A stretch of 64,000 bases of DNA from Phyllobacterium myrsinacearum (GTDB lineage: Bacteria; Pseudomonadota; Alphaproteobacteria; Rhizobiales; Rhizobiaceae). Position 1 is the first letter of the stretch. Every line of letters starts with the position of its first letter. Location: assembly GCF_002980555.1 (NCBI RefSeq), contig NZ_PVBT01000008.1:238838-302837 (forward strand), written 5' to 3'. Made by a program: the position numbers and the translations under genes. This document shows, in pieces, positions 1-64,000 of this stretch. The notes under the pieces are model-generated. The model was not told where the DNA came from. It ran no database searches and saw only the letters and a list, made by a program, of their open reading frames with translations.

Positions 1-1623
1 GCCATAGGCCTTTTCCAGCGCCAGCGATATTTCGCCAACCGTTGCCCGCGCCCGTGCGGCCTTGATGGCAAAGTCGAGCAGGTTGCCGGTACCGGATTTC
101 GCCGCGCTGGTCAGGGCAGCGAGCGCGCTGTCCACGGCGGTCACATCGCGCGTGCCCTTGAGCTGCTGCAGTTTCGACAGCTGGCGGGCGCGCACTTCGG
201 CATTGTCGATTTTCAGCACATCGATTTCGACGTCCTCGGCCGGCCGGTATGAATTGACCCCGATCACCGGCTGCTGGCCGCTGTCGATACGCGCCTGGGT
301 TCGCGCCGCTGCCGCCTCGATGCGCAGCTTGGGAATGCCCTGCTCGATGGCTTTTGCCATGCCGCCGAGCGTTTCGATTTCCTCGATATGGGCGAGCGCG
401 CGGGTGGCGAGATCATGGGTCAGGCGTTCCACATAGGCCGAACCGCCCCAGGGGTCGATGATGCGCGTGGTGCCGGATTCCTTTTGCAGGATCAGCTGGG
501 TGTTGCGGGCGATGCGGGCCGAATGGTCGGTCGGCAGGGCCAGTGCCTCGTCGAAGGAGTTGGTGTGCAGCGACTGGGTGTGGCCCTGGGTCGACGCCAT
601 GGCCTCGATCATGGTGCGCATGATGTTGTTGTAGGGGTCCTGCGCGGTGAGCGACCAGCCTGATGTCTGCGAATGGGTGCGCAGAGAGAGCGAGCGTTCG
701 TCCTTCGGATTGAAGTTCTTCTTCAAAAGCACCGCCCAGAGCAGGCGCGCGGCGCGCATCTTGGCCACTTCCATGAAGAAATTCATGCCGATGGCCCAGA
801 AGAACGACAGGCGCGGCGCGAATGTATCGATGTCGAGCCCGGCGGCGACACCGGCCCGGGCATACTCGATGCCGTCAGCAATGGTGTAGGCAAGCTCGAG
901 ATCGGCGGTCGCACCGGCTTCCTGCATGTGGTAGCCGGAAATCGAGATCGAGTTGAATTTCGGCATGTTCTTCGATGTGTAGGAAAATATGTCCGAAATG
1001 ATGCGCATCGAAGGCTGCGGCGGATAGATATAGGTGTTGCGCACCATGAACTCTTTCAGAATGTCGTTCTGAATGGTTCCGGCGAGCCGTTGCTGGTCGA
1101 CACCCTGTTCTTCGGCGGCAACGATATAAAGCGCCAGAATTGGCAGGACCGCGCCGTTCATGGTCATCGACACGGTCATCTCGCCGAGTGGAATACCGTC
1201 GAACAATTGCTGCATGTCGAGAATGGAATCGATGGCAACGCCCGCCATCCCGACATCGCCTGCCACGCGCGGATGATCGCTGTCATAGCCGCGGTGCGTG
1301 GCAAGATCGAAGGCGACGGAAAGGCCCTTTTGACCGGCCGCCAGATTGCGCCGGTAAAAGGCATTGGATTCTTCAGCGGTCGAAAACCCCGCATATTGCC
1401 GGATGGTCCAGGGCTGCTGGACATACATGGTGGGGTAGGGCCCGCGGATGAACGGCGCGGAGCCTGGAAACGTGTTGAGATGGGCAAGACCCTTCAGCGC
1501 CGCATCGCCATAGGCGCGCTTGACGCGGATGCCCTCCGGCGTTTTCCACACCGCCGCATCCGGTTTGCGGGCCGACGATTTGGGTTCTTGCCAGTCGATC
1601 TGGGTAAAATCGGGAACTCTCAT
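1..1623 (-). CDS. mutB: Methylmalonyl-CoA mutase, large (catalytic) subunit, 3' end cut by window
   Basis: This subunit interconverts methylmalonyl-CoA and succinyl-CoA with adenosylcobalamin, linking propionate and branched-chain catabolism to the TCA cycle. The visible 541 residues begin [11 protein letters not shown] and contain the family hallmarks GPYPTMY (substrate-contacting tyrosine), [45 protein letters not shown] and IGVNSY, covering the TIM-barrel catalytic domain. Family members are about 715 residues, so the C-terminal B12-binding domain lies outside the window. The start ATG overlaps the stop of the small-subunit gene (ATGA), which implies translational coupling in one operon. 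Identity is very secure. Confidence 0.96.
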
Positions 1624-3062
1624 TCTGCGGAAGCCTGCAATGTTTCATCGATGCGCGGGAAGGTCAGCGGCTCGCAGTGAACCACGCCATCCGTCGGCAG
1701 CGGCATGTGGGGGGCATCAAGCACGGTCACCGGCCGCTCGTCCCTGGCAGGGAAAAGTGTCGTTCCGATGATCGCCCGCTTGCCGGAGCGGTATTCTTCA
1801 CTGCGCGCCTCGCGCGCCGCGATGATGCGCTGTTGGAAGCGGTCTTCGACCAGGCTCTGCAGGATGCCGCCTTCCTTTTCCAGCACCTGGAATTCCTTCC
1901 ATGCGGCCTCGCACAGCGCGTCGGTCAGGGCTTCGATCGCGCCCGAACCGGCTCCCGGATCGGCGACGAAGGCAAGATTGCTCTCATCGGCCAGCACGAG
2001 CTGGGTGTTGCGGGCAAGCCGCCGCGCAAACGGATCGGGCAGGCCGTGGGTGATGGTGTGCGGCAGGATGGCGAGGCTGTCGGCACCGCCCACTGCCGCC
2101 GCGAAAGCGGCGATGGTCGTGCGCAGCGTATTGGTCTCGCAATCCTTCCTGGTCATCATCCGCATGGAGGTTTCCGCATGGATGGTTGCGGCCGAAGGCG
2201 GGATGCCGCAGGCCTCCTGCAGACGTGCCCACAGACGGCGCAGCGCCCGCAGCTTGGCAATGGACAGGAACTGATCCTGATCGACAGCGATGGAAAAACC
2301 GATATGCGGAGCGGCGTAGACAATCGGCTGGCGCGCTTCCTCGAACAGGCGGAAATGCCCCGATGCGATGGATAGCATGGCGCCCAGTTCCTGCGCCTCC
2401 GTTGCACCGGCATTGTGATAGACGCGGCCATCGGCCTCCAGCACGATCCCCGGCAGATCGGTGGAGAAGAACCCGGCCAATGACTGGGGCAGGGATGCCT
2501 TGAGCGCCGCCAGCGTCATGCGCAGGCGGCCGGTTCCGGCCAGCGTTGCCGCGGGATCGATCCCCAGCGAGAAACTCAATGTCTTCGGATTGATGTTGCG
2601 CGGACGCATGTAGTCGACGAACCAGTCGGCGCAGGCGCGGCTGCGCGGATGCACGTCCATGCGCAGGTGGATCATCTCCAGATGCACGCCGCGCAACACC
2701 TGATCGACCGCCTCGCGCGTTGACGGCAAACCGTAGCCAAACGCATTGGGCGCCCCTTCGAACACCAGCGAAATACCGGTCGCACCGTTTTCCAGATCTT
2801 CCAGAAGCTGCCTGTTGGCGCGTACCGGGTCCGGATCGTCGATGCGCTGGACGATATGCCATGGCTGCGCCGGATTGCGGCGCGGGGTCAGCCGGGCATT
2901 TTTGCGGCGTTCATACAGCGGCTCGATGGCGATATTGTCGTCCGTCCGTGAGACGAGGGCCTCATGGAAATCCGCACCCTTCAGGGCTTTCTGGGCCAGT
3001 TTGACCCAGTCCTCGCGGTTTGCCGCGGCAAACGCCGTGTCCTTTAGGATAGACGCGTCCAT
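1620..3062 (-). CDS. mutA: Methylmalonyl-CoA mutase, small subunit
   Basis: This is the non-catalytic partner of the adjacent large subunit, a structural homologue of the mutase barrel. The 480-residue protein begins [19 protein letters not shown] and contains mutase-like stretches such as [44 protein letters not shown] and [14 protein letters not shown]. It lacks the conserved B12-binding C-terminus, as expected. I chose the ATG at 3060-3062 because a GGGAG ribosome site precedes it; the frame stays open upstream to 3188, but that extension looks like leader. The 4-bp overlap with the downstream large subunit indicates a two-gene operon. Confidence 0.93.
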
Positions 3063-3366
3063 GCTCACTCCCGGTCGAATCAAACCGGCTTTCCGCGAAA
3101 TGAGATCATTTCGACTGGAAACCGGCGTCACTGTTGGTTTTCGGTGCGCAAAAACGCAATGTGCGTCAGGCCCGATATTTCCTGCCAACTTTAGGGGGTG
3201 TTATGCTGCTTCGCAATAAAACAAAACATGTGGCCCTGAGATATTGGGCCCGGAAATCCCGCTTCGGCTCGTCGAGACAGGTCCACGTATCGGCCCATCG
3301 AAGTGACGGGCCGGTGAGTCCCTGATTTCCTCGGGATCGATAAGGCCGGCAGCAGCCTTGATCCGG
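3063..3366. other. Intergenic region upstream of the mutase operon
   Basis: About 300 bases between the mutase small subunit and the next minus-strand gene. It should hold the mutase promoter (a run TGTTTTATTGCGAAGCAG reads toward the operon around 3210-3230), but no clear palindrome or small gene stands out. Confidence 0.4.
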
Positions 3367-3732
3367 TTACTGATGCGACCGGCCGGGCCCGCCATCGTTG
3401 CTGGTCCGGTAGCGGGGAATAAAGACCCTGCGGCCGTCTGACCGGGTCATTCCGGAACGCCCGTTCCAGCCGTGACGATTGCCGCGGTAGTAGTCCCAGC
3501 GGCGTCCGCCATAATAGCGACGGCCGTATCCTCGCCCGTAGTAATCCCGGCTATAATAGCCACGTCCATAGCGCGGACCGCCAAAATAGATCGAATCATA
3601 GTAGCCGCCATAGCCGCCGTAGTAACCGCCATAGCCGCTATATCCTCGATAATAGGTGCCTTCCACGCACCCCGACAGTGCCAGGCCTGAAAACCCGATC
3701 ATGGCGGCGACGAAAAGAGACTTGATAGACAT
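3367..3732 (-). CDS. Gly/Tyr/Arg-rich small lipoprotein
   Basis: A 121-residue predicted lipoprotein of unknown role. Residues 1-22 form a lipoprotein signal with lipobox LSGC (cysteine 22), so it is probably anchored in the outer or inner membrane. The mature part is dominated by glycine, tyrosine and arginine in loose repeats (GYGGYYGGYGGYY, RGYYSRDYYGRGYGRRYYGGRR), with a less biased tail. The ATG at 3730-3732 has a GGGAG site nine bases upstream. Its bias resembles the RWDRR-rich secreted protein at 44720, so these may be similar envelope proteins. I do not recognise a named family. Confidence 0.8.
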   Translation of the reverse strand: MSIKSLFVAAMIGFSGLALSGCVEGTYYRGYSGYGGYYGGYGGYYDSIYFGGPRYGRGYYSRDYYGRGYGRRYYGGRRWDYYRGNRHGWNGRSGMTRSDGRRVFIPRYRTSNDGGPGRSHQ

Positions 3733-3915
3733 CGGATGTACTCCCGAACATCATTCTTGTTTGCTCAAACAAGTTCAGTGCTGAATGGTTCCTTAAATTC
3801 TTCTTCCGTTCCAGTACATTTTGTATGACAACACCCGAAGGACAGTCACAATTCGGCTGTGCTGGTAATCTATTGTGTTCGTTGCAGAAAGTTGGCGTGC
3901 GGGCGCTTTATGAAA

Positions 3916-4482
3916 TCAGCGCGCCGCGCGCAGAAAAACGTACTCGATCCCGTCGATCTCATCCATTTCCTCGCCGACCTTGGCAAAGCCCAGGCGCTGC
4001 ACGATCCGAAGCGACGGCGGGTTTTCAGGCGATACGGATGCGGCAAAAAATTGGACGCCGTGGACATCGCGCGCCCAGTCCATCACGGCCTCTGCCGCTT
4101 CGGATGCGTAGCCTTGTCCTCTGTCATCGTTGAAGATGAGATAGCCGAACTCGACCGCATGGCGCGCATAGGACTGCAGATAATCGGGGTCTGGCCGGGT
4201 GTGAAACCGGATATGGCCGATCATGCGCCGTTCCCCGGTCAATATGATCGCACGCACCGACCATGGCAGATAGTCCGGGTCTTCGTTGAGGCGCATCTGG
4301 CCATATTCGAGGGCGCCGGGGTCTTCCAGCAGTTCGTGCGGTATCGCTGTTCCGGTGATGCGGCTGGCCTCGGCGAGATCACCGGCCAGACAGGCGGTAA
4401 CCGCTTCGGCGGGCATGAGCCGAAGGGTGAGGCGGGGCGTGACGATATCTTCGATAGCGGGTACGGCGCGGTCTGTGATCAT
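3916..4482 (-). CDS. GNAT-family N-acetyltransferase
   Basis: Predicted acetyl-CoA-dependent N-acetyltransferase of the RimJ/RimL-like group, substrate unknown. It starts MITDRAVPAIEDIVTPRLTLR, and the TPRLTLR segment is typical of this group; the acetyl-CoA-binding motif is visible as DDRGQGYASEAAEAVMDWA, followed by ENPPSLRIVQRLGF (asparagine and the RLGF end motif). The frame stays open upstream, and an alternative ATG at 4515 with a GGAG site would add eleven residues; further extension is unlikely because the small gene at 4533 lies there. Length of 188 residues fits the family. Confidence 0.85.
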   Translation of the reverse strand: MITDRAVPAIEDIVTPRLTLRLMPAEAVTACLAGDLAEASRITGTAIPHELLEDPGALEYGQMRLNEDPDYLPWSVRAIILTGERRMIGHIRFHTRPDPDYLQSYARHAVEFGYLIFNDDRGQGYASEAAEAVMDWARDVHGVQFFAASVSPENPPSLRIVQRLGFAKVGEEMDEIDGIEYVFLRAAR

Positions 4483-4532
4483 GCGCGGCAACCTATCCGC
4501 CGGTTTGGCATGCATCAAGCCGGCAGCTCCGG

Positions 4533-4763
4533 TCAGGAGCGAATGGCCGGTCCTTTGTCCAGTATGGCGCACAGCTGCACGAATTCGGTCGCCTCGATGG
4601 GCGTGTCGCCGTTGATGTAAATTCTCGACACGTCCCGAAGCTGGGGAATGGCCATGCACGCCTGATCGACACTTGGATATTTGTGCTCCGTGGAAGCCAG
4701 ATTGTTGTCGAGGGTGAGTACGATTGTTTCTGCGTCGCGATTGACATCAGATGGATCGATCAC
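4533..4763 (-). CDS. Small hypothetical protein, GTG start
   Basis: A 76-residue acidic soluble protein that I do not recognise. It contains ETIVLTLDNNLASTEHKYPSVDQACMAIPQLRDVSRIYING, which looks like a compact alpha/beta fold. The start is a GTG at 4761-4763, supported by AGGAG seven bases upstream. It lies just before the GNAT gene on the same strand, so the two may be co-transcribed. Confidence 0.6.
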   Translation of the reverse strand: MIDPSDVNRDAETIVLTLDNNLASTEHKYPSVDQACMAIPQLRDVSRIYINGDTPIEATEFVQLCAILDKGPAIRS

Positions 4764-4858
4764 GGTCTGCTCCTGGTGCTCATTGACTTGCGAGCACCGA
4801 TTTTACGGCAAATGGCAGCAATGCCAAGCGCCGAAAAACCGGCGCTGTGGATAACCTG

Positions 4859-5269
4859 TTAATCATCCTCCTGGTCAAGGGACCTGTCGCAATGCAGGTC
4901 CGGCAACCAGGAAAGGGCGGATTGCCGCCACAGTTCCTCCCGGGGAACAAGGCTGTCGCGCTGCGTCATGCAACCGGTACGCAGCATGTAACGGGCTGGA
5001 TGCGTATCGGTACCGGTGGAGTAGAGTGGAGTCCCGCAGTCCGCGCAAAATCCCTGAATGCGCTGTCTGCCACTATCGGCTGTCTTTACGTAGGTTTTTG
5101 GGGTGCCGCCGACAAACCGCAGTGCGCTCGCAGCTGCAGGCACGGAGACCCGGAATGCGGTGCCTGTGAGCTGCTGGCAGTCGGTGCAGTGACAGATCGT
5201 GACCGCAGCAGGGTCCACATCCGCTTCGAATCTGATCTTGCCGCAATGGCAGGAGCCATCCACTTTCAT
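4859..5269 (-). CDS. GFA-family (glutathione-dependent formaldehyde-activating-like) zinc protein
   Basis: A 136-residue protein of the GFA fold, which binds zinc through several cysteines and in some members promotes S-hydroxymethylglutathione formation. Visible ligands are SCHCGKIRF near the N-terminus, CHCTDCQ in the middle and GFCADCGTPLY further on. The start MKVDGSCHCG at 5267-5269 has a GGGAGAA site; upstream in-frame codons are discounted. The family is broad and most members have no proven formaldehyde role, so the function is only general. Confidence 0.87.
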   Translation of the reverse strand: MKVDGSCHCGKIRFEADVDPAAVTICHCTDCQQLTGTAFRVSVPAAASALRFVGGTPKTYVKTADSGRQRIQGFCADCGTPLYSTGTDTHPARYMLRTGCMTQRDSLVPREELWRQSALSWLPDLHCDRSLDQEDD

Positions 5270-5318
5270 TGCGTTTCTCCCGTTCGGGCACGAACCCGGC
5301 AGTCTGGAATTTCCAGAG

Positions 5319-5633
5319 CTAGGCGCCGAGCGCTTCCGGCTTTTTGATCTCAATTTCGACAAAGGCAATCGCATGCGGGGAGCCGTTCATGACATCGTGT
5401 TTGATGCCCGACGGGCGCTGGTAGGACTGGCCTGCCGTCAGCGGCACGTCGGTGACGTCGGTTCCGTTGTGAATGCGCAGGATTCCATCCACCAGCATGA
5501 CAACGAAATAGGGCCATCCGTGCTCATGCCAGCCGGTGACCGCGCCCGGCTGAAAATCCCAGCGGGTAATGCGCACGGCATCGTCGTCTTGCTGAACGGT
5601 CGGTATGGCAGGCAGATCGCACTGGAAGGCCAA
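5319..5633 (-). CDS. Small cupin-domain protein, start uncertain
   Basis: Single cupin domain, recognisable from DFQPGAVTGWHEHGWPYFVVMLVDG (metal-binding histidines) and GQSYQRPSGIKHDVMNGS. The role is unknown; small cupins include metal-dependent enzymes and ligand-binding proteins. No ATG lies near the expected start: the frame runs open into the preceding gene. I place the start at a TTG (5631-5633), just before the conserved LPAIPTVQQDD segment; another TTG at 5678 is possible. It follows the membrane-protein gene 5719-6063 on the same strand. Confidence 0.7.
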   Translation of the reverse strand: MAFQCDLPAIPTVQQDDDAVRITRWDFQPGAVTGWHEHGWPYFVVMLVDGILRIHNGTDVTDVPLTAGQSYQRPSGIKHDVMNGSPHAIAFVEIEIKKPEALGA

Positions 5634-5718
5634 TTGTCGTGTTCCCGGTTGCAGTGATGTCTCCGGTTGCCGATCCAATCCTGTCCGCAGCAGGAAAGCA
5701 AGTGGCTTCGGCCCGGTG

Positions 5719-6063
5719 TCAGAGCCCGCGGCTGCAGGTCTCCGCCGTGCGGCCCTGCTGCCATTGCTCGCGCACGGCCGCTGCCGCGTTGAGCGCGGCG
5801 AACAGGCACAGGGCCGCGCACAGCAGCGCGACGGCCAGACGAAACGGCTTTTGCGGGGGACTGGCATGCAGCGCAAGGCCGGTGCCGTAAATCAGCAGGG
5901 CCGGCACCGCATAGAAGAGCACCTGCAGCGGCCCGTCGCAATCCACGCCGTCGATGCCTTGCGCCTTGTATTCATTGACCGGGAGCCCGCCCGCCAGAAT
6001 CGCCAGTGGCAATGCCGCGATGAGCAAGAGATACCCCAGCCATTTCAGACGCATGCTTGCCAT
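5719..6063 (-). CDS. Small multi-pass membrane protein
   Basis: A 114-residue hydrophobic protein starting MASMRLKWLGYLLLI. I see three likely membrane helices: about residues 8-27, 48-66 and 75-98. Between helices 1 and 2 is a short loop NEYKAQGIDGVDCDGP. Family not recognised. Upstream in-frame methionines exist, but the preceding small gene (6077-6217) ends 14 bases before this start, so an operon of two membrane proteins is more likely than a longer protein. Confidence 0.65.
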   Translation of the reverse strand: MASMRLKWLGYLLLIAALPLAILAGGLPVNEYKAQGIDGVDCDGPLQVLFYAVPALLIYGTGLALHASPPQKPFRLAVALLCAALCLFAALNAAAAVREQWQQGRTAETCSRGL

Positions 6064-6076
6064 GAACACGATGATC

Positions 6077-6217
6077 TCAGGGAGCGCGAAGGGGATCCTG
6101 CAGGGAATGGGGCGGTATCTGCCCGGGACCGGCTTGTTTTTTCGAGAACAGCGCAAGAGCTCCCAGCAGGGCAAACATAAGAACAAGCACGCCGATCACA
6201 AGGCATTTGTGTCTCAT
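6077..6217 (-). CDS. Very small single-pass membrane protein
   Basis: A 46-residue protein: MRHKCLVIGVLVLMFALL begins it, giving one N-terminal membrane helix (about residues 5-24) followed by a short polar tail KKQAGPGQIPPHS. The ATG at 6215-6217 has GGAG eight bases upstream, which supports real translation. It sits directly before the 114-residue membrane protein. Function unknown. Confidence 0.6.
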   Translation of the reverse strand: MRHKCLVIGVLVLMFALLGALALFSKKQAGPGQIPPHSLQDPLRAP

Positions 6218-6332
6218 CAGGCATCTCCATTGTGACGTCGATGTGACTGTGAAACAGTTTTTTGGCAGCAATCGGGTCGCAGGTCAAATTCCGGGTCTGC
6301 GGCGTGGGCCGGATGCCTGGTTCGGGCAGGAA

Positions 6333-6365
6333 AAAACCCGGCAGGACGACCGTGCCGGGTTTTGC
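6333..6365 (-). terminator. Intrinsic terminator of the gene at 6378
   Basis: Perfect 11-bp stem AAAACCCGGCA / TGCCGGGTTTT with a nine-base loop, flanked by A and T runs, 13 bases beyond the stop of the minus-strand gene. It is symmetrical, so it could act both ways. Confidence 0.85.
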
Positions 6366-6377
6366 TTCGGGTGGGAA

Positions 6378-6641
6378 TCAGCGGCAGACGCGCACTTTTC
6401 TGACAATGATTCGGCCATGGACACGATGCCGTTCCGTGCGCACGAAGCAGTGGCGATTCCACCGGCGATGGTGGCGTCTGTAGCCCGGCCGGTAGTCGAC
6501 ATTCTGGATCAGGCTGCCCGTGGTTCCGGCAGGGCTGGCGGTCTGGGCCGGCGGGACGGAGAGCGGCGCTGCTTCGGACGGAGCATTGAACGCCATCAGG
6601 GATGTCAGGGCGATCGCTGTAGCAAGTATCAGGCTTTTCAT
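6378..6641 (-). CDS. Small secreted basic protein
   Basis: An 87-residue protein with a clear signal peptide, MKSLILATAIALTSLMAFNA, and cleavage likely at SEA-APL. The mature part has a Pro/Ala/Thr stretch and then a histidine- and arginine-rich tail (RPGYRRHHRRWNRHCF...). The ATG at 6639-6641 has AGAGG upstream. Its organisation (signal, APL spacer, His/Arg-rich tail) matches that of the protein at 44720, suggesting a shared type of periplasmic protein. Function unknown. A strong terminator follows. Confidence 0.75.
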   Translation of the reverse strand: MKSLILATAIALTSLMAFNAPSEAAPLSVPPAQTASPAGTTGSLIQNVDYRPGYRRHHRRWNRHCFVRTERHRVHGRIIVRKVRVCR

Positions 6642-6749
6642 TTTGAACCTCTGAGCTATTGACGCTAACAACAATACACCCGGGTTGCGCCGTGTTCCCA
6701 TATTACAAAAATTTTAGGTTGGGCGGTGCGGGAAGACACTGTTGCAACC

Positions 6750-7262
6750 CTATGGCGAATCGTTGGCTTGCCATCCGGGCAGAGCCTGCTGCTCCTCCTC
6801 CGTCAGATCAATCGCAAAGGTGCCAATGGTCCTGTTGCCCTTGGCAAAGGCGAGGACCGACAGCAGGCTTGTCACCAGGGCAGGGTCTTCGGCTTTCGGA
6901 TAGATGTGCAATGCAAGCGTGGCCATATCGACCCACGCCCGTTCATAGGCGTCCATCAGCCATTCCGGGATCGGCGGATTGCGGTCATTGTTGAGGCGGG
7001 CGGCTTCAATGGCGGCAACAAGGGCAAAGGCGTTCCAGTCCTTGAGCTTGAGCTGCCAGGCAATCCGCACGATTTCCGGGACGGCGGCATAGGCGGCGGT
7101 GTCCACATCGCCCCGGTGGTGCAGGTTTTCCCACAACTCGTCCCAGGCAAGGGTAAAATCACCCTGCTCAAGCGCCTGCAGCGCATCCGCCGGGTTGTAG
7201 AGGTCGCGATAGCCGCTGAGAAGCGTGTACCAGCGCTCATCGGTCCAGGCCAACAAACTCAT
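6750..7262 (-). CDS. Hypothetical soluble helical protein
   Basis: A 170-residue protein starting MSLLAWTDERWYTLLSGYRDLYNPADALQALEQGD. It looks fully helical, acidic and cytoplasmic, with no signal or membrane segment. Tryptophan-rich phrases (WDELWENLHHRGDVDTAAYAAVPEIV) recall HEAT-like or immunity-type helical proteins, but I cannot name a family. AGGGGG lies six bases upstream of the ATG at 7260-7262; an in-frame ATG at 7277 would add five residues. Confidence 0.75.
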   Translation of the reverse strand: MSLLAWTDERWYTLLSGYRDLYNPADALQALEQGDFTLAWDELWENLHHRGDVDTAAYAAVPEIVRIAWQLKLKDWNAFALVAAIEAARLNNDRNPPIPEWLMDAYERAWVDMATLALHIYPKAEDPALVTSLLSVLAFAKGNRTIGTFAIDLTEEEQQALPGWQANDSP

Positions 7263-7329
7263 GACTGCCCCCTGCATGTTCTCACCCGGCCAATCAACCG
7301 CGTTGTCACGGGGAAAGCAAGAACGTCTG

Positions 7330-7755
7330 CTAATCCTGATAAATATAGGATGCGCACATATCGCTGTTGCTGGACGGCGCCTTGCCGCCGGTAAACACGG
7401 CCACTTCCGTCAGCCCTTCCCCAGCACCCCAGGTGGCGACATAGGAAACATCGCCGGAACCGCACAGCTTGTTGCCGTTTTCCAGTTCGGGATCCGCAGG
7501 GGTTTCGACCTTGTAGACCGATGCGTTGACGCTCTTTCCGTCGACAATGAAGTGGTCGCCGAGCAATGACGAAAAAGCCAGCGCCTCGCCATTGGCAAAG
7601 GTGATGCTGAAATCATCCATCGTGATGTCGCCTGTGATGCTCTGGGCGGTGTTGCTGTAGGCCGTGTACGTGTCTCCCTCGGCCCACGCTTGGCCGCCCT
7701 GGGCGGCGACAACGAGAAAAGTGGCGGGCACGAGACAACGTAAGGTGTATTTCAA
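7330..7755 (-). CDS. Secreted hypothetical protein, TTG start
   Basis: A 141-residue protein with a signal peptide (KYTLRCLVPATFLVVAAQGGQAWA, cleavage before EGDTYT). The mature part looks beta-rich, with two cysteines (KLCGSGD, DMCASYIY) that could form a disulfide. I chose the TTG at 7753-7755 because GGAGG sits seven bases upstream; an ATG at 7836 is possible but would place extra charged residues before the signal. Function unknown. Confidence 0.65.
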   Translation of the reverse strand: MKYTLRCLVPATFLVVAAQGGQAWAEGDTYTAYSNTAQSITGDITMDDFSITFANGEALAFSSLLGDHFIVDGKSVNASVYKVETPADPELENGNKLCGSGDVSYVATWGAGEGLTEVAVFTGGKAPSSNSDMCASYIYQD

Positions 7756-8007
7756 GCGCAGCCCTCCGGTCGAACCTGTTGGGATGGGCGGCGATACTGC
7801 CGCACCCCTTTTGGACGATTTTGCCATGATCATCATGATACTGATCTCATGAGGCTTTTCGCTGCCGCGCGCAAGTGCGAACGGCTGTCATCGAGCGCTT
7901 TAAAATTCCCTTTCGCGTCTTACTGCCCCGGGGCAGGTGGCTCCCGAAGGCACGACTAAAACCGCCATTTGCCGGGTTATCGCATCGGCAAACGGCTGAG
8001 AAACCTG

Positions 8008-8036
8008 TCAAACTGCCCGGTCACACGGCCGGGCAG
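8008..8036 (-). terminator. Terminator-like hairpin after glsB-like gene
   Basis: Stem CTGCCCGG / CCGGGCAG (8013-8036) followed on the minus strand by TTTGAC, seven bases past the stop of the GlsB-like gene. The U-tract is weak. Confidence 0.55.
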
Positions 8037-8042
8037 GAACGG

Positions 8043-8294
8043 TCAGCGGCGGATGGCCCGCCCGACACCGACTAGAATGCAGGCACCGATGAATCCGGCG
8101 ATGAGATAGCCGATCCAGCCGGTCAGAACGATGCCGAACACCGATAGAATGGCATTGGCAAGAACCGCGCCGACGATACCCAGAATGATATTCATGATGA
8201 TGCCGGTATCGCTCTTCATGAACATCTCGGCCAGCCAGCCGGCCAATCCGCCGATAATGATGGCTGCAATCCAGCCCACGCCTGCAGTTCCCAT
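8043..8294 (-). CDS. GlsB/YeaQ/YmgE-family stress membrane protein
   Basis: An 83-residue protein of the transglycosylase-associated (GlsB/YeaQ/YmgE) family, with three glycine-rich membrane helices: VGWIAAIIIGGLAGWLAEMFM, IIMNIILGIVGAVLANAIL and GWIGYLIAGFIGACILVGVGRA. Family members are typically induced by acid, osmotic or stationary-phase stress, but the molecular role is unknown. The ATG at 8292-8294 has GGAGGG eight bases upstream, so the upstream MFTTEGID extension is discounted. Confidence 0.92.
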   Translation of the reverse strand: MGTAGVGWIAAIIIGGLAGWLAEMFMKSDTGIIMNIILGIVGAVLANAILSVFGIVLTGWIGYLIAGFIGACILVGVGRAIRR

Positions 8295-8368
8295 ATCAAT
8301 ACCCTCCGTTGTGAACATTCACGATCATTCAAACGGCCTCATCCGCCGTTTGTTCCGCGCGGCACGAT

Positions 8369-8734
8369 CTATTTCCATTGTTTGGCCGGACGCCAGCCGT
8401 CTTCGTCATCCCGTTCACGCAGCCAGCGCCTGATTTCGCGGCAGCTGCGCGGGCGGCCGTCGCTGACCCTGCCATCGGTGCAGGGATCGTAGCGCTCCCG
8501 GCGTTGCCGGTAGCGGTCGCGGCGCTCGAGCATGCGCATGATTTCGCGGCAACTGCGCGGTTTGCCGTCGCTGTAGCGGCCATCTGTGCAGGGGTCTGTG
8601 TCATATTGGACGAAGCGAGTTAGCGGCTGACCGGTACCGCGCAACGGGTTGATGGCTGGCGGTTCAGCCGCCATGGCCGGGGCCATGCTTGCCAGCAGGG
8701 CGGCCGAGAGCAGGATATGGCAGAGGCGTCGCAT
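8369..8734 (-). CDS. Secreted protein with duplicated DPCTDG-SCREI repeat
   Basis: A 121-residue protein with signal peptide MRRLCHILLSAALLASMAPAMA. The mature part holds two copies of the pattern DPCTDGRxSDGxPRSCREIxR, one at about residues 46-66 and the other at about 82-102, separated by an arginine-rich linker. Each copy has two cysteines, so each may form its own disulfide loop. The ATG has GGAG nine bases upstream. I do not recognise a family; the repeat looks like a small periplasmic binding module. Confidence 0.72.
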   Translation of the reverse strand: MRRLCHILLSAALLASMAPAMAAEPPAINPLRGTGQPLTRFVQYDTDPCTDGRYSDGKPRSCREIMRMLERRDRYRQRRERYDPCTDGRVSDGRPRSCREIRRWLRERDDEDGWRPAKQWK

Positions 8735-8901
8735 GGTGGTTCTCCAGAACCGATGCGATGGAATGTGGGGAGAAGCACCGGTCCGCAACAGCAATCGGCG
8801 CGTACCATTGCCATAGCATTGCAAGATTGTCGCGGAGGCGACTTATTTGCCCGGTTTGCGGCGGGCGTGCCACCCGCACGCCGTTGCGCCTGGAAATGCT
8901 A

Positions 8902-9291
8902 TCAGGGCACCAGATAATGCTGGTCCCATTCGTTCTTGGGGATTTTTTCGCCGATCCGGTATTTGAAGGCGACGATTTCCATATTGTCGTCATTCGTCGT
9001 GCATTTGAATGCCAGGTGATACCATTCGCCCCGGCTGCGAAAGGCGGCGCCGCGCGATTTGATCGCATGCGGGTCGACTTTCGGGTCGGCAAAGGCATAG
9101 GCCAGCACCTTGTCGGGATTGTAGCCGTTCTGGTCCTTGCGGATGCGCTCCATCGCTTCGACATCGCAGCGCTGTTCCAGCCGGGTCTGCGGATCGAGTT
9201 TTTCAAGGCCGGCTTCCATTCTCGTGTCCATGGCAACCGCCGATTGCAGGGACAGGGCAAGAATGGCGAACAGCAGCATTGGCTTTTTCAT
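8902..9291 (-). CDS. DUF930 family secreted protein
   Basis: A 129-residue protein with signal peptide MKKPMLLFAILALSLQSAVA. The mature part matches the DUF930 pattern: EKLDPQTRLEQRCDVEAMERI, AYAFADPKVDPHAIKSRGAAFRSRGEWYHLAFKC, and a terminal VAFKYRIGEKIPKNEWDQHYLVP. These are cell-envelope-associated proteins of unknown role found in Hyphomicrobiales. Two cysteines could pair. Full length for a minimal member of the family. Confidence 0.85.
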   Translation of the reverse strand: MKKPMLLFAILALSLQSAVAMDTRMEAGLEKLDPQTRLEQRCDVEAMERIRKDQNGYNPDKVLAYAFADPKVDPHAIKSRGAAFRSRGEWYHLAFKCTTNDDNMEIVAFKYRIGEKIPKNEWDQHYLVP

Positions 9292-9519
9292 GGATGGGAT
9301 CAGCCTTCTCTATCTGCCGTGGGCCAGCCCTTGGCAGCGATGTTGAGGAATCAGGCCGTGCGGCCTGTTTGTCGAATCGCGGGGAGAGGAAATTTGCCCA
9401 AAGTGGCGGGAAAGTCAAAACGGGATGGTTCAAGACCGTTGCTGCAACCGGCACACGGGTTGGGTATGGGCGTTTTGCGCGGTATCATTGCACGGTCTGA
9501 CCAAGGGGAGACACATCAG

Positions 9520-9903
9520 ATGAGCGATGACGAGCAGGCAATACGCGCAGTGGTGGATACCTGGCTTGCCGCCAGCCAGGCAGGAGATACCGCGACGGTT
9601 CTCAGCCTGATGACGGACGATGTGGTGTTTACGGTTCCCGGCCGGGAACCGTTCGGCAAGGAGATGTTTGCGGCGGCGTCCGAGAGCCTGAAAGAGATGC
9701 GCATGGAAGGCGCGAGTGAAATTGTCGAGCTTCAGATCCTCGGGCAATGGGCCTTCATCCGCAACCATATCCGCATTGCCATCACGCCTCCGGGTGGAAA
9801 GGTGCAGCGGCGTTCAGGATACACGCTGACATTGCTGCGCAAGGAAGCGGATGGCAAATGGCGGCTGGCGCGCGATGCCAACATGGTGACGCAAGAGAGC
9901 TGA
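9520..9903 (+). CDS. SnoaL-like / SgcJ-EcaC-type NTF2-fold protein
   Basis: A 127-residue NTF2-like protein starting MSDDEQAIRAVVDTWLAASQAGD. The core TVLSLMTDDVVFTVPGREPFGKEMF and the end RRSGYTLTLLRKEADGKWRLARDANM are typical of SgcJ/EcaC relatives, which include ketosteroid isomerase-like enzymes and stress proteins. Substrate unknown. A GGGGAG site lies upstream. A much longer reading frame runs in from 8689, but it overlaps minus-strand secreted genes and has no start signal, so I reject it. Confidence 0.85.
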   Translation: MSDDEQAIRAVVDTWLAASQAGDTATVLSLMTDDVVFTVPGREPFGKEMFAAASESLKEMRMEGASEIVELQILGQWAFIRNHIRIAITPPGGKVQRRSGYTLTLLRKEADGKWRLARDANMVTQES

Positions 9904-9909
9904 CGGCGG

Positions 9910-10758
9910 TTATGCCCGCCGTGCCGTCACGATCCAGGTGCCCGTGCCGATGAAGACGCCGTCCGGTGTCGCATAATCGGCAAGCTCGCGCCGGATGGCT
10001 TCCCAGGCGGCCTCCGCCCTGTCTGGAAACTGCCTGATATGTTCACCGACAAAGCCGATCTTGAGAATGCTCAGCACTTCGTCGATATCGCCGCCGCCGG
10101 TCCTCAGATCCAGCGGAGTGGCCTCGATGTCCGAAAAGCCGGCCGCAGTCAGGACAAAGTGAATACGCTCCGGCCTTGCCAGTGAAAATGCACCCGGGCC
10201 CTGGCCGGGCAGGTCGGGAGCAGGGAGGTGCCGGCTTGCGACCCGGATCGGCATTTCGAACCATTCCACCTCGCGCCGGTCGCGCCAGCAGGCGAAGGCG
10301 AGCCGCCCGCCCGGCTTCAGCGTCTTGGCCAGATTGCTGAAGGCCGCGGCCGGATCGTCAAAGAACATCACGCCGAAGCGCGAGAACAGGCCGTCAAACC
10401 GGGCCGGGCCGAAGTCATGCGTCTGCGCGTTGGCCTCGATGAAATGCACATTGCCGAGGCGTTCGGCAGACGCCTCCGCGCGGCCCGCGGCCAGCATTGA
10501 CGGGGAGAGGTCGGCACCCCTAACGCTGCCATCCGGCCCCGCGGCACGGGCCAGCGCCAGCGATGTGCGACCGCAACCGCAGCCGACGTCAAGGAAGGTC
10601 TCGCCCTGCCGCGGTGCCAGCGCCTTGATCGCCGCGTCGCCGATCGGGCCGAGCATCCGTTCCAGTGCATCCTGCAGGACGATCCAGTTGTGCGACCGGC
10701 TGTCGTCCCAAACGCCCGGTGTGCCTGTCTCCTGTTGGCTCTTATGGGGATCTGACAT
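9910..10758 (-). CDS. Class I SAM-dependent methyltransferase
   Basis: A 282-residue methyltransferase starting MSDPHKSQQETGTPGVWDD. The SAM motif I is FLDVGCGCGRTSLALA, motif II GADLSPSML, and the post motifs RFGVMFFDDPAAAFSNLAKTLKPGGRLAFACWRD follow in order. The C-terminal third resembles UbiE/small-molecule methyltransferases; the substrate cannot be told. The ATG at 10756-10758 has AAGGA upstream; the longer frame to 10881 overlaps the small gene at 10781 and is discounted. It is the third gene of a GNAT-small-methyltransferase unit. Confidence 0.9.
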   Translation of the reverse strand: MSDPHKSQQETGTPGVWDDSRSHNWIVLQDALERMLGPIGDAAIKALAPRQGETFLDVGCGCGRTSLALARAAGPDGSVRGADLSPSMLAAGRAEASAERLGNVHFIEANAQTHDFGPARFDGLFSRFGVMFFDDPAAAFSNLAKTLKPGGRLAFACWRDRREVEWFEMPIRVASRHLPAPDLPGQGPGAFSLARPERIHFVLTAAGFSDIEATPLDLRTGGGDIDEVLSILKIGFVGEHIRQFPDRAEAAWEAIRRELADYATPDGVFIGTGTWIVTARRA

Positions 10759-10780
10759 GGGAATCCTTGCGGTTGCCCGA

Positions 10781-10960
10781 TCATTCATCCGCGCCGAGAT
10801 CGAGATCGGCAAGTTCCTTTTCGCCAGCGCTGCGGGCTTCCTGTTCGGTCCTGTACGGGCCGATCTGCGGGCCTGCGTCACCGTCGATCACCAGAACATA
10901 ATACCAGCTTGTATCATTCTTCTGACTGACGGCGACATGGCAGATCTGTTCGTTGCTCAT
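10781..10960 (-). CDS. Hidden small gene between GNAT and methyltransferase genes
   Basis: A 59-residue acidic protein starting MSNEQICHVAVSQKNDTSW and ending ELADLDLGADE. The middle, YYVLVIDGDAGPQIGPYRTEQEARSAGE, looks like a small beta-beta-alpha unit of the kind seen in SPOR-like or ligand-sensing mini-proteins. The ATG at 10958-10960 has GGGAGAA seven bases upstream and overlaps the stop of the GNAT gene as ATGA, which is strong evidence for coupled translation. Function unknown. Confidence 0.75.
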   Translation of the reverse strand: MSNEQICHVAVSQKNDTSWYYVLVIDGDAGPQIGPYRTEQEARSAGEKELADLDLGADE

Positions 10961-11499
10961 GGGGATTCTCCCGCCTCGGGCGCATGGATCTCGTAAGCCA
11001 CATGGCGGCGCAGCGGATGCCCTTCGGGCAAACCGGGGTGATCGAATTCACCCATCTTGTGCATGCCGAGCCGCTGCATCAGGCCCCAGGAGGCGGTATT
11101 GGCGGGTGTGGTGAAGCTGACAATGCGGTCAAGCTGCAAGGTCTGGAAGCCGTAGGCGAGCACGGCCTCAGCGGCTTCCCGGGCCAATCCCTTGCCCTGC
11201 CACGGCGTGGAAAGCCGCCAGCCGATTTCAACCGCTGGTGTAAAGAATGCCGTCCAGGGAATATGGACAAGCCCGCACATGCCGATCAGCGCCCCGCTCC
11301 GGCGGTCTTCCAGCGCCCAGAAGCCCCAGCCATTTTCGGCAAAATGGGCATCGATGCGGTCAAGCATGGCGTCGGAACCCGTGCGTGTCAGCGGGGTCAG
11401 ATAGCGCTGGACGGCGGGCTCGCTGTTGAGTGCAAAGAACGGCGCGCGATCTTCCGCCCGCCATTGGCGCAGGTAAAGCCGGGGAGTGTCGGGTTGCAT
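10957..11499 (-). CDS. GNAT-family N-acetyltransferase (RimJ/RimL type)
   Basis: A 180-residue acetyltransferase starting MQPDTPRLYLRQWRAEDRAPF, the usual opening of RimJ/RimL-type enzymes. The acetyl-CoA site is WQGKGLAREAAEAVLAYGF, followed by NTASWGLMQRLGMHKMGEFDHP. Substrate unknown. Its stop overlaps the start of the small gene at 10781-10960 by four bases, so it heads a three-gene operon. Confidence 0.9.
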   Translation of the reverse strand: MQPDTPRLYLRQWRAEDRAPFFALNSEPAVQRYLTPLTRTGSDAMLDRIDAHFAENGWGFWALEDRRSGALIGMCGLVHIPWTAFFTPAVEIGWRLSTPWQGKGLAREAAEAVLAYGFQTLQLDRIVSFTTPANTASWGLMQRLGMHKMGEFDHPGLPEGHPLRRHVAYEIHAPEAGESP

Positions 11500-11647
11500 G
11501 GCGCAATTATGGGAGTGAAGTCATGAGCCGTCAAGGCAAGGGGAACGCCCGCAGGTTTCGGGTGGCGCGGGGCGGGCGTGAAAGCCATGGATGGCCGCGC
11601 TGGCGTGTCTGTCACGCCAGCCCTGTTGAAATCCGAGAGGCGATACA

Positions 11648-12412
11648 ATGAACAGTCTGAATGGAAAAACCGCCATTGTCACCGGCGCAAGCTCCGGCAT
11701 CGGCTACGAAACGGCCAAGCTCTTCGCGCGGGAAGGCGCCCGCGTGGTCGTGGCTGCCCGGCGCGGGAACGAACTGGACAAATTGGTGGCGGAGATTGCC
11801 GGCGAGGGCGGCGAGGCCGTGGCGCTCGCGGGCAGCGTCGGCGATGCCGCCTATGCCAAAGCGCTGGTGGAGCTGGCTGAAGAAAAATTCGGCGGATTGG
11901 ACATTGCCTTCAACAATGCCGGGATCAATGGCGAGATGGGGCCGACGCCGGATGTTTCGCTCGGCGGCTGGCAGGAGACGATCGATATCAATCTGACATC
12001 GGCGTTTCTGGCGGCAAAGTATCAATTGCCCGCGATGCAAAGGCGGGGCGGCGGATCGCTGATCTTCACGTCGACCTTTGTCGGTCACACCGCTGGCATG
12101 CCCGGCACTGCCGCCTACGCCGCCAGCAAGGCGGGGCTCATCGGCCTGATGCAGACACTGGCGGTGGAATTCGGGCCGCAAGGCATCCGTGTCAATGCGC
12201 TGTTGCCCGGCGGCACCGATACGACCATGGCGGAAGCCTGGATCGACACACCTGAAAAGCGCGCCTTTGTCGAGGGAATGCATGCGCTCAAGCGGCTGGC
12301 AAAACCGGCGGAAATCGCCCGTTCCGTGCTTTATCTCGCCTCCGATGCCTCCAGCTTTACCACGGGCACGGCTATGCTGGTGGATGGCGGCGTATCGATC
12401 AACCGGACGTGA
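11648..12412 (+). CDS. Short-chain dehydrogenase/reductase (SDR)
   Basis: A 254-residue classical SDR. The cofactor motif TGASSGIGYE is at residues 12-21, NNAGINGEMG at about 90, the catalytic serine region at about 140, and the active-site YAASKAGLIGL near 158. The C-terminus (SSFTTGTAMLVDGGVSIN) is typical of FabG-like enzymes. NADPH preference is plausible from the AARRGNE segment. Substrate unknown. GAGAGG precedes the ATG. A GC-rich hairpin follows the stop. Confidence 0.93.
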   Translation: MNSLNGKTAIVTGASSGIGYETAKLFAREGARVVVAARRGNELDKLVAEIAGEGGEAVALAGSVGDAAYAKALVELAEEKFGGLDIAFNNAGINGEMGPTPDVSLGGWQETIDINLTSAFLAAKYQLPAMQRRGGGSLIFTSTFVGHTAGMPGTAAYAASKAGLIGLMQTLAVEFGPQGIRVNALLPGGTDTTMAEAWIDTPEKRAFVEGMHALKRLAKPAEIARSVLYLASDASSFTTGTAMLVDGGVSINRT

Positions 12413-12422
12413 GGCTGGCCGG

Positions 12423-12452
12423 GCAGGCGCCGCGCGGCTTGCCGGCGCCTGC
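12423..12452 (+). terminator. GC-rich hairpin after SDR gene
   Basis: Perfect 10-bp stem GCAGGCGCCG / CGGCGCCTGC with a ten-base loop, ten bases past the SDR stop. No T-run follows, so termination would be imperfect. Confidence 0.5.
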
Positions 12453-12729
12453 ATGGCTCACGGACATTTCTGGGTACATTTACCTATTCCATTGACACCC
12501 CATCTCGTTCAATAAATGTAAGCATGCTGATGGTGAGTGTGCGATCTGTTGAAACTGGTCCCCCAAAGACGAAGGTGCGCAGACCGCATATGGAACGACT
12601 GTTGGCAGAGGCTCGGTGCTCTCCATGGTAGTGACATGCAATGGCCGGTGTCGAGCCTCACAACCTCTCCGTTTGTCTTCCCTTGCCGGGCCGCACCCCG
12701 GTGATGGGAGGCGGCCCGTTCTCATTGTA
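12453..12729. other. Gene-free stretch; possible small-RNA region
   Basis: No convincing reading frame. A TTGACA box at 12492-12497 has only a weak -10 match 17 bases on. A hairpin CGGGCCGC / GCGGCCCG (12687-12718) lies 12 bases beyond the stop of the minus-strand Hint gene and could be its terminator, although no U-run is present. Confidence 0.35.
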
Positions 12730-13914
12730 TCAGGACGCGATGGCTTCGGCGGTCTTGTCACCGATCGCCCGTTCCCGTTCCGCAATCATGTCCCGCGCCT
12801 TGTCCACGGCAGGGCCGACATAGGCGATGGGATAACAGGCCTTGGCTTCCCGGATTCGGGGCGAAACGAACTGCAGCACGCCCGGCTCAAGAAACGCATT
12901 CTTGTTGCCAAGGTCGAGATAGCTCTCGGCCATCGCTCCCTCCGCCCAGAGCACGTCGTGCTTTTCCAATTCGATATGAAAGTAATCGATCGGCGCCTGG
13001 GAAAATTTCTGCGTCACGGTGGTATCATTGATCAGGAGTTTGGCCGGGATCAGGACACCGCCGATGAATATGCAGTGGTCCGGTGACACCAGGAGATCCC
13101 GGTGCGGCACGTTTTCCGAAATCGCCCCGGCGCAGAAGCGGATGGGCAGGTCGTTGCGCGGCTTGTCGAGGGTTTTCGGATCGATCGTCCGCTTGCCGAC
13201 CCAGGTGATTTCCGCAACCTCCTTGACGAGGCTGATCACCAGGTCACCGACTTTCAGCTTCTCGACGGGTACCTCGCCTTCCGGAGTTGCGATCATCGTG
13301 CCGCGGACGAAGCATGGTGTGATGAAGGTGAGTGTATCGTCTGTATTGTTGAAGGTGTAGGTGGCACCGGCCGGAATGACATAGGTGGCCAGTGTCCCCA
13401 GTCCGAGCAGTCCGCCATGGAACGTGACGATGTTTCCGGACTGCGAAACACTGGTGGCCCCGTTCACGGTGACACGGTCGCCCGCGCTCGCATTGATGAT
13501 GGTGGGCGTCGGACTGAGCAGGGACAGCCCGATTCCCGGCGGGGTGTAGACGAAATGGCCTGATCCGGTCGATCCGGCAAAATCCACGGTTGTCGTCTGC
13601 AGAACATCGATGCCGATGAGTGCCGAATTGAGATTCAGCGTGCTGCCGGCACCGATGATATAGTGGAACGTCGAGCCCGCGCCGACGGCCGCCAGCTGTG
13701 CTTCGACGGTGAGCGTGGCGCCATTGATGACATTGAATGTGGTGTTGGAAAGACCGCTGACACCGGCAAAGGACGTCACGTCAGCATTGACGCCATCAAC
13801 AATCAGCGTCGCGCTCGACACCAGCCCGAGGGCAACCGTATCACCGGTGTGGAAATTGCTGGAATTGATGGTTGTCGTGGTGTTGTTGATAAGGTTCAAA
13901 TTGATCAAAGCCAT
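12730..13914 (-). CDS. Hint-domain protein with beta-rich repeat N-terminal region
   Basis: A 394-residue protein. Residues 1-200 are Thr/Ser/Asn/Gly-rich and strongly beta-like, with phrases such as STFHYIIGAGSTLNLNS and NATITV-type strands, typical of secreted adhesin or S-layer-like passengers; there is no signal peptide, as is common in type I secreted Hint proteins. Residues 201-340 form a Hedgehog/intein Hint_2 domain: CFVRGTMIATPEGEVPVEKLKVGD, ITWVGKR and LVSPDHCIFIGG. Cysteine 201 is positioned as the self-cleavage nucleophile. The start MALINLNLIN at 13912-13914 has GAAGGG upstream. Confidence 0.85.
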   Translation of the reverse strand: MALINLNLINNTTTTINSSNFHTGDTVALGLVSSATLIVDGVNADVTSFAGVSGLSNTTFNVINGATLTVEAQLAAVGAGSTFHYIIGAGSTLNLNSALIGIDVLQTTTVDFAGSTGSGHFVYTPPGIGLSLLSPTPTIINASAGDRVTVNGATSVSQSGNIVTFHGGLLGLGTLATYVIPAGATYTFNNTDDTLTFITPCFVRGTMIATPEGEVPVEKLKVGDLVISLVKEVAEITWVGKRTIDPKTLDKPRNDLPIRFCAGAISENVPHRDLLVSPDHCIFIGGVLIPAKLLINDTTVTQKFSQAPIDYFHIELEKHDVLWAEGAMAESYLDLGNKNAFLEPGVLQFVSPRIREAKACYPIAYVGPAVDKARDMIAERERAIGDKTAEAIAS

Positions 13915-14005
13915 GGAAAACCCTTCTTGAATGCATGACATCCCTAGGATTTCCGGTCGGCCGATTGGGTTGTTCAAAGTATCGGACGCACGTCCAGCAA
14001 GAATA

Positions 14006-14027
14006 ACCGTTACCGTTATCTACCGTT
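14006..14027. promoter_or_regulatory. Three ACCGTT direct repeats upstream of the Hint gene
   Basis: Three ACCGTT hexamers at 14006, 14012 and 14022 sit about 90 bases upstream of the Hint-gene start, in a 400-base gap (13915-14313) that otherwise shows no gene. They could be a response-regulator site. Assignment is inference. Confidence 0.35.
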
Positions 14028-14313
14028 TGCAAAGACCGCCTCCCTGCTAACGAAGCCGACGGATACTTTTACCTCTTGATGTAAAACCCATCCCGGTATT
14101 CAGCATCGGCTACATTGCGGCTTCATTACTACAAATTGTCTTGGCGTCTTATTGCTCGGACAGGTTGTGACCGCCTTGGCCGGTTAACGTCATTCCATGC
14201 AAGAAATCGGCACGGGTGCGAAAGGCAGGCACCTTCGCTCTGGCCGCCGCATCGCATTTACGGGTCGTTAAGCATGCAGGCTTATTCTTGTAGTCTTGGA
14301 GGGCGTATATTCC

Positions 14314-14454
14314 ATGTTGGATGTGAAGGCTGATCCGATGATAAGCGACAATGACAACGACAGCATCTGGACGGATTTCGTATGCCGCACCTGTGCCCTG
14401 GCAATCTTCATGATTGGCGTTGCGATACCCGTTGCGTTCAAGCTGTTCCTGTAG
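14314..14454 (+). CDS. Hidden 46-residue membrane peptide
   Basis: A short frame encoding an acidic N-terminus (MLDVKADPMISDNDNDSIW) and one C-terminal membrane helix (CALAIFMIGVAIPVAFKLFL). GGAGGG lies about ten bases upstream of the ATG. The layout, acidic cytoplasmic head and one membrane anchor, is common in unannotated small proteins. It stands alone between the Hint gene and the small basic gene. Function unknown. Confidence 0.5.
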   Translation: MLDVKADPMISDNDNDSIWTDFVCRTCALAIFMIGVAIPVAFKLFL

Positions 14455-14735
14455 CCGGTCGTTTCATTGCCGATTTGTAATTTGACCCGCGGCGCGCCGG
14501 GGATCACCATGGCAGCGCTGGTTTGTCGTGGGGCCAGCATGGGGCTCGATGGCTGCCAGTCCTTCGAAATTAGCTGTTGTCGAGCCTCCTCCCATCTCCT
14601 TGATATATGGAAGCCGCAGTGTGGCGGGCACCCCGTGCCGTTAAGGTTACTCACAATAGAGCTATTCTAAAAACAACCGGAAACACGCATAACGAGCATC
14701 GCTCATAAATTGTCATGAGACGCTGTGAGGATAGT

Positions 14736-14900
14736 ATGGCTGTGCGTGCTAAAATTACTTACGTCGATCCGCAAAACTACAAGAACAAGATATTTGTCCG
14801 GGCGCAGGGGCGCAGTGAAATGGCGCACGCCCATCTTCAGGCCACCATCCGACGCTTGCGCCGGCGGATGCGGATGAAGATGCTGGTTATCAACAGGTAG
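14736..14900 (+). CDS. Small basic hypothetical protein
   Basis: A 54-residue protein starting MAVRAKITYVDPQNYKNKI and ending in a highly basic helix RRLRRRMRMKMLVINR, which could bind nucleic acid or membrane. GAGGA lies five bases before the ATG at 14736. Its last 11 bases overlap the 3' end of the convergent MocR gene. Family not recognised. Confidence 0.5.
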   Translation: MAVRAKITYVDPQNYKNKIFVRAQGRSEMAHAHLQATIRRLRRRMRMKMLVINR

Positions 14901-16383
14901 CCACCGCATCGAGTGCCGCCCGCAGGCGTGCCGTGGCAGGTTCCGCCTCACGGGATGTCAGCGCTGAAAAACCCAGGAGCAGCCCCTGGCGCGGCGCCGC
15001 TGAGATATGCATGGGCGAAACCGGCATCACCTTGACCCCTCGATCGGCACAGGCCGATGCAACCGCCTGATCTGCCTGCCACGTTCCGGTGCTGCGGCCG
15101 ACGAGATGAATGCCCTGATGCGGGACCGTGACCGTCAGATGATCGGCAACCTGCTCCTGCAGCAGGGCCACCAGCAGGTCGCGCGATTTGCGGTAACTCT
15201 CCCGCAGCCGCCGCAGATGGCTGGAAAAATAGCCCTCCGCCAGGAAATCAGCCAGGACACTCTGCTGGAACGGGGGCGGGAAGCGGTCCAGGAACGGGCG
15301 TATGGCTGCAAAAGCCGGCACGAGGTCATGCGGCACAACCGCATAGCCGACACGGAAACTCGGAAGAAGCGCCTTGCTGAACGTGCCGAGGTAAATGACG
15401 CGTTCGTTTTCATCCAGCCCCTGGAGCGAGGCCAGGGGCCGGCCATCATACCGGAATTCGCTGTCGTAATCGTCCTCGATGATCCAGCTGTGATTGTCGC
15501 GCGCCCAATTGAGCAAGGCGAGGCGGCGCGGCAATGACATGGCTGCGCCTGCCGGGTATTGATGCGACGGCGTCACGTAGACTGCGCGCACCTGGCCGGA
15601 TATCGGGGGCAGCAGCGCTGTCTGCAGGCCGTTTTCGTCGACGTCTATACCGGCAAGTTCAGCACCGTGCAGCGCAAACGCGTGACGCGCGCCGGGATAG
15701 CACGGGTCTTCCATCAGAACCCGGTCACCCGGCGTGACCAGGGTGCGGGCCACCAGATCGATGGCCTGCTGTGTGCCCGAGGTGATGAAGATCTGGCTGG
15801 CGTCGCAGCGGACGCTGCGCGAAGCCGTCAGATACGCCACGATGGCTTCACGCAGTTCTTCCTGGCCCTGAACATGGCGGTAGTGGTCACGGCTGAAACT
15901 CAGATGACGGGCCGCAAGCCTGCGCAGCAGCGCGCTCGTCCGTTCGTCGTGCACCACGCGGCCGGTGACGAACGGCATCTGCGCGCTGGTATCGAAGCTG
16001 ACTGCCCGGGCGAGGGCACTGCGGGCGGCGGCGGAGATGGCGCGCTCCGCCGGTTCCTCGGTGTGCGGTGCTTTCGGCTTCTGCTGCTGCGCCGGAATGC
16101 TGGCCGCAACGAACGTGCCCGCACCGTGCACGCCGCGGGCATACCCCTCGGTGATGAGGATGTCATAGGCTTCTGCAATCACGCCGCGTGAAAGCCCCCA
16201 TTCCATGCTGGCAAGGCGCGTTGACGGCAGGCGCGATGCGGGGCGGATCTGACCGGTCAGAATAGCCCTGCGCAGCGACAGGTACAACTGGCGCACCACG
16301 GGGGAGGCCGCGTCCCTGTCAATGAACGGCTGGAACGAATGCACGGGGCTTTCACGCCGGCGCATTTTGCGGGCAACGGCCAT
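14890..16383 (-). CDS. MocR/PdxR-family transcriptional regulator
   Basis: A 497-residue chimeric regulator: a GntR-type winged helix (residues about 20-90, with LYLSLRRAILTGQIRPASRLPSTRLASMEWGLSR) fused to a PLP-dependent fold-type I aminotransferase domain. The PLP-lysine motif is YLGTFSKALLPSFRVGY and the aspartate region is IIEDDYDSEFRYDG. These proteins sense PLP or amino acids and usually control a neighbouring gene. The divergent MFS gene is the obvious target; direct repeats and a palindrome lie between them. Start at 16381-16383 is backed by GGGAGAG. Confidence 0.93.
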   Translation of the reverse strand: MAVARKMRRRESPVHSFQPFIDRDAASPVVRQLYLSLRRAILTGQIRPASRLPSTRLASMEWGLSRGVIAEAYDILITEGYARGVHGAGTFVAASIPAQQQKPKAPHTEEPAERAISAAARSALARAVSFDTSAQMPFVTGRVVHDERTSALLRRLAARHLSFSRDHYRHVQGQEELREAIVAYLTASRSVRCDASQIFITSGTQQAIDLVARTLVTPGDRVLMEDPCYPGARHAFALHGAELAGIDVDENGLQTALLPPISGQVRAVYVTPSHQYPAGAAMSLPRRLALLNWARDNHSWIIEDDYDSEFRYDGRPLASLQGLDENERVIYLGTFSKALLPSFRVGYAVVPHDLVPAFAAIRPFLDRFPPPFQQSVLADFLAEGYFSSHLRRLRESYRKSRDLLVALLQEQVADHLTVTVPHQGIHLVGRSTGTWQADQAVASACADRGVKVMPVSPMHISAAPRQGLLLGFSALTSREAEPATARLRAALDAVATC

Positions 16384-16393
16384 GTTCTCTCCC

Positions 16394-16440
16394 AAGTGGT
16401 CCACGCGGGCAGCGTGAAGTGGACCTGTATTTTATACAGG
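16394..16440. promoter_or_regulatory. Candidate MocR operator: direct repeats plus palindrome
   Basis: Two direct repeats AAGTGGTCC (16394-16402) and AAGTGGACC (16417-16425), 23 bp apart, are followed by a perfect palindrome CCTGTAT-TTT-ATACAGG (16424-16440). MocR regulators are known to bind direct repeats with an added inverted site, so this fits control of the MFS gene. Confidence 0.7.
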
Positions 16441-16489
16441 ATTGCAGATTTTATGAAGCCACTTATTCCTCCTCCTGCGAGTCAAGACC

Positions 16490-17707
16490 ATGCGCTTCAC
16501 CACTGCGATTTTTCTGTTCCTGGGCACCTTGCTGACCTCCGCCGGTTACGGCGCCACGTTCCTGCTCAACGATTATTTCCACACGCTCGGCGGTAATGAG
16601 GTCGATACGGGCCTGGCGCTGGCGGCGGCCATGGCCGGCACGTTCGTCGGCGTGCCGCTTGTCGGCTGGTTTTCCGGCCGGGCCGGTGCGGCAAATCTGG
16701 CGGCCTGCGGCGCCTTGAGCGTGGCAGCGGGTTTTGGTCTCCTAGCGATGCTGACATCCATCACGCCATTGACCGCGGTGGGCGGGTTTCTCATCGGCCT
16801 GGGCTGGGGGACTTTCTATCTCGCCGCGCCCATGGCGGTCATTGAAAGAACCGATGATGCGGATCGCGCACTCTGGTTCACCCGGTTCGGCGCGTTCCAG
16901 ATGGCCGGTATCGGCGGCAGTCCGATTCTGGCGGATTTTGCCATAAGCACGCTGCATTTTTCGACAGTCACGACATTCCTCGTTGTCGGCGGCATCGCCC
17001 TTGCCGCCGCAGTCATGCTTGCGGCATTCCAGCGGGCGGCTGTGGCATTGCACCCGGCCAGCGGTTCGCGCCGGTGGCTGCGCGATTTTCCAGCCATCAG
17101 CCGCACGGCGGCGATCTATCCCATTATAATGGTGGCCCTTGGCGCTTGTGTCTTCTCCGGCATCCTGACATTTCAGACGGCGCTGGTTGCCGGTACCGCG
17201 GCACGGGCAAGCACGTTCTTTGCCATTTATGCGGTTACCGTCGTCCTTTCACGCTGGCTGCTTGCACCGCTGGTCAACCGGGCACCCAGGGAAACCAGCG
17301 CGCAAATCCTCCTGTTCATCATGGTTCTTGGCATCCTTGCCATGTTTGCCGTCCCGGCGAGTGCTGTGTTTCACATGCTGGCCGCAGTTCTGCTCGGGAT
17401 CGGCTACGGGCTTGTCTACTCGATCATTCAGACGCAGGCCGTCAATGACTCGCCTGTCGAGCATCGCCCTGCCGCACTGACTTGGTTCGTCCTGTCCTAT
17501 TTTGTCGGGGTATTCGGCTTCCCTGCGGTCGGCGGCTGGGTGCTGGTCCATGCGGGTAAGAGCGGGCTTTTGCTGCTGATCCTGGCGTGCGGCCTGGCAG
17601 AGCTGGCGATTGCCGTGTGGACGGCAAAACGTGCCTACCGGTCCAACCAGGCTTCCATGCCCCGCGCCGCGGCGCGGCCGGTGGCAAAGCAGGCGGTCAG
17701 GAGGTAA
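16490..17707 (+). CDS. MFS transporter, probable target of the MocR regulator
   Basis: A 405-residue major facilitator with about 12 membrane helices, opening MRFTTAIFLFLGTLLTSAGYGATFLLNDYF. A loop motif FSGRAGAANLAACG follows helix 2. The substrate is unknown; the MocR neighbour hints at an amino-acid, vitamin B6 or related compound. The basic tail SMPRAAARPVAKQAVRR is read on the opposite strand of the flavoprotein gene end: the two convergent genes overlap by 73 bp. Confidence 0.9.
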   Translation: MRFTTAIFLFLGTLLTSAGYGATFLLNDYFHTLGGNEVDTGLALAAAMAGTFVGVPLVGWFSGRAGAANLAACGALSVAAGFGLLAMLTSITPLTAVGGFLIGLGWGTFYLAAPMAVIERTDDADRALWFTRFGAFQMAGIGGSPILADFAISTLHFSTVTTFLVVGGIALAAAVMLAAFQRAAVALHPASGSRRWLRDFPAISRTAAIYPIIMVALGACVFSGILTFQTALVAGTAARASTFFAIYAVTVVLSRWLLAPLVNRAPRETSAQILLFIMVLGILAMFAVPASAVFHMLAAVLLGIGYGLVYSIIQTQAVNDSPVEHRPAALTWFVLSYFVGVFGFPAVGGWVLVHAGKSGLLLLILACGLAELAIAVWTAKRAYRSNQASMPRAAARPVAKQAVRR

Positions 17708-18843
17708 CCGCCGGTCGGTGCCTCCCAGTCCAGCATCTCCCCGGCGGCGAAAACGCCCGGCAGCGCCTTCAGCATGTATCCGTCATCAATGGCGTCCAGG
17801 CGAATACCGCCCGCCGAGGAAATGGCTTCGGCAATGGGGCGCGGGCGCAAGACAGCCAGCGGCAGGGATTTGATCAGCCGCGCCAGCCTTTCCGGATCGG
17901 CGAGAGCTGCGGGCGGTGCGAATGCGCGCAGCAGGGCGATTTTGACGCCGTCAATGCCCGCGCCCTTGCGCAGGCGATTGGCGAAGCTGGCCTTGCTGTC
18001 CTGCCGTGCCAGGTCCCTTGCCAGCCTTTCCACGCTCCGGCCCGGTGCAAGGTCGAGCATGAGGGCAGCCCTGTCTTCGCTTTCGAGCCGGTCGCGCAGA
18101 CTGGCCGCATGGGTATAGACCAGACTGCCTTCGATCCCGTTCCGGGTGATGACGAACTCGCCGGGAAATGTACCCGCGCCTGACGTCGCCGTGACCGATT
18201 TCACCGGCTGACCGGCAAAGCGCTCCTTGAACCCATCGTCCCACGCGACGTCAAAACCGCAATTGGCCGGACGAAAAGCAGCGATGTCCACGCCTTTCCC
18301 GCTCAGCCATGCCGTCCATCCGCCATCGGAACCGAGCCGGGGCCAGCTTGCACCGCCGAGCGCCAGCAGGGCAGCATCGCAGTCGATGATGTTGGGGCCG
18401 TCTGGCATGTCGAAGACAAAGCCGTTTTCGGCAAAACCCGCCCAGCGGTGCCGGGTCAGGATACGGACACCGCGTGCCTCCAGCCGCCGCAGCCAGGCCC
18501 GCAGCAGCGGCGAGGCCTTCATGGCCGTCGGGAAAACCCGGCCCGATGACCCGGTGAATGTTTCCGTGCCAAGATCTGCTGCCCAGCGCTGCACATCGGC
18601 CGGTGTGAACCCGTCCAGTGCCGGGCGCAACCGTGCCGTTGCGGTGCCGTAACGGGTGACAAAGCGGTCATAGTCTTCCGAATGGGTGATGTTGAGGCCG
18701 GATTTTCCCGCCAGCAGGAATTTTCGGCTGACGGTCGGCATGGCGTCATAGACGGTCACGGCATGCCCGGTGCCGGACAGCGCGTCCGCCGCCATGAGGC
18801 CTGCGGGGCCGCCGCCGATAATCGCTATTTTCTTACCCTGCAT
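17635..18843 (-). CDS. HI0933/YhiN-family flavoprotein (NAD(P)/FAD oxidoreductase)
   Basis: A 402-residue flavoprotein of the HI0933-like family. It starts MQGKKIAIIGGGPAGLMAADAL (FAD-binding Rossmann motif), continues KFLLAGKSGLNITHSED, has LLALGGASWPRLGSDG in the middle and closes GVFAAGEMLDWEAPTGGYLLTACFATGRAAARGM, the second FAD contact. Substrate unknown; related enzymes act on bile acids or as quinone-type reductases. The frame extends to a GTG at 18876, but the ATG at 18841-18843 fits homologues better. The 3' end overlaps the convergent MFS gene. Confidence 0.9.
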   Translation of the reverse strand: MQGKKIAIIGGGPAGLMAADALSGTGHAVTVYDAMPTVSRKFLLAGKSGLNITHSEDYDRFVTRYGTATARLRPALDGFTPADVQRWAADLGTETFTGSSGRVFPTAMKASPLLRAWLRRLEARGVRILTRHRWAGFAENGFVFDMPDGPNIIDCDAALLALGGASWPRLGSDGGWTAWLSGKGVDIAAFRPANCGFDVAWDDGFKERFAGQPVKSVTATSGAGTFPGEFVITRNGIEGSLVYTHAASLRDRLESEDRAALMLDLAPGRSVERLARDLARQDSKASFANRLRKGAGIDGVKIALLRAFAPPAALADPERLARLIKSLPLAVLRPRPIAEAISSAGGIRLDAIDDGYMLKALPGVFAAGEMLDWEAPTGGYLLTACFATGRAAARGMEAWLDR

Positions 18844-19074
18844 GTGTCTATCCGGCACCCGAAACGCTGCGCCCACTCATGGCCTGCGCGCGCCGCAAGT
18901 GCAAGGCCATCCGCTCCGGGAACCCGGCTCTGTCGCGCCATTGTAATAAAACAGTTGCAAGTCACGTTAACAGTTTCACGCATATGGGCTTTACGGCTTC
19001 CATAAAAAATCGCTACAAGGGTGCGTCGTGCGCTATGCGCGGCACTCGATACATCTGCCCTACGGAGGTTCATT

Positions 19075-19284
19075 ATGGCCACAGGCACAGTTAAATGGTT
19101 CAATTCTACAAAGGGCTTCGGCTTCATTCAGCCTGAAGATGGCGGCGCAGATGTATTCGTACATATCTCTGCAGTTGAGCGCGCAGGTCTGCGTGATCTC
19201 AATGACGGCCAGAAAATCAATTACGAACTGGTGCGCGACAAGAAGTCGGGCAAGATGTCGGCGGATCAGCTGAGCGCTGCTTAA
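19075..19284 (+). CDS. cspA: Cold-shock domain protein
   Basis: A 69-residue single cold-shock domain that binds single-stranded RNA or DNA as a chaperone. Both RNP motifs are visible: KGFGFIQP (RNP1) and DVFVHIS (RNP2). It starts [17 protein letters not shown] after a strong GGAGG. About 230 bases without a gene lie upstream; such long leaders often carry the cold-responsive element in this family, but I cannot prove a structure. A strong terminator follows. Confidence 0.97.
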
Positions 19285-19339
19285 GGCATCGCCAGCGGGA
19301 GCCCGTGACGGCGCTCCGCAATGACAGACCAGAATGAAA

Positions 19340-19368
19340 CAGGCCGGACGAAAGTCCGGCCTGTTTTC
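19340..19368 (+). terminator. Intrinsic terminator after cspA
   Basis: Perfect 10-bp stem CAGGCCGGAC / GTCCGGCCTG with GAAA loop, followed by TTTTCGTTT. Confidence 0.93.
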
Positions 19369-19485
19369 GTTTAGAGCGCCGGAAAAGAGCCGCCAAACCA
19401 AGAAAAACAACCGCACTCTGGCGCTTTTGGCCATGTTGAGGCATCCTGTCAGGCGAGACTTTGATCGTAGCAGGGGAGGACGCGA

Positions 19486-21441
19486 ATGCGCTGCTTTACG
19501 GTACTTGGACCCTCGCAGACCGGAAAATCCACGCTCGTGGAAAAACTCGGCGCGCTGGAGGGCGCGCCCAAAAAGTCGGTCTCGCCCTACGGGCTCAATC
19601 TGACGGAATTCACCTTCGGCAAAGAAACATGGTGCGCGCTGGACACGCCGGGCGGCAATGAAGCCGTGGCCCATGCGCAGGATGCATTGATGGCAAGCGA
19701 TGCCTGTATCCTGTGCGTGTCGCCCGTGCCGGAAGAGGCGGTGCTCGCCGCCCCGTACCTCAGGGTCATAGAGGCGTCGGGAACGCCCTGCATCGTCTTT
19801 GTCAATCGCATCGACGAGCCACGGGGGCGGATTCGCGATGTCATTGCCTCGCTGCAGGGCTATTGCAGCCATTCCCTTGTTCTGCGGCAGATTCCCATCC
19901 GCGAAGGCGACAAGATCGTCGGGACATGCGACCTGATTTCGGAACGGGCCTGGCGCTATCGCGAAGGCCAGACATCGGCTCTGATCGCCATTCCGGAAAG
20001 CGAGCGCGAACGGGAACACGAGGCGCGCGCCGAACTGCTTGAACATCTCTCAGAATTCGATGACTGGCTGCTGGAAGAGCTGATCGAAGACCGCGAGCCG
20101 CCCAGTGACGCCGTCTTCGCCATCTCGTCGCGCGTGTTGCGGGAAAACAAGATCATTCCGGTCCTGCTGGGCGCCGCCAGCCACAGCAATGGCATGCTGC
20201 GGCTGATGAAAGCCCTGCGCCATGAAGCGCCGCCCGTCGATGCCCTGCGCAAGCGTCTTGCCGCGTCCAACAGCACGCCGGAAAACGCGCTGGCAGCCGT
20301 CGGCTTTCATGCCTATCACCGCCAGAACATCGGCAAGACCGTGCTGGTGCGCGCGCTGAAGGAGGGTCTCAAGCAGGGCGCGCTTCTGGGCGGCGGGCGT
20401 CTTGGCCCGGTGCAGGACCCCGGAACCGGGCGTCCCACGGCGTCGGGAACCGCAGCGCCTGGCGATGTGTTCAGTACAGTCAAGTCGGATCACCTGCCGG
20501 TGCCGTCTCTGCTGACAGTAGATGCAGCCATGGCGGCGCCGGAGTGGACGACACCGCCCACACCCATGCTGGAGCGCATCCTCGTGCCCGAAAGCGAGCG
20601 GGACGAAACAAAGCTTTCCGAAACTTTGGCGAAACTGGTGGAAACGGATCGCGGGCTCAAGGTGGCGCAGGAAGAGGGCACCGGTGCCCAGCTTGTCAGC
20701 GTGCAGGGGCCAGTGCATCTGCGTGACCTGTGCAAAACCCTGGCGGAGGTCTTCCACGTCAATGTCACCGACCGCATGCCAAGCCCGGTCTACCGCGAGA
20801 CGATTTCAAAACCCGCCGATGTTCACTACCGCCACCGCAAGCAGACCGGCGGCGCGGGGCAGTTTGCCGACGTGAAACTGAGCGTGCATCCCAACGGGCG
20901 CGGCGAGGGCTTTTCCTTCGGCGAAACGGTAAAAGGTGGAGCAGTGCCGCGCAACTACATCCCCGCGGTGGAAGCAGGCTCGCGCGAGGCCATGGAACGG
21001 GGGCCCTTGGGCCTTCCGGTCATCGATGTCGGCGTGATGCTGACCGATGGCCAGCACCATTCGGTCGACAGTTCGGAATTTGCCTTCCGCGCTGCGGCCA
21101 AGATGGGTGTCCGGCAGGCGCTGTCGGAAGCCTCGGCCGTGCTCATGCAGCCGGTCTTCCGCATCGAGATTCACATACCATCGGTCTACTCAGGCAATCT
21201 CGTGCCCATTGTATCCGCCTTCAAGGGGCAGGTTCTGGGCTTTGACCGGGATGACAACACCAAGGGCTGGGACGTTTTCCGGGCGATGATTCCCGGCAGT
21301 TCGCTGGACGAGCTGGGGCGGGCCTTGCGCTCGGCCACGCAGGGCATCGGCAGCTTTTCCAAGACCTTTGATCATTTCGAGGAGCTTTACGGCAAGGAGG
21401 CCGACGCCATCGTCACCGCGCAGGCTGCGCACGCCCATTGA
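19486..21441 (+). CDS. Divergent elongation factor G-like GTPase
   Basis: A 651-residue protein with the EF-G domain order but shortened compared with canonical EF-G (about 700). The GTPase motifs are GPSQTGKST (P-loop, residues 8-16), DTPGGNE (53-59) and VNRID (106-110), where the usual NKxD has arginine. Later segments match domains III-V, such as VHYRHRKQTGGAGQFADVKL and FRIEIHIPSVYSGNLVPIVSAFKG. These paralogues probably act outside normal translocation, for example in stress or ribosome rescue. GGGGAGGA precedes the ATG. Confidence 0.92.
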   Translation: MRCFTVLGPSQTGKSTLVEKLGALEGAPKKSVSPYGLNLTEFTFGKETWCALDTPGGNEAVAHAQDALMASDACILCVSPVPEEAVLAAPYLRVIEASGTPCIVFVNRIDEPRGRIRDVIASLQGYCSHSLVLRQIPIREGDKIVGTCDLISERAWRYREGQTSALIAIPESEREREHEARAELLEHLSEFDDWLLEELIEDREPPSDAVFAISSRVLRENKIIPVLLGAASHSNGMLRLMKALRHEAPPVDALRKRLAASNSTPENALAAVGFHAYHRQNIGKTVLVRALKEGLKQGALLGGGRLGPVQDPGTGRPTASGTAAPGDVFSTVKSDHLPVPSLLTVDAAMAAPEWTTPPTPMLERILVPESERDETKLSETLAKLVETDRGLKVAQEEGTGAQLVSVQGPVHLRDLCKTLAEVFHVNVTDRMPSPVYRETISKPADVHYRHRKQTGGAGQFADVKLSVHPNGRGEGFSFGETVKGGAVPRNYIPAVEAGSREAMERGPLGLPVIDVGVMLTDGQHHSVDSSEFAFRAAAKMGVRQALSEASAVLMQPVFRIEIHIPSVYSGNLVPIVSAFKGQVLGFDRDDNTKGWDVFRAMIPGSSLDELGRALRSATQGIGSFSKTFDHFEELYGKEADAIVTAQAAHAH

Positions 21442-21447
21442 GCGGGC

Positions 21448-21476
21448 GCCGGGCCGTCCCGATGGGACAGCCCGGC
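21448..21476. terminator. Bidirectional terminator-like hairpin between convergent genes
   Basis: Stem GCCGGGC-C-GTCCC paired with GGGAC-A-GCCCGGC with a GAT loop and one mismatch. It lies between the 3' ends of the EF-G-like and ABC-F genes, so it can serve both. No T-run. Confidence 0.6.
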
Positions 21477-21482
21477 GTGCAA

Positions 21483-23012
21483 TCAGGATTGTGTGCCGCT
21501 GACGGAAGCAAAGAACGCTTCCGGGCTTTCCACCTCGACGAGACGCCGTTTCTCGATCAGCCAGAACCGGTTACCGACCGCCCGAACAAAGCTGCGGTCA
21601 TGCGAGACCAGCAGGCAGCTGGCCTCATGCGCCATCAGTTCGGACTCCAGCGCTTCCTGCCCGTCAATATCCAGATGGTTGGTCGGTTCATCCAGCAGGA
21701 AGAAGTTCGGATTGGCCAGCCGCAGCACCAGCATGCCCAGCCGCGCCTTCTGCCCGCCCGACAGCACGCTGTTGGGCTTGTTCTGGATATCGATGCCAAG
21801 TCCGGCCCCGGCCAGAAGGGTGCGCGTGCGCTGGTCGCCGATATCGAACCGCCGGCTGATCGTGTCGAACGGCGTGTCACGGTCCGGCAGGTCGGCCAGC
21901 GCCTGGTCGCCATAACCAAGCACCAGCGACGGTGTCGCCTTGACGGTGTCCGGCGATGCCAGCGGATCGGTGATGGCATGCCGGATCATGCCGACGAGAC
22001 GCGACTTGCCCGTGCCGTTGGCACCCAGAAGCACGATGCGGTCGCCCTGGCATATCCATTTCCTGCCGGTTTTGAACAGCGGCGTACCATCCGGCGTCTC
22101 GACGGACGCATCATCGAGCGTCACCAGCACCTTGGCGTGCGTGCCGCTGTTGGCAAGGCGGATCGCCCCGGCCGACCGTTCCTGATGGGCGGGCCGCGCC
22201 GCGTCCTCCAGCTTTTCCGCCCGCTGTTTCAACTGCTTCGTTTTCACAACCAGGAGGTCGCTGCCGGAATTGATGCCGATATTGTTGAGCTTGGCCGCCT
22301 GCTGGCGCAGCTGTTGCGCCACCTTCATATCCCGCTCGTAACGCCGCGCTTCCGCCGCGTCGATCTCGTCCAGCGCCACCCGGGCCCGCGTGTAGGGCAG
22401 GGCGAAGGCATGCGAATTCTCCGGCCGCAGGAACAGGGTTCTGTTGGTCGTCGCGTCAAGAAAAGCCCGGTCGTGGCTGCAGATCACCACCGGCACATCG
22501 CGGGGAAGATTGTTCAGCCAGTCTTCCAGCTGCGCAATCTTGGCAAGGTCGAGATGGTTGGTCGGCTCGTCCAGCAGCAGCACGTCGGGGTCGGTCACCC
22601 AGACGCGGGCAATCAGCGCAAGCCGCTGCCAGCCGCCGCTGAGCTGGCCGACGGTGCGCTCGCGCAAGACATCCGGCACGTCGAGCGAGGCGAGCACGAC
22701 ATCGACGCGCCAGCTTTCGGTCTCCTGCTGCTCGGCGGACAAGGCCTGCAGGACCATGTCGTAGAAGGTGGTGCTAAGAAGAGCATCCGGTATGGCCTGC
22801 TCGACATAGCCGATGCGCAGGCCGCGCGTGCGGGTGATGTCGCCGGTGGTCGAATCGAGCGTTCCCGCGAGACAGCGCAACAGGGTGGACTTGCCGCGGC
22901 CATTGGCGGCAACGATGCCGAGCCGGTCACCCGCGCCCACGACAAAACTCAGCTTGGTGAAAAGCGGGGCCCCAAGGGTGACGCCGAGGTTTCTTACATT
23001 GATCAGTGCCAT
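21483..23012 (-). CDS. ABC-F family ATPase
   Basis: A 509-residue soluble protein with two ABC domains and no membrane helices. First domain: NGRGKSTLLR (Walker A), LSGGWQRLALIARVWVTDPDVLLLDEPTNHLD (signature and Walker B). A charged linker (YERDMKVAQQLRQQAAKLNN) follows. Second domain: GANGTGKSRLVG and LSGGQKARLGMLVLRLANPNFFLLDEPTNHLD. ABC-F proteins act on the ribosome; some relieve antibiotic inhibition. Start at 23010-23012 is preceded by a weak AGAG site. An upstream leader peptide suggests attenuation control. Whether it is a resistance factor or a housekeeping translation factor cannot be told. Confidence 0.92.
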   Translation of the reverse strand: MALINVRNLGVTLGAPLFTKLSFVVGAGDRLGIVAANGRGKSTLLRCLAGTLDSTTGDITRTRGLRIGYVEQAIPDALLSTTFYDMVLQALSAEQQETESWRVDVVLASLDVPDVLRERTVGQLSGGWQRLALIARVWVTDPDVLLLDEPTNHLDLAKIAQLEDWLNNLPRDVPVVICSHDRAFLDATTNRTLFLRPENSHAFALPYTRARVALDEIDAAEARRYERDMKVAQQLRQQAAKLNNIGINSGSDLLVVKTKQLKQRAEKLEDAARPAHQERSAGAIRLANSGTHAKVLVTLDDASVETPDGTPLFKTGRKWICQGDRIVLLGANGTGKSRLVGMIRHAITDPLASPDTVKATPSLVLGYGDQALADLPDRDTPFDTISRRFDIGDQRTRTLLAGAGLGIDIQNKPNSVLSGGQKARLGMLVLRLANPNFFLLDEPTNHLDIDGQEALESELMAHEASCLLVSHDRSFVRAVGNRFWLIEKRRLVEVESPEAFFASVSGTQS

Positions 23013-23201
23013 TTTATTCTCTGGTCTGCCGGGCCATGTGCTGCGACGCAGTTCTCTGCTGCTGTCGTCTGGTGCACGAAACGGTGGGATAACCGCGTTG
23101 GCTCGGTGGGTTGTGAAGAGACGCAAGGCCGCTCAAAAAGCGAGCAGACGCTGCGTGACCACGAAGGGCAGACCTGGAATGGGTATGGAAGATGTTTCCG
23201 G

Positions 23202-23273
23202 TCAGCCCTGCAAACGTATCTGCAGGGCGTTGACGGGGCCACGCTGGCGATGATGCCGGAAGAACGTATTCAT
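23202..23273 (-). CDS. Leader peptide upstream of the ABC-F gene
   Basis: A 23-codon frame starting MNTFFRHHRQRGP and ending IRLQG, with an ideal AAAGGAGG site upstream of the ATG at 23271-23273. It ends about 190 bases before the ABC-F start on the same strand. Short frames with perfect ribosome sites before ABC-F resistance genes often work as attenuators: a stalled ribosome changes RNA folding. The basic sequence and the hairpin over its last codons fit that idea. It is too short for usual gene calls. Confidence 0.6.
   Translation of the reverse strand: MNTFFRHHRQRGPVNALQIRLQG
23206..23227 (-). promoter_or_regulatory. Hairpin over the end of the leader peptide
   Basis: Stem CCCTGCA / TGCAGGG with an eight-base loop covers the last codons of the leader frame and ends just before its stop. 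Its position fits a ribosome-sensing attenuator, but no U-run follows directly. Confidence 0.45.
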
Positions 23274-23356
23274 GCGCAGCCCTCCTTTCCTGAATTGAGC
23301 TAACTGCTCATTAACATCGGTTGCAACAAATGTCTATTGCCTAGGCATAAAACATT

Positions 23357-23628
23357 AGAGCGGTTTGCGACCATATTGAATCGTTCTGCCGGAGGGAATT
23401 TGGTTCAAGGTCGAGGGGTTTGGCGAGACCGATGCCTTTCCATCGGGCGAAGCCGAAGCCCGATGGCATTGGGCCAAATTCACCCGGCCCTTCGGGTTTC
23501 CGGCTGGCGGACACCCACTTTGTCAGGCAGCGTCGTCCGATGGATAAACATCGGCCTCGCTACCTTCCGCGTGGATTGTCTCGCCATCCGGGAAACAGAA
23601 CTGATCCAATATGGCCGCAAACCGCTCT
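23357..23628 (+). repeat. 272-bp structured repeat, copy A
   Basis: One of two copies of a 272-bp element (the other is 35141-35412, inverted). Ends are an inverted repeat starting AGAGCGGTTTGCG and ending CGCAAACCGCTCT. Inside are nested complementary segments: GAATTTGGTTCAA with TTGGGCCAAATTC, CCATCGGGC with GCCCGATGG, and CCGATG-CATCGG. The middle is nearly identical to copy B, the outer arms are not, yet each copy stays self-complementary. There is no convincing protein; peptide frames across it are by-products. The right end supplies the stop codon of the Tlde1 gene. Confidence 0.9.
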
Positions 23629-25099
23629 AACGCGTGGCGATGCGCGATGATGATGGCAGGTGTTCCACCACGACAAGGCGCGAGACTTCGCCGCGCTGGA
23701 ACGCTTTGAGGAAGCGGCGATAATCCTTGAAAACCACGCATCCGTTCGAATCGCCGCGCGGTCCCAGCATGTAGGTATGGGCGAGCAGGCCGTTGCGGCC
23801 GAAGGCATTGCGGCCGTCGACCGGCGTCAGGCGGATGGCCGCGACGCCGTGGAAAAGCTGTTCGCGCATGGTCAGATTATAGGTGTGCGGCGGTGTCGGC
23901 CCGCGGTTCGATTCGCGCGTGTAGCGGGGATTGTCCAGCATGTGGCCCATGCCCGAATGCGCTTCAAGCCGCTCGCCATTGGGCAGATAAACCGTGCGCG
24001 CCGAGATATCATAGACAGCGACGCCATTGCGCGAGCCGCCGAATAGCGATCCGAACAGGCTTTTCGATTTGGGCATGGCTTCGACGGCCGCATCATCCGG
24101 GCGGATGGAAGCCATCTTCACGTCAGGCCGCTGTTTTGCCGGAGCGGTAGGGGCTGGCGGAAAGGTTCCGGCTGCCACCTTCGGCCGTTTCGAAGGCAGG
24201 GGAACATCAACCGTGTCCTGCGCGTCATCGGATGAGGCCGCGTCGTCCGGTGCCACGCTGGCGGTCTTTCTGTCCGGTGCATCTTCCGGCACGGGTACGG
24301 CGACTTCAAGGTCCGGCGCGAGCGGCCCCATCATCGGGTTGCTTTCGGTTGCCGAGGGCGCGTAGCTGGCGAGGATCGGTATTTCCGGTTCGTGGCGGCG
24401 CTTGTCCACGAGATCGGGCTGGGCGTTGAACGGATTGTCCGAGGCCGTGGCCAGCGCGGCGCCCGCAGCGGCGATTTCCAGTTTTTCCCGGTCGGGGGCA
24501 ATGGCAGGCAGCGGTATGGAACCAACCGGCTTGCTGTCGAGCGTGGACCGGCCGTTTGCCGCCAGCGCCAGGGCGCTGTTGGCCATTGCGGCGCGGATTG
24601 CGTTCTGCACCTCGGCGTCGACCGGGCCGGACGGCGTATTGAGAAGCGCGGTGACGTCGGATTCGGACAATGGCGCCGTGTCGAGCATCACGAGAGCGGA
24701 GGCGGGTTCTGCGAAGGCTTCGTCATGGCTGACGACGACGCGGTCCGCCGTATCGGCATTTTTTGCCTCCGCCAGTGCGCCGTGGGGAATGCGGTGCCGC
24801 AATTCGGGATTGAGCGCCGCCAGTGCGGCGCTGTTCGGCCTGCGGACCTTCAGGGTGCCGGGATCGACAAGCGCAATCGTGTCGAGCGCGTGGGAGCCAT
24901 GGTGCAGCACCGCCGGGCTTGCGGCGAAGGAAGCCACCATTTTTTGGGTCGTGCTGATGGTCGCCAGAACCCATACGGTGGCGGCTATGCCGACGCCGAT
25001 GGCCAGCGCGCTGACAAGCCCGCCGCGCGGTTTGCCCACGCGAAAGGCTGAAGGGTTAAAGGAACCAGCCTGCCTGAATGTATCGGTCGCGAACGCCAT
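23627..25099 (-). CDS. Membrane-anchored Tlde1/DUF2778-domain protein
   Basis: A 490-residue protein. One membrane helix (LVSALAIGVGIAATVWVLATI, about residues 28-48) anchors it with the rest in the periplasm. A long Pro/Ala/Asp-rich disordered middle leads to a C-terminal Tlde1-like (DUF2778) domain: AVYDISARTVYLPNGERLEAHSGMG, GPTPPHTYNL and AHTYMLGPRGDSNGCVVFKDYRRF. The histidine and SNGC cysteine match the L,D-transpeptidase-type catalytic pair, so it probably acts on peptidoglycan. The stop codon TAG comes from the repeat element at its 3' end, so the last residues may differ from relatives. Confidence 0.88.
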   Translation of the reverse strand: MAFATDTFRQAGSFNPSAFRVGKPRGGLVSALAIGVGIAATVWVLATISTTQKMVASFAASPAVLHHGSHALDTIALVDPGTLKVRRPNSAALAALNPELRHRIPHGALAEAKNADTADRVVVSHDEAFAEPASALVMLDTAPLSESDVTALLNTPSGPVDAEVQNAIRAAMANSALALAANGRSTLDSKPVGSIPLPAIAPDREKLEIAAAGAALATASDNPFNAQPDLVDKRRHEPEIPILASYAPSATESNPMMGPLAPDLEVAVPVPEDAPDRKTASVAPDDAASSDDAQDTVDVPLPSKRPKVAAGTFPPAPTAPAKQRPDVKMASIRPDDAAVEAMPKSKSLFGSLFGGSRNGVAVYDISARTVYLPNGERLEAHSGMGHMLDNPRYTRESNRGPTPPHTYNLTMREQLFHGVAAIRLTPVDGRNAFGRNGLLAHTYMLGPRGDSNGCVVFKDYRRFLKAFQRGEVSRLVVVEHLPSSSRIATR

Positions 25100-25439
25100 C
25101 GTACTCTTTTTCCAAACGCTTACTCAAACCTGCGACTTGCCCCGAAGGGGTTCGCCACGGCCAATACCAACCATCAGGCACGGAACACGCGTGTCTGGCG
25201 TCAATTGCCGACTGCCTGGGAGCATGAAGAATCTTGGTTACTAATTTCTTTATGTATCGGGGTCTTGTTGATCACGAATTGCCACAGTGCCGAAAAGAAC
25301 ATTGTTGATAATGCGCGTCCGGAACCATATCCGCGCGCTGCCCGCATCGATCGCGTCTTGCGCAAATGATGGCGGAGCCTATTAATGAAACCCTCGGGTT
25401 TCATCTTTCCTCAAAAGTTAATTTCGAGAGGACATATCC
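25100..25439. other. Divergent promoter region between Tlde1 gene and DUF3311-mctP
   Basis: About 340 bases with no reading frame I trust. It becomes AT-rich near 25230-25300 and must hold promoters for both flanking units. I see no strong palindrome. Confidence 0.4.
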
Positions 25440-25637
25440 ATGGAAAAAGGTTCAAAAAGGGCCATATTGTGGCTACTTGCGATTCCCTACATCGGACTTC
25501 TCTGGGTTCCCTTCTATAATTCCCGCGAACCGGAACTGCTCGGCTTCCCCTTTTTCTACTGGTATCAGCTGGCTTTCGTGCCGTTGACCGCCCTTGTCAC
25601 CTGGATCGTCTACCGGAGTGTACGCTATGACGACTAA
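25440..25637 (+). CDS. DUF3311 small membrane subunit
   Basis: A 65-residue two-helix membrane protein starting MEKGSKRAILWLLAIPYIGLLWVPFYN, with the conserved EPELLGFPFFYWYQL between helices. DUF3311 proteins sit directly before SSS-type permeases and probably help their assembly. GAGAGGA precedes the ATG. It overlaps the start of the permease gene by 11 bases, so the two are translated together. Confidence 0.9.
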   Translation: MEKGSKRAILWLLAIPYIGLLWVPFYNSREPELLGFPFFYWYQLAFVPLTALVTWIVYRSVRYDD

Positions 25638-27099
25638 TCTTGATCCGGTTGCCGTTTCGGTTTTTGTCTTCTTTTTCGCTCTCGTCACGGTGCTCGGGTT
25701 CGTTGCTTCCCGCTGGCGCGCGCCCAAGACCATGGCGCACATCGATGAGTGGGGCCTGGGCGGGCGCAATTTCGGCACTTGGATCACCTGGTTTCTCGTC
25801 GGCGGCGATTTCTATACTGCCTATACGGTGATCGCGGTTCCGGCGCTGGTCTATGCGGTCGGCGCCTACGGTTTCTTTGCGCTGCCCTACACGATCATCG
25901 TCTATCCCTTCGTCTTCATGGTCATGCCGCTCCTGTGGAAACGGGCCAAGGACAATGGCTACGTGACTGCCGGCGATGTGGTATTCGGGCAATACGGCTC
26001 GCGCGGGCTGGAGCTGGCAGTGGCGCTCACCGGCGTCATCGCGACGATGCCCTATATCGCCCTGCAGCTGGTCGGCATGGCCGCCGTGCTGCAGGCTCTG
26101 GGCTTGACCGGCGAGCTGCCGCTCGCGGTCGCCTTCGTCATCCTCGCGCTTTACACCTATTCGGCGGGGTTGCGCGCGCCCGCGCTCATCGCTTTCGTCA
26201 AGGACATCATGATCTATATCGCTGTCATTGCCGCGGTAGCGCTCATCCCGGCGAAACTCGGCGGTTATGCCAATGTGTTCGCATCGGCGGATGCGGCCTT
26301 CAAAGCCAAGGGCTCGGGCAGTCTGCTGCTCGGCGGCAACCAGTATGTGGCCTATGCAACCCTCGCGCTCGGCTCGGCGCTGGCGGCCTTCATGTATCCG
26401 CATACGCTGACCGGCATCTTTGCCTCCAACAGCGGCAACACCATCCGCAAGAACGCGGTGATGCTGCCGGCCTATACGCTGCTCCTCGGCCTGCTTGCTC
26501 TCCTGGGCTATATGGGCCACGCCGCCCATCTCAATGTCTCCAGCCCGAACCAGGTGGTTCCGGCGCTGTTCCAGACCCTGTTCCCCAGCTGGTTCGCCGG
26601 TTTTGCCTTCGCCGCCATTGCCATCGGCGCGCTGGTTCCCGCCGCGGTCATGAGCATCGGTGCTTCCAACCTCTTCACCCGCAATTTCTGGAAGGCCTAT
26701 GTCAATCCGCAGGTGACGGATGCGGGGGAGGCGAAGGTCGCCAAGGTGACATCGCTGATCATCAAGATTGGCGCGTTGCTGGTCATTGCCTTCCTGCCGA
26801 CGCAGTTTGCATTGGACCTGCAGCTGCTCGGCGGCATCTGGATCCTGCAGACCCTTCCGGCGCTGGTGTTCGGGCTCTATTCAAACTGGTTCCGCGCACT
26901 GGGCCTGCTGGCCGGATGGCTCGTCGGCTTTGGCGGCGGCACCTATCTGGTGTGGATCAATGGCTTGAAACCGCTGCAGGCCATCAGCCTCGGCGGCGCG
27001 CCATTCACGGTCTATATCGGGCTGCTGGCGCTGGCCGCCAATATTGCCGTGGCGGTGCTGGTCAATCTCGTCACGGTTCCGGCGCGCAAGCCTGCGTGA
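25627..27099 (+). CDS. mctP: Monocarboxylate permease of the sodium:solute symporter family (MctP-like)
   Basis: A 490-residue symporter with about 13 membrane helices, starting MTTNLDPVAVSVFVFFFALVTVLGF. Family features include DEWGLGGRNFGTWITWFLVGGDFYTAYT and GALVPAAVMSIGASNLFTRNFW. MctP proteins of rhizobia import lactate, pyruvate and alanine, so this is the likely role; no adjacent MctSR two-component pair is present here. GGAG lies upstream, inside the DUF3311 gene. A strong terminator ends the operon. Confidence 0.88.
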   Translation: MTTNLDPVAVSVFVFFFALVTVLGFVASRWRAPKTMAHIDEWGLGGRNFGTWITWFLVGGDFYTAYTVIAVPALVYAVGAYGFFALPYTIIVYPFVFMVMPLLWKRAKDNGYVTAGDVVFGQYGSRGLELAVALTGVIATMPYIALQLVGMAAVLQALGLTGELPLAVAFVILALYTYSAGLRAPALIAFVKDIMIYIAVIAAVALIPAKLGGYANVFASADAAFKAKGSGSLLLGGNQYVAYATLALGSALAAFMYPHTLTGIFASNSGNTIRKNAVMLPAYTLLLGLLALLGYMGHAAHLNVSSPNQVVPALFQTLFPSWFAGFAFAAIAIGALVPAAVMSIGASNLFTRNFWKAYVNPQVTDAGEAKVAKVTSLIIKIGALLVIAFLPTQFALDLQLLGGIWILQTLPALVFGLYSNWFRALGLLAGWLVGFGGGTYLVWINGLKPLQAISLGGAPFTVYIGLLALAANIAVAVLVNLVTVPARKPA

Positions 27100-27127
27100 G
27101 CCGCGCGCTCACGGAACTGCCAAATAA

Positions 27128-27153
27128 AAACGCGCGCCGAAAGGCGCGCGTTT
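27128..27153 (+). terminator. Intrinsic terminator after mctP
   Basis: Perfect 11-bp stem AAACGCGCGCC / GGCGCGCGTTT with GAAA loop; works in both directions and also faces the DUF2267 gene. Confidence 0.93.
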
Positions 27154-27186
27154 GACATGCTGTTGTAATCGGCCGCGCCGCCCGTT

Positions 27187-27549
27187 TCAGACGAACTGGC
27201 TGAGGCCCGGGATCGAATTGACGACTTCGTCCACCACGTCGCTGCCGGCCTTTTCACGGGCAAAGGCAATGGTTTCCTTGGAAATGCCGGAGATTTCGCT
27301 CATGCCGAGGCCAGCGCCCATCAGCTTGGAGCCGAGGCCCATGACGCCGGGCATCAGACCGGACAGGAAGCCGCCGCCGGAATTGGCATCGGCAATGGCC
27401 GCATCCGCGCCGGGGATGCTGCTGATCAGGTCGGTTGCCTTGGCCGGACCTTCCTTCTGCAGGAAAGCAAGGATGAGGCCGACGGCCTTCTTTGCGGTTT
27501 CCGGATCGGTGCCGACATTGGCGGTAATGCGCGCGATAAGTTCGTCCAT
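27187..27549 (-). CDS. DUF2267-like small protein
   Basis: A 120-residue protein starting MDELIARITANVGTDPETAKKAVGLILAFLQKEGPAKATDLI, which fits the DUF2267 pattern. A glycine-rich middle (NSGGGFLSGLMPGVMGLGSKLMGAGLG) could be a membrane-active or flexible loop, and a short helical tail follows. Function unknown. The ATG at 27547-27549 has a GGGAG site upstream. It is convergent with mctP. Confidence 0.8.
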   Translation of the reverse strand: MDELIARITANVGTDPETAKKAVGLILAFLQKEGPAKATDLISSIPGADAAIADANSGGGFLSGLMPGVMGLGSKLMGAGLGMSEISGISKETIAFAREKAGSDVVDEVVNSIPGLSQFV

Positions 27550-27574
27550 GAGCCTAATCTCCCGTCTGTCATGA

Positions 27575-27590
27575 ATTACGTTTACGTAAT
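27575..27590. promoter_or_regulatory. Palindrome upstream of the DUF2267 gene
   Basis: ATTACG-TTTA-CGTAAT lies 26 bases upstream of the DUF2267 start and may be an operator. The binding protein is unknown. Confidence 0.4.
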
Positions 27591-27821
27591 ATGCGGATAT
27601 CATCGGCCTTGCAAGCCACTGCGTCAATCTGGATCAGCGGGCATGACATTCCTTGCGCGGCGAAATGCTGTTGTGGCACGCGAAGATGACACAAAAACGT
27701 CAGCAATTTCAGCGCCGCCTTGCAATCTTATGCATGAGTCCCGGCTGCGAGGCATTGTCCCCCGGGCATCCGGCCTTTATATCGGATGGCAGAAACACCA
27801 CAGTGAAGAGGATCACCCCCC

Positions 27822-29357
27822 ATGGCCGCTGACGACAGTATCTTCCTTGGTGCGAGCCGCAAACCGGATGACAGCTATCAGCAGGCCGAAGCGCTGCTGC
27901 TGAAATATGGCAACCGCCACGGGCTCATCACCGGCGCGACAGGGACGGGCAAGACCGTCTCGCTGCAGGTCCTGGCGGAAGGTTTTTCGCGCGCGGGCGT
28001 TCCGGTCTTCTGTGCCGACATCAAAGGCGATCTGTCGGGTATCGGCGCGAAGGGCGAGGAAAAGGATTTTCTGGTCAAGCGGGCGGCGGAGGTCAGGCTC
28101 GACCCCTATGCGCTTGAGGCGTCGCCGGTCATTTTCTGGGATATTTTCGGCGAACAGGGCCATCCGATCCGCGCCACCATTTCCGAAATGGGGCCGCTGC
28201 TGCTCTCGCGCCTGATGAATCTCACCGAGGCGCAGGAAGGCGTGATGAACATTGCCTTCAAGATTGCCGACGAAGAGGGGCTGCTGCTGCTCGACATGAA
28301 GGACCTGCAGGCTCTGCTGGTCAATATCGCCGAGCGTGCCGAGGAAATTTCCGCGCGTTACGGCAATGTCACCAAGCCGTCCGTTGGCGCCATCCAACGT
28401 TCCCTCCTGGTGCTTGAGCAGCAGGGCGGGACGAAATTCTTTGGCGAGCCGGCCCTGCGCATCGCCGATATCATGCGCACGAGCACCAATGGCCGCGGCG
28501 TGGTCAGCGTGCTGGCCGCCGACAAGCTGATGATGAATCCGCGGCTTTATTCCACTTTCCTGCTCTGGCTCCTGTCGGAGCTGTTCGAGGAACTGCCTGA
28601 AATCGGCGATCCGGAAAAGCCGCGCCTCGTCTTCTTCTTCGACGAAGCGCATCTTCTGTTCAATGAGGCACCGAAAGCCCTGCTCAACCGGGTGGAGCAG
28701 GTGGTGCGCCTTATCCGTTCCAAAGGTGTCGGGGTCTATTTCATTTCGCAGAATCCGCTTGATGTGCCGGAAACCGTGCTGGCGCAGCTTGGCAACCGCG
28801 TTCAGCATGCGCTGCGGGCCTATACGCCGCGCGAGCAGAATGCGGTAAAGACGGCGGCCGATACCTTCCGCCCCAATCCGGATTTCAACACCTTCGCCGC
28901 GATTACAAACCTGTCCACCGGCGAAGCGCTGGTGTCGACCCTGGCGGAAAAAGGTGTGCCGTCCGTCGTGCAGCGCACGCTGATCCGCCCGCCGGCGGGA
29001 CGCATCGGCCCGTTGACCGTGGACGAGCGGCAAAAGCTGATCAACGCCAGCCCGGTCGCCGGCCAGTATGACCAGATGATCGATCGCGAATCCGCCTATG
29101 AGGTGCTGCAGAAAAAGGCGGCGCAGGGACAGGCGGAGGCCGGTGCCGCGAAGGAACAGGAAGCCGACAGCACCAGCGGCTGGCGCCTGCCGGATATTCT
29201 GGGCGGCGGCAGCAGCACGCCGGGCCCGCGCGGCGGCCAGCCCCGTGCCCGCCAGACGGTGGCGGAAGCAGCGATGAAATCGGTCGTCCGTTCGGTTGGC
29301 AGCTCGCTCGGCCGCGCGCTGGTGCGCGGCATTCTGGGAAGCCTGAGCAAGCGCTAG
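27822..29357 (+). CDS. HerA-like ATPase (DUF853 family)
   Basis: A 511-residue P-loop ATPase starting MAADDSIFLGASRKPDDSYQQAEALLLKYGNRHGLITGATGTGKTVSLQVLAEGF. Walker A is GATGTGKT, Walker B is RLVFFFDEAHLLF, and the sensor region GVGVYFISQNPLDVPETVLAQLGNRVQHALRAYTP matches HerA-family helicase-like ATPases. The tail is a Gly/Pro/Ala-rich linker plus a basic end. Relatives are usually hexameric; some work with NurA nucleases in repair or defence, but no nuclease neighbour is seen. AGAGGA lies nine bases upstream. Confidence 0.9.
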   Translation: MAADDSIFLGASRKPDDSYQQAEALLLKYGNRHGLITGATGTGKTVSLQVLAEGFSRAGVPVFCADIKGDLSGIGAKGEEKDFLVKRAAEVRLDPYALEASPVIFWDIFGEQGHPIRATISEMGPLLLSRLMNLTEAQEGVMNIAFKIADEEGLLLLDMKDLQALLVNIAERAEEISARYGNVTKPSVGAIQRSLLVLEQQGGTKFFGEPALRIADIMRTSTNGRGVVSVLAADKLMMNPRLYSTFLLWLLSELFEELPEIGDPEKPRLVFFFDEAHLLFNEAPKALLNRVEQVVRLIRSKGVGVYFISQNPLDVPETVLAQLGNRVQHALRAYTPREQNAVKTAADTFRPNPDFNTFAAITNLSTGEALVSTLAEKGVPSVVQRTLIRPPAGRIGPLTVDERQKLINASPVAGQYDQMIDRESAYEVLQKKAAQGQAEAGAAKEQEADSTSGWRLPDILGGGSSTPGPRGGQPRARQTVAEAAMKSVVRSVGSSLGRALVRGILGSLSKR

Positions 29358-29700
29358 AGCGGGAGCATTTCCTGACTCAGTAAGTTTTTCATCGGCTGCC
29401 TGTGCAGCCGATCTGCGGTGGTGCGCCCTTTGCCGTGAGCGGATCATCGCGAATAAAATTGGTATTGTTTTTTAATAATTGGTATTTCTTTTCTGATGGG
29501 CTTTGTCTCAGAACTTGCAAAAATGTGCAAAAAAACACCAGTTTTAGCGACTTTCGTCGAATTGCGCTCAATTGTCATTGAGGCCAATCTAATACCAGTC
29601 ATCGCATTGTTTCGAATGATGACGGGGTTGATTTTCAAGCTTGGCTTCTGTGCAAGGGGGGAGCCTCCGGCAACGAAGCCTCTATTTTGGGGGTATTTCG
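29358..29700. other. AT-rich promoter region of the GH20 lipoprotein gene
   Basis: Base composition shifts abruptly here to AT-rich. Two direct repeats AATTGGTATT at 29457 and 29477 lie 20 bp apart (two helical turns), about 230 bases upstream of the gene. No reading frame is convincing. This could be a target of a silencing protein such as MucR. Confidence 0.45.
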
Positions 29701-31827
29701 ATGAACAAATTCATATTGAAGGCTGTAAGCCTTGCGCTGGTCTCTTCAGTATTCGCCGGATGTAAAGATGACTCAAAGTCTGTTTCGGATATGCCGAACC
29801 CGACTTTTTCTGAGATCAATGACAACCTTGCAACGCTGGACACTGCGTCGCAGGCCAACAAACAAACAATCGAAAAGCAGGGCCAATTGCTCGTTCTGGC
29901 TGAACTAGCCCAGAAAGAGCACAATTCTGACATTTCCAAGGAGATTGCCAAGATCAATACCTCGCTCGCAGAATTAAAAACCGAGCTTGGCAAAAAGGAT
30001 GATTCAGAGACGCGTGACAAAGTGCGCCAGGAGTTGGACAATCTCAAAGGCCTGGTGGAAAAGATGCCGAAAATGGAGCCGGATCAACTGAAGGAAGTTC
30101 AGGCTGCATTGAATCAATTGAGCGGAATTACTGCGCAGTTGAAACAGGATGCGTTGCCAAAACAGGATGTATTCGACCGTATTGCCAAGTTGGAGGTCGC
30201 AGCTGCCGGGCTGGCGGAAAAGACCGCGGGCCCCTTTTTCTGTGCCGCAGAAGAATCGAACGATATTGCTGCCTCCACGCCCGCATCGCTGATCGATAAA
30301 AACCCTGTACCGGCAGTTATACCCCGACTGGCGAAATGGCAGGGCGGCGCAGAGAGATTCAGCCTGACACCTAACAGCCGTATTGTTTTTGAATATTCAA
30401 ATGGGGAATTTTTGAAGCCAGTTGCAGATAAACTTGCAAAGGATATTGCTGAGATAACGGGTATCACCCTCAAAGTCAGTGCAGATATCAAGATAAAAGA
30501 TGGCGACATTGCACTTAGCCTGTCGCCGTGTAACACATCCGTGGCCAAGAGACTTGGCAGAGACGGTTATACGCTGTTGATAGACAAAGCCGTGGTTCTG
30601 CGTGGCAATCCAGCTAGGGAATCTGTAAACAAAGCCAGCAGTGTTTTTTATGCCTCTCGTACAGTGCTGCAAATGCTCGCGCTCGGCCGCCAAGCAGCCG
30701 GGGCACAAGGATCTATTCCCAAAGGTTTTGCCATTGACTATTCACGTTATGCAGAACGCAGCGTCATGCTGGATGTGGGCCGTAAGTTTGCGGACAAGGA
30801 ATTCTTGAAGAACTACATACGCTTTATGGGTTGGTACAAACTCAACAGACTGCATCTTGGCTTGAGTAACAATGCAACGAAGGCAAACGCCGACGGAACG
30901 ACAAATGGAGCTTTCCGGTTGAAGAGCGACAATGCAACGTTCAAAGGTTTGATTCCAAAAGATAATCAATATTACACCAGACAGGACTGGAACGAATTGG
31001 AGGACGTTGCTGCTGAAAATGGCGTGGAAATCGTTCCAGAGATAAATTCACCCGGGCATTCCGTTCCATTTGCCGCTGATAGGTCAGATCTGGCGTTTGC
31101 TGACAAATATAAAATGCAAATGCTCGATCCGACGAAGCCTGAGACTCTCGAATACATGAAAAAGGTATTTGCCGAGTTCTTGCCATGGTTCAAGTCGAAT
31201 ACAATACACATTGGTGGTGACGAGCTCTTTGTAAAATCGGACACGAACATCACTACGAAGCACGCAATTTCTTATCTCAATGAGCTGGGAGGTTATCTGA
31301 TTTCGCAAGGGAAGGCTGTGAGACTCTGGGGTGATGGAGAATATCGTCCCGAACAAGATAAGCGCTTTATCGTTGAGCGTTGGATTAACTGGACTGATGA
31401 AGCGAATGTAAGCTGGAAATCTCACGGTTACAATTGGATTGAATCCTATGGAGACTGGTACATCGTCCCTTTTGGGCCAGAATACTTTAATCCGCAGGGT
31501 ATTCGCGGCGATACACTTTATGCGAAGTGGAATAATAGTCTTCCAAATAAGATAGCTGAAGCTCCTCTTGGCGGGCAGATTTGCGTCTGGAACGATTATG
31601 GAATTGGGAGTGATGCGGAGCCAGCGAAAAATTATGCATGGGAAAAAGAGGTTAATGACCTTCTCAAGGATGCGATTCCTGCCGCGGGCCAAGTATTCTG
31701 GCAGGGAAATGCTCAAGATACTGCGGGAGAAATTATACCTTATCCAGTGTTGCGTCAAAGCATAGCAGTTTTACAATACGGCCCAGGCGTTACAATGTTC
31801 AGCGGGTCACCAATCCGCGACAAGTGA
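29701..31827 (+). CDS. Coiled-coil lipoprotein with GH20 beta-hexosaminidase domain
   Basis: A 708-residue lipoprotein: signal MNKFILKAVSLALVSSVFA and lipobox FAGC (cysteine 21). Residues about 35-165 are heptad-like and polar (QANKQTIEKQGQLLVLAELAQ and similar), an unusual coiled-coil stalk. Next comes a GH20b-type domain (SRIVFEYSNGEF...KVSADIKIKDGDIALSLS) and the GH20 barrel with HIGGDELF (Asp507-Glu508 as catalytic pair) and WINWTDEANVSW. It should hydrolyse N-acetylhexosamine glycosides at the cell surface. Codon and base use are much more AT-rich than neighbours, so I infer horizontal transfer. Ribosome site GGGGG precedes the ATG. Confidence 0.88.
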   Translation: MNKFILKAVSLALVSSVFAGCKDDSKSVSDMPNPTFSEINDNLATLDTASQANKQTIEKQGQLLVLAELAQKEHNSDISKEIAKINTSLAELKTELGKKDDSETRDKVRQELDNLKGLVEKMPKMEPDQLKEVQAALNQLSGITAQLKQDALPKQDVFDRIAKLEVAAAGLAEKTAGPFFCAAEESNDIAASTPASLIDKNPVPAVIPRLAKWQGGAERFSLTPNSRIVFEYSNGEFLKPVADKLAKDIAEITGITLKVSADIKIKDGDIALSLSPCNTSVAKRLGRDGYTLLIDKAVVLRGNPARESVNKASSVFYASRTVLQMLALGRQAAGAQGSIPKGFAIDYSRYAERSVMLDVGRKFADKEFLKNYIRFMGWYKLNRLHLGLSNNATKANADGTTNGAFRLKSDNATFKGLIPKDNQYYTRQDWNELEDVAAENGVEIVPEINSPGHSVPFAADRSDLAFADKYKMQMLDPTKPETLEYMKKVFAEFLPWFKSNTIHIGGDELFVKSDTNITTKHAISYLNELGGYLISQGKAVRLWGDGEYRPEQDKRFIVERWINWTDEANVSWKSHGYNWIESYGDWYIVPFGPEYFNPQGIRGDTLYAKWNNSLPNKIAEAPLGGQICVWNDYGIGSDAEPAKNYAWEKEVNDLLKDAIPAAGQVFWQGNAQDTAGEIIPYPVLRQSIAVLQYGPGVTMFSGSPIRDK

Positions 31828-31977
31828 CGACGCTGCTTGGTTTTGAGACGCTGAAGCAGTGAAGGCGCGGCCGGTGCAGCGGAGCGGGTACCGGTCTTTG
31901 CGTTAGCGGGCTACTGCCCCATATCTGCCGGTATCTGCCCACAAGACAGCACTTCCGATCAGTCTGGACAAGGCGTG

Positions 31978-32874
31978 ATGAACACCACAGGCAAACCCTT
32001 GACGCGGCCGCGCCACATGCGGCGACTGATCGCCGCCTTTCTCGCTGCCGTGCTGGCCATGGCCGGAACCGCTTTTGCCAAGGACAGCGAAGCGGTGATC
32101 GGCGGCGTGCCGGTCCATGTGTGGGAACCGGACCAGCGGACAATTGCCCGCCAGCCGGTCATTTTCTTCTCGCATGGGTTCCACGGCTGTTCGACCCAAT
32201 CCAAATTCCTGATGCGGGCTTTTGCCAAGGCGGGCTATATCGTCTTCGCACCCAATCATCACGACGCGACCTGCAACAATGGCGACCAGAGCATTCTCGA
32301 CAAGCCGCAGGTCTCCTTGCGCAAACCGCTGCGCTGGACGGAGGCGACGTTCAGGAACCGCGCCGAGGATTTCAGGAAAGTGATTACAGCCCTGAAGGGC
32401 GACCGGCAATGGAACAGCCGGATCAACTGGAATGAAATGGGGCTCGCGGGCCATTCCCTCGGCGGCTATACCGTGCTGGGCATGAGCGGCGCCTGGCCCG
32501 GCTGGCGTATCGATGGCGTCAAGGCAACGCTTGCCCTGTCGCCCTATGTCGGCCCCTATCTGCACCGGGATTCGCTGCGGCATCTCGAAGCCCCGGTCAT
32601 GTACCAGGGCGGGACGCGCGATATTTTTGTGACCCCGAAGGTGCGGCGGCCCGGCGGTGGCTACGACCTGTCGAAAGGCCCGAAATATTACGTGGAATTT
32701 CTGGGCGCGGGTCATCTGACCTGGACCGACCTCGGCCTGTTCACCCGCACGCGCATCAGCGAAGCCAGCGTCGCCTTCATGGACCGCTATGTCAGAGGCA
32801 AGACCGGCGATGCGCCGCTCAGCAGCCTTGCCGGGCGGTTCGGCGTGTCGGATTTTCGCTATGAACCCCGGTGA
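31978..32874 (+). CDS. Secreted alpha/beta hydrolase
   Basis: A 298-residue alpha/beta hydrolase with signal peptide (RRLIAAFLAAVLAMAGTAFA). The oxyanion region is VIFFSHGFHGCSTQ, the nucleophile elbow is GLAGHSLGGYT, and a terminal histidine region is EFLGAGHLTWTDL. It resembles PAF-acetylhydrolase or dienelactone-hydrolase relatives; substrate unknown. I use the ATG at 31978; a GTG one codon earlier is possible. GC content is back to normal immediately after the AT-rich GH20 gene. Confidence 0.88.
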   Translation: MNTTGKPLTRPRHMRRLIAAFLAAVLAMAGTAFAKDSEAVIGGVPVHVWEPDQRTIARQPVIFFSHGFHGCSTQSKFLMRAFAKAGYIVFAPNHHDATCNNGDQSILDKPQVSLRKPLRWTEATFRNRAEDFRKVITALKGDRQWNSRINWNEMGLAGHSLGGYTVLGMSGAWPGWRIDGVKATLALSPYVGPYLHRDSLRHLEAPVMYQGGTRDIFVTPKVRRPGGGYDLSKGPKYYVEFLGAGHLTWTDLGLFTRTRISEASVAFMDRYVRGKTGDAPLSSLAGRFGVSDFRYEPR

Positions 32875-33102
32875 TTCGGCGATCGGAAGACGGGTTCTGC
32901 GGTCTCACGAATTGTTTATCGCCCGGTGAACGGTGAAGGCATGGCGCGGGCCGCGTTTCTGTTGCGGGAGGGCAACAGTTCGCCGCCCGCCTTGTTTGTG
33001 CCATATTGCCAACGGTCCGCTGCCACATTTTATGTGCGTTTAGAGCTGGTAAACCCGATCCATGCTATCTCACAACCCATCTCCCACCGCTAAATTGGTT
33101 CA

Positions 33103-33813
33103 ATGATGCAAAACACGATTTCCCGCCGCGGTTTCCTGACTGCATTGACCGCAACAGCGGCCGCCGGCCTCGCCGGTTGCGCCGCAATCCCGGATATGCC
33201 GGTTATCAAGGTCGACGATAACGGCCAGCCGCTTGCACCGCAGGCGGATGTCGATTCGGCTTTCGGCTCCTACGAAGCCATGTATGCGGCGCGCGAGGAC
33301 GACGGCTATCAGCTGCCCGCGATTCCGATCAAGAGGATGAACAAGCGCTATCTGCGTCAGATCGTGCAGGATCCGACCGGCGAACAGCCCGGCACCATCG
33401 TCGTCGATACCCAGAACAAGTTCCTCTATCTGGTGCGCGAAGGCGGTCAGGCGATCCGCTACGGTGTCGGCATCGGCCGCGAAGGCTTTGCCTGGTCCGG
33501 CCGCGCGGTCATCCAGTGGAAGCGCCACTGGCCGACCTGGACTCCGCCGGATGAGATGGTCGCCCGCCAGCCGGAGCTGGTGCAGTACAGCGCCCGCAAT
33601 GGCGGCATGCAGCCCGGCCTGACCAATCCGCTCGGCGCCCGCGCCCTCTATATCTTCCAGAACGGCCAGGACACGCTCTACCGTCTGCATGGCTCACCGG
33701 AATGGTGGTCCATCGGCAAGGCGGTTTCGTCGGGCTGCGTGCGCCTGATCAACCAGGACATTATCGATCTCTATGATCGCGTGCCGAACAAGACGCCGAT
33801 CCTGGTGATGTAA
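33103..33813 (+). CDS. L,D-transpeptidase (YkuD) lipoprotein
   Basis: A 236-residue YkuD-family enzyme that forms 3-3 peptidoglycan cross-links or anchors proteins to the wall. It begins MMQNTISRRGFLTALTATAAAGLAGC, giving a signal with a twin-arginine-like SRRGFL and a lipobox LAGC. The catalytic motif is HGSPEWWSIGKAVSSGCVRL with cysteine 212. A proline- and acid-rich linker precedes the domain. There is no good ribosome site before the double ATG. A terminator follows. Confidence 0.93.
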   Translation: MMQNTISRRGFLTALTATAAAGLAGCAAIPDMPVIKVDDNGQPLAPQADVDSAFGSYEAMYAAREDDGYQLPAIPIKRMNKRYLRQIVQDPTGEQPGTIVVDTQNKFLYLVREGGQAIRYGVGIGREGFAWSGRAVIQWKRHWPTWTPPDEMVARQPELVQYSARNGGMQPGLTNPLGARALYIFQNGQDTLYRLHGSPEWWSIGKAVSSGCVRLINQDIIDLYDRVPNKTPILVM

Positions 33814-33836
33814 TCCATCGCCTCTATCCGCATGGG

Positions 33837-33868
33837 AAGGCCGGTAACCCCAGGGTTGCCGGCCTTTT
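33837..33868 (+). terminator. Intrinsic terminator after the L,D-transpeptidase gene
   Basis: Stem AAGGCCGGtAACC / GGTTgCCGGCCTT, one mismatch, followed by TTTTCT. Confidence 0.88.
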
Positions 33869-34196
33869 CTATGCGTCCAAAGAAAAGCAGACCCGGCAAG
33901 GGGTCCGCCAAGGAGCCGTATCCTGAGGGGAGCGGGGGGAAATGATACGGTGCGTTTTCTCACAACATTTGAAGTCCGGAACTGACAAACGGCTCAATGC
34001 TGCCGTGTCATAGTGGACCGGCGATATTCCGATGTGCAATTCATCAAAAGTATGAGAAGCCCTGGTTTGACGCGGAAAAGTGCTGGTTATGGCGGTCCGT
34101 TTGTCGCAATTTGCGTTCCGCAGTGTCTGAACCATTGACCTTGCGGTCGAATAACCCTTCGATAGGCGACCTATTCTCAGCGACGGAATCACTCTC
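33869..34196. other. Intergenic region upstream of the aminotransferase gene
   Basis: About 330 bases. No gene, palindrome or riboswitch-like structure stands out; the last 60 bases are likely to hold the aminotransferase promoter. Confidence 0.4.
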
Positions 34197-35075
34197 ATGG
34201 CAGTCAATACAGCAGCGCAATCAACCACCTGGACCTATGTCGACGGTGACTGGCACGAGGGCAACGTGCCCCTGATCGGGCCGCGCAGCCACGCCATGTG
34301 GCTGGGCTCGACGGTTTTTGACGGCGGGCGCTGGTTTGAGGGCGTCTCGCCCGATCTTGACCGCCATTGCGCCCGGGTGAATGCCTCCGCCGCCGCGCTT
34401 GGTCTCCAGCCGACCATGAGCGCGGAAGACATCGTCGGGCTCGCCCGCGACGGGTTGAAAAAATTCGATGGCCGGATCGCCGTCTATATCCGGCCGATGT
34501 ACTGGGCCGAGCACGGCGGCTATATGGGTGTGCCTGCCGATCCCGATTCAACCCGCTTCTGTCTCAGCCTGTACGAATCGCCGATGCAGGAGCCCACGGG
34601 CTTCTCCGTCACCGTTTCACCCTTCCGCCGCCCGAGCTTCGAGACCATGCCGACCAACGCCAAGGCCGGTTGCCTCTACCCCAACAATGGCCGCGCCATT
34701 CTCGAGGCCAAATCCCGCGGTTTCGACAATGCGCTGGTGCTCGATATGCTGGGCAATGTCGCCGAAACCGGCAGCTCGAACATTTTCATGGTCAAGGACG
34801 GGCACATTTTCACGCCCGCGCCCAATGGCACGTTCCTGTCCGGCATCACCCGCGCCCGCACGATCGACGTGCTGGCCGACTACGGTTTCCGCACGACGCA
34901 GGCGACGCTGACGGTGCAGGATTTCCTCAACGCCGACGAGATTTTCTCCACGGGGAACCATTCGAAGGTCGTGCCCGTTACCCGTATTGAAGGCCGCGAC
35001 CTTCAGCCGGGTCCGATCACCAAGAAGGCGAGGGAGCTCTACTGGGAATTCGCCCACTCCACGCCGAAAATTTAA
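34197..35075 (+). CDS. Branched-chain amino-acid-type (class IV) aminotransferase
   Basis: A 292-residue fold-type IV PLP enzyme. The lysine that forms the internal aldimine lies in MPTNAKAGCLYPNNGRAI, and VAETGSSNIFMVKDG and GITRARTIDVL are the PLP-phosphate segments. The closest description is a branched-chain or D-amino-acid-type aminotransferase; IlvE proper is slightly longer. It transfers amino groups between branched amino acids and 2-oxoglutarate. It ends just before copy B of the 272-bp repeat. Ribosome site before the ATG is poor (TCACTCTC). Confidence 0.88.
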   Translation: MAVNTAAQSTTWTYVDGDWHEGNVPLIGPRSHAMWLGSTVFDGGRWFEGVSPDLDRHCARVNASAAALGLQPTMSAEDIVGLARDGLKKFDGRIAVYIRPMYWAEHGGYMGVPADPDSTRFCLSLYESPMQEPTGFSVTVSPFRRPSFETMPTNAKAGCLYPNNGRAILEAKSRGFDNALVLDMLGNVAETGSSNIFMVKDGHIFTPAPNGTFLSGITRARTIDVLADYGFRTTQATLTVQDFLNADEIFSTGNHSKVVPVTRIEGRDLQPGPITKKARELYWEFAHSTPKI

Positions 35076-35140
35076 CGCTGAAACCGGATCAAACCGAAAT
35101 ATTGATCCATTCCGCATTGCCCCCGGGGAAATACGGACCG

Positions 35141-35412
35141 AGAGCCTTTCTCGCCTAAATAGAAACAGTTCTGTTTCTCGGATGGCGAGACAATCCACGC
35201 GGAAGGTAGCGAGGCCGATGTTTACCCATCGGACGAAGCTGCCTGACAAAGTGGGTGTCCGCCAGCCGGAAACCCGAAGGGCCGGATGAATTTGGTTCAA
35301 ATCCATCGGGGTTTGACTTCGCCCGATGGGTAAACATCGGTCTCGTCAACCCCCTCGACCTTGAACCAAATTCTTTCCGGCAGAACTATTCTATTTAGGT
35401 GAGAAAGGCTCT
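35141..35412 (-). repeat. 272-bp structured repeat, copy B
   Basis: Second copy, inverted relative to copy A and the same length. Its ends are AGAGCCTTTCTC and GAGAAAGGCTCT, continuing into CCTAAATAG / CTATTTAGG with one G/A difference. The middle is near-identical to copy A, including CGGCTGGCGGACACCCAC and GCCTCGCTACCTTCCGCG. In this copy CCGATGTTTACCCATCGG appears in one arm and its exact complement in the other. It occupies the aminotransferase-sodB gap, with no effect on either reading frame. Confidence 0.9.
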
Positions 35413-35512
35413 ATGTAAACAGCGCAGGTTTTGTCAGGATTGGCCATCACCCCGCAACGGGGAACACCCGGTGCCAATCCCGATCACAGATTGAATCGAA
35501 GAGGAGACTTCC

Positions 35513-36112
35513 ATGGCTTTCGAACTGCCCGCACTGCCGTATGATTACGACGCGCTCGCCCCCTTCATGTCGCGCGAGACGTTGGAATATCATCATGACA
35601 AGCACCACAAGGCTTATGTTGACAACGGCAACAAACTGGCTGCCGAAGCCGGTCTTGAAAATCTCTCGCTTGAAGAGATCGTCAAGCAGTCCTATGGCAA
35701 GAATGCCGGCCTTTTCAACAATGCCGGCCAGCATTACAACCACCTGCATTTCTGGCATTGGCTGAAAAAGAACGGCGGCGGCAAGAAGCTTCCGGGCGCT
35801 CTGGAAAAGGCCATTGACTCGGATCTCGGCGGCTACGACAAGTTCCGCACCGATTTCATCGCTGCCGGTACCACGCAGTTCGGCTCCGGCTGGGCATGGC
35901 TCTCCGTCAAGAACGGCAAGCTTGAAATTTCCAAGACACCAAACGGCGAAAACCCGCTGGTTCATGGCGCAACGCCGATCCTCGGCGTCGACGTATGGGA
36001 ACACTCCTATTACATCGACTACCGCAATGCCCGTCCAAAATACCTCGAAGCTTTTGTCGACAGTCTCATCAACTGGGATTACGTCCTCGAACTCTATGAA
36101 AAAGCCAAATAA
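35513..36112 (+). CDS. sodB: Superoxide dismutase, Fe/Mn family
   Basis: A 199-residue Fe/Mn superoxide dismutase that converts superoxide to hydrogen peroxide and oxygen. Metal ligands lie in YHHDKHH (His27), NHLHFW (His77) and DVWEHSYY (Asp and His). The glutamine in NNAGQHYNH (Gln73) sits where iron enzymes have it. No signal peptide, so it is cytoplasmic. GAGGAG precedes the ATG and a terminator follows. The 272-bp repeat lies just upstream of its promoter. Confidence 0.96.
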   Translation: MAFELPALPYDYDALAPFMSRETLEYHHDKHHKAYVDNGNKLAAEAGLENLSLEEIVKQSYGKNAGLFNNAGQHYNHLHFWHWLKKNGGGKKLPGALEKAIDSDLGGYDKFRTDFIAAGTTQFGSGWAWLSVKNGKLEISKTPNGENPLVHGATPILGVDVWEHSYYIDYRNARPKYLEAFVDSLINWDYVLELYEKAK

Positions 36113-36136
36113 GCTTTTTCCCGCGTGATGTTGATG

Positions 36137-36166
36137 AAAGGGCCCCGTCATGGATGGGGCCTTTTT
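36137..36166 (+). terminator. Intrinsic terminator after sodB
   Basis: Stem AAAGG(G)CCCC / GGGGCCTTT with one bulged G, then TTTTTAT. Confidence 0.85.
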
Positions 36167-36251
36167 ATATTGTCCGCCCGGCCAGCCGGAGCCAGTGTCC
36201 CTACAAGCGCCATCACAGAATACGAATAATCCAGCTGTCGTCAAGTCTTAT

Positions 36252-36272
36252 TGCAAATGATTTTCATTTGCA
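36252..36272. promoter_or_regulatory. Orphan Mur/Fur-box-like palindrome
   Basis: Perfect palindrome TGCAAATGA-TTT-TCATTTGCA. The TGCAAAT...ATTTGCA layout matches the manganese-responsive Mur boxes of alphaproteobacteria as I remember them. It lies between convergent genes (sodB and the HxlR gene), so no known gene starts beside it. Confidence 0.6.
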
Positions 36273-36336
36273 TATAGTGGGCATAGCCCTGGCGAACACC
36301 GCAAGGAGGTGTCCGCCAAGGCGAGGGCAGGAAAAT

Positions 36337-36780
36337 CTAGTGTCCGACAACCACCGTATCGTCTGGCCCGAGCAGGCGCCCGTCATCGGAGCGCAGCTCC
36401 AGCCGCCGCACCGGTTTACCCGTTTCGCGGTCGACCAGTTGAACCTTCGCCTGATAGCTGTCGGAGTAGTATTCTTCACCCCATTGCCGCAGGGCGACAA
36501 GCAGCGGGAAGAGATCGCGGCCTTTCTCGGTCAGCACATATTCATTGTAGGCGCTGCCGTCGGCGCAGGGTGCGATTGTGAAAATGTCGTGGGCAACGAG
36601 ATTGCGCAGCCGCGTCGACAAAATATTCTTGGCCAGGCCAAGACTTCTCTGGAATTCCCCGAAACGCCGCGATCCCTCAAACGCGTCGCGTATTATCAGC
36701 AGTGACCACCAGTCCCCTATCGCATCCAGTGGCCTTGCCACCGGGCATGGATCATCCTTGTGGCTCGTTCGCTTGACCAT
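36337..36780 (-). CDS. HxlR-family winged-helix regulator
   Basis: A 147-residue HxlR-type regulator. It opens MVKRTSHKDDPCPVARPLDAIGDWWSLLIIRDAFEGSRRF, with the conserved cysteine before a GDWWSLLIIRDAF helix, then FGEFQRSLGLAKNILSTRLRNLVAHDI, the recognition helix and wing. Members of this family sense electrophiles or thiol stress. It is divergent from the MFS gene at 36916, and a long inverted repeat lies between. GGGGG precedes the ATG. Confidence 0.93.
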   Translation of the reverse strand: MVKRTSHKDDPCPVARPLDAIGDWWSLLIIRDAFEGSRRFGEFQRSLGLAKNILSTRLRNLVAHDIFTIAPCADGSAYNEYVLTEKGRDLFPLLVALRQWGEEYYSDSYQAKVQLVDRETGKPVRRLELRSDDGRLLGPDDTVVVGH

Positions 36781-36827
36781 TGTAGTCCCCCTTTTTTTGG
36801 TCGCAGAGCAGTGCCCATCTTATCGTT

Positions 36828-36910
36828 CCCTCTGCGAAGGGTGGTTGCAATGTAAAACCAATGGAGCTATGACGCAACAGGTTTTAATTTGCAACCAAAT
36901 TCGCAGAGGG
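36828..36910. promoter_or_regulatory. Long inverted repeat between hxlR-like and MFS genes
   Basis: Arms of 32 and 31 bp: CCCTCTGCGAA..TGGTTGCAA..TAAAACC (36828-36859) and its complement (36880-36910), identical except two short internal spots, with a 20-bp loop. The right arm contains the MFS ribosome site GCAGAGGG. It is the probable HxlR operator and may also form a hairpin in the MFS mRNA. Confidence 0.78.
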
Positions 36911-36915
36911 ACGCG

Positions 36916-38199
36916 ATGAAGCTTGAACAGGACGATAATCTGGTCATTGGCGGTGGACAAGCGGTCTATGCAGATGAAATTGCTGAAAAAACGCCTTTCA
37001 GCGGGTCGCAGGCCATAGAATTCTCCCGATCGCTGGCACTTTTGTTTGCCGTTGCCTGCGGACTGGCCGTGGCGAACGTCTATTTTGCCCCGCCGCTGCT
37101 CGATGCCATGGCCGATAGTTTTGGCATGAGCCATGCCACCATCGGCATGATCGTCTCGATTTCACAGGTCGGTTACGGGCTTGGCCTGCTGCTGATCGTG
37201 CCGCTGGGCGATCTGATCGACCGCCGCCGGCTGATTGCCGGCCAGTCAATCCTCTCCGCACTGGCGCTGTTGGCGGTTTGCTTCGCCCCGACATCCCTGG
37301 CCTTGCTGGTGGCGATGGCCGCCATCGGCCTGTTTGCCGTTGTCACGCAGGCGCTCGTTGCCTATGCCGCCAGCCTGGCGAAGCCGCATGAGCGCGGGCA
37401 GGTGGTTGGGATCGTCACCAGCGGCATCGTCATCGGTATTCTGCTTGCCCGCACCATTGCCGGCGGCATGGCCGATCTGGCGGGCTGGCGCTCGGTCTAT
37501 GCCGTCTCCGCCGTGCTGACGCTGATCATTGCGGCGCTGCTGTTCCACTTCCTGCCGCGCAACGAAGTGCGGCGGACGAAAATCGCCTATCCGAAGCTGA
37601 TCGGATCGGTTTTCCGCCTGTTCGTCGAAGAGCCGGTGCTGCGCATCCGCGCCATCATTGCCATGTTCATCTTCGCCGACATCACCATGCTGCTGACGCC
37701 GCTGGTGCTGCCGCTGAGCGCGCCGCCCTTTTCGCTGTCGCATACCGAAATCGGGCTGTTCGGTCTTGCCGGTGCTGCCGGAGCCCTGGCGGCCTCGCGG
37801 GCAGGGCGCTGGGCCGACCGGGGTCATGCGCAGCGTACCACGGGCATTGCCCTGGCCATCATGCTCCTGTCGTGGATACCGGTCGCTTTCATGCAGGTGT
37901 CGCTGTGGTTCCTGATCATCGGCGTTATCACCATCGATTTCGCCCTGCAGGCCGTGCATGTCTCCAACCAGAGCCTGATCTACCGCGTGCGCCCGGAAGC
38001 ACAGAGCCGCCTGACGGCGGGCTATATGATCTTCTATTCGATCGGCAGTGCGGCGGGGTCGCTCGGTTCCACGCTGATTTATGCCTATGCGGGCTGGGCG
38101 GGCGTGACTCTGGCCGGTGCCGGCATCAGCACCATGGCCCTGATATTCTGGGCGCTGACCCGCCGCCTGACGCCGGCCGGTGCGATGGATCAGCATTGA
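36916..38199 (+). CDS. MFS transporter controlled by the HxlR regulator
   Basis: A 427-residue 12-helix transporter of the sugar-efflux/multidrug type (DHA1). Helix-2/3 motif: VPLGDLIDRRRLIAGQ; helix 5: GIVTSGIVIGILLARTIAGGMADLAGWR, which carries the antiporter signature. An N-terminal hydrophilic stretch (MKLEQDDNLVIGGGQAVYADEIAEKTPF) precedes the first helix. It probably exports a toxic compound sensed by HxlR. AGAGGGAC precedes the ATG. Confidence 0.9.
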   Translation: MKLEQDDNLVIGGGQAVYADEIAEKTPFSGSQAIEFSRSLALLFAVACGLAVANVYFAPPLLDAMADSFGMSHATIGMIVSISQVGYGLGLLLIVPLGDLIDRRRLIAGQSILSALALLAVCFAPTSLALLVAMAAIGLFAVVTQALVAYAASLAKPHERGQVVGIVTSGIVIGILLARTIAGGMADLAGWRSVYAVSAVLTLIIAALLFHFLPRNEVRRTKIAYPKLIGSVFRLFVEEPVLRIRAIIAMFIFADITMLLTPLVLPLSAPPFSLSHTEIGLFGLAGAAGALAASRAGRWADRGHAQRTTGIALAIMLLSWIPVAFMQVSLWFLIIGVITIDFALQAVHVSNQSLIYRVRPEAQSRLTAGYMIFYSIGSAAGSLGSTLIYAYAGWAGVTLAGAGISTMALIFWALTRRLTPAGAMDQH

Positions 38200-38202
38200 C
38201 GA

Positions 38203-38637
38203 TCAGGCCATATGCGGCACGCGGGCATGCATGGCCCCGGCGATGACATCAAAATCCTCCGGATTGATGGCAAGCACGCCGAAGCGGAACTGGTAGCCCC
38301 AGTTCTGCCTGCCGCTGGTGAAGCTGAGCCTGTCGAGCAGCGGGCGGATCTCCGCTTCCGTCGCATCGAACCAGCTGATGTTGCGGCGCCATGGCACGAA
38401 TCCTTCGCCCATGTCGAAGCGGTAAGCATCTTCCGCCTGCACCATGCCGATGGCGGTGAAGGCCTGCAGCCGGTCCTTGCCGCCCAAAATCTCGGTCGGT
38501 GAATAATAGATCACACCGTCGCCGGGCTTGATGCGCTTCAGCGGGCCTTCCTTGCCATGGCACACCTGCATGAAGCCGTCCTGCAGGCCGCGGCGGACAT
38601 GTTCCGCCGAAGCAACCGCGATCCAGTGGCCGTTCAT
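38203..38637 (-). CDS. EVE-domain protein
   Basis: A 144-residue EVE (PUA-like) domain protein. It begins [47 protein letters not shown], with the conserved phrases [15 protein letters not shown] and [17 protein letters not shown] domains bind modified bases in DNA or RNA and are sometimes coupled to defence systems. Its ATG overlaps the stop of the VOC gene by four bases (ATGA), so it is coupled to that gene. Confidence 0.88.
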
Positions 38638-39020
38638 TGCGCTGTTCCCTGTTCCGGGGTAGCGGCAAACATCCGCAACCGGTGGCCGTCCGGATCGAGG
38701 GCGACAAAGGTGTAGCCGAAATCCATGTGCACCGGCGCCTGAACGATCGGCAGGCCGCGTGCCGCCCAGTCCTTATGGGTTGCTTCGACATCGCTGTCCG
38801 TATCCACGCTGAACACGAGTTCACTGCCCGAACCAATGCTGGCAACGGCGGGTTGAACCTTATCGTGTGCCCAGATGCCGAGCAGCAGGCCGGAATCGAG
38901 CGCAAACATGGCGAAATTGACTGTTTCTTCAAGCGGTTCGCGCTTGAGCAGGCCCGCATAGAAAGCACGGCTGGCGGGTGCATTGGCAACATAAAGAATC
39001 ATGAGATTGGGGTTGGCCAT
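38634..39020 (-). CDS. VOC-family (glyoxalase/bleomycin resistance-like) protein
   Basis: A 128-residue vicinal-oxygen-chelate protein starting [32 protein letters not shown], with the metal-ligand-type segments and the ending [25 protein letters not shown]. Substrate unknown. GAGGAG is eight bases before the ATG. A palindrome sits at its promoter and recurs before the adjacent WYL regulator, so that regulator is the likely controller. First gene of a pair with the EVE protein. Confidence 0.9.
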
Positions 39021-39063
39021 AATGTGTCTCCTCTGCTTGTGACGGGAGCAGCATAGAACGGCA

Positions 39064-39084
39064 TACTGCCAGTTTCTGGCAGTA
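39064..39084. promoter_or_regulatory. Palindromic operator at the VOC-gene promoter
   Basis: Perfect TACTGCCAG-TTT-CTGGCAGTA, five bases after the WYL gene ends and 44 bases upstream of the VOC start. It shares the TGCCA-N5-TGGCA core with the site at 39814. Confidence 0.75.
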
Positions 39085-39088
39085 GCGG

Positions 39089-39781
39089 TCAGCTTGGCTG
39101 GGCTATGCCTTGCGTCTCGCGCCATTCCTTCAAAAGGACCTGCCGCCGCCTGGGATAACGAATGTCCGTTGCGTCGAGCCGCGACAGTCGGTCGGTGCGG
39201 AAATGCCGGAAATCCTGGCGCAATTCGCACCAGGCGACGATGACGCGCACCTTGTCGAAAAAACCCAGCGCAAAGGGCCAGATCAGACGGCTGGATGGAC
39301 TGCCATTGCCGTCGCGGTAGGTGATATCGAGCTTGCGCTCGCTGCGGATTGCTTTGCGCACGGCGGCGAGGTCGATGCCATCGCTTGCCGGTCCCTCTGC
39401 GGGACCCACGAGCAGGGCAGAGGTATCGACGCTGTCGCGCAGATCATCCGGCAGCACCGCTGCGATCTTGTTGAGGGCATCGCGCGCCGCCGTGGAAAGC
39501 CGGTTGTCCGGCTGTTTGGCCACCCAGCGCGAGCCGAGCACCAGCGCTTCGATCTCCTCCTCGGTAAACATCAGGGGCGGCAACATGAAACCGGGGCGCA
39601 GCACATAGCCGATGCCGGGCTCGCCCTCGATATGGGCGCCCTGCGCCTGCAGGGTGGCGATGTCACGATAGAGCGTGCGGATGCTGATGCCGGTCTCCTC
39701 CGCCAGCACCTTGCCGCTGACCGGACGGCGATAGCGGCGCATGGTCTGGATCAGGTCGAGAAGGCGCTGGGATCGGGACAC
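39089..39781 (-). CDS. HTH_11/WYL-domain transcriptional regulator (YafY type)
   Basis: A 230-residue regulator: an N-terminal DeoR-like winged helix (SRSQRLLDLIQTMRRYRRPVSGKVLAEETGISIRTLYRDI) and a WYL-like ligand domain (KLDITYRDGNGSPSSRLIWPFALGFFDKVRVIVAWCELRQDFRHFR). WYL proteins sense small molecules or nucleic acids. The GTG start at 39779-39781 has AGGTGAG upstream. It probably represses itself and the downstream VOC-EVE pair through the shared palindrome. Confidence 0.92.
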   Translation of the reverse strand: MSRSQRLLDLIQTMRRYRRPVSGKVLAEETGISIRTLYRDIATLQAQGAHIEGEPGIGYVLRPGFMLPPLMFTEEEIEALVLGSRWVAKQPDNRLSTAARDALNKIAAVLPDDLRDSVDTSALLVGPAEGPASDGIDLAAVRKAIRSERKLDITYRDGNGSPSSRLIWPFALGFFDKVRVIVAWCELRQDFRHFRTDRLSRLDATDIRYPRRRQVLLKEWRETQGIAQPS

Positions 39782-39813
39782 GGTTGCTCACCTGCGGGGT
39801 TGCATTGTCACAT

Positions 39814-39833
39814 CATGCCATATTTTGGCAGTG
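39814..39833. promoter_or_regulatory. Second palindromic site upstream of the WYL regulator
   Basis: ATGCCA-TATTT-TGGCAGT, with the same TGCCA-N5-TGGCA core and spacing as the site at 39064, about 35 bases before the WYL start. Supports autoregulation. Confidence 0.65.
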
Positions 39834-39842
39834 GTTGCGAAT

Positions 39843-40511
39843 TCAGAGTCTCGGCCGTTCGTTGATGACGTTCTGCAATCTGGACAGTTGTTTTGAAAGC
39901 CAGCAGGTGTTGGCGCATACAAGGCCGGTGATGTGGATCATGTTCTGAAATTCTTTTTGCGGAGAACGGTCGAAAATTGCTGCGTGATGGGCAATGTCAT
40001 TGCGGAAGCGCCGCATGCTATCCAGACGGGCACGGATATATTCACGGTTTTCTCGTGGACCCGCATGCGGAAATGCAGCCTTGACCCCATCTGCCCACAA
40101 CTGCTTGTCGTAGGCGGCGGTCATGAGAGAGACCCAAAAGCCCAGTGACAAACCGGCGACAATGTGGTCCTGGCTGAGCATTGCGGCATGCTTCTTTCTC
40201 TCCCTTCGCACGGTATCGATCAACTCATCCTTCATTCGCGCCGGAAGAAGATGGATGAACCGGGGATTCTCGTACCAGCGGCTGTGAAATCGTCCGACGA
40301 CCGGCTTTTGAATGGCGTTACGCGCAGCAACTTCCGCGAATTGCATCGGCAGGTACAAGGATTCGCAAAGACGTGCGTTCCAGATATAGAGTCTGAGTGC
40401 CAGATGCCGGTCACCGCCGGCGGCTGGCATATAACGAGTGAGACGGGCAGGAGACAGGGTGCTTTCGATATCGGAATGGACGGCTGGCAGGCACGAAAAC
40501 GGATATTGCAT
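39843..40511 (-). CDS. Abi-family protein with HEPN-type RNase motif
   Basis: A 222-residue helical protein. It contains LTRYMPAAGGDRHLALRLYIWNARLCESLYLPMQFAEVAARNA and, near the C-terminus, RFRNDIAHHAAIF: residues 170-175 (RNDIAH) fit the HEPN R-x4-H nuclease motif. Similar proteins are annotated as Abi (abortive phage infection) family. It would cleave RNA when activated. It stands alone, with no antitoxin or methylase neighbour I can name. The ATG at 40509-40511 follows GGTGG. Confidence 0.8.
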   Translation of the reverse strand: MQYPFSCLPAVHSDIESTLSPARLTRYMPAAGGDRHLALRLYIWNARLCESLYLPMQFAEVAARNAIQKPVVGRFHSRWYENPRFIHLLPARMKDELIDTVRRERKKHAAMLSQDHIVAGLSLGFWVSLMTAAYDKQLWADGVKAAFPHAGPRENREYIRARLDSMRRFRNDIAHHAAIFDRSPQKEFQNMIHITGLVCANTCWLSKQLSRLQNVINERPRL

Positions 40512-40689
40512 TCCTTTCCACCCTATCTTAAATTTCGAGTGTGGGCTGCGGATGTGATCACTGCGCCGAGCGTAAATCTGCTGCAGACAAAAAGGAGGGC
40601 GGGCCGGAAGGCGCCGCCTTCATCTTTTCAGGCCTTTCAAATCTGCATATTGAACGCCGGGAAGCTATAGGATTTTGGTCGTAGCCACG

Positions 40690-41574
40690 CTAGGCCTTGT
40701 TGGCTTCCAGATAGGGCGCATAGAGGCTGCCGTCGCTGGCCGAACGCCGGAATTCCAGCACTCGCTGGCAAAAGGCGTCGAGTTCCGGATCGTCGGTCAG
40801 CATATTCAGGATGAAACCGGTTTCGTCCCGCGCCGCGCTGCCGCCGTGGTGACCGGTGCGCTCGATCCAGAAGCTGGGGAAATTCTGCTGCGGGCGGCAT
40901 GAATTGGATGAACTGACGGCATATTGGTAAAGCCAGGCATAGCCCTGGATCAGCGGCTGGATCGTGTGAGCCTCGATCCGGTCGCGCGATACATTGTCCG
41001 TGTAGCAGGAATGGAAAACCAGTTCGACCTTGCCGGCATGTTCCTGCCAGAGTTCGGGAAAGGCCCAGTCAAGGCAAATGAGAAAGCCGCAGCGCACGCC
41101 CTTGATATCAAGGCTGAGCGGTGTGTCGCCCGGGGCAAAGGCGCGCAGATCGTTGATCGAGCAGCGCCGCTTGTCATAGCGCCCGGCAATCGCGCCCGTA
41201 TCGTCAAACACGAACAGCGCATTGGTGGGCCGGGTGTGCGCATGATCCCAATGCACCGAACCCGTAACGATCCAGATCGCGTGGGCGCGGGCCGCCCCGG
41301 CAATCCTGTCCATGGCGGCGTTGAGCGTTGCCCATTCGAACTCATCCCAGGATGGCCATGTCGCCGCGCCATAGCCGGAGAGGGCGCATTCGGGAAAATG
41401 CACGACGTCAGCACCGGCAGAGGCGGTGCGGGCGATGAGATCGAGCATGTGGGTCAGATTGGCGTTGATGTCATGCGAAACGGGGAACTGGCAGGTGGCA
41501 ACAGTCAGCCGGGCAGGCCTGCCGCGCGCGGAAGGCGGGACATCCCAGACGTGGTCGGCGCGTTTTTTCTTCAC
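40690..41574 (-). CDS. Carbon-nitrogen hydrolase (nitrilase superfamily)
   Basis: A 294-residue amidase/nitrilase-fold enzyme with the Glu-Lys-Cys triad: HFPECALSGYG (Glu62), GRYDKRRCS (Lys135) and CGFLICLDWAFPEL (Cys167). It hydrolyses an amide or nitrile; the substrate is not clear. I place the start at a GTG (41572-41574) because AAGGAAGAG precedes it; the frame is open further upstream to 41673. It ends about 180 bases from the Abi gene. Confidence 0.88.
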   Translation of the reverse strand: MKKKRADHVWDVPPSARGRPARLTVATCQFPVSHDINANLTHMLDLIARTASAGADVVHFPECALSGYGAATWPSWDEFEWATLNAAMDRIAGAARAHAIWIVTGSVHWDHAHTRPTNALFVFDDTGAIAGRYDKRRCSINDLRAFAPGDTPLSLDIKGVRCGFLICLDWAFPELWQEHAGKVELVFHSCYTDNVSRDRIEAHTIQPLIQGYAWLYQYAVSSSNSCRPQQNFPSFWIERTGHHGGSAARDETGFILNMLTDDPELDAFCQRVLEFRRSASDGSLYAPYLEANKA

Positions 41575-41723
41575 GGGCTCTTCCTTCGACTCACCAGCAC
41601 CACGGAGTTTACCCGATTGCCGCCAATGCAAGAACCGGCGCGATGGACGCGGAGCGGACATTTCGGGTGGCAAAATGGTTAAGTCATCAATTAAGTATTG
41701 GTTGCATCGCCGGCAATCGCATG

Positions 41724-41735
41724 ATACTTAAGTAT
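41724..41735. promoter_or_regulatory. ACTTAAGT palindrome upstream of the SRPBCC gene
   Basis: Perfect palindrome ATACTTAAGTAT, about 30 bases upstream of the SRPBCC start, followed by TTCACTTAAT. TTAAGT words also appear near 41682 and 41694. This looks like an ArsR-type operator, but no ArsR gene is adjacent. Confidence 0.6.
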
Positions 41736-41767
41736 TCACTTAATGAAACGATACAACGGAGGAAGCC

Positions 41768-42241
41768 ATGACTGTACGTTCCGTCAACCATGCGACCATC
41801 AGGGTCGAGCGCACCTATGATGCCTCGCCGGAGCGCGTCTTTGCCGCCTGGTCCAGCGTCGAGGCGCTTTTGCGCTGGAACGCCATGGGTGATGACTGGC
41901 ACATGGCCTATGATCACTTCGATTTTCGTGTCGGCGGCGGTGAAGTCTTCCGTTTCGGCAAGACCGGTGGTGAAACCTATATCAGCACCGGTTCCTATCA
42001 GGATATCGTGCCGAACGAACGGATCATTTCCGCAGGCACGATGAGACGCGAAACGACACCCATTTCCAGCAGCATCGTGACCGTCGACCTTGCGCCGGCA
42101 GGCAAAGGCTGCCGCCTTGTCCTCACCGAACAGGCGGCCTTTCTTGATGATGAAGACAAGCCGGAATACCGCCAGGCCGGCTGGAGCGCCATGCTCGACA
42201 ATCTCGGAGAGGCATTGAAAAACCAGGGCGCACCGGTCTGA
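41768..42241 (+). CDS. SRPBCC/AHSA1-domain protein
   Basis: A 157-residue START-like ligand-binding protein opening MTVRSVNHATIRVERTYDASPERVFAAWSSVEALLRWN and ending LGEALKNQGAPV. This is the AHSA1-like type usually encoded with an ArsR regulator; here the regulator is absent. Function unknown. GGAGG is directly before the ATG. It converges with the AmpR-like gene; the two stops touch. Confidence 0.9.
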   Translation: MTVRSVNHATIRVERTYDASPERVFAAWSSVEALLRWNAMGDDWHMAYDHFDFRVGGGEVFRFGKTGGETYISTGSYQDIVPNERIISAGTMRRETTPISSSIVTVDLAPAGKGCRLVLTEQAAFLDDEDKPEYRQAGWSAMLDNLGEALKNQGAPV

Positions 42242-43111
42242 TCAGGGCGCTGAAACGATCCATTCGGCAAAGGCGGTCATGGCTGGCGTCGGCGTGCGCG
42301 ATTGCAGCCGCGTCAGCCAGTAGCTTCCCAGCGAGATCGAGGTCTGGAACGGCTGCTCAATGGCGCCTGCGGCCAGGTGGCGTGAAAACATCATCGGCGG
42401 TGCGAGAGCAACGCCGATCCCCTGCAGGGCGGCTTCCATCATGGCCAGGGACGAGTCAAACACGATGGCTTTGTTCAATTGCGGCGAGGCGGGAACGTTG
42501 GCCGCGGCGAACCAGTTGTTCCACTCATCCATGCGGTAGCTTCTGAGCAGAGTGTGACTGGCGAGATCGGCGGGCTCCAGCAGCGTCTCGGCCAGCTGCG
42601 GCACGCACAGCGGAGAAAGCGGCGCTTCGAACAGGCGGGTCGCATCCGTGCCGTGCCAGGCGCCGTTGCCAAACCGGATGGCAAAATCCAGCCCTTCCGC
42701 CGCCATGTCGACGCGATTATTATTGGTCGACAGCCGGACCTCGATAAAGGGAAATTGCCGCTGGAAATCCGGCAGTCTTGGCAGGAGCCAGCCGACGGCG
42801 AATGTGCCGACCGCCCCCAGAAGCAGCAGCTCGCGGACCTGCCCGCCTTCGATCCGGTCGAGCGTATCGGCCATCCGGTCGAAGGAGCCTGTCACCACGG
42901 GCAATAGCGCTTCGCCTTCCGCCGTTATCTTCAGGCCGCGCGGAAGGCGCAGGAAAAGCGGCACTCCGAGGCGCATTTCCAGGCTTTTCACCTGTTGGCT
43001 GACCGCCGCCTGCGTCACGCACAATTCGATGGCCGCGCGGGTGAAACTCAAATGCCGCGCGGAAGCTTCAAAGGCTCTGAGGCCGTTGAGGGGGAGAAAT
43101 GGCCGAACCAT
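42242..43111 (-). CDS. ampR: AmpR-type LysR regulator
   Basis: A 289-residue LysR-type regulator with the HTH LNGLRAFEASARHLSFTRAAIELCVTQAAVSQQVKSLEMRLGVPLF, closely resembling AmpR/GcvA. The ligand domain follows. It is divergent from the class C beta-lactamase gene 224 bases away, the classical ampR-ampC layout. AmpR senses muropeptides released when cell-wall synthesis is blocked and then turns on ampC. Confidence 0.92.
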   Translation of the reverse strand: MVRPFLPLNGLRAFEASARHLSFTRAAIELCVTQAAVSQQVKSLEMRLGVPLFLRLPRGLKITAEGEALLPVVTGSFDRMADTLDRIEGGQVRELLLLGAVGTFAVGWLLPRLPDFQRQFPFIEVRLSTNNNRVDMAAEGLDFAIRFGNGAWHGTDATRLFEAPLSPLCVPQLAETLLEPADLASHTLLRSYRMDEWNNWFAAANVPASPQLNKAIVFDSSLAMMEAALQGIGVALAPPMMFSRHLAAGAIEQPFQTSISLGSYWLTRLQSRTPTPAMTAFAEWIVSAP

Positions 43112-43335
43112 GTGTGCCCTAATTTTTCTTATGTCTGCCCCGAGATATCATGTTTTGACAGGGCTTCCCAGCCGGTTAGATAGATGCGGCTCAGCAGGTC
43201 TGCGGCGCGGAGCGGAAGCCGGTCTTATGGCTGGCAATCTCCCTGACCAGCACCTGCGGGGTTTCGAACCGGCACGCAATTCCCGCCGGTCGCAAACCCG
43301 TCCGCAATGCCGAACCAGCAAAGGAAGTCAAAGAA

Positions 43336-44514
43336 ATGCTACCGAAAGCCACCAGAGTTCTGGTCTCCATTCTGCTTGCCGCCTGTGCACCAGCCACCAT
43401 CGGTCACGCGGCCGGCAAACCGGCGGCGACAGTCAGGGCCGTCGTGGACGCGGCAATCCGGCCGATTATGGAAAAATACAATATTCCCGGAATGGCCGTC
43501 GCCATCACGATCAAGGGAAAGCCCTATCTGTTTGACTACGGCGTTTCTTCCCGGGAGACCGGCAAGCCGGTCAATGCGCAGACGCTGTTCGAGATCGGGT
43601 CGATCAGCAAGACATTCGTGGTCACGCTGGCGGCCTATGCGCAGGCGGGCGGCCAGCTTTCCCTGTCCGACAAGACCAGCAAATATCTGCCATCCATGCG
43701 GGATACGGCGTTCGGCAATGTCAGCCTGATGCACCTTGGCACCCATACGCCGGGCGGCTTTCCCATACAGGTTCCCGCGGAGGTGAAGAATGACGGCCAG
43801 CTGATGACCTATCTGCAGAACTGGAAGCCGGCCTATGCCGCCGGGACCTACCGGACCTATGCCAATCCCAGCATTGGCATGCTGGGTTACATCACGGCAA
43901 AGGCAATGAACCGGGATTTCGCCGCATTGATGGAAGGCCAGCTGTTTCCGGCCCTTGGCCTGAAGAGCACGTATATCGACGTACCGGGCACCAAAATGGC
44001 GGATTACGCCCAGGGCTATACGGCGAAGGACGTCCCGGTCCGGGTGAGCAAGGCTGTTCTTTCCGCGGAAGCCTATGGCGTGAAAACCACGAGCACCGAC
44101 CTTATCCGTTTCATCGAAGCGAACATGAAACTGGCCAAGCTGGAAGGCAAGCTGCAGCGGGCGATCGCCGATACGCATACGGGCTACTTCAAGGCCGGCG
44201 CGATGACGCAGGACCTGATCTGGGAACAGTATGCCTATCCGGTTGATCTGAACACGCTGCTGCGCGGCAACTCTCCCGACATGCTCAAGCCGACGCCGGT
44301 GAGCGCACTGACGCCGCCGCAACCGGCCCGCGACGATGTTTTGATCAACAAGACGGGTTCCACCAACGGGTTCGGCGGCTATGTCGCCTTTGTGCCGAAG
44401 AAGCAGTTCGGCATCGTCATTCTGGCGAACAAATACTATCCCAACGCCGAGCGCATCCGCATGGCCTATCAGATACTGACACGGCTGGACGCAAACGACG
44501 GCGCGAGCGAATAG
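43336..44514 (+). CDS. ampC: Class C beta-lactamase
   Basis: A 392-residue periplasmic serine beta-lactamase with signal peptide MLPKATRVLVSILLAACAPA. Active-site motifs: SISK (Ser89-Lys92), YAN (175-177) and KTG (339-341), with GSTNGFGGYV after the last. The middle position of YAN is Ala where many enzymes have Ser. The sequence recalls the OCH enzymes of Ochrobactrum. It hydrolyses cephalosporins. AmpR lies divergently upstream. The ATG follows AAGGAAG. Confidence 0.95.
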   Translation: MLPKATRVLVSILLAACAPATIGHAAGKPAATVRAVVDAAIRPIMEKYNIPGMAVAITIKGKPYLFDYGVSSRETGKPVNAQTLFEIGSISKTFVVTLAAYAQAGGQLSLSDKTSKYLPSMRDTAFGNVSLMHLGTHTPGGFPIQVPAEVKNDGQLMTYLQNWKPAYAAGTYRTYANPSIGMLGYITAKAMNRDFAALMEGQLFPALGLKSTYIDVPGTKMADYAQGYTAKDVPVRVSKAVLSAEAYGVKTTSTDLIRFIEANMKLAKLEGKLQRAIADTHTGYFKAGAMTQDLIWEQYAYPVDLNTLLRGNSPDMLKPTPVSALTPPQPARDDVLINKTGSTNGFGGYVAFVPKKQFGIVILANKYYPNAERIRMAYQILTRLDANDGASE

Positions 44515-44642
44515 AGGACCCCGCGTCAGGCCGTGCGAAGCGTGCTTTCACATATTCGCACGGCCGGTTTCCATATGTGATCGGCCGCGCCCCCCGTGCC
44601 ATTGCTGCGCCATATTGATTATTCATCTCTGGTTCATGGGAT

Positions 44643-44656
44643 TAGACTTAAGTCTA
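44643..44656. promoter_or_regulatory. ACTTAAGT palindrome upstream of the RWDRR protein
   Basis: Perfect 14-bp palindrome TAGACTTAAGTCTA, about 65 bases upstream of the gene at 44720. It shares the ACTTAAGT core with the palindrome at 41724. Confidence 0.5.
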
Positions 44657-44719
44657 TTCTCTAGGGACTTAATATGTCGAAATGCACGTTCACTCAGGGC
44701 GCATTTCACTGGAGGCACT

Positions 44720-45073
44720 ATGAAAAAGTTGATGTCAGCTCTTTTTGCCGTCGTGATGTCGATCGGAGCCATCGGAGCAGCCGGACCGGTGTCCGCCGCC
44801 CCGCTGACTGTCGAAAAGCCCATCACCGCAACAGGGCCAGCGGCTGCAAACAGCAATGTGCAGCGCGTTCAGTATTATCGTGACTATTATGATCGCCGCT
44901 ACGACCGCCGCTGGCATCGGTACGATCGCCGCTGGGATCGCCCGCATTGGCGTCACCGCTATGATCGCCGTTGGGACCGTCGTTGGGATCGCCGCTACTA
45001 TCATCGCTATGACCGCCGCTGGGATCGCCCGTACTGGCATCATCGCCATGATCGCAGATGGCGCCGTATCTGA
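44720..45073 (+). CDS. Secreted Arg/Trp/Tyr/Asp repeat protein
   Basis: A 117-residue protein with signal MKKLMSALFAVVMSIGAIGAAGPVSA, then an APLTVEKP spacer and a long RWDRR/RYDRR/HRYD repeat region. The repetitive aromatic and arginine pattern suggests a structural or nucleic-acid/LPS-binding periplasmic protein. GGAGG precedes the ATG. The same APL spacer occurs in the protein at 6378. A strong terminator follows. Confidence 0.8.
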   Translation: MKKLMSALFAVVMSIGAIGAAGPVSAAPLTVEKPITATGPAAANSNVQRVQYYRDYYDRRYDRRWHRYDRRWDRPHWRHRYDRRWDRRWDRRYYHRYDRRWDRPYWHHRHDRRWRRI

Positions 45074-45082
45074 CGCACAGAC

Positions 45083-45111
45083 AAAACCCCGGCCAAAAGC
45101 CGGGGTTTTTC
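45083..45111 (+). terminator. Intrinsic terminator after the RWDRR gene
   Basis: Perfect 11-bp stem AAAACCCCGGC / GCCGGGGTTTT with a CAAAA loop, then TT. Confidence 0.93.
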
Positions 45112-45244
45112 GCATGCGACCCAATCTCTGTCATACGAAAATGTGATCGTATGACGCGGGTGCAATCGGGAAGGTTTACTCTAGAGTGCCCGTGAAAACC
45201 CTTGAAGCCACAGAGTCTTGAAGCCACGAGAGTTGGAGACATCC

Positions 45245-45697
45245 ATGAAACGACTGATTGCATTCGCTGCGGCGCCCGTGCTGGCCATTGCAGTGTTCTC
45301 GGCTGCCGCAGGCGCCGATCCGATTGCGGACCGGCAGGCGCTGATGAAGGATCAGGGCAAGGCCGTCGGCAGTCTCGCCCCCATTGCAAAGGGCGAAAAG
45401 CCGTTTGATGCGGCCGCGGTGCTGGCGGCGCTCAGCAAGCTGAACGAGGACGCGCAGAAGATCGATCCGGCAGCCCTGTTCCCGGCCGGCACTGAAACCG
45501 GCGGCGAGACCACCGCTTCGCCGAAAATCTGGGAAGACAATGCGGGCTTCACCGCCGCTGTCAACAAGTACAAGGCCGATGCCGCAGCAGCGGCCGCCGC
45601 CAAGCCGCAGGACCTTGCCAGCTTCAAGCTTGCCTTCGCGCAGGTCTCGCAGAATTGCGGCGCCTGTCACCAGACCTACCGCATCAAGAAGAACTGA
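45245..45697 (+). CDS. Cytochrome c' / c-556-type protein
   Basis: A 150-residue periplasmic class II cytochrome c. Signal peptide MKRLIAFAAAPVLAIAVFSAAAGA, a four-helix body, and the heme-binding CGACH near the C-terminus (QNCGACHQTYRIKKN), as is typical of c'. It may carry electrons or bind NO. GGAG lies seven bases upstream. It is followed by a diheme cytochrome 21 bases on, so the two form an operon. Confidence 0.93.
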   Translation: MKRLIAFAAAPVLAIAVFSAAAGADPIADRQALMKDQGKAVGSLAPIAKGEKPFDAAAVLAALSKLNEDAQKIDPAALFPAGTETGGETTASPKIWEDNAGFTAAVNKYKADAAAAAAAKPQDLASFKLAFAQVSQNCGACHQTYRIKKN

Positions 45698-45718
45698 CCG
45701 GACAGGCCGGGGGAGCCA

Positions 45719-46642
45719 ATGATCCGCAAGCTGCTGCTGCTCGTCATTGTGGCTGCCCTGGGCGGGGCGGCCGGATTCTGGTTCCTGTCGGCGCCGTCGC
45801 GGGTTGATCCGGCACGGCTTGCCGCGGCGGCTCCCGGCGATGCCGGGCGCGGTGAACGGGTATTCTGGGCGGGAGGCTGCGCCTCCTGCCATGCCGCGCC
45901 GGGTGCCAGCGGCGATGCACGCCTGGTGCTGGCAGGCGGCCACGAGCTGGTCACGCCGTTCGGCACCTTCGTGACCCCCAACATTTCCCCCTCCGCCAAG
46001 GGCATCGGCTCATGGTCGTTCGAGGACTTGGCCAATGCCATGCTTGCCGGAGTATCGCCGGATGGCAGGCACTATTATCCCGCCTTTCCCTATACCTCCT
46101 ATGCGCGCATGCAGGTGCAGGATATCGCCGATCTCTATGCCTATCTGAAAACGCTGCCGCCATCGGACAATGTGGCGGCGGATCACCGGCTGCGTTTCCC
46201 CTACAGCGTGCGCCGGGGATTGGGGCTGTGGAAACGGCTCTATCTGTCATCGGATCCGGTTCTGACCGTTGCCGGGGCGAGCGACGCGATCAAACGCGGC
46301 CAGTATCTGGTGGAAGGCCCCGGCCATTGCGGCGAATGCCATACGCCGCGCAACGCCATCGGCGGGGTGGACAAGAGCCGCTGGCTGGCGGGCGCAAAGG
46401 CGCCCGAAGGCAAGGGGGTCGTCCCCAATATCACCGGCGGCGAGGGCGGTATCGGCAGCTGGTCTGAGAAAGATATCGCCTACGCGCTGGAAAGCGGGTT
46501 CACACCGGATTTCGACTCGCTCGGCGGGTCCATGACCGACGTTGTGCTGAACATGGCGCATCTGGAGCCAGCCGACCGGGCGGCGATCGCCGCTTACCTG
46601 AAAGCCATTCCTGCCCATCCAAGGGGTTTTGCCGCGCCCTGA
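45719..46642 (+). CDS. Membrane-anchored diheme c-type cytochrome
   Basis: A 307-residue periplasmic cytochrome with an N-terminal membrane helix (KLLLLVIVAALGGAAGFWFL) and two heme sites: CASCH (about residue 54) and CGECH (about 204). Phrases GIGSWSFEDLANAMLAGVSPDG and GGIGSWSEKDIAYALESGF are those of alcohol- or gluconate-dehydrogenase cytochrome subunits, so it may take electrons from a dehydrogenase to the respiratory chain. GGGGGAG precedes the ATG. Confidence 0.92.
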   Translation: MIRKLLLLVIVAALGGAAGFWFLSAPSRVDPARLAAAAPGDAGRGERVFWAGGCASCHAAPGASGDARLVLAGGHELVTPFGTFVTPNISPSAKGIGSWSFEDLANAMLAGVSPDGRHYYPAFPYTSYARMQVQDIADLYAYLKTLPPSDNVAADHRLRFPYSVRRGLGLWKRLYLSSDPVLTVAGASDAIKRGQYLVEGPGHCGECHTPRNAIGGVDKSRWLAGAKAPEGKGVVPNITGGEGGIGSWSEKDIAYALESGFTPDFDSLGGSMTDVVLNMAHLEPADRAAIAAYLKAIPAHPRGFAAP

Positions 46643-46824
46643 AGCCGCGCCCTGCGCTATCTCCGGCCAAACGATTCCGTTTCATCCGGCTTGGTGGAGC
46701 ACGATTTTCCCGATCCGGCCCATTGTTCAATATTTATGACGTCGATCGGGTTTCCCGTTTACCCCATCCTTGCCTGTGAGGTGCTTGCCAGCGGCAGCCC
46801 CAGGAGATGGAAAGGACGGCATTG

Positions 46825-47793
46825 ATGGTTACCCGCAGACAGACTCTTTCGCTGATGGGGGCGGCAGCTATGACCGCGCTCGTGCCGCTCTCCGGCCGCG
46901 CGGCCACGCCGCCGCTCAAAGCATTGCGCATCGGCTGGCAGAAGAACGGTGTCCTGGCCCTGGCCAAAGGGACGGGCGCGCTGGAGAACCGCTTTGAAGC
47001 GCGCGGCATTGCCGTGAGCTGGGCCGAATTCTCCTCCGGGCCGCCGCTGCTTGAGGCGCTGGGTGCCGGCGCGGTTGACTTCGGCCCGACCGGCGATGTG
47101 CCGCCGCTCTTTGCGCAAGCCGCCGGCGGCAATCTGCTCTACGCCGGCACCTACAGGGGATCGCCGGACGGATCGGCCATTCTCGTGCGCAAGGATTCGC
47201 CGGTCAATGGCCTTGCCGATCTCAAGGGCAAACGCATTGCCTTCAAGCGTGGCTCAAGCGCGCACAATTTTACGGTCAAGGCCTTGCGCAGCGTCGGCCT
47301 GTCGGTGAATGACATCACGGCGTCGGACCTGTCGCCGCCGGATGCGGCGGCGGCCTTTTCCTCCGGCCAGATCGATGCATGGTCGATCTGGGACCCCTAT
47401 CTGGCGGTCGCCGAAAAACGCCCCGAAACCCGGATTCTGGCGACAGGCCGGGGAATCGTCGACAGCTGGTCCTATTTTCTCAGCAATGGCGATTTCGCCG
47501 CCGCGCATGGCGATATCCTCAGCGACGTGCTGGACGAACTGGCGCGGGTTGGCCGGGCGGCACAGGACAATCTCGATGAAACGGTCATTGCCCTGTCGAA
47601 GATCACCGGCGTGCCCGAGGATATCCAGAGAATCACGCTGACACGCGAGGGTGTCCGTCTGGGCGATGTGACGACAGTCACACCCGAGGCCGTTGCCTAT
47701 CAGCAGGCGCTGGCGGATGAGTTTTATGCGCTGAAGATCATTCCCAGAAAACTCAATGTCAGCGATATCGTCTGGAAGGGCAGGCCCTCCTGA
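46825..47793 (+). CDS. SsuA-like aliphatic sulfonate/taurine-type binding protein
   Basis: A 322-residue periplasmic solute-binding protein. It opens MVTRRQTLSLMGAAAMTALVPLSGRAA, a Tat-like signal. The mature part has the SsuA/NMT1 pattern: RIGWQKNGVLALAKGTGALE, FGPTGDVPPLFAQAAGGNLLYAG and DLSPPDAAAAFSSGQIDAWSIWDPYLAVAE. No permease or ATPase genes adjoin, so it is an orphan. I favour the ATG at 46825 (AAGGAC upstream) over 46807. Confidence 0.88.
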   Translation: MVTRRQTLSLMGAAAMTALVPLSGRAATPPLKALRIGWQKNGVLALAKGTGALENRFEARGIAVSWAEFSSGPPLLEALGAGAVDFGPTGDVPPLFAQAAGGNLLYAGTYRGSPDGSAILVRKDSPVNGLADLKGKRIAFKRGSSAHNFTVKALRSVGLSVNDITASDLSPPDAAAAFSSGQIDAWSIWDPYLAVAEKRPETRILATGRGIVDSWSYFLSNGDFAAAHGDILSDVLDELARVGRAAQDNLDETVIALSKITGVPEDIQRITLTREGVRLGDVTTVTPEAVAYQQALADEFYALKIIPRKLNVSDIVWKGRPS

Positions 47794-47811
47794 GCTTTCC
47801 AGACGGGGAAA

Positions 47812-48258
47812 TCAGGGCTGGCTATCCCCGTTGCGCAGATTGGCATTGACGCGATTGAGAAAGGCCACGAACTGCGCCGCCTCGCCGGTGGAAAAACCCG
47901 TCATGGCCAGAATATTGCCCTCGTTCAGGGCCGCATAGGCCTGCGGCAGGCGCTCGAAGGCGAGCGCGGTCAGCTCGATGATCTGGCTCCGTCGATGCGC
48001 CGGGTCGGCCTTGCGCTGAATGAACCCGTCGCGTTCCATCCGGGCCAGCGCCTGGGCCATGGACGGCTGTTCTACCTGCAGCAGCCGGGCCAGATCGGCC
48101 TGCGTCGATGCTTCGCCATTCTTCACCGCGACCAGTACCGGCAGATAGGCCGCACCGAGGCCGAGCGGCCGCAGCTTTTCCTCGCCCCGGCGCATCAATT
48201 CGCGTGCCGCCTGCTTGATGAGGAAAGACGGGGTTTGTCTCGGGTCTGGACCGGGCAT
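47812..48258 (-). CDS. MarR-family regulator
   Basis: A 148-residue MarR-type winged-helix regulator. It begins MPGPDPRQTPSFLIKQAARELMRRGEEKLRPLGLGAAYLPVLVAV and contains the HTH QADLARLLQVEQPSMAQALARMERDGFIQRKADPAHRRSQIIELT. The start at 48256-48258 has AAGGAG eight bases upstream. It is divergent from the flavin monooxygenase gene, with a large palindrome between. It probably represses both until a toxic compound binds. Confidence 0.93.
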   Translation of the reverse strand: MPGPDPRQTPSFLIKQAARELMRRGEEKLRPLGLGAAYLPVLVAVKNGEASTQADLARLLQVEQPSMAQALARMERDGFIQRKADPAHRRSQIIELTALAFERLPQAYAALNEGNILAMTGFSTGEAAQFVAFLNRVNANLRNGDSQP

Positions 48259-48272
48259 GGCAATTCTCCTTG

Positions 48273-48307
48273 CATAGGACCCTATGATATAATAATAGGG
48301 TCCTATG
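48273..48307. promoter_or_regulatory. MarR operator
   Basis: Perfect 13-bp arms CATAGGACCCTAT and ATAGGGTCCTATG with a nine-base AT spacer, spanning the divergent promoters. Each arm is itself near-palindromic (ATAGG..CCTAT), so two dimers could bind. Confidence 0.85.
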
Positions 48308-48331
48308 TAACTTATCAGTGAGAGCTTGAAA

Positions 48332-49435
48332 ATGTCAAAGAAATCATCTGTCGCCATTGTCGGCGGCGGGCCCGGCGGGCTGTTGCTGGCGCGTATGTTG
48401 TATCTGAAGGGCGTCGCCTTCACCGTTTATGAGCGGGATGAATCGCCCGTGCATCGCGGGCAGGGCGGCATGCTCGATCTGCACCCCGGAACCGGGCAAT
48501 ATGCCATGAAGCGGGCCGGGCTGTTTGCCGAGTTCCAGCATTTTGCACGCTACGAAGACCAGGGCACCCGGCTTTATGACAAGCACGGCCTGCTTGTGTA
48601 TCAGGACGATGCCTCCGATGGGGACCGCCCGGAGATTGACCGCAGCCAATTGAGAGACCTGCTTTTGCAGTCCATTCCTGCAGACAGTGTTCGCTGGGGC
48701 TGCCGTTTGACGCAAGCCGTGCCACGCGATGATGGCACGTTCGAGCTGCGTTTTGAAAACGGGTCCGTCGCCCGGCATGATTTTGTCGCCGGAGCGGATG
48801 GGGCGTGGTCAAAGGTGCGGCTTCTGGTCTCGGATGCAAAGCCCAGGCATATCGGACTGACCCTCTATGAACTCGCGATCGACGATGCCGATACCCGGCA
48901 TCCCGGCATCGCGGCGCTGGTCGGGCGCGGCACAATGATTGCCAAGGGCGATGGCAAGTCGATCTTTGCGCAGCGCAACGCCAATGCGCATATCCGGGTC
49001 TATGCGGCGCTGCCGGGCGAGGAGAGGCCGGGGTTCGAGGCGACGAAGGAAAGCCTCGCCGCGCAGTTCGCCGGCTGGGACGGGAGCCTGCTGCAGCTCT
49101 TTGACGCGGCAAAGGATACGGTGCGGCCCTGGCCGATTTGCGCGCTGCCCGTCGGGCATCGCTGGCAGAGCCGCGCGGGTGTTACACTCATCGGCGATGC
49201 GGCTCATGTCATGCCGCCGGCGGGCGTGGGCGGCAATCTGGCGCTGCGCGATGCCGCCGATCTCGCCGACGCCTTGACGGGAGATGAGGACCGGACCATC
49301 GCCGTGCGGGCGTACGAAGCCTTGATGTGGGAACGGGCCGCGACGGCCGCGGGCGAGGCGATGCAGGCGATGGCGGCCGGTTTTGCCGAGGACAGTCTGG
49401 AAGCAACGATGAAGCGGATCAGCGGCGTGGCCTGA
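48332..49435 (+). CDS. Tet(X)-like FAD-dependent monooxygenase
   Basis: A 367-residue class A flavin monooxygenase. FAD motif VAIVGGGPGGLLLARMLYLKG, middle motif DGAWSKVRLLVSD and GDAAH motif TLIGDAAHVMPPAGVGGNLALRDAADLADAL. The layout recalls Tet(X) and related hydroxylases that modify aromatic drugs. The true substrate is unknown. The MarR pair and operator imply inducible detoxification. GAGAG precedes the ATG at 48332. Confidence 0.9.
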   Translation: MSKKSSVAIVGGGPGGLLLARMLYLKGVAFTVYERDESPVHRGQGGMLDLHPGTGQYAMKRAGLFAEFQHFARYEDQGTRLYDKHGLLVYQDDASDGDRPEIDRSQLRDLLLQSIPADSVRWGCRLTQAVPRDDGTFELRFENGSVARHDFVAGADGAWSKVRLLVSDAKPRHIGLTLYELAIDDADTRHPGIAALVGRGTMIAKGDGKSIFAQRNANAHIRVYAALPGEERPGFEATKESLAAQFAGWDGSLLQLFDAAKDTVRPWPICALPVGHRWQSRAGVTLIGDAAHVMPPAGVGGNLALRDAADLADALTGDEDRTIAVRAYEALMWERAATAAGEAMQAMAAGFAEDSLEATMKRISGVA

Positions 49436-49437
49436 AC

Positions 49438-49776
49438 TCAGCGCCTGTCGCATCCGATCAGCACGGAGTTGCCGTCGACATATTTGCTGCGCATGGTGTA
49501 GAGCCAGCCGCGGCATTCTTCCATGGTGCGGAAGCAGCGAAAATCGGACACCGGCACATTGTCGCCGCCCATGGAAATGATCGGATTGTCGGTCGTGCCG
49601 GAATAGCGGCCGACAATCACACCCGACCCGCGCGGCGGGTTGTTGCAGCGCTGCCCGGCAAATTCGCTGACATTCTTGCGAACGGCCGCCTGGGCCCCGG
49701 TCATGTCAGCACCCGGAAACAGGGGCTGGGCTGCCAGGGCAGCCCCGAGCATCAGGACAAGAACACTTCGTTTCAT
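49438..49776 (-). CDS. Secreted hypothetical protein with cysteine pairs
   Basis: A 112-residue protein with signal peptide MKRSVLVLMLGAALAAQPLFPG and cleavage near AQA-AVR. Four cysteines are visible (QRCNNPP, FRCFRTMEECRGW, IGCDRR), so disulfides are likely. GGAGG precedes the ATG. It ends two bases from the convergent monooxygenase gene. I do not recognise a family. Confidence 0.75.
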   Translation of the reverse strand: MKRSVLVLMLGAALAAQPLFPGADMTGAQAAVRKNVSEFAGQRCNNPPRGSGVIVGRYSGTTDNPIISMGGDNVPVSDFRCFRTMEECRGWLYTMRSKYVDGNSVLIGCDRR

Positions 49777-49960
49777 CGTAAACCTCCGCAGTGAATCAGG
49801 TCTGACATTGCTTCGCCACGCGCGCTTCCTGCCTTTATAGCGGAAACCGCGGCGGCTGTAACCGTGACCCCACGCAGCGGCAAACACATCTGCGCGACTA
49901 AAGTCGAATTGACGGCAGGAATGGTTAATAGGAATATTATCCCTTTAAGGGATTGTATTC

Positions 49961-50431
49961 ATGAAACATCAAACTCCTAATTACCTCTATGACCTGGAGT
50001 GGCATATAAGAGCTCGAGCGGTTCAGCACAAACTTTCGAATCTTAAAAATTTAGAAGAATTAAGCCGTGCTTATCGGCAAAACGAGATCGATACTGCGCT
50101 GTCTAGAGCTCAGCTGAGATTATGTGAAGCGGTGAAGGCTTGGCGAAAATATAGCCCGGATCAGCCCCGCGTTCCCTCTGGGAATCCTGATGGTGGCCAG
50201 TGGACGGATGGCAATATTGATGGCATCGAGGGTGGGCGTCTTGGAGCACGGCTTGACGATGCAGAACGGTTCGCTTTTCTCCCTCCCTATTTAATCGAGA
50301 TCTACGATATGGGGCCGAGTACCCTTTGTACCTACCAGAGTTGGCCGGACAACAACCGATTTGTTCATATTGTTACGCGTGGGGAAAAATGTCCCTCGAA
50401 TTATCTTCCGGGTTACGGACCGATCGATTGA
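49961..50431 (+). CDS. Candidate toxin-type protein with RVPSGNPDGGQWT motif
   Basis: A 156-residue protein. The N-terminal half is helical (IRARAVQHKLSNLKNLEELSRAYRQNEIDTALSRAQLRL). The centre is DQPRVPSGNPDGGQWTDG, a phrase I associate with processing or linker regions of phage-head-associated and polymorphic toxin proteins. The C-terminus (FLPPYLIEIYDMGPSTLCTYQSW...CPSNYLPGYGPID) is short and has two cysteines. Base composition is AT-rich compared with neighbours, which suggests transfer. A small gene follows immediately. Toxin role is inference. Confidence 0.65.
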   Translation: MKHQTPNYLYDLEWHIRARAVQHKLSNLKNLEELSRAYRQNEIDTALSRAQLRLCEAVKAWRKYSPDQPRVPSGNPDGGQWTDGNIDGIEGGRLGARLDDAERFAFLPPYLIEIYDMGPSTLCTYQSWPDNNRFVHIVTRGEKCPSNYLPGYGPID

Positions 50432-50474
50432 ATAATGCAGATTTAACAGCCCGTAAGGATGAAAGGACAGAAGA

Positions 50475-50807
50475 GTGACCTCCGGTATTTCGAAAAATAT
50501 CAAATTGAGCGACGCTGCCGCCGCGCTTTTCACGCCGCTGTGCGCGAATGCCAATGCGGGTTTGCTGCCCTATGTCTTGTGGTCCCTTGGGGGGCGAAAG
50601 CTTGGTGCTGGCGACCAGATTCTCGAGACTTATCCTGCGGGCTATATCATCGGTTTCCTGCCGGAAAAGGATATCAGCGACACTCTTGAGAAGGTCGAGG
50701 TCAAGGGCGGGCGATATTTTCTCCTCAATCCGCAGTTTCCACTGTCAAAATCGAAGACCTATCTGATTGATGTGCAGGGGCGCATCATATCGGTGTGCGA
50801 CGTATGA
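50475..50807 (+). CDS. Small partner protein of the putative toxin gene
   Basis: A 110-residue soluble protein with a GTG start (50475-50477) after AAAGGAC. It contains AAAALFTPLCANANAGLLPYVLWSLGGRKLGAG and a hydrophobic beta-rich tail. It begins 43 bases after the preceding gene on the same strand, so the pair looks like one transcription unit. The size and position fit an immunity protein, but I do not recognise the fold, so this is inference. Confidence 0.55.
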   Translation: MTSGISKNIKLSDAAAALFTPLCANANAGLLPYVLWSLGGRKLGAGDQILETYPAGYIIGFLPEKDISDTLEKVEVKGGRYFLLNPQFPLSKSKTYLIDVQGRIISVCDV

Positions 50808-50861
50808 TTTGACCAGTTGCCATGGAGCCGCGGTCCAAAACGCCGGAGACGGTCCTTTTTG

Positions 50862-50887
50862 GCCGCCCGCTGGTGTCAACGGGCGGC
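50862..50887. terminator. GC-rich hairpin between convergent genes
   Basis: Stem GCCGCCCG / CGGGCGGC with a ten-base loop. It lies between the partner gene and the S9 peptidase gene; no T-run follows on either strand. Confidence 0.4.
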
Positions 50888-50910
50888 GGGGACGACGGCG
50901 CGTCATGCAG

Positions 50911-53016
50911 TCAGGCGGCGGTCTTGTCCACGAGCTTGAGGGCATAGGCATAGACATAGGCGACTTCCTCCAGATGGGAGAAGCGGCCGGAGGCGCCCGC
51001 ATGCCCGGCATCCATGTTGATGCGGAACAGCACGGGATGGGCGTCGGTCTTGAGCTCACGCAGTTTGGCCACCCATTTGGCCGGCTCCCAGTAGGTGACG
51101 CGCGGATCGGTCAGCCCGGCAACCGCCAGGATTGGCGGATAGGCCTGCGCCCGGACATTGTCATAGGGCGAATAGGACGCCATGTAGGCATAGTCCGTCG
51201 GCGAGGTAATCGGATTGCCCCATTCGGTCCATTCCGGCGGGGTGAGCGGCAAGGTATCGTCCAGCATCGTGTTGATGACATCGACGAACGGCACTTCGGC
51301 GATGATCCCGCCAAAGGCCTCCGGCGCCATGTTGGCAACGGCGCCCATCAGCAGCCCCCCGGCCGAACCGCCATGGGCAATGGTGCCTTGCGGGCTGGTA
51401 AAACCTTCTGCCGCAAGATGGCGGGCGACCGCAATGAAGTCGCCAAACGTGTTCTTCTTGTGCAGGCGCTTGCCATTCTCATACCAGGCATAGCCCTTGT
51501 CCTTGCCGCCGCGAATATGGGCGAGGGCATAGATGAAACCGCGATCGACAAGCGACAGGCGGGTGGTGCTGAAACTTGCCGACATGGTCGAGCCGTAGGA
51601 GCCATAGCCATAGAGCAGGCAGGGCGCAGACCCGTCGAGTTTCGTATCGCGGTGATAGACGATGGAAACCGGCACCGTCTCGCCGTCCGCCGCCGGAGCC
51701 AGCAGCCGCCGTGTGACATAGTCATCGGGATTGTGGCCGGAGGGCACTTCCTGGGTTTTCAGCAGCGTGCGCTCGCGCGTGCGCATATTGTAGTCATAGA
51801 GCTGCGACGGCGTGGTCATCGACGAATAGGAGAAGCGGATGACCTCGCTGTCATATTCGGGACTTCCCTGCAGGCCAAGGGAATAGGCCTCTTCGTCAAA
51901 GGCGATGGCGTGTTCCTCGCCCGTATGGCGGTCGTGGATCATGATGCGCGGCAGGCCGTTTTCCCGTTCCAGCCAGACCAGATAATCCCTGTAGGCACCA
52001 TGGCCGAGCAGCAGGCGGCCCGGCTTGTGTGCTACCACCTCGGTCCAGTTGGCCGGTTCCGGCGCAGTGACCGGCGTGCTCATGATCTTGAAATCCTTGG
52101 CACCATCGATGTTGGTGAGGATGTAAAAGACATCGCCGCCTTCGGTCATGCTGTATTCCACGCCGGACTGGCGCGCCGCAACAAGTCTTGGCGCTGATGC
52201 GGCATCCCTGGCATCGAGCAGCCAGACTTCCGACGTCTCGTGATCGTGGCAGTCGATGAAGATGAAGTCGTCGAGTGAACTGCCGCTGACCCCCATGAAA
52301 AAGCCGGGATCCGTTTCCTCCTTGATCAGGCGGTCTGCGCTCTCCGGCTGGCCAAGCACGTGGTAGAACAGGCGCGACGGGCGATGGTTGGCGTCCACCT
52401 TCGTGTAATAAAAGCCGGTTGACTGGGCATTCCATACGCCATCGCCCGATGTTTCGGTGACCACGTCGGCCGCATCGGCCAGCGTCGTCAGATCGCGCAC
52501 CCGCAGCGTGTAGAACTCGGAGCCCATGTCATCGAAACCCCAGATCATCTTGGCGTGATCCGGCGAATGATCGGCAGAACCCAGGCTGAAATAGGCCTTG
52601 CCTTCGCCCTCGAGGTCGCCGTCCAGCAGCATCGTCTCCGCGCCGCCGTCACGCGGTATGCGGAAGAAGCGCGGATGCTGGCCGCCGGTCTTGTAGGATG
52701 TGCCATAGGCATAGGGTCCGTCCTTCGACGGCACGGACGAATCGTCTTCCTTGATCCGCCCCTTCATCTCGTCGAACAGAGTGCTCTGCAGCGCCTTCGT
52801 GTCGGCCATCAGCGCCGTCTGATAGGCGTTTTCCGCTTCAAGGTGGCTGCGGATGGCCGGATCGAGCACGGCCGGGTCCCTGAACACCTCCTGCCAGTTA
52901 TCGGCCCGCATCCAGGCGTAGTTGTCGACACGGGTGATGCCGTGGCGCGTGTCCGATACCGGATGTTTGGCCGATTGCGGAGCGGGGAGAGTGGCGAAAC
53001 GCGATGTTTTGGTCAT
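50911..53016 (-). CDS. ptrB: Oligopeptidase B (S9 prolyl oligopeptidase family)
   Basis: A 701-residue serine peptidase of the POP family cutting after basic residues in small peptides. It has an N-terminal beta-propeller and a C-terminal alpha/beta hydrolase. The catalytic triad is Ser551 in HGGSAGGLL, Asp637 in GLTDPRV and His672 in DAGHAGA. The full length fits the family. No signal peptide, so it is cytoplasmic. It lies alone and convergent with the AT-rich pair. Confidence 0.95.
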   Translation of the reverse strand: MTKTSRFATLPAPQSAKHPVSDTRHGITRVDNYAWMRADNWQEVFRDPAVLDPAIRSHLEAENAYQTALMADTKALQSTLFDEMKGRIKEDDSSVPSKDGPYAYGTSYKTGGQHPRFFRIPRDGGAETMLLDGDLEGEGKAYFSLGSADHSPDHAKMIWGFDDMGSEFYTLRVRDLTTLADAADVVTETSGDGVWNAQSTGFYYTKVDANHRPSRLFYHVLGQPESADRLIKEETDPGFFMGVSGSSLDDFIFIDCHDHETSEVWLLDARDAASAPRLVAARQSGVEYSMTEGGDVFYILTNIDGAKDFKIMSTPVTAPEPANWTEVVAHKPGRLLLGHGAYRDYLVWLERENGLPRIMIHDRHTGEEHAIAFDEEAYSLGLQGSPEYDSEVIRFSYSSMTTPSQLYDYNMRTRERTLLKTQEVPSGHNPDDYVTRRLLAPAADGETVPVSIVYHRDTKLDGSAPCLLYGYGSYGSTMSASFSTTRLSLVDRGFIYALAHIRGGKDKGYAWYENGKRLHKKNTFGDFIAVARHLAAEGFTSPQGTIAHGGSAGGLLMGAVANMAPEAFGGIIAEVPFVDVINTMLDDTLPLTPPEWTEWGNPITSPTDYAYMASYSPYDNVRAQAYPPILAVAGLTDPRVTYWEPAKWVAKLRELKTDAHPVLFRINMDAGHAGASGRFSHLEEVAYVYAYALKLVDKTAA

Positions 53017-53775
53017 GAAATACTCTCAGTACAGTGGATGGAAAGGCTCTAACGTCTTTGCGACGGAACAATGTCAGACTTTGCCGGAGACACTGATGAC
53101 AATCACATCTGTGCGGGATTCGTCAATCCTGCGCCTCTCCGCAACGGGCCTTGCACGGGACGCGCCGATAGAGCAAATCCATCGGTTCATCTGTGAATAC
53201 TATTGCGCGGCGTCTGCAACAATATTGCCGGTCATTGGCCGCGCATTGCCAACCCGGTGACAAAAGCCGCGCTTGCAGCCGATTTTTGCGTTTTTGGCCC
53301 TCAATCCGTGTTTCCGGGCAGGATTCTTCGCGGGCAATTGCGCGTAATTTGTCTTTTTGATCAAAAACAGAAATACTTATTATTGTCTCATGTTGCACTA
53401 AAGTAGGTCTGGCACTGCACTGAGTAACCTCCGTTGTTATAGAATGCTTGTGAAATGCGGATTGGTTCCTCATTTTTGCCATTTTTCGTCTTAGTGGTGT
53501 TGTACGGATGTTCACGTGTGAACATTTATGTTATCACATGTGTAACGGGATTTTGGCTTTCTTGGCCCAACCGGCGCCAGGTCCTCAGTAAATTCAATAT
53601 CAAGGAAAAATTACAAATATTTCTTTTTTTGGTGAAGTATTGATTTGACAATTAGAGCTCCATCCTGAATACAGTGTCGTCATCAGTGTCAGGGTTTCTG
53701 ATATTTGCAGATTTATACTGCTTGCTTTCCCGTGTAATACCAACTTTTCAAATTAGATGAAGGATTTGGACTTTG
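53017..53775. other. AT-rich region upstream of mucR
   Basis: About 760 bases without a convincing gene; a 62-residue frame at 53455 has hydrophobic segments but no support. It is much more AT-rich than its surroundings and probably holds the mucR promoter and autoregulatory sites, as MucR/Ros proteins bind AT-rich DNA. Confidence 0.5.
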
Positions 53776-54213
53776 ATGACAACATTCGACAATTCAAACA
53801 CAGCTGCTGGAGACGTTCTCCTGGAACTGACCGCTGAATTGGTTGCTGCTTATGTAAGCAACAATTCAGTGCCATCTGGCGATCTTCCTGCGCTTATTGC
53901 TGATGTCCACGCTGCTCTTGGTCGGGTCGGCAGTGGTGCAGAAGCAGTCGTCACGATTCAGGAAAAGCCAAAGCCTGCAATCAATCCGAAGAAATCCGTT
54001 GCGGATGACTACATTGTCTGCCTCGAAGACGGCAAGAAGTTCAAGTCTTTGAAGCGGCACCTGATGACCCATTATGGTCTGACGCCTGAGCAGTACCGCG
54101 AAAAGTGGGATCTGGATGCTTCCTATCCCATGGTTGCACCCAATTACGCTGCCGCACGCTCGCGTCTTGCCAAGAACATGGGTCTCGGCCGCAAGCGCAA
54201 AAAGGCTGCCTGA
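53776..54213 (+). CDS. mucR: MucR/Ros zinc-finger transcriptional regulator
   Basis: A 145-residue MucR/Ros protein. An N-terminal oligomerisation part ([37 protein letters not shown]) is followed by the zinc finger [34 protein letters not shown], with Cys, Asp, His and His as metal ligands, and a basic tail. It acts as a global silencer of AT-rich genes, cell-cycle and envelope genes in rhizobia and brucellae. The ATG at 53776 follows GGATTTGGA. A terminator follows. Confidence 0.96.
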
Positions 54214-54240
54214 GTACAGGCAGTCGAGAATCTTTGCAAG

Positions 54241-54267
54241 ACGGCGCCTTCGGGCGCCGTTTTGTTG
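54241..54267 (+). terminator. Intrinsic terminator after mucR
   Basis: Perfect 8-bp stem ACGGCGCC / GGCGCCGT with a TTCG tetraloop, then TTTGTTG. Confidence 0.93.
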
Positions 54268-54300
54268 TCTGCATCTTTTCCATGCGCGCCGGCATGAACT

Positions 54301-54588
54301 TCAGCCCGGCATGGATTTCAACAAAGTATCCAGGGCCTGTTTGAGACCGATATGACGATTGAGGTCATAGCTCCAGTGCCCCTTGCCGCCCTTGATCCTT
54401 TCCCTTTCAATCAAACGTTTGAGCCGCCGGCAGTAGGTCTGCTTTTCCGCGGCGCCAAGCGCGATCGCCGCATCCAGATCTTCGCCACACAGAATCTGCA
54501 GCGCCAGCCTTTGCCGCGCCCTGCTGTGCTCCGCATCCCTTGCAGCCAGGAATGCCGCCCTCTGCTTCGTCCATTCTCTCTCAGCCAT
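54301..54588 (-). CDS. Small basic helical protein
   Basis: A 95-residue protein starting MAEREWTKQRAAFLAARDAEHSRARQRLALQILCGEDLDAAIALG. It is strongly helical and basic (KRLIERERIKGGKGHW) and may bind nucleic acid. GAGGACGGAAAC lies upstream of the ATG at 54586-54588. Similar uncharacterised proteins occur in this order. Function unknown. Confidence 0.65.
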   Translation of the reverse strand: MAEREWTKQRAAFLAARDAEHSRARQRLALQILCGEDLDAAIALGAAEKQTYCRRLKRLIERERIKGGKGHWSYDLNRHIGLKQALDTLLKSMPG

Positions 54589-54784
54589 GTTTCCGTCCTC
54601 GATGGTGGATGGACACACTTTGCTCCGGCTTGAGGGATGTAGGACAAAAGTCCTAGATTAAAGAGGGGGCTGCAAAAAAGAATCCACGAAAACAATGGCA
54701 TGATGGTTGCACGCCGGAAAACTTATCCACGGTCTTGCTGGGACTAATATAAGAAGATATTCCTATAAGCGAAGTGGAGCGAGC

Positions 54785-55240
54785 ATGTCCGAGAATTTTC
54801 CCCATCTGATCCGCTCTGCCGCCGAGGCGCGGGCGATGATTGAGATCCTCCGTCGAGCGCGTCCGAAACCGAAGACAGTGAAACCCGCTGTGTCCGATGG
54901 GGGTGAACCGCCGGATGGCCGTCTCTTTCATGTCTGCGATGGTGTCATCGACATTCTCGCCAGCTTTTTCAATGTCAGCGGCCGCGAGCTGCGCGCCCAT
55001 TCCCGCTGCGAGCGGTCGGTGGCCCGCGTCCGGCAGATCGGCATGTATGTGGCGCATGTGACGCTGTCGCTGAGCATGACGGAGGTTGGGCGTGCCTTCG
55101 GGCGCGACCGCAGCACGGTCAACCATGCCTGTCATCTGATTGAGGATATGCGCGACGAGCCGGAGTTCGACCGGGTTGTGCAGACGCTTGAAAACATTCT
55201 CCGGGCGGCATTCCTGCGCAGCGGCATGGTGCGCCAATGA
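54785..55240 (+). CDS. Helix-turn-helix protein resembling DnaA domain IV
   Basis: A 151-residue protein whose C-terminal half matches the DNA-binding domain IV of DnaA: RSVARVRQIGMYVAHVTLSLSMTEVGRAFGRDRSTVNHACHLIEDMRD. No AAA+ ATPase domain is present. The N-terminal half has LFHVCDGVIDILASFFNVSGRELRAH. It may bind DnaA-box-like sites or act as a separate regulator. GGAG precedes the ATG. It overlaps the DUF6456 gene by four bases (ATGA). Confidence 0.85.
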   Translation: MSENFPHLIRSAAEARAMIEILRRARPKPKTVKPAVSDGGEPPDGRLFHVCDGVIDILASFFNVSGRELRAHSRCERSVARVRQIGMYVAHVTLSLSMTEVGRAFGRDRSTVNHACHLIEDMRDEPEFDRVVQTLENILRAAFLRSGMVRQ

Positions 55241-56037
55241 GCATCCAGGGCAAGAACAATACCGGCGTGCGCAGGCTGCTGTGCTTTCTGGCCAAGGCAC
55301 CGGCGGAGCCTGCAATCGCGGGCAATGGCAAGGTGATGCTGGAAAGCACGGCGGGCGGCGCGATTTCCATCGGGACAGCGGTGCTGGACCACGCCGTACG
55401 GGAAGGACTGGCACGGCCAGCGGGCGGCATCGTCGGCATCACCGATACGGGCAGGGCATTCCTGCGCCGGGTGGACGGCGGAGCAGACGCCTATGCCGCC
55501 CAGCATCGCCTTGAAACGCTGGCGGCGCCGCACAACCGGCATGGGGCGGTACGGCGCAACGAAGCCGAATCGCCACTTGCCCTGTTGCGCCGCCGCAGGG
55601 ATTCATCCGGCGTCCCGCTGATCAGCGAAGCCGCGTTCAAGGCGGGGGAGCAATTGCGCAACGATTATACGCTTGGCAATTTCATGCCGCCGCTTGGCGC
55701 CAACTGGAGTGCCGTGGGAAGCGGCACAAGCCATCGCTCCGGCAATGGCACCTTGGAAATCACCGATGCCGCATTGGCCGCAAGGCAACGGGTCGAGCGG
55801 GCGCTGGATGCGGTCGGACCGGAACTCTCCGGCGTGCTGGTGGATATCTGCTGCTTTCTCAAGGGCCTTGAGACTGTCGAGCGGGAACGGCAGTGGCCGG
55901 TCCGCTCTGCCAAGCTCATCCTCAAAACAGCGCTCGCGGCGCTGGACCGGCATTACTGCCCGCCATCGCCCGCCCGGCGCACTGCGCGCATCATTCACTG
56001 GGGAACCGCGGATTACCGCCCGCGGCTGGCGCGGTAG
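55237..56037 (+). CDS. DUF6456-family protein
   Basis: A 266-residue protein with an N-terminal winged-helix-like part (KNNTGVRRLLCFLAKAPAEPAIAGNGKVMLESTAGGAISIGTAVLDHAVREGL), a middle DUF6456-type section (RNEAESPLALLRRRRDSSGVPLISEAAFKAGEQLRNDYTLGNFMPPLGANWSAV) and a cysteine-containing helical end. I associate this with uncharacterised Hyphomicrobiales proteins next to DnaA-like helix-turn-helix genes. It is translationally coupled to the upstream gene. A DNA-binding or cell-cycle role is inference. Confidence 0.85.
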   Translation: MSIQGKNNTGVRRLLCFLAKAPAEPAIAGNGKVMLESTAGGAISIGTAVLDHAVREGLARPAGGIVGITDTGRAFLRRVDGGADAYAAQHRLETLAAPHNRHGAVRRNEAESPLALLRRRRDSSGVPLISEAAFKAGEQLRNDYTLGNFMPPLGANWSAVGSGTSHRSGNGTLEITDAALAARQRVERALDAVGPELSGVLVDICCFLKGLETVERERQWPVRSAKLILKTALAALDRHYCPPSPARRTARIIHWGTADYRPRLAR

Positions 56038-56045
56038 CAGCGCGC

Positions 56046-56486
56046 TCAGTGCTGCGTGGCACCCGGGGTTGCCAGCACCGCCTGCGCCTCGTTGCGGATG
56101 CGGGCGACCATCGAGCGCAGGCCGTTGGAGCGCTGCGGCGTCAGATTTTCGTTCAGGCCCAGTTTCTTCAGGATGGCTTCCGGATCGATGGCGAGGATTT
56201 CTGATGCCTTCCTGCCGGAATAAAGCACCATCATGATGGCGACGAGGCCGCGCACGATATGCGCGTCGGAATCGCCGAGGAAATCGATGACCGGATCGGC
56301 GCCGTCGCTCGGCGTGCTCTTCAGCCAGACCTGGCTGACGCAGCCATTGACCTTGTGCTGCGCATCGCGGGCATCATCCGGATAGGGCTTCAGTTCCCGG
56401 CCGAGGTCGATGACATAGCGGTAGCGGTCTTCCCAGTCGTCCAGGAAATCGAAATCCGCGATGATATCGTCAATTGTCTGTGCCAT
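56046..56486 (-). CDS. sufE: SufE-like sulfur acceptor
   Basis: A 146-residue SufE protein that accepts sulfur from the cysteine desulfurase SufS and passes it to Fe-S assembly. It begins MAQTIDDIIADFDFLDDWEDRYRYVIDLGRELK, and the sulfur-accepting Cys49 lies in VNGCVSQVWL. The segment IMMVLYSGRKASEILAID is also typical. The rest of the suf genes are not nearby. Convergent with the DUF6456 gene. Confidence 0.94.
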   Translation of the reverse strand: MAQTIDDIIADFDFLDDWEDRYRYVIDLGRELKPYPDDARDAQHKVNGCVSQVWLKSTPSDGADPVIDFLGDSDAHIVRGLVAIMMVLYSGRKASEILAIDPEAILKKLGLNENLTPQRSNGLRSMVARIRNEAQAVLATPGATQH

Positions 56487-56563
56487 AGGTCCAGTCTCGA
56501 ACGGTGATGAGGCACATATAGTGACGCGAAAGCCGGACGTCACCGTCTTTCCTGTCGCAGCCG

Positions 56564-57049
56564 CTACTTCTTTGCGATCGTGCCCGTTGTCTTGCCGTCG
56601 ACGGCATTGGACTGTTCGCGCTGGCGGATGGCCGCTTCCAGAATTTCGCGCATCGCCATCTCGCGCAGCTTGGCCTTGATCAGGTCGCTCTTGTCGGTTG
56701 CGGAGGCGGCAACGGCTCCCGCGTCGTCATGGGCGGCGGCAACGGCCGCATCGGCGCCGTTGGTCTTGGCGCCCAGCTGCGTGTCGAGATACTGGTAGCC
56801 GACCTTGGCCACTTCGCTGGCGCGAACGCCCGCATTGTTCAGGGCTGCCTTGCCGGTCTCGCAGGCATTGGGATTGCGTGTGCAGAACTGGCTGAGATCG
56901 CTGATCGTCTCGCGCGCGGCAAAGAAAGCCTCGAGCGGGCCGGGTTGCGGCACGCCTTGCGGATTGTCCTTCGAATCCACTGGAATGAACAGCGAAATCA
57001 AAAACATCCAGAAGCAGAACTTGATCGCAAACCTGATCAGGAAGAACAT
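56564..57049 (-). CDS. DUF5330-family membrane-anchored protein
   Basis: A 161-residue protein with one N-terminal membrane helix (MFFLIRFAIKFCFWMFLISLFIP) and a mature part containing DLSQFCTRNPNACETGKAALNNA, the cysteine phrase of the DUF5330 type, then an Ala-rich section and a basic helical end. Function unknown. The ATG at 57047-57049 is preceded by AGAGGAT. Upstream in-frame codons to 57172 are discounted. Confidence 0.8.
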   Translation of the reverse strand: MFFLIRFAIKFCFWMFLISLFIPVDSKDNPQGVPQPGPLEAFFAARETISDLSQFCTRNPNACETGKAALNNAGVRASEVAKVGYQYLDTQLGAKTNGADAAVAAAHDDAGAVAASATDKSDLIKAKLREMAMREILEAAIRQREQSNAVDGKTTGTIAKK

Positions 57050-57424
57050 TTCAGATATCCTCTGCCAACACCGGACCTGCTTCCCAGGAGCAGCCCATGC
57101 CGGGACATTGCCACAGACAAGGCAAAAACCGGTTGAGACGCGGTTTTGCATTTGAGCGATCATAGAAACCAAGGATTAAGAAATCTTGGAGCCCGAAATG
57201 CCGGTTTTGCGATTCGGCGGGCAAATCGGCGGCAACCCGAAACCCTTCATTTACCATGCATTGAAAAGCCCCCGCACATTCGGCCGAAACCGGTTGTGCG
57301 GGACATCTGCGTCCCCGGTTTTATCCTTTCCTTAAAGCCTCGTCTGCAAAAGTTAACGGCGACATTGAAATGACCGTGATGCATCCGGCCCCGGCCGGAC
57401 CGTCCGGATAGCAGGAAAAAACTG
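57050..57424. other. Intergenic region between DUF5330 and histidine kinase genes
   Basis: About 375 bases. It must hold divergent promoters. A GTTAAC half-site at 57353 and an imperfect inverted repeat CCAAGG..CTTGG near 57170-57190 are visible; no gene. Confidence 0.4.
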
Positions 57425-59236
57425 GTGCCGATTCATTCCGTCACACTGCCCAGAATTGCTGATGCCTACCGGCGCCACTGCAAACGCTGGGTGAGCACAT
57501 CTGTTGCCGGCGCCGCCGAACGCGACAGGGACGCCCGCATGGCCGGTGCCTTCCTCGTCATGCCGTTCCTGCTGGCCGTTGCGCTGGCCGCCAGCCACTC
57601 CCTGTTCAGTGAAGCGGGCGGCATGCTCAGCCTCGGCGTCGGTGTCTTTGCCCTGCCGATGATTTTCTGCGGGACGCTCTCGCTGGTTCGCAACGCCGCG
57701 CGGTTGGGCTTGGCTGCCCTGGCATCCTACGGCGCCGCCATTGCGCTGATTGCCGTCATGGCGCCGTCCGCCAATCTCCTGCTCTGGATCATGGGCGCGG
57801 CAATCCCGCTCGAAGCCTGGTTCGTCATGCGCTCGCAAAAGGCGCTTGCCCTTTCCGGCGGCATTGCCGCGGCGGTGCTTGCCGTCCTCCTCGGCGTGTC
57901 GGTGTGGATGGGCGGCAACGTCACCCTGACGGCATTCTCCCTGCTGGCCTCGCTCGCCTACGGGGCAACGCTGCTGGTCCGTTCAGCCGGTGCGCTGGTG
58001 GCGCGCGGTCAGGAAGCGCGCCGCGACGACCGGGTCGCCGATCTGGAGAGCGCCGTTGACGGCGTGGTGATCGGGCTTGGCCGCGACGGCATGATCACCG
58101 CACTGTCCTGCAAGGCGCAGGAGCATTTCGGCGTGGCCCGCGGCCTGCTGATCGGCACGGCGCTGGTCGAGCGCGTGCACGTATCGGACCGCGTGCATTT
58201 CCTGGCATTCCTGTCGGATCTGCGCAGCGGTACGGCCGCCACGGCGGCGGAGATAAAGCTGCGCTGCGTTGCACCGGGCGATGCGGCGAAACCGGCGCAC
58301 ACGGTGCGCTTTGCCACCTATCGCCTTTCCGGCGTGCCGCAGAGCCGGGACAATGGCCTTGTCGTCGTGGCAACGGACATTTCCAATGCGGTTGCCGACC
58401 GCTTTGCGCTGGATGCCGCCCGCACCCAGGTCGAGGCCGCCGAGGTGACCAAGGGCCGCTTCCTTGCGTCGGTCAGCCATGAGCTGCGCACCCCGCTCAA
58501 TTCCATCATCGGCTTCTCCGACGTGCTGCTGCAGGAAATCTGCGGCAAGCTGCCGGATGCGCGCCAGCGCGAATATGTCGAACTGGTGCACCAGTCCGGC
58601 ACGCACCTGCTTTCGGTGGTCAATGCCATTCTCGACGTGTCGAAGATCGAGGCCGGAACCTATCCGATCATGGCCGAGCCCTTCGCCTTCAAGGATGCGG
58701 TGACCATGGTGCATGACATGATGGCGCATCAGGCCTCGCAGAAGAACGTGACGCTGTGCGACCGCGTCAGCCGCAACATCGGCACCGTCGTTGCCGACCA
58801 GCGCGCCATCCAGCAGGTGCTGATCAACCTGGTGTCCAACGCGGTCAAGTTCACCGAAAGCGGCGGCGTGGTCACGATCGACGCCGGACTGCATGGCGAC
58901 ATGCTGGCCTTCTCCGTCAGCGATACCGGCATCGGCATTGCCGAAGCGGATCTGCAAACGCTGGGCCAGCCGTTCCGCCAGGTGCAGAACGATTACACGC
59001 GCCGGCACGAAGGCACCGGCCTTGGCCTTGCCACCGTCAAGGGCCTGATCGGCCTGCATGGCGGCCAGATGGACATCCGCAGCCGTCCCAGCGAGGGCAC
59101 GGTGGTGAATGTTCTCATTCCACTCGCCGGTCCGCGGATCGAGCCGGTTCCGGCGGAACCGGTCAATATCGTCGAATTCCGGGCCGACGGCGACAGTGAG
59201 GGAGGTTCGCATGCGCAAGCCCGCAAATCGGCCTGA
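57425..59236 (+). CDS. DivJ/PdhS-type sensor histidine kinase
   Basis: A 603-residue membrane kinase. Five or six membrane helices occupy about residues 40-185, then a PAS-like segment (VADLESAVDGVVIGLGRDGMITALS), and the kinase core: SVSHELRTPLNSIIGFSDVLLQEI (His352), N-box LINLVSNAVKFTESGG, and GTGLGLATVKGL. The H-box wording is that of DivJ/PdhS cell-cycle kinases that phosphorylate DivK. The GTG start follows AGGAAAAAA. No response regulator adjoins. Confidence 0.9.
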   Translation: MPIHSVTLPRIADAYRRHCKRWVSTSVAGAAERDRDARMAGAFLVMPFLLAVALAASHSLFSEAGGMLSLGVGVFALPMIFCGTLSLVRNAARLGLAALASYGAAIALIAVMAPSANLLLWIMGAAIPLEAWFVMRSQKALALSGGIAAAVLAVLLGVSVWMGGNVTLTAFSLLASLAYGATLLVRSAGALVARGQEARRDDRVADLESAVDGVVIGLGRDGMITALSCKAQEHFGVARGLLIGTALVERVHVSDRVHFLAFLSDLRSGTAATAAEIKLRCVAPGDAAKPAHTVRFATYRLSGVPQSRDNGLVVVATDISNAVADRFALDAARTQVEAAEVTKGRFLASVSHELRTPLNSIIGFSDVLLQEICGKLPDARQREYVELVHQSGTHLLSVVNAILDVSKIEAGTYPIMAEPFAFKDAVTMVHDMMAHQASQKNVTLCDRVSRNIGTVVADQRAIQQVLINLVSNAVKFTESGGVVTIDAGLHGDMLAFSVSDTGIGIAEADLQTLGQPFRQVQNDYTRRHEGTGLGLATVKGLIGLHGGQMDIRSRPSEGTVVNVLIPLAGPRIEPVPAEPVNIVEFRADGDSEGGSHAQARKSA

Positions 59237-60098
59237 CAGCAGGAAGCGCCGCGCGCCCAAGCGTGGCCACATGGCCCGTATCGCCATCGGGGCAGGCGGG
59301 CTGATTGCCCGCAATCCGACGATCACCGGCGGCGCGACCGCCTTTCTGGTGACCCTCGGCTTCATCTCCGCCAATGCGCTGTGGTACCAGCCGCAGGTGC
59401 ATGACGGCGTGTTCTTCCGCACCCGGCCGGAGCTGGTGTTCAAACCGGTCAAGCATGATGGCGGCGTGCTCGGCGCGCCGCAGAAGCAGAGCGCCGCGGA
59501 TGCGCCGGTGCGCCGGGTCAATTCCGTGCCGGTGCCGCAGGGCAATCCCGATCCGGTCGCCGCGGCCATCAACAATGCCGCCGGCAATGGCGGCACGCCC
59601 GTGCTGGCGCCCGGCGGCGATCCGGAAGTGGCCAAGATGCAGCAGAAACTCCTGTCGCTCGGCTTCTACAACGGCGCCGTCGACGGCCTTGCCGGCAAGG
59701 GCACCCGCGCCGCCATCGAGGCCTACCGCAAGGCCTCGGCCGACATGGGCATCGAGACGGCGCAGCCCGCCGTCGGCAGCGCCAGCGATACCACCGCCAG
59801 CATTGCGATCCCGGCGATCAAGCCCGGCCACGACGCCGAGAAAGCCACCGTCCAGACCGTATCGGCCACCCCGGCCGACAAGCTGACGGCGGCCAGCAGC
59901 CTTGCGCCGGCGGAAATCGTCCGCATCCAGGCGGGCCTGCGCGCCTTCGGTAATGACAAGGTGGAGATCGACGGCAAGGTCGGTGCCAGCACCAAGACCG
60001 CCATCCGCGAATTCCAGAACCTGTTCAAGCTGCCGGTCACCGGCGAGCCCGATGCGAAACTGCTTGCCAAGATGCAGGAAATCGGCCTGATCAACTGA
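59211..60098 (+). CDS. Membrane-anchored peptidoglycan-binding protein
   Basis: A 295-residue protein with a basic N-terminus (MRKPANRPDSRKRRAPKRGHMARI), one membrane helix (TGGATAFLVTLGFISANALWY) and two PG_binding_1 repeats: EVAKMQQKLLSLGFYNGAVDGLAGKGTRAAIEAYRKA and EIVRIQAGLRAFGNDKVEIDGKVGASTKTAIREFQNLF. It probably binds peptidoglycan in the periplasm. GGGAGG precedes the ATG, which lies inside the kinase gene (26-base overlap), so expression is coupled to the kinase. Confidence 0.9.
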   Translation: MRKPANRPDSRKRRAPKRGHMARIAIGAGGLIARNPTITGGATAFLVTLGFISANALWYQPQVHDGVFFRTRPELVFKPVKHDGGVLGAPQKQSAADAPVRRVNSVPVPQGNPDPVAAAINNAAGNGGTPVLAPGGDPEVAKMQQKLLSLGFYNGAVDGLAGKGTRAAIEAYRKASADMGIETAQPAVGSASDTTASIAIPAIKPGHDAEKATVQTVSATPADKLTAASSLAPAEIVRIQAGLRAFGNDKVEIDGKVGASTKTAIREFQNLFKLPVTGEPDAKLLAKMQEIGLIN

Positions 60099-60117
60099 TC
60101 ACAGGCAGGGACTCAAC

Positions 60118-60465
60118 ATGCGTCTGACATCGGAATTCTGGGTTTCCGCGCTGGTGCGCCGCATCAATGGCAGCGGTGCCTTTGCCGCGCTTGGCCACAA
60201 GGGCGCGGCGGAAGCCGGGGCGATCTTCATCAAGTTCCGCAATGCCGACGGCAGCTACGACCTGTTCGGCCCGGCGCCGCAGATGGTCTATGACGAGACG
60301 AAGCCGGACGAGCGGCAGTTCACCCTGCTGCAATCGGCCGTGGCCGAAGCCGAGGCGGATGCGGCGCTGGACAAGCAGAAACGCTGGGACCGCGATCTGT
60401 GGGTCGTCGAGATCGAGGAATACCGCGGCGAGCGCAGCGCGCTGTTTCCGCTCGCCCGCGACTGA
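60118..60465 (+). CDS. DUF1491-family protein
   Basis: A 115-residue cytoplasmic protein of the DUF1491 family, with MRLTSEFWVSALVRRINGSGAFAALGHKGAAEAGAIFIKFR and RWDRDLWVVEIEEYRGER. Function unknown; it is widespread in alphaproteobacteria. It follows the peptidoglycan-binding gene by 19 bases, so a three-gene operon with the kinase is likely. Confidence 0.92.
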   Translation: MRLTSEFWVSALVRRINGSGAFAALGHKGAAEAGAIFIKFRNADGSYDLFGPAPQMVYDETKPDERQFTLLQSAVAEAEADAALDKQKRWDRDLWVVEIEEYRGERSALFPLARD

Positions 60466-60482
60466 TCACCGGCGGATGGGTG

Positions 60483-61460
60483 TTACGACACCCGGCGCTT
60501 GGCTGGGCCGGGCGCCGTGCCGCCGCGTTCGAAATCCGCCGCCATTTCCCGCAGTTTCTGCCGCAGCTTCTGTGAGTTTTCCTCGGTCTTCCAGCGCTGG
60601 ACGGTGGCCTGCGCCTTGTCCTGATCGATCTGGCGGTAGGACTGCACGAACAGGCGCAGCGAATGCAGGTCCTTGTGCACGAGGCCGAACAGGCCCGTCA
60701 GCACCAGATGCGCCGCTTCCGCCGAAAGGCCGAGCGCGGCAAGCGCGATGGTCAGTTCCGCATTGAGCCCGTGGCCGATGATGCGTTCGGCGGTTTCGCC
60801 GTCGAGATCGAGCGCCGCGGTGAAAACGGTGCGGAACGTGTGGGTTTCGTCGAGCAGGGCGGCATCGATCAGCCGGTCGGCCAGCGCCTGATCGGCGGAA
60901 AGACCGGCATCGGATGCGCGCATCAGGGCGCGCAGCGCCTCGCGGGTTTCACGCAGGCGCGGCGATTCGGCTTCCACAGGCTTCAAGGGCTCATTCTCCT
61001 TATCGGCGGGCAAGCCGCTCTGCAGCGCCAGGGCGCGGTCGATGGCGGGGTCGTGCAGCTGGCGCAGGGCCTGCAGAAGCGCCGCGTCCTCCACCGTGCG
61101 CCGGGCGATGGCGCGGGCATGGCCGATGCCCCGGAGCTCGATCAGCCCGACGAGATCGGCGGGCGTGAGCACGGGCGAGCGCAACAGCAGCGGCGCCGAA
61201 ATATCAACGTCGTCCTCGGCCAGCGCCAGGATCAGGCGTTTGGGCGCATGCGGCATTTCGGACAGGGCAGCGGCGGCATGGCGGCGCACGCGCGGCGAGG
61301 CGAGGGCGAGCAGCGGAACGGCGAGATCCTCCAGCTGCTGGGCATCGCTCTTTGCCGGTCGTGCGACGCAGCAGAAGGCGGTGATCGATGCGGTGAGGAG
61401 ATCGTCAGCCTTGCTGCCGCCATTGCGGTCTTCAAGTGCCCGAAACTCAGGATACTTCAC
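60483..61460 (-). CDS. DUF2336-family alpha-helical repeat protein
   Basis: A 325-residue helical repeat protein of the DUF2336 family, starting (GTG) VKYPEFRALEDRNGGSKADDLLTASITAFC. Repeats such as LEDLAVPLLALASPRVRRHAAAALSEMPHAPKRLILALAEDDVDISAPLLLRSPVL look HEAT-like. I favour the GTG at 61458-61460 because GGAG lies upstream; the frame reaches 61514. A near-CtrA box lies upstream. Function unknown, perhaps cell-cycle linked. Confidence 0.85.
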   Translation of the reverse strand: MKYPEFRALEDRNGGSKADDLLTASITAFCCVARPAKSDAQQLEDLAVPLLALASPRVRRHAAAALSEMPHAPKRLILALAEDDVDISAPLLLRSPVLTPADLVGLIELRGIGHARAIARRTVEDAALLQALRQLHDPAIDRALALQSGLPADKENEPLKPVEAESPRLRETREALRALMRASDAGLSADQALADRLIDAALLDETHTFRTVFTAALDLDGETAERIIGHGLNAELTIALAALGLSAEAAHLVLTGLFGLVHKDLHSLRLFVQSYRQIDQDKAQATVQRWKTEENSQKLRQKLREMAADFERGGTAPGPAKRRVS

Positions 61461-61520
61461 GAACACACTCCACTCGATCACGCACGGCGCCAAACTATGC
61501 CTAAAATGAGCCATGAAGCG

Positions 61521-61536
61521 TTAGCAATCCGTTAAC
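61521..61536. promoter_or_regulatory. Near-consensus CtrA box
   Basis: TTAG-CAATCCG-TTAAC, one base away from the CtrA consensus TTAA-N7-TTAA, lies about 60 bases upstream of the DUF2336 start and before the small gene at 61702. Confidence 0.45.
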
Positions 61537-61701
61537 CCTGCGGGTGTCTAATGAAATTATGCGCGGCAGGATCGCGCGCGCGGACCGGAACCGGTCCGCA
61601 GCCCCCGCGGGGGCGCAAAGCAGCCCGTTGTCCGGCGCTTTGGCCGGATGCCAAGACCAGCATGAGCGTGTGCGTATCAAGGAGATCAACAGGCCGAACG
61701 G

Positions 61702-61905
61702 ATGGATGAAATGGGGTTTGTCATTACCTTTCCAAGCAGCGCCATGCGCCAGCGCATGGCAACCAAATCCGGGCCGCGGCCGGCAACCGCGCAGATCATG
61801 ATTTTTCCCGGCGTGCGCTATGAGCGCCCGGCGCAGGCCGCCCGCCCGCGCGACAAGGACAAGCCGGGCAGCCGGTTTTTCGATCCCACACCCCAGCCGG
61901 GCTAG
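61702..61905 (+). CDS. Small conserved-looking hypothetical protein
   Basis: A 67-residue protein with MGFVITFPSSAMRQRMATKSG and AQIMIFPGVRYERP, followed by a Pro/Arg/Asp-rich tail. The phrase IIFPGVRYER is one I associate with a short uncharacterised protein of Hyphomicrobiales. A start three codons downstream (61711) is equally possible. Function unknown. Confidence 0.65.
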   Translation: MDEMGFVITFPSSAMRQRMATKSGPRPATAQIMIFPGVRYERPAQAARPRDKDKPGSRFFDPTPQPG

Positions 61906-62168
61906 GGGCTGTACCGCACGGCTGCCAAGGGGACTGCGGCCCGCAATATCAGCCATCAGAGATAGAACATAGATATCGGGTGCAATCCTGAGCATTCAAT
62001 TCTATGGATTTTCTGCCACAATGGGGCGAAAACGGCGAGCGTTTTCACGTTGCACTTGAATGTCGCGCCGTCTTGTGACTGCATATATTCTATATTGTTA
62101 TGATTTCGATTCGTCTTTTTGACGGCATTTTTGATTTTGACTGGTATTGATATTGGGAACCATATTTC

Positions 62169-64000
62169 ATGTCTTTTCACGCCTCAGCTGCGGTTTTTTC
62201 CGCACGTTCCGATCATTTGTCCAAATTCCGTAACCATCTGATGAGCAGTGTCTGCGCCGCGCTGATCATCGCCGCTTCCGGCCCCAGTGCGCATGCGCAG
62301 GAAGCGTCGGGCAAGTATTTCAACGCGGATGGCAGCAAAACCGACGATCTGGAAAAGGCGGCGGCGACATGGCGAACTCCTGAATTCATATCCGATTGGG
62401 GCCTATCTGCGATGCGTGCTGAATATGCTTATGCGTTTGGTGCGACGGGCAAAGGAAGCGATGTTGGAGTTATGGACTCTGGTATCGACACTGATCATCC
62501 AGAGTACAAAAATAACCCTCGTATTCACCTAGTTAATACTGTTGGAGAATATTTCGCAGACAGCACAGAATGGGAAGATGAAAACGGGGGTCCCTTCAAA
62601 AAGGGAGAAGCGTTCAATGTTTCGGGGGCTTACAATTCAAAGTACAATGACTCGCATGGAACCCACGTCAGCGGGACAATTGGTGCATCCAGAGACGACA
62701 AAGGGATGCATGGCGTAGCTTTTGATGTCAATCTTTATGAAGCAAACACACATGGAACGGATGACAACAGGCTGCAAGGCTCCGATACGCTTGACTATAA
62801 TTACTTCATGGCCGCTTACAAAGCCTTGTCTGCAAACAAAGGTGTTACATTTGTTAACAATAGCTGGGGATCAGATTCGCACGACGAGGTAAAATATTTT
62901 GAGAATCAAACCGATACTATTCCGAATTTCACGAAGGCTTATAGCAATTTTCGAAAACTGAGTGAGAGCGGCAACAAGACTTGGCTCGACGCAGTGGGGG
63001 ATGCTGCCGTCAGGTATGGTATTATTCAGGTCGTCTCTGCATCTAATGATGGGCCTATGCGGAATCCCGATCTTTTTGCAGGTTTACCCTTTTTCCGTCC
63101 TGAACTTGAAGATCAATGGCTTGCAGTGGCATGGGCAAATAAGGGGCCGTCTCCTGATTTTAGCGGTGGTGGCATAAATACTTACTCAAACCGTTGTGGT
63201 GTTGCCCGCTATTGGTGCGTCGATGCTCCAGGCAGCGGCATTTACAGCACGATACCAAAGGGCAAGTATCTCGCTGAGAGCGGTACGTCGATGTCGGCGC
63301 CGCACGCTACCGGCGCCCTCGCAGTTATTCAAAGCCGTTTCCCTTACATGACACCGCAACAAGTTCTCCAGGTTCTGCTGACTACGTCGGTCAACAAGGA
63401 TGGCATGATTAGGCGTATCCCCGTTGACGAGGATGGCTGGGGCGATATCAATCTGAAACATGCAATGAATGGTCCTGGTCAATTTATAACAGGTAAATTC
63501 GACATCAACACGCCAAGCAATATCAAGGATACTTGGTCCAATCCGATCACCGACGACGCTTTGTTGCAGCGCCCGGTATCCGAAAGAGCAGATCTGCAAA
63601 AGTTAGTAGACGAACTGGCGACTAAGGGTTGGGATAAGGGCCCTCCGACGAACGTGAGTGTTGAGGACAAGGATTATTACAATAATCTTGTAAAGACTAT
63701 CGCTACTCGCAAAGAAGCCATTGCGATGCATGTCAAGATTACACAAGGCAGCCTGACGAAATCCGGTGCGGGTTCGTTGTGGCTGACGGGCAAAAACAGC
63801 TATCGCGGTGATACGGTGATCAATGGCGGCGAACTCGGCATCGGGCTGGGCGGTTCGATCGTTTCGGCATCGATCATCAATGATACCGGGCTTCTGACCG
63901 TCGATGGCACGGCAGCGGCGGTGACGGCCAATGCCGGCGGGCGATTGAAGATCAATACGACGGGGGTGACCGGCGATCTCACCTTGAATGGCGGCTTTGC
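62169..64000 (+). CDS. Subtilisin-like (S8) autotransporter, 3' end cut by window
   Basis: At least 610 residues of a surface serine protease. A long signal region (SSVCAALIIAASGPSAHA) leads to the S8 domain: DSGIDTDHPEY (Asp103), DSHGTHVSG (His163), ASNDG (Asn293) and GTSMSAPHATG (Ser374). After residue 530 begins an autotransporter-type beta-strand repeat (GSLTKSGAGSLWLTGKNSYRGDTVINGGELGIG). The barrel lies beyond the window. The central protease part is AT-rich while the signal and repeat parts match the local GC, so the protein looks mosaic. GGGAA precedes the ATG. Confidence 0.9.
   Translation, partial: MSFHASAAVFSARSDHLSKFRNHLMSSVCAALIIAASGPSAHAQEASGKYFNADGSKTDDLEKAAATWRTPEFISDWGLSAMRAEYAYAFGATGKGSDVGVMDSGIDTDHPEYKNNPRIHLVNTVGEYFADSTEWEDENGGPFKKGEAFNVSGAYNSKYNDSHGTHVSGTIGASRDDKGMHGVAFDVNLYEANTHGTDDNRLQGSDTLDYNYFMAAYKALSANKGVTFVNNSWGSDSHDEVKYFENQTDTIPNFTKAYSNFRKLSESGNKTWLDAVGDAAVRYGIIQVVSASNDGPMRNPDLFAGLPFFRPELEDQWLAVAWANKGPSPDFSGGGINTYSNRCGVARYWCVDAPGSGIYSTIPKGKYLAESGTSMSAPHATGALAVIQSRFPYMTPQQVLQVLLTTSVNKDGMIRRIPVDEDGWGDINLKHAMNGPGQFITGKFDINTPSNIKDTWSNPITDDALLQRPVSERADLQKLVDELATKGWDKGPPTNVSVEDKDYYNNLVKTIATRKEAIAMHVKITQGSLTKSGAGSLWLTGKNSYRGDTVINGGELGIGLGGSIVSASIINDTGLLTVDGTAAAVTANAGGRLKINTTGVTGDLTLNGGF

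Follow-up and report, generated by a model that had tools for sequence, protein, structure and literature searches.

Covarying terminal stems and TA-flanked insertion of a very probably mobile 272-bp repeat from Phyllobacterium and other Alphaproteobacteria

Comparison with described small repeats

The small mobile sequences RUP, Correia/NEMIS, and ERIC are characterized in excerpts of PMC2229807 as being about 100–200 bp long with one end-to-end stem, and the ends of RUP are reported there to resemble those of IS630-Spn1. The repeat described here, two copies of which lie in a window of 64 kb (the whole stretch of Phyllobacterium myrsinacearum DNA that was analyzed), is like these sequences in being non-coding, in its inverted ends and terminal TA, in its presence or absence at given sites, and in its mostly intergenic location. 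It differs from them in that it is about 270 bp long, possesses two inner arms and covarying, non-conserved ends, and occurs class-wide, and no parent insertion sequence was found for it. The repeat also shares with MITEs the features of being short, non-coding, and non-autonomous and of having terminal inverted repeats, but not the A+T-richness that excerpts of PMC2229807 give as typical of MITEs, the two window copies having 58% and 52% GC in comparison to 60% for the whole window.

The CIR sequences of Caulobacter and Brucella, which according to the same excerpts (PMC2229807) are about 110 bp long with two arms, no end-to-end stem, and a GANTC hallmark, are likewise alphaproteobacterial and intergenic and likewise consist of two inverted-repeat arms plus a linker; the present repeat, however, is about 272 bp long with an end-to-end stem, and GANTC is found anywhere in only 70 of 150 copies. 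TnpA-REP, as described in excerpts of PMC8266576, recognizes single-stranded hairpins by their structure and a short constant motif, and it provides the nearest working analogy for recognition of structure plus motif without the repeat being a member of that group. In comparison to REP/REPIN sequences as presented in parts of PMC8266576 and PMC3116915, the repeat has no GTAG foot and uses a TA target, and a Y1 (HUH) transposase (PF01797) was detected in none of 21 Phyllobacterium genomes, the control search being positive in 5 of 14 named genomes including E. coli. Rhizobial repeats named in the available parts of PMC2573895 and PMC2245857 are RIME, Sm-1 to Sm-5, and the A/B/C motifs; these, together with Bru-RS (103–105 bp, from an excerpt of PMC2267715) and Br-REP, are likewise palindromic repeats that lie between genes in members of the same order, with RIME and Sm being compared by description only. 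Br-REP1, which excerpts of PMC5082802 describe as having three palindromes and being located in 3′ regions, shares both of these features with the repeat, but the Br-REP1 consensus palindrome and the Br-REP2 piece from that source were present in 0 of 150 copies.

The initial annotation of the window knew of no named element with this sequence, and likewise no description or match was found in Rfam and the open-licence literature. Inverted-repeat transposons are commonly viewed as being recognized by sequence; the terminal repeats of the present family vary almost freely yet stay complementary, at a nearly fixed length and in many families of one class.

Anatomy and distribution of the repeat

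Copy 1 is located on the plus strand at positions 23357–23628, begins with AGAGC, ends with GCTCT, and is flanked by T (23356) and A (23629), and copy 2 is inverted, on the minus strand at 35141–35412. The boundaries of their parts were mapped by hand from the columns of alignment A3, which comprises 41 diverse copies from across the class that were aligned blind to structure. In copy 1, the left strand of the outer (terminal) stem spans 23357–23387 (helix 1 of A3, in which 96.4% of the cells are paired, subject to the upward bias described below) and is followed by the left hairpin arm at 23388–23488 (helices 2–5), the small tip CCTTCGG at 23489–23495 (helix 6), the right hairpin arm at 23496–23596 (helices 7–10; this arm makes up most of the covariance model R1 described below), and the right strand of the outer stem at 23597–23628, all on the plus strand. 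The equivalent parts of copy 2, all on the minus strand, are the 5′ strand of the outer stem at 35382–35412 (helix 1), the left arm at 35281–35381 (helices 2–5), the right arm at 35173–35273 (helices 7–10), and the 3′ strand of the outer stem at 35141–35172 (helix 1). Both genes adjoining copy 1 are on the minus strand; copy 2 is neighbored by genes for a class IV aminotransferase (34197–35075, plus strand) and an Fe/Mn superoxide dismutase (35513–36112, plus strand).

The initial annotation had described these copies as equal in length, nearly identical in the middle, furnished with terminal and nested inverted repeats, and devoid of a plausible gene, and the description held in each respect. 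Both copies are exactly 272 bp, their identity is 233/272 overall and 199/218 in the core, and the inverted repeats are real, with fold z values of −10.1 (copy 1) and −11.5 (copy 2) and none of 200 shuffles folding as well. No reading frame is conserved among the copies: any single frame is open in 3–29% of them, except for one frame that is open in 40% in Phyllobacterium. A hidden gene was rejected as an explanation; a long open frame spans copy 1, yet the share of copies in which any given frame is open never exceeds 40%, and conservation shows no clear three-base period. When the 64-kb window was scanned for AGAGC-ended palindromes, exactly two were found, copies 1 and 2, versus a mean of 0.035 matches for 200 random 5-mer ends used as the control. 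The key to the finding is an observation absent from the initial annotation: copies 1 and 2 have almost nothing in common in the sequence of their outer stems, with 10 of 19 bases shared per stem strand, and yet the ends of each copy pair with one another, at 22 of 24 positions in copy 1 and at 23 of 24 in copy 2.

Lengths were compared in three sets of elements. One set of 150 elements was obtained from 160 candidates (159 fetched stretches and the window), 10 without an acceptable end pair being dropped; 127 of the 150 were 266–276 bp and 14 were 350–362 bp. Two additional sets were collected with no preference for length, the search for the partner end extending as far as 1,700 bp. The first of these consisted of the covariance-model loci of the family and order searches described below (end pair accepted in 46 of 59, 13 dropped), and the second of 80 pattern-matched stretches plus nine class loci (accepted in 75 of 89, 14 dropped), with some of the loci lacking an end pair being truncated by a contig end. 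Lengths of 266–278 bp were found for 38 of the 46 and 71 of the 75 elements, and for 34 of 42 when the four Phyllobacterium loci were removed from the set of 46. The fold comprises an end-to-end stem of 30 pairs, the left arm, a tiny tip, and the right arm; the 356-bp forms have, instead of the tip, approximately 84 bp containing two hairpins. In three cases an orthologous site carried the long form in one genome and the short form in another, with the stem the same or nearly the same, so that the 84-bp module must have entered, left, or been swapped at an existing insertion. Unlike an ordinary MITE, the repeat is defined by its fold and its length of about 270 bp, with a terminal stem that joins both ends, a pair of hairpin arms, and a third module that may be present or absent.

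Several variant forms were noted. L247 and L327 share site and stem but measure 177 bp and 272 bp in their respective species, a difference that is due to internal loss after insertion. Short palindromes that consist of the terminal stem and hardly any or no arm sequence occur in the window's own genome (G000) at G000:C7:241252-241303 (52 bp), G000:C3:330623-330674 (52 bp), and G000:C6:355762-355799 (38 bp), and one more was seen at L163:10001-10071 (71 bp); they may have arisen by deletion or may represent minimal mobile forms. A separate 121-bp palindrome in the own genome (L152:14480-14600) has AGAGC..GCTCT ends with another stem and core, which suggests that elements with AGAGC ends form a broader family. 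The left and right ends of a 360-bp copy at a contig end (L309, G018:C42) are of different stem types, so that this copy arose either by recombination or through a join made during assembly close to the contig end.

The own genome contains nine 272-bp copies, one of 260 bp, two diverged copies of 271 bp, and one 356-bp form, along with short derivatives. The repeat was present in all 21 Phyllobacterium genomes searched, with 1 to 23 matches each, and in plasmid records of Phyllobacterium (5 of 7 records), Aminobacter, and Martelella. A covariance model of the right arm (R1, built from 38 sequences and 120 positions) matched 47 of 247 sampled genomes and 37 of 109 genera in the family, 24 of 297 genomes and 19 of 123 genera in the order, and 16 of 385 genomes and 14 of 277 genera in the class; the own genome is included in all three counts, and all of these counts are lower bounds because the search filters were strict. 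Matches within the order extend to families besides that of the window, and the 15 matching genomes other than the own genome in the class-wide search are spread over 13 families that lie beyond the order. With an exact pattern of 22 bases, 90 stretches were matched, and among the 80 listed were those in Phyllobacterium species, Mesorhizobium sp. LHD-90, Rhizobium oryzicola, Rhodobiaceae and Tepidamorphaceae MAGs, and others. Full elements of 270–272 bp were identified at 6 of 9 loci outside the order. Further copies and conservation of the structure, the lack of which was to count against the element, were both found.

Empty sites, target sequence, and gene ends

The joined flanks of 14 candidate insertions of the own genome were searched in the 21 genomes, and an empty site was spanned at 11 of them, in G004, a sister genome, or in one case in G017. 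The junction was T^A at 10 of the 11 sites and A^A at the remaining one (L023). A further site, L014, is spanned in G017 with T^A; L015, a poor end call, and L027, for which matches were gapped and the alignments unread, are not among the counted sites, and alignments to distant genomes that were gapped at the junction were also left out. Both window sites are empty in G004 with a clean T^A junction. For copy 1 the empty site in G004 reads ACATT^AGCGCG, and for copy 2 the orthologous empty sites read ACAT^AGG in 17 of 17 aligned and likewise in G004. In the flanks of the 150 copies, T precedes the element in 114 and A follows it in 126, and the next bases outward are Y in 124 and R in 133, which defines the target consensus as YTAR. 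The conversion of an empty T^A to T[AGAGC..GCTCT]A fits equally well with TA duplication and with insertion between T and A without duplication. Three copies in the own genome are 98–100% identical and occupy sites that are empty in G004, indicating recent movement. The initial annotation had suggested that the sequence may be a mobile structured element or a structured RNA; the empty sites, the TA junction, and the copies in 21 of 21 Phyllobacterium genomes bear out the first of these suggestions. We conclude that the repeat is very probably a mobile, TA-targeting, non-autonomous, and class-wide element that is conserved in fold and length.

Since its first two bases are AG and its last two are CT, an element that lands in the T^A of a TAA or TAG stop codon restores TAG from either side. 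The Tlde1-domain gene on the minus strand (23627–25099) has a TAG stop codon whose AG comes from the last two bases of copy 1, the convergent Fic and YbaN genes on plasmid p_3 of Phyllobacterium sp. 628 both terminate on element bases, and an ABC permease gene on p_unnamed2 of P. zundukense does the same; the copies on p_1 and p_2 of Phyllobacterium sp. 628 overlap no annotated gene. By the use of a crude longest-frame gene caller, which placed 52 of 128 sites within genes, facing gene 3′ ends were found within a few bases of the junction in 39 of 86 cases (45%), as compared with 27% for control YTAR sites, and 36 of those 39 were exactly at the T^A of the stop codon. A cruder count of stop codons hardly differed from the control (76/150 versus 482/1138 control sites). 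The enrichment of stop codons is moderate and may be due to target choice, survival, or both, and a stop codon rebuilt by the element's own ends would be a neat way to land harmlessly.

Stem covariation and its possible explanations

In alignment A3, changes on both sides were observed in 73 of 92 base pairs, with none of 500 shuffles being as high, and 93.3% of the cells were paired, versus 33.9–43.8% when the partners were slid by 1–3 columns. For all five measures the observed value was unreached by any of the shuffles, which ignore the relatedness of the copies. At least three pair types occur at most positions of the outer stem. Among 146 Phyllobacterium copies there are 115 distinct left stems with 88.8% Watson-Crick cells, most copies having 1–3 stem mismatches; pairing percentages for the outer stem, including this one, are biased upward because paired ends were required for an element to be accepted (at least 17/24, or a score threshold for the 150-copy set). 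The arms, the length, and the slide control are independent of the end-pair criterion. The end motif covaries as well, being AGACC/GGTCT in 3 of the 41 rows of A3, and other variants occur.

The reading that we favor is that of an ancient, non-autonomous, MITE-like DNA element of the Alphaproteobacteria, which probably depends for its mobility on folded DNA and matched ends, not on the sequence of those ends. In the proposed mechanism, one or both DNA strands would fold into a three-way junction or cruciform, the mobilizing enzyme or some step of the life cycle would need both ends to be paired, and selection would act on the structure plus the short end motif AGAGC, not on the stem sequence. 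The enzyme would act in trans, as the element codes for nothing. We put at about even the chance that folded DNA is itself the object recognized, the need for folding being read from the covariation alone. More tentatively, the repeat might be a class-wide transposable element read by DNA shape, in which a host-encoded or conserved alphaproteobacterial enzyme would act at TA targets and the ends would be free to change provided that they stay complementary; we consider this extended form less likely than not. The nearly free variation of the complementary ends makes one question directly testable, namely which enzyme would move DNA by its fold.

An ordinary MITE, the terminal inverted repeats of which would be recognized in sequence by DDE transposases (IS630/Tc1-mariner-like or IS5/IS427-like), with many stems following many transposases, is an unlikely alternative. 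Transposases of both types use TA targets, and the repeat has a TA target, the YTAR consensus, and inverted ends. Members of the two families are also at hand in the genus, as IS630-type DDE_3 was identified in 5 and DUF4096 (IS5/IS427-type) in 9 of the 21 Phyllobacterium genomes, and G013 possesses an eight-copy DUF4096 insertion sequence of about 840–850 bp (L176, L181, L185, L189-L193) whose copies seem to occupy CTAG or TTAG targets, which are of the YTAR type, with TA on either side, while its ends are unlike those of the repeat. However, neither family was matched in G000, a 44-contig draft, or in G004, and it is G000 that holds the nearly identical copies at G004-empty sites. Ends with the AGAGC stem were found at 0 of 29 inspected loci of DDE_3 and DUF4096 transposases, and an IS5 beside the Aminobacter copy did not have such ends. 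The number of distinct stems in Phyllobacterium and the class-wide inner fold and length are, in addition, unexpected for passive MITEs.

A parent element was also sought by means of the stems themselves. Five stem types searched in G000 and in the four-contig genome G013 returned known forms, palindromes of 38–164 bp, and a few unpaired or weak matches, with no spacing like that of an insertion sequence and no stem-matched long element. Ten stretches (nine in G000 and one in G013), picked for unexplained stem or arm matches, were inspected; palindromes of 38, 52, 52, about 63, and 164 bp were present, the stem matches at G000:C8:87500 and C1:1141134 had no partner, no stem match or end pair was confirmed around C1:1127866, C1:609110, and C1:952463, and none of the ten contained an insertion sequence. 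In sum, no ends shared with an autonomous insertion sequence were detected for two DDE families in 21 genomes or by the stem search in two genomes. As G000 is a draft, its genome may contain an insertion sequence that is missing from the assembly. It is a puzzle that this genome has recent copies but none of the three transposase families that were examined.

A structured non-coding RNA whose pairing is selected in the RNA itself, and which spreads by way of RNA or along some other route, corresponds to the second suggestion of the initial annotation and is improbable. The very strong covariation and the CCCTTCGGG tip present in many copies are what such an RNA would lead one to expect, and the strands provide a means of comparison: selection on one RNA strand would tolerate G·U there and so leave more G·T than A·C mismatches. 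Tallied as G·T and A·C over 70 diverse copies, the mismatches numbered 56 and 63 for the outer stem, 106 and 87 for the left arm, and 42 and 98 for the right arm, with totals of 204 and 248, and so no single RNA strand is indicated. In Phyllobacterium, the left arm alone has a clear surplus of G·T (115 versus 29), but the right arm is reversed (31 versus 88) and the outer stem leans to neither side (131 versus 111). The mismatch bias of the two arms therefore runs in opposite directions, although elements were not selected for pairing in the arms, and this imbalance is also a point against the favored reading. When the fold was made without RIBOSUM, G·T seemed to be in strong excess in the arms; this arose partly from one-strand pair choice and was gone after correction. 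Both strands fold equally well (−206 versus −208 and −211 versus −218), and 98 of 102 pairs are common to the two strand folds. Apparent stop codons are about equal in number at the left (51) and right (44) ends of the element. Rfam yielded no match in the window or in five loci from other genera at the gathering score, nor for copy 1 even at E values up to 1, and a simple consensus scan found no promoter-like site around copy 1. The mismatch counts, the strand-symmetric fold, and the lack of an Rfam match, promoter, or conserved frame favor a role at the DNA level, which is where, from these sequence comparisons, we prefer to place the pairing.

Equally improbable is pairing without function, in which hairpin-templated mutation (template switching or arm-to-arm conversion) would keep the arms complementary. 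Such a process accounts for covariation on both strands alike, and it finds some support in closely related stems at non-orthologous sites, where 18–49% of the changed pairs are two-sided when 1–5 pairs have changed (the share being about 80% at 10–14). Orthologous copies, on the other hand, retain the mismatches they have, and most of their changes affect a single side of a pair, with 13 one-sided versus 3 two-sided pair changes in 16 comparisons, not all of them independent, from which three same-site groups resembling separate insertions and L209, with a deletion in its stem, were left out. Four sibling copies in G000 have the same two stem mismatches, and mismatches thus survive transposition; the fixed length is also unexplained by templated mutation. 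Because the changes in place are mostly one-sided, there is no clear sign that the fold is maintained once the element has inserted; this, like the survival of mismatches, also speaks against the favored reading. Correction of the fold after insertion was likewise unsupported, given the dominance of one-sided changes and the presence of neither fewer nor more mismatches at shared sites (2.23 in copies at species-shared sites versus 2.30 in the others). Within the favored reading of a DNA element dependent on its fold, slow selection in the mobile lineage would best fit the timing of the pair changes. A phage origin was dismissed, as phage records gave no match.

The sequences belong to a previously unannotated repeat family for which a covariance model is now available, and one record calls a copy a gene. 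This is the 270-bp copy on pMM593 of Martelella mediterranea (L498:1483-1752), which overlaps the annotated hypothetical protein WP_155122253.1, an annotation that is probably a spurious gene.
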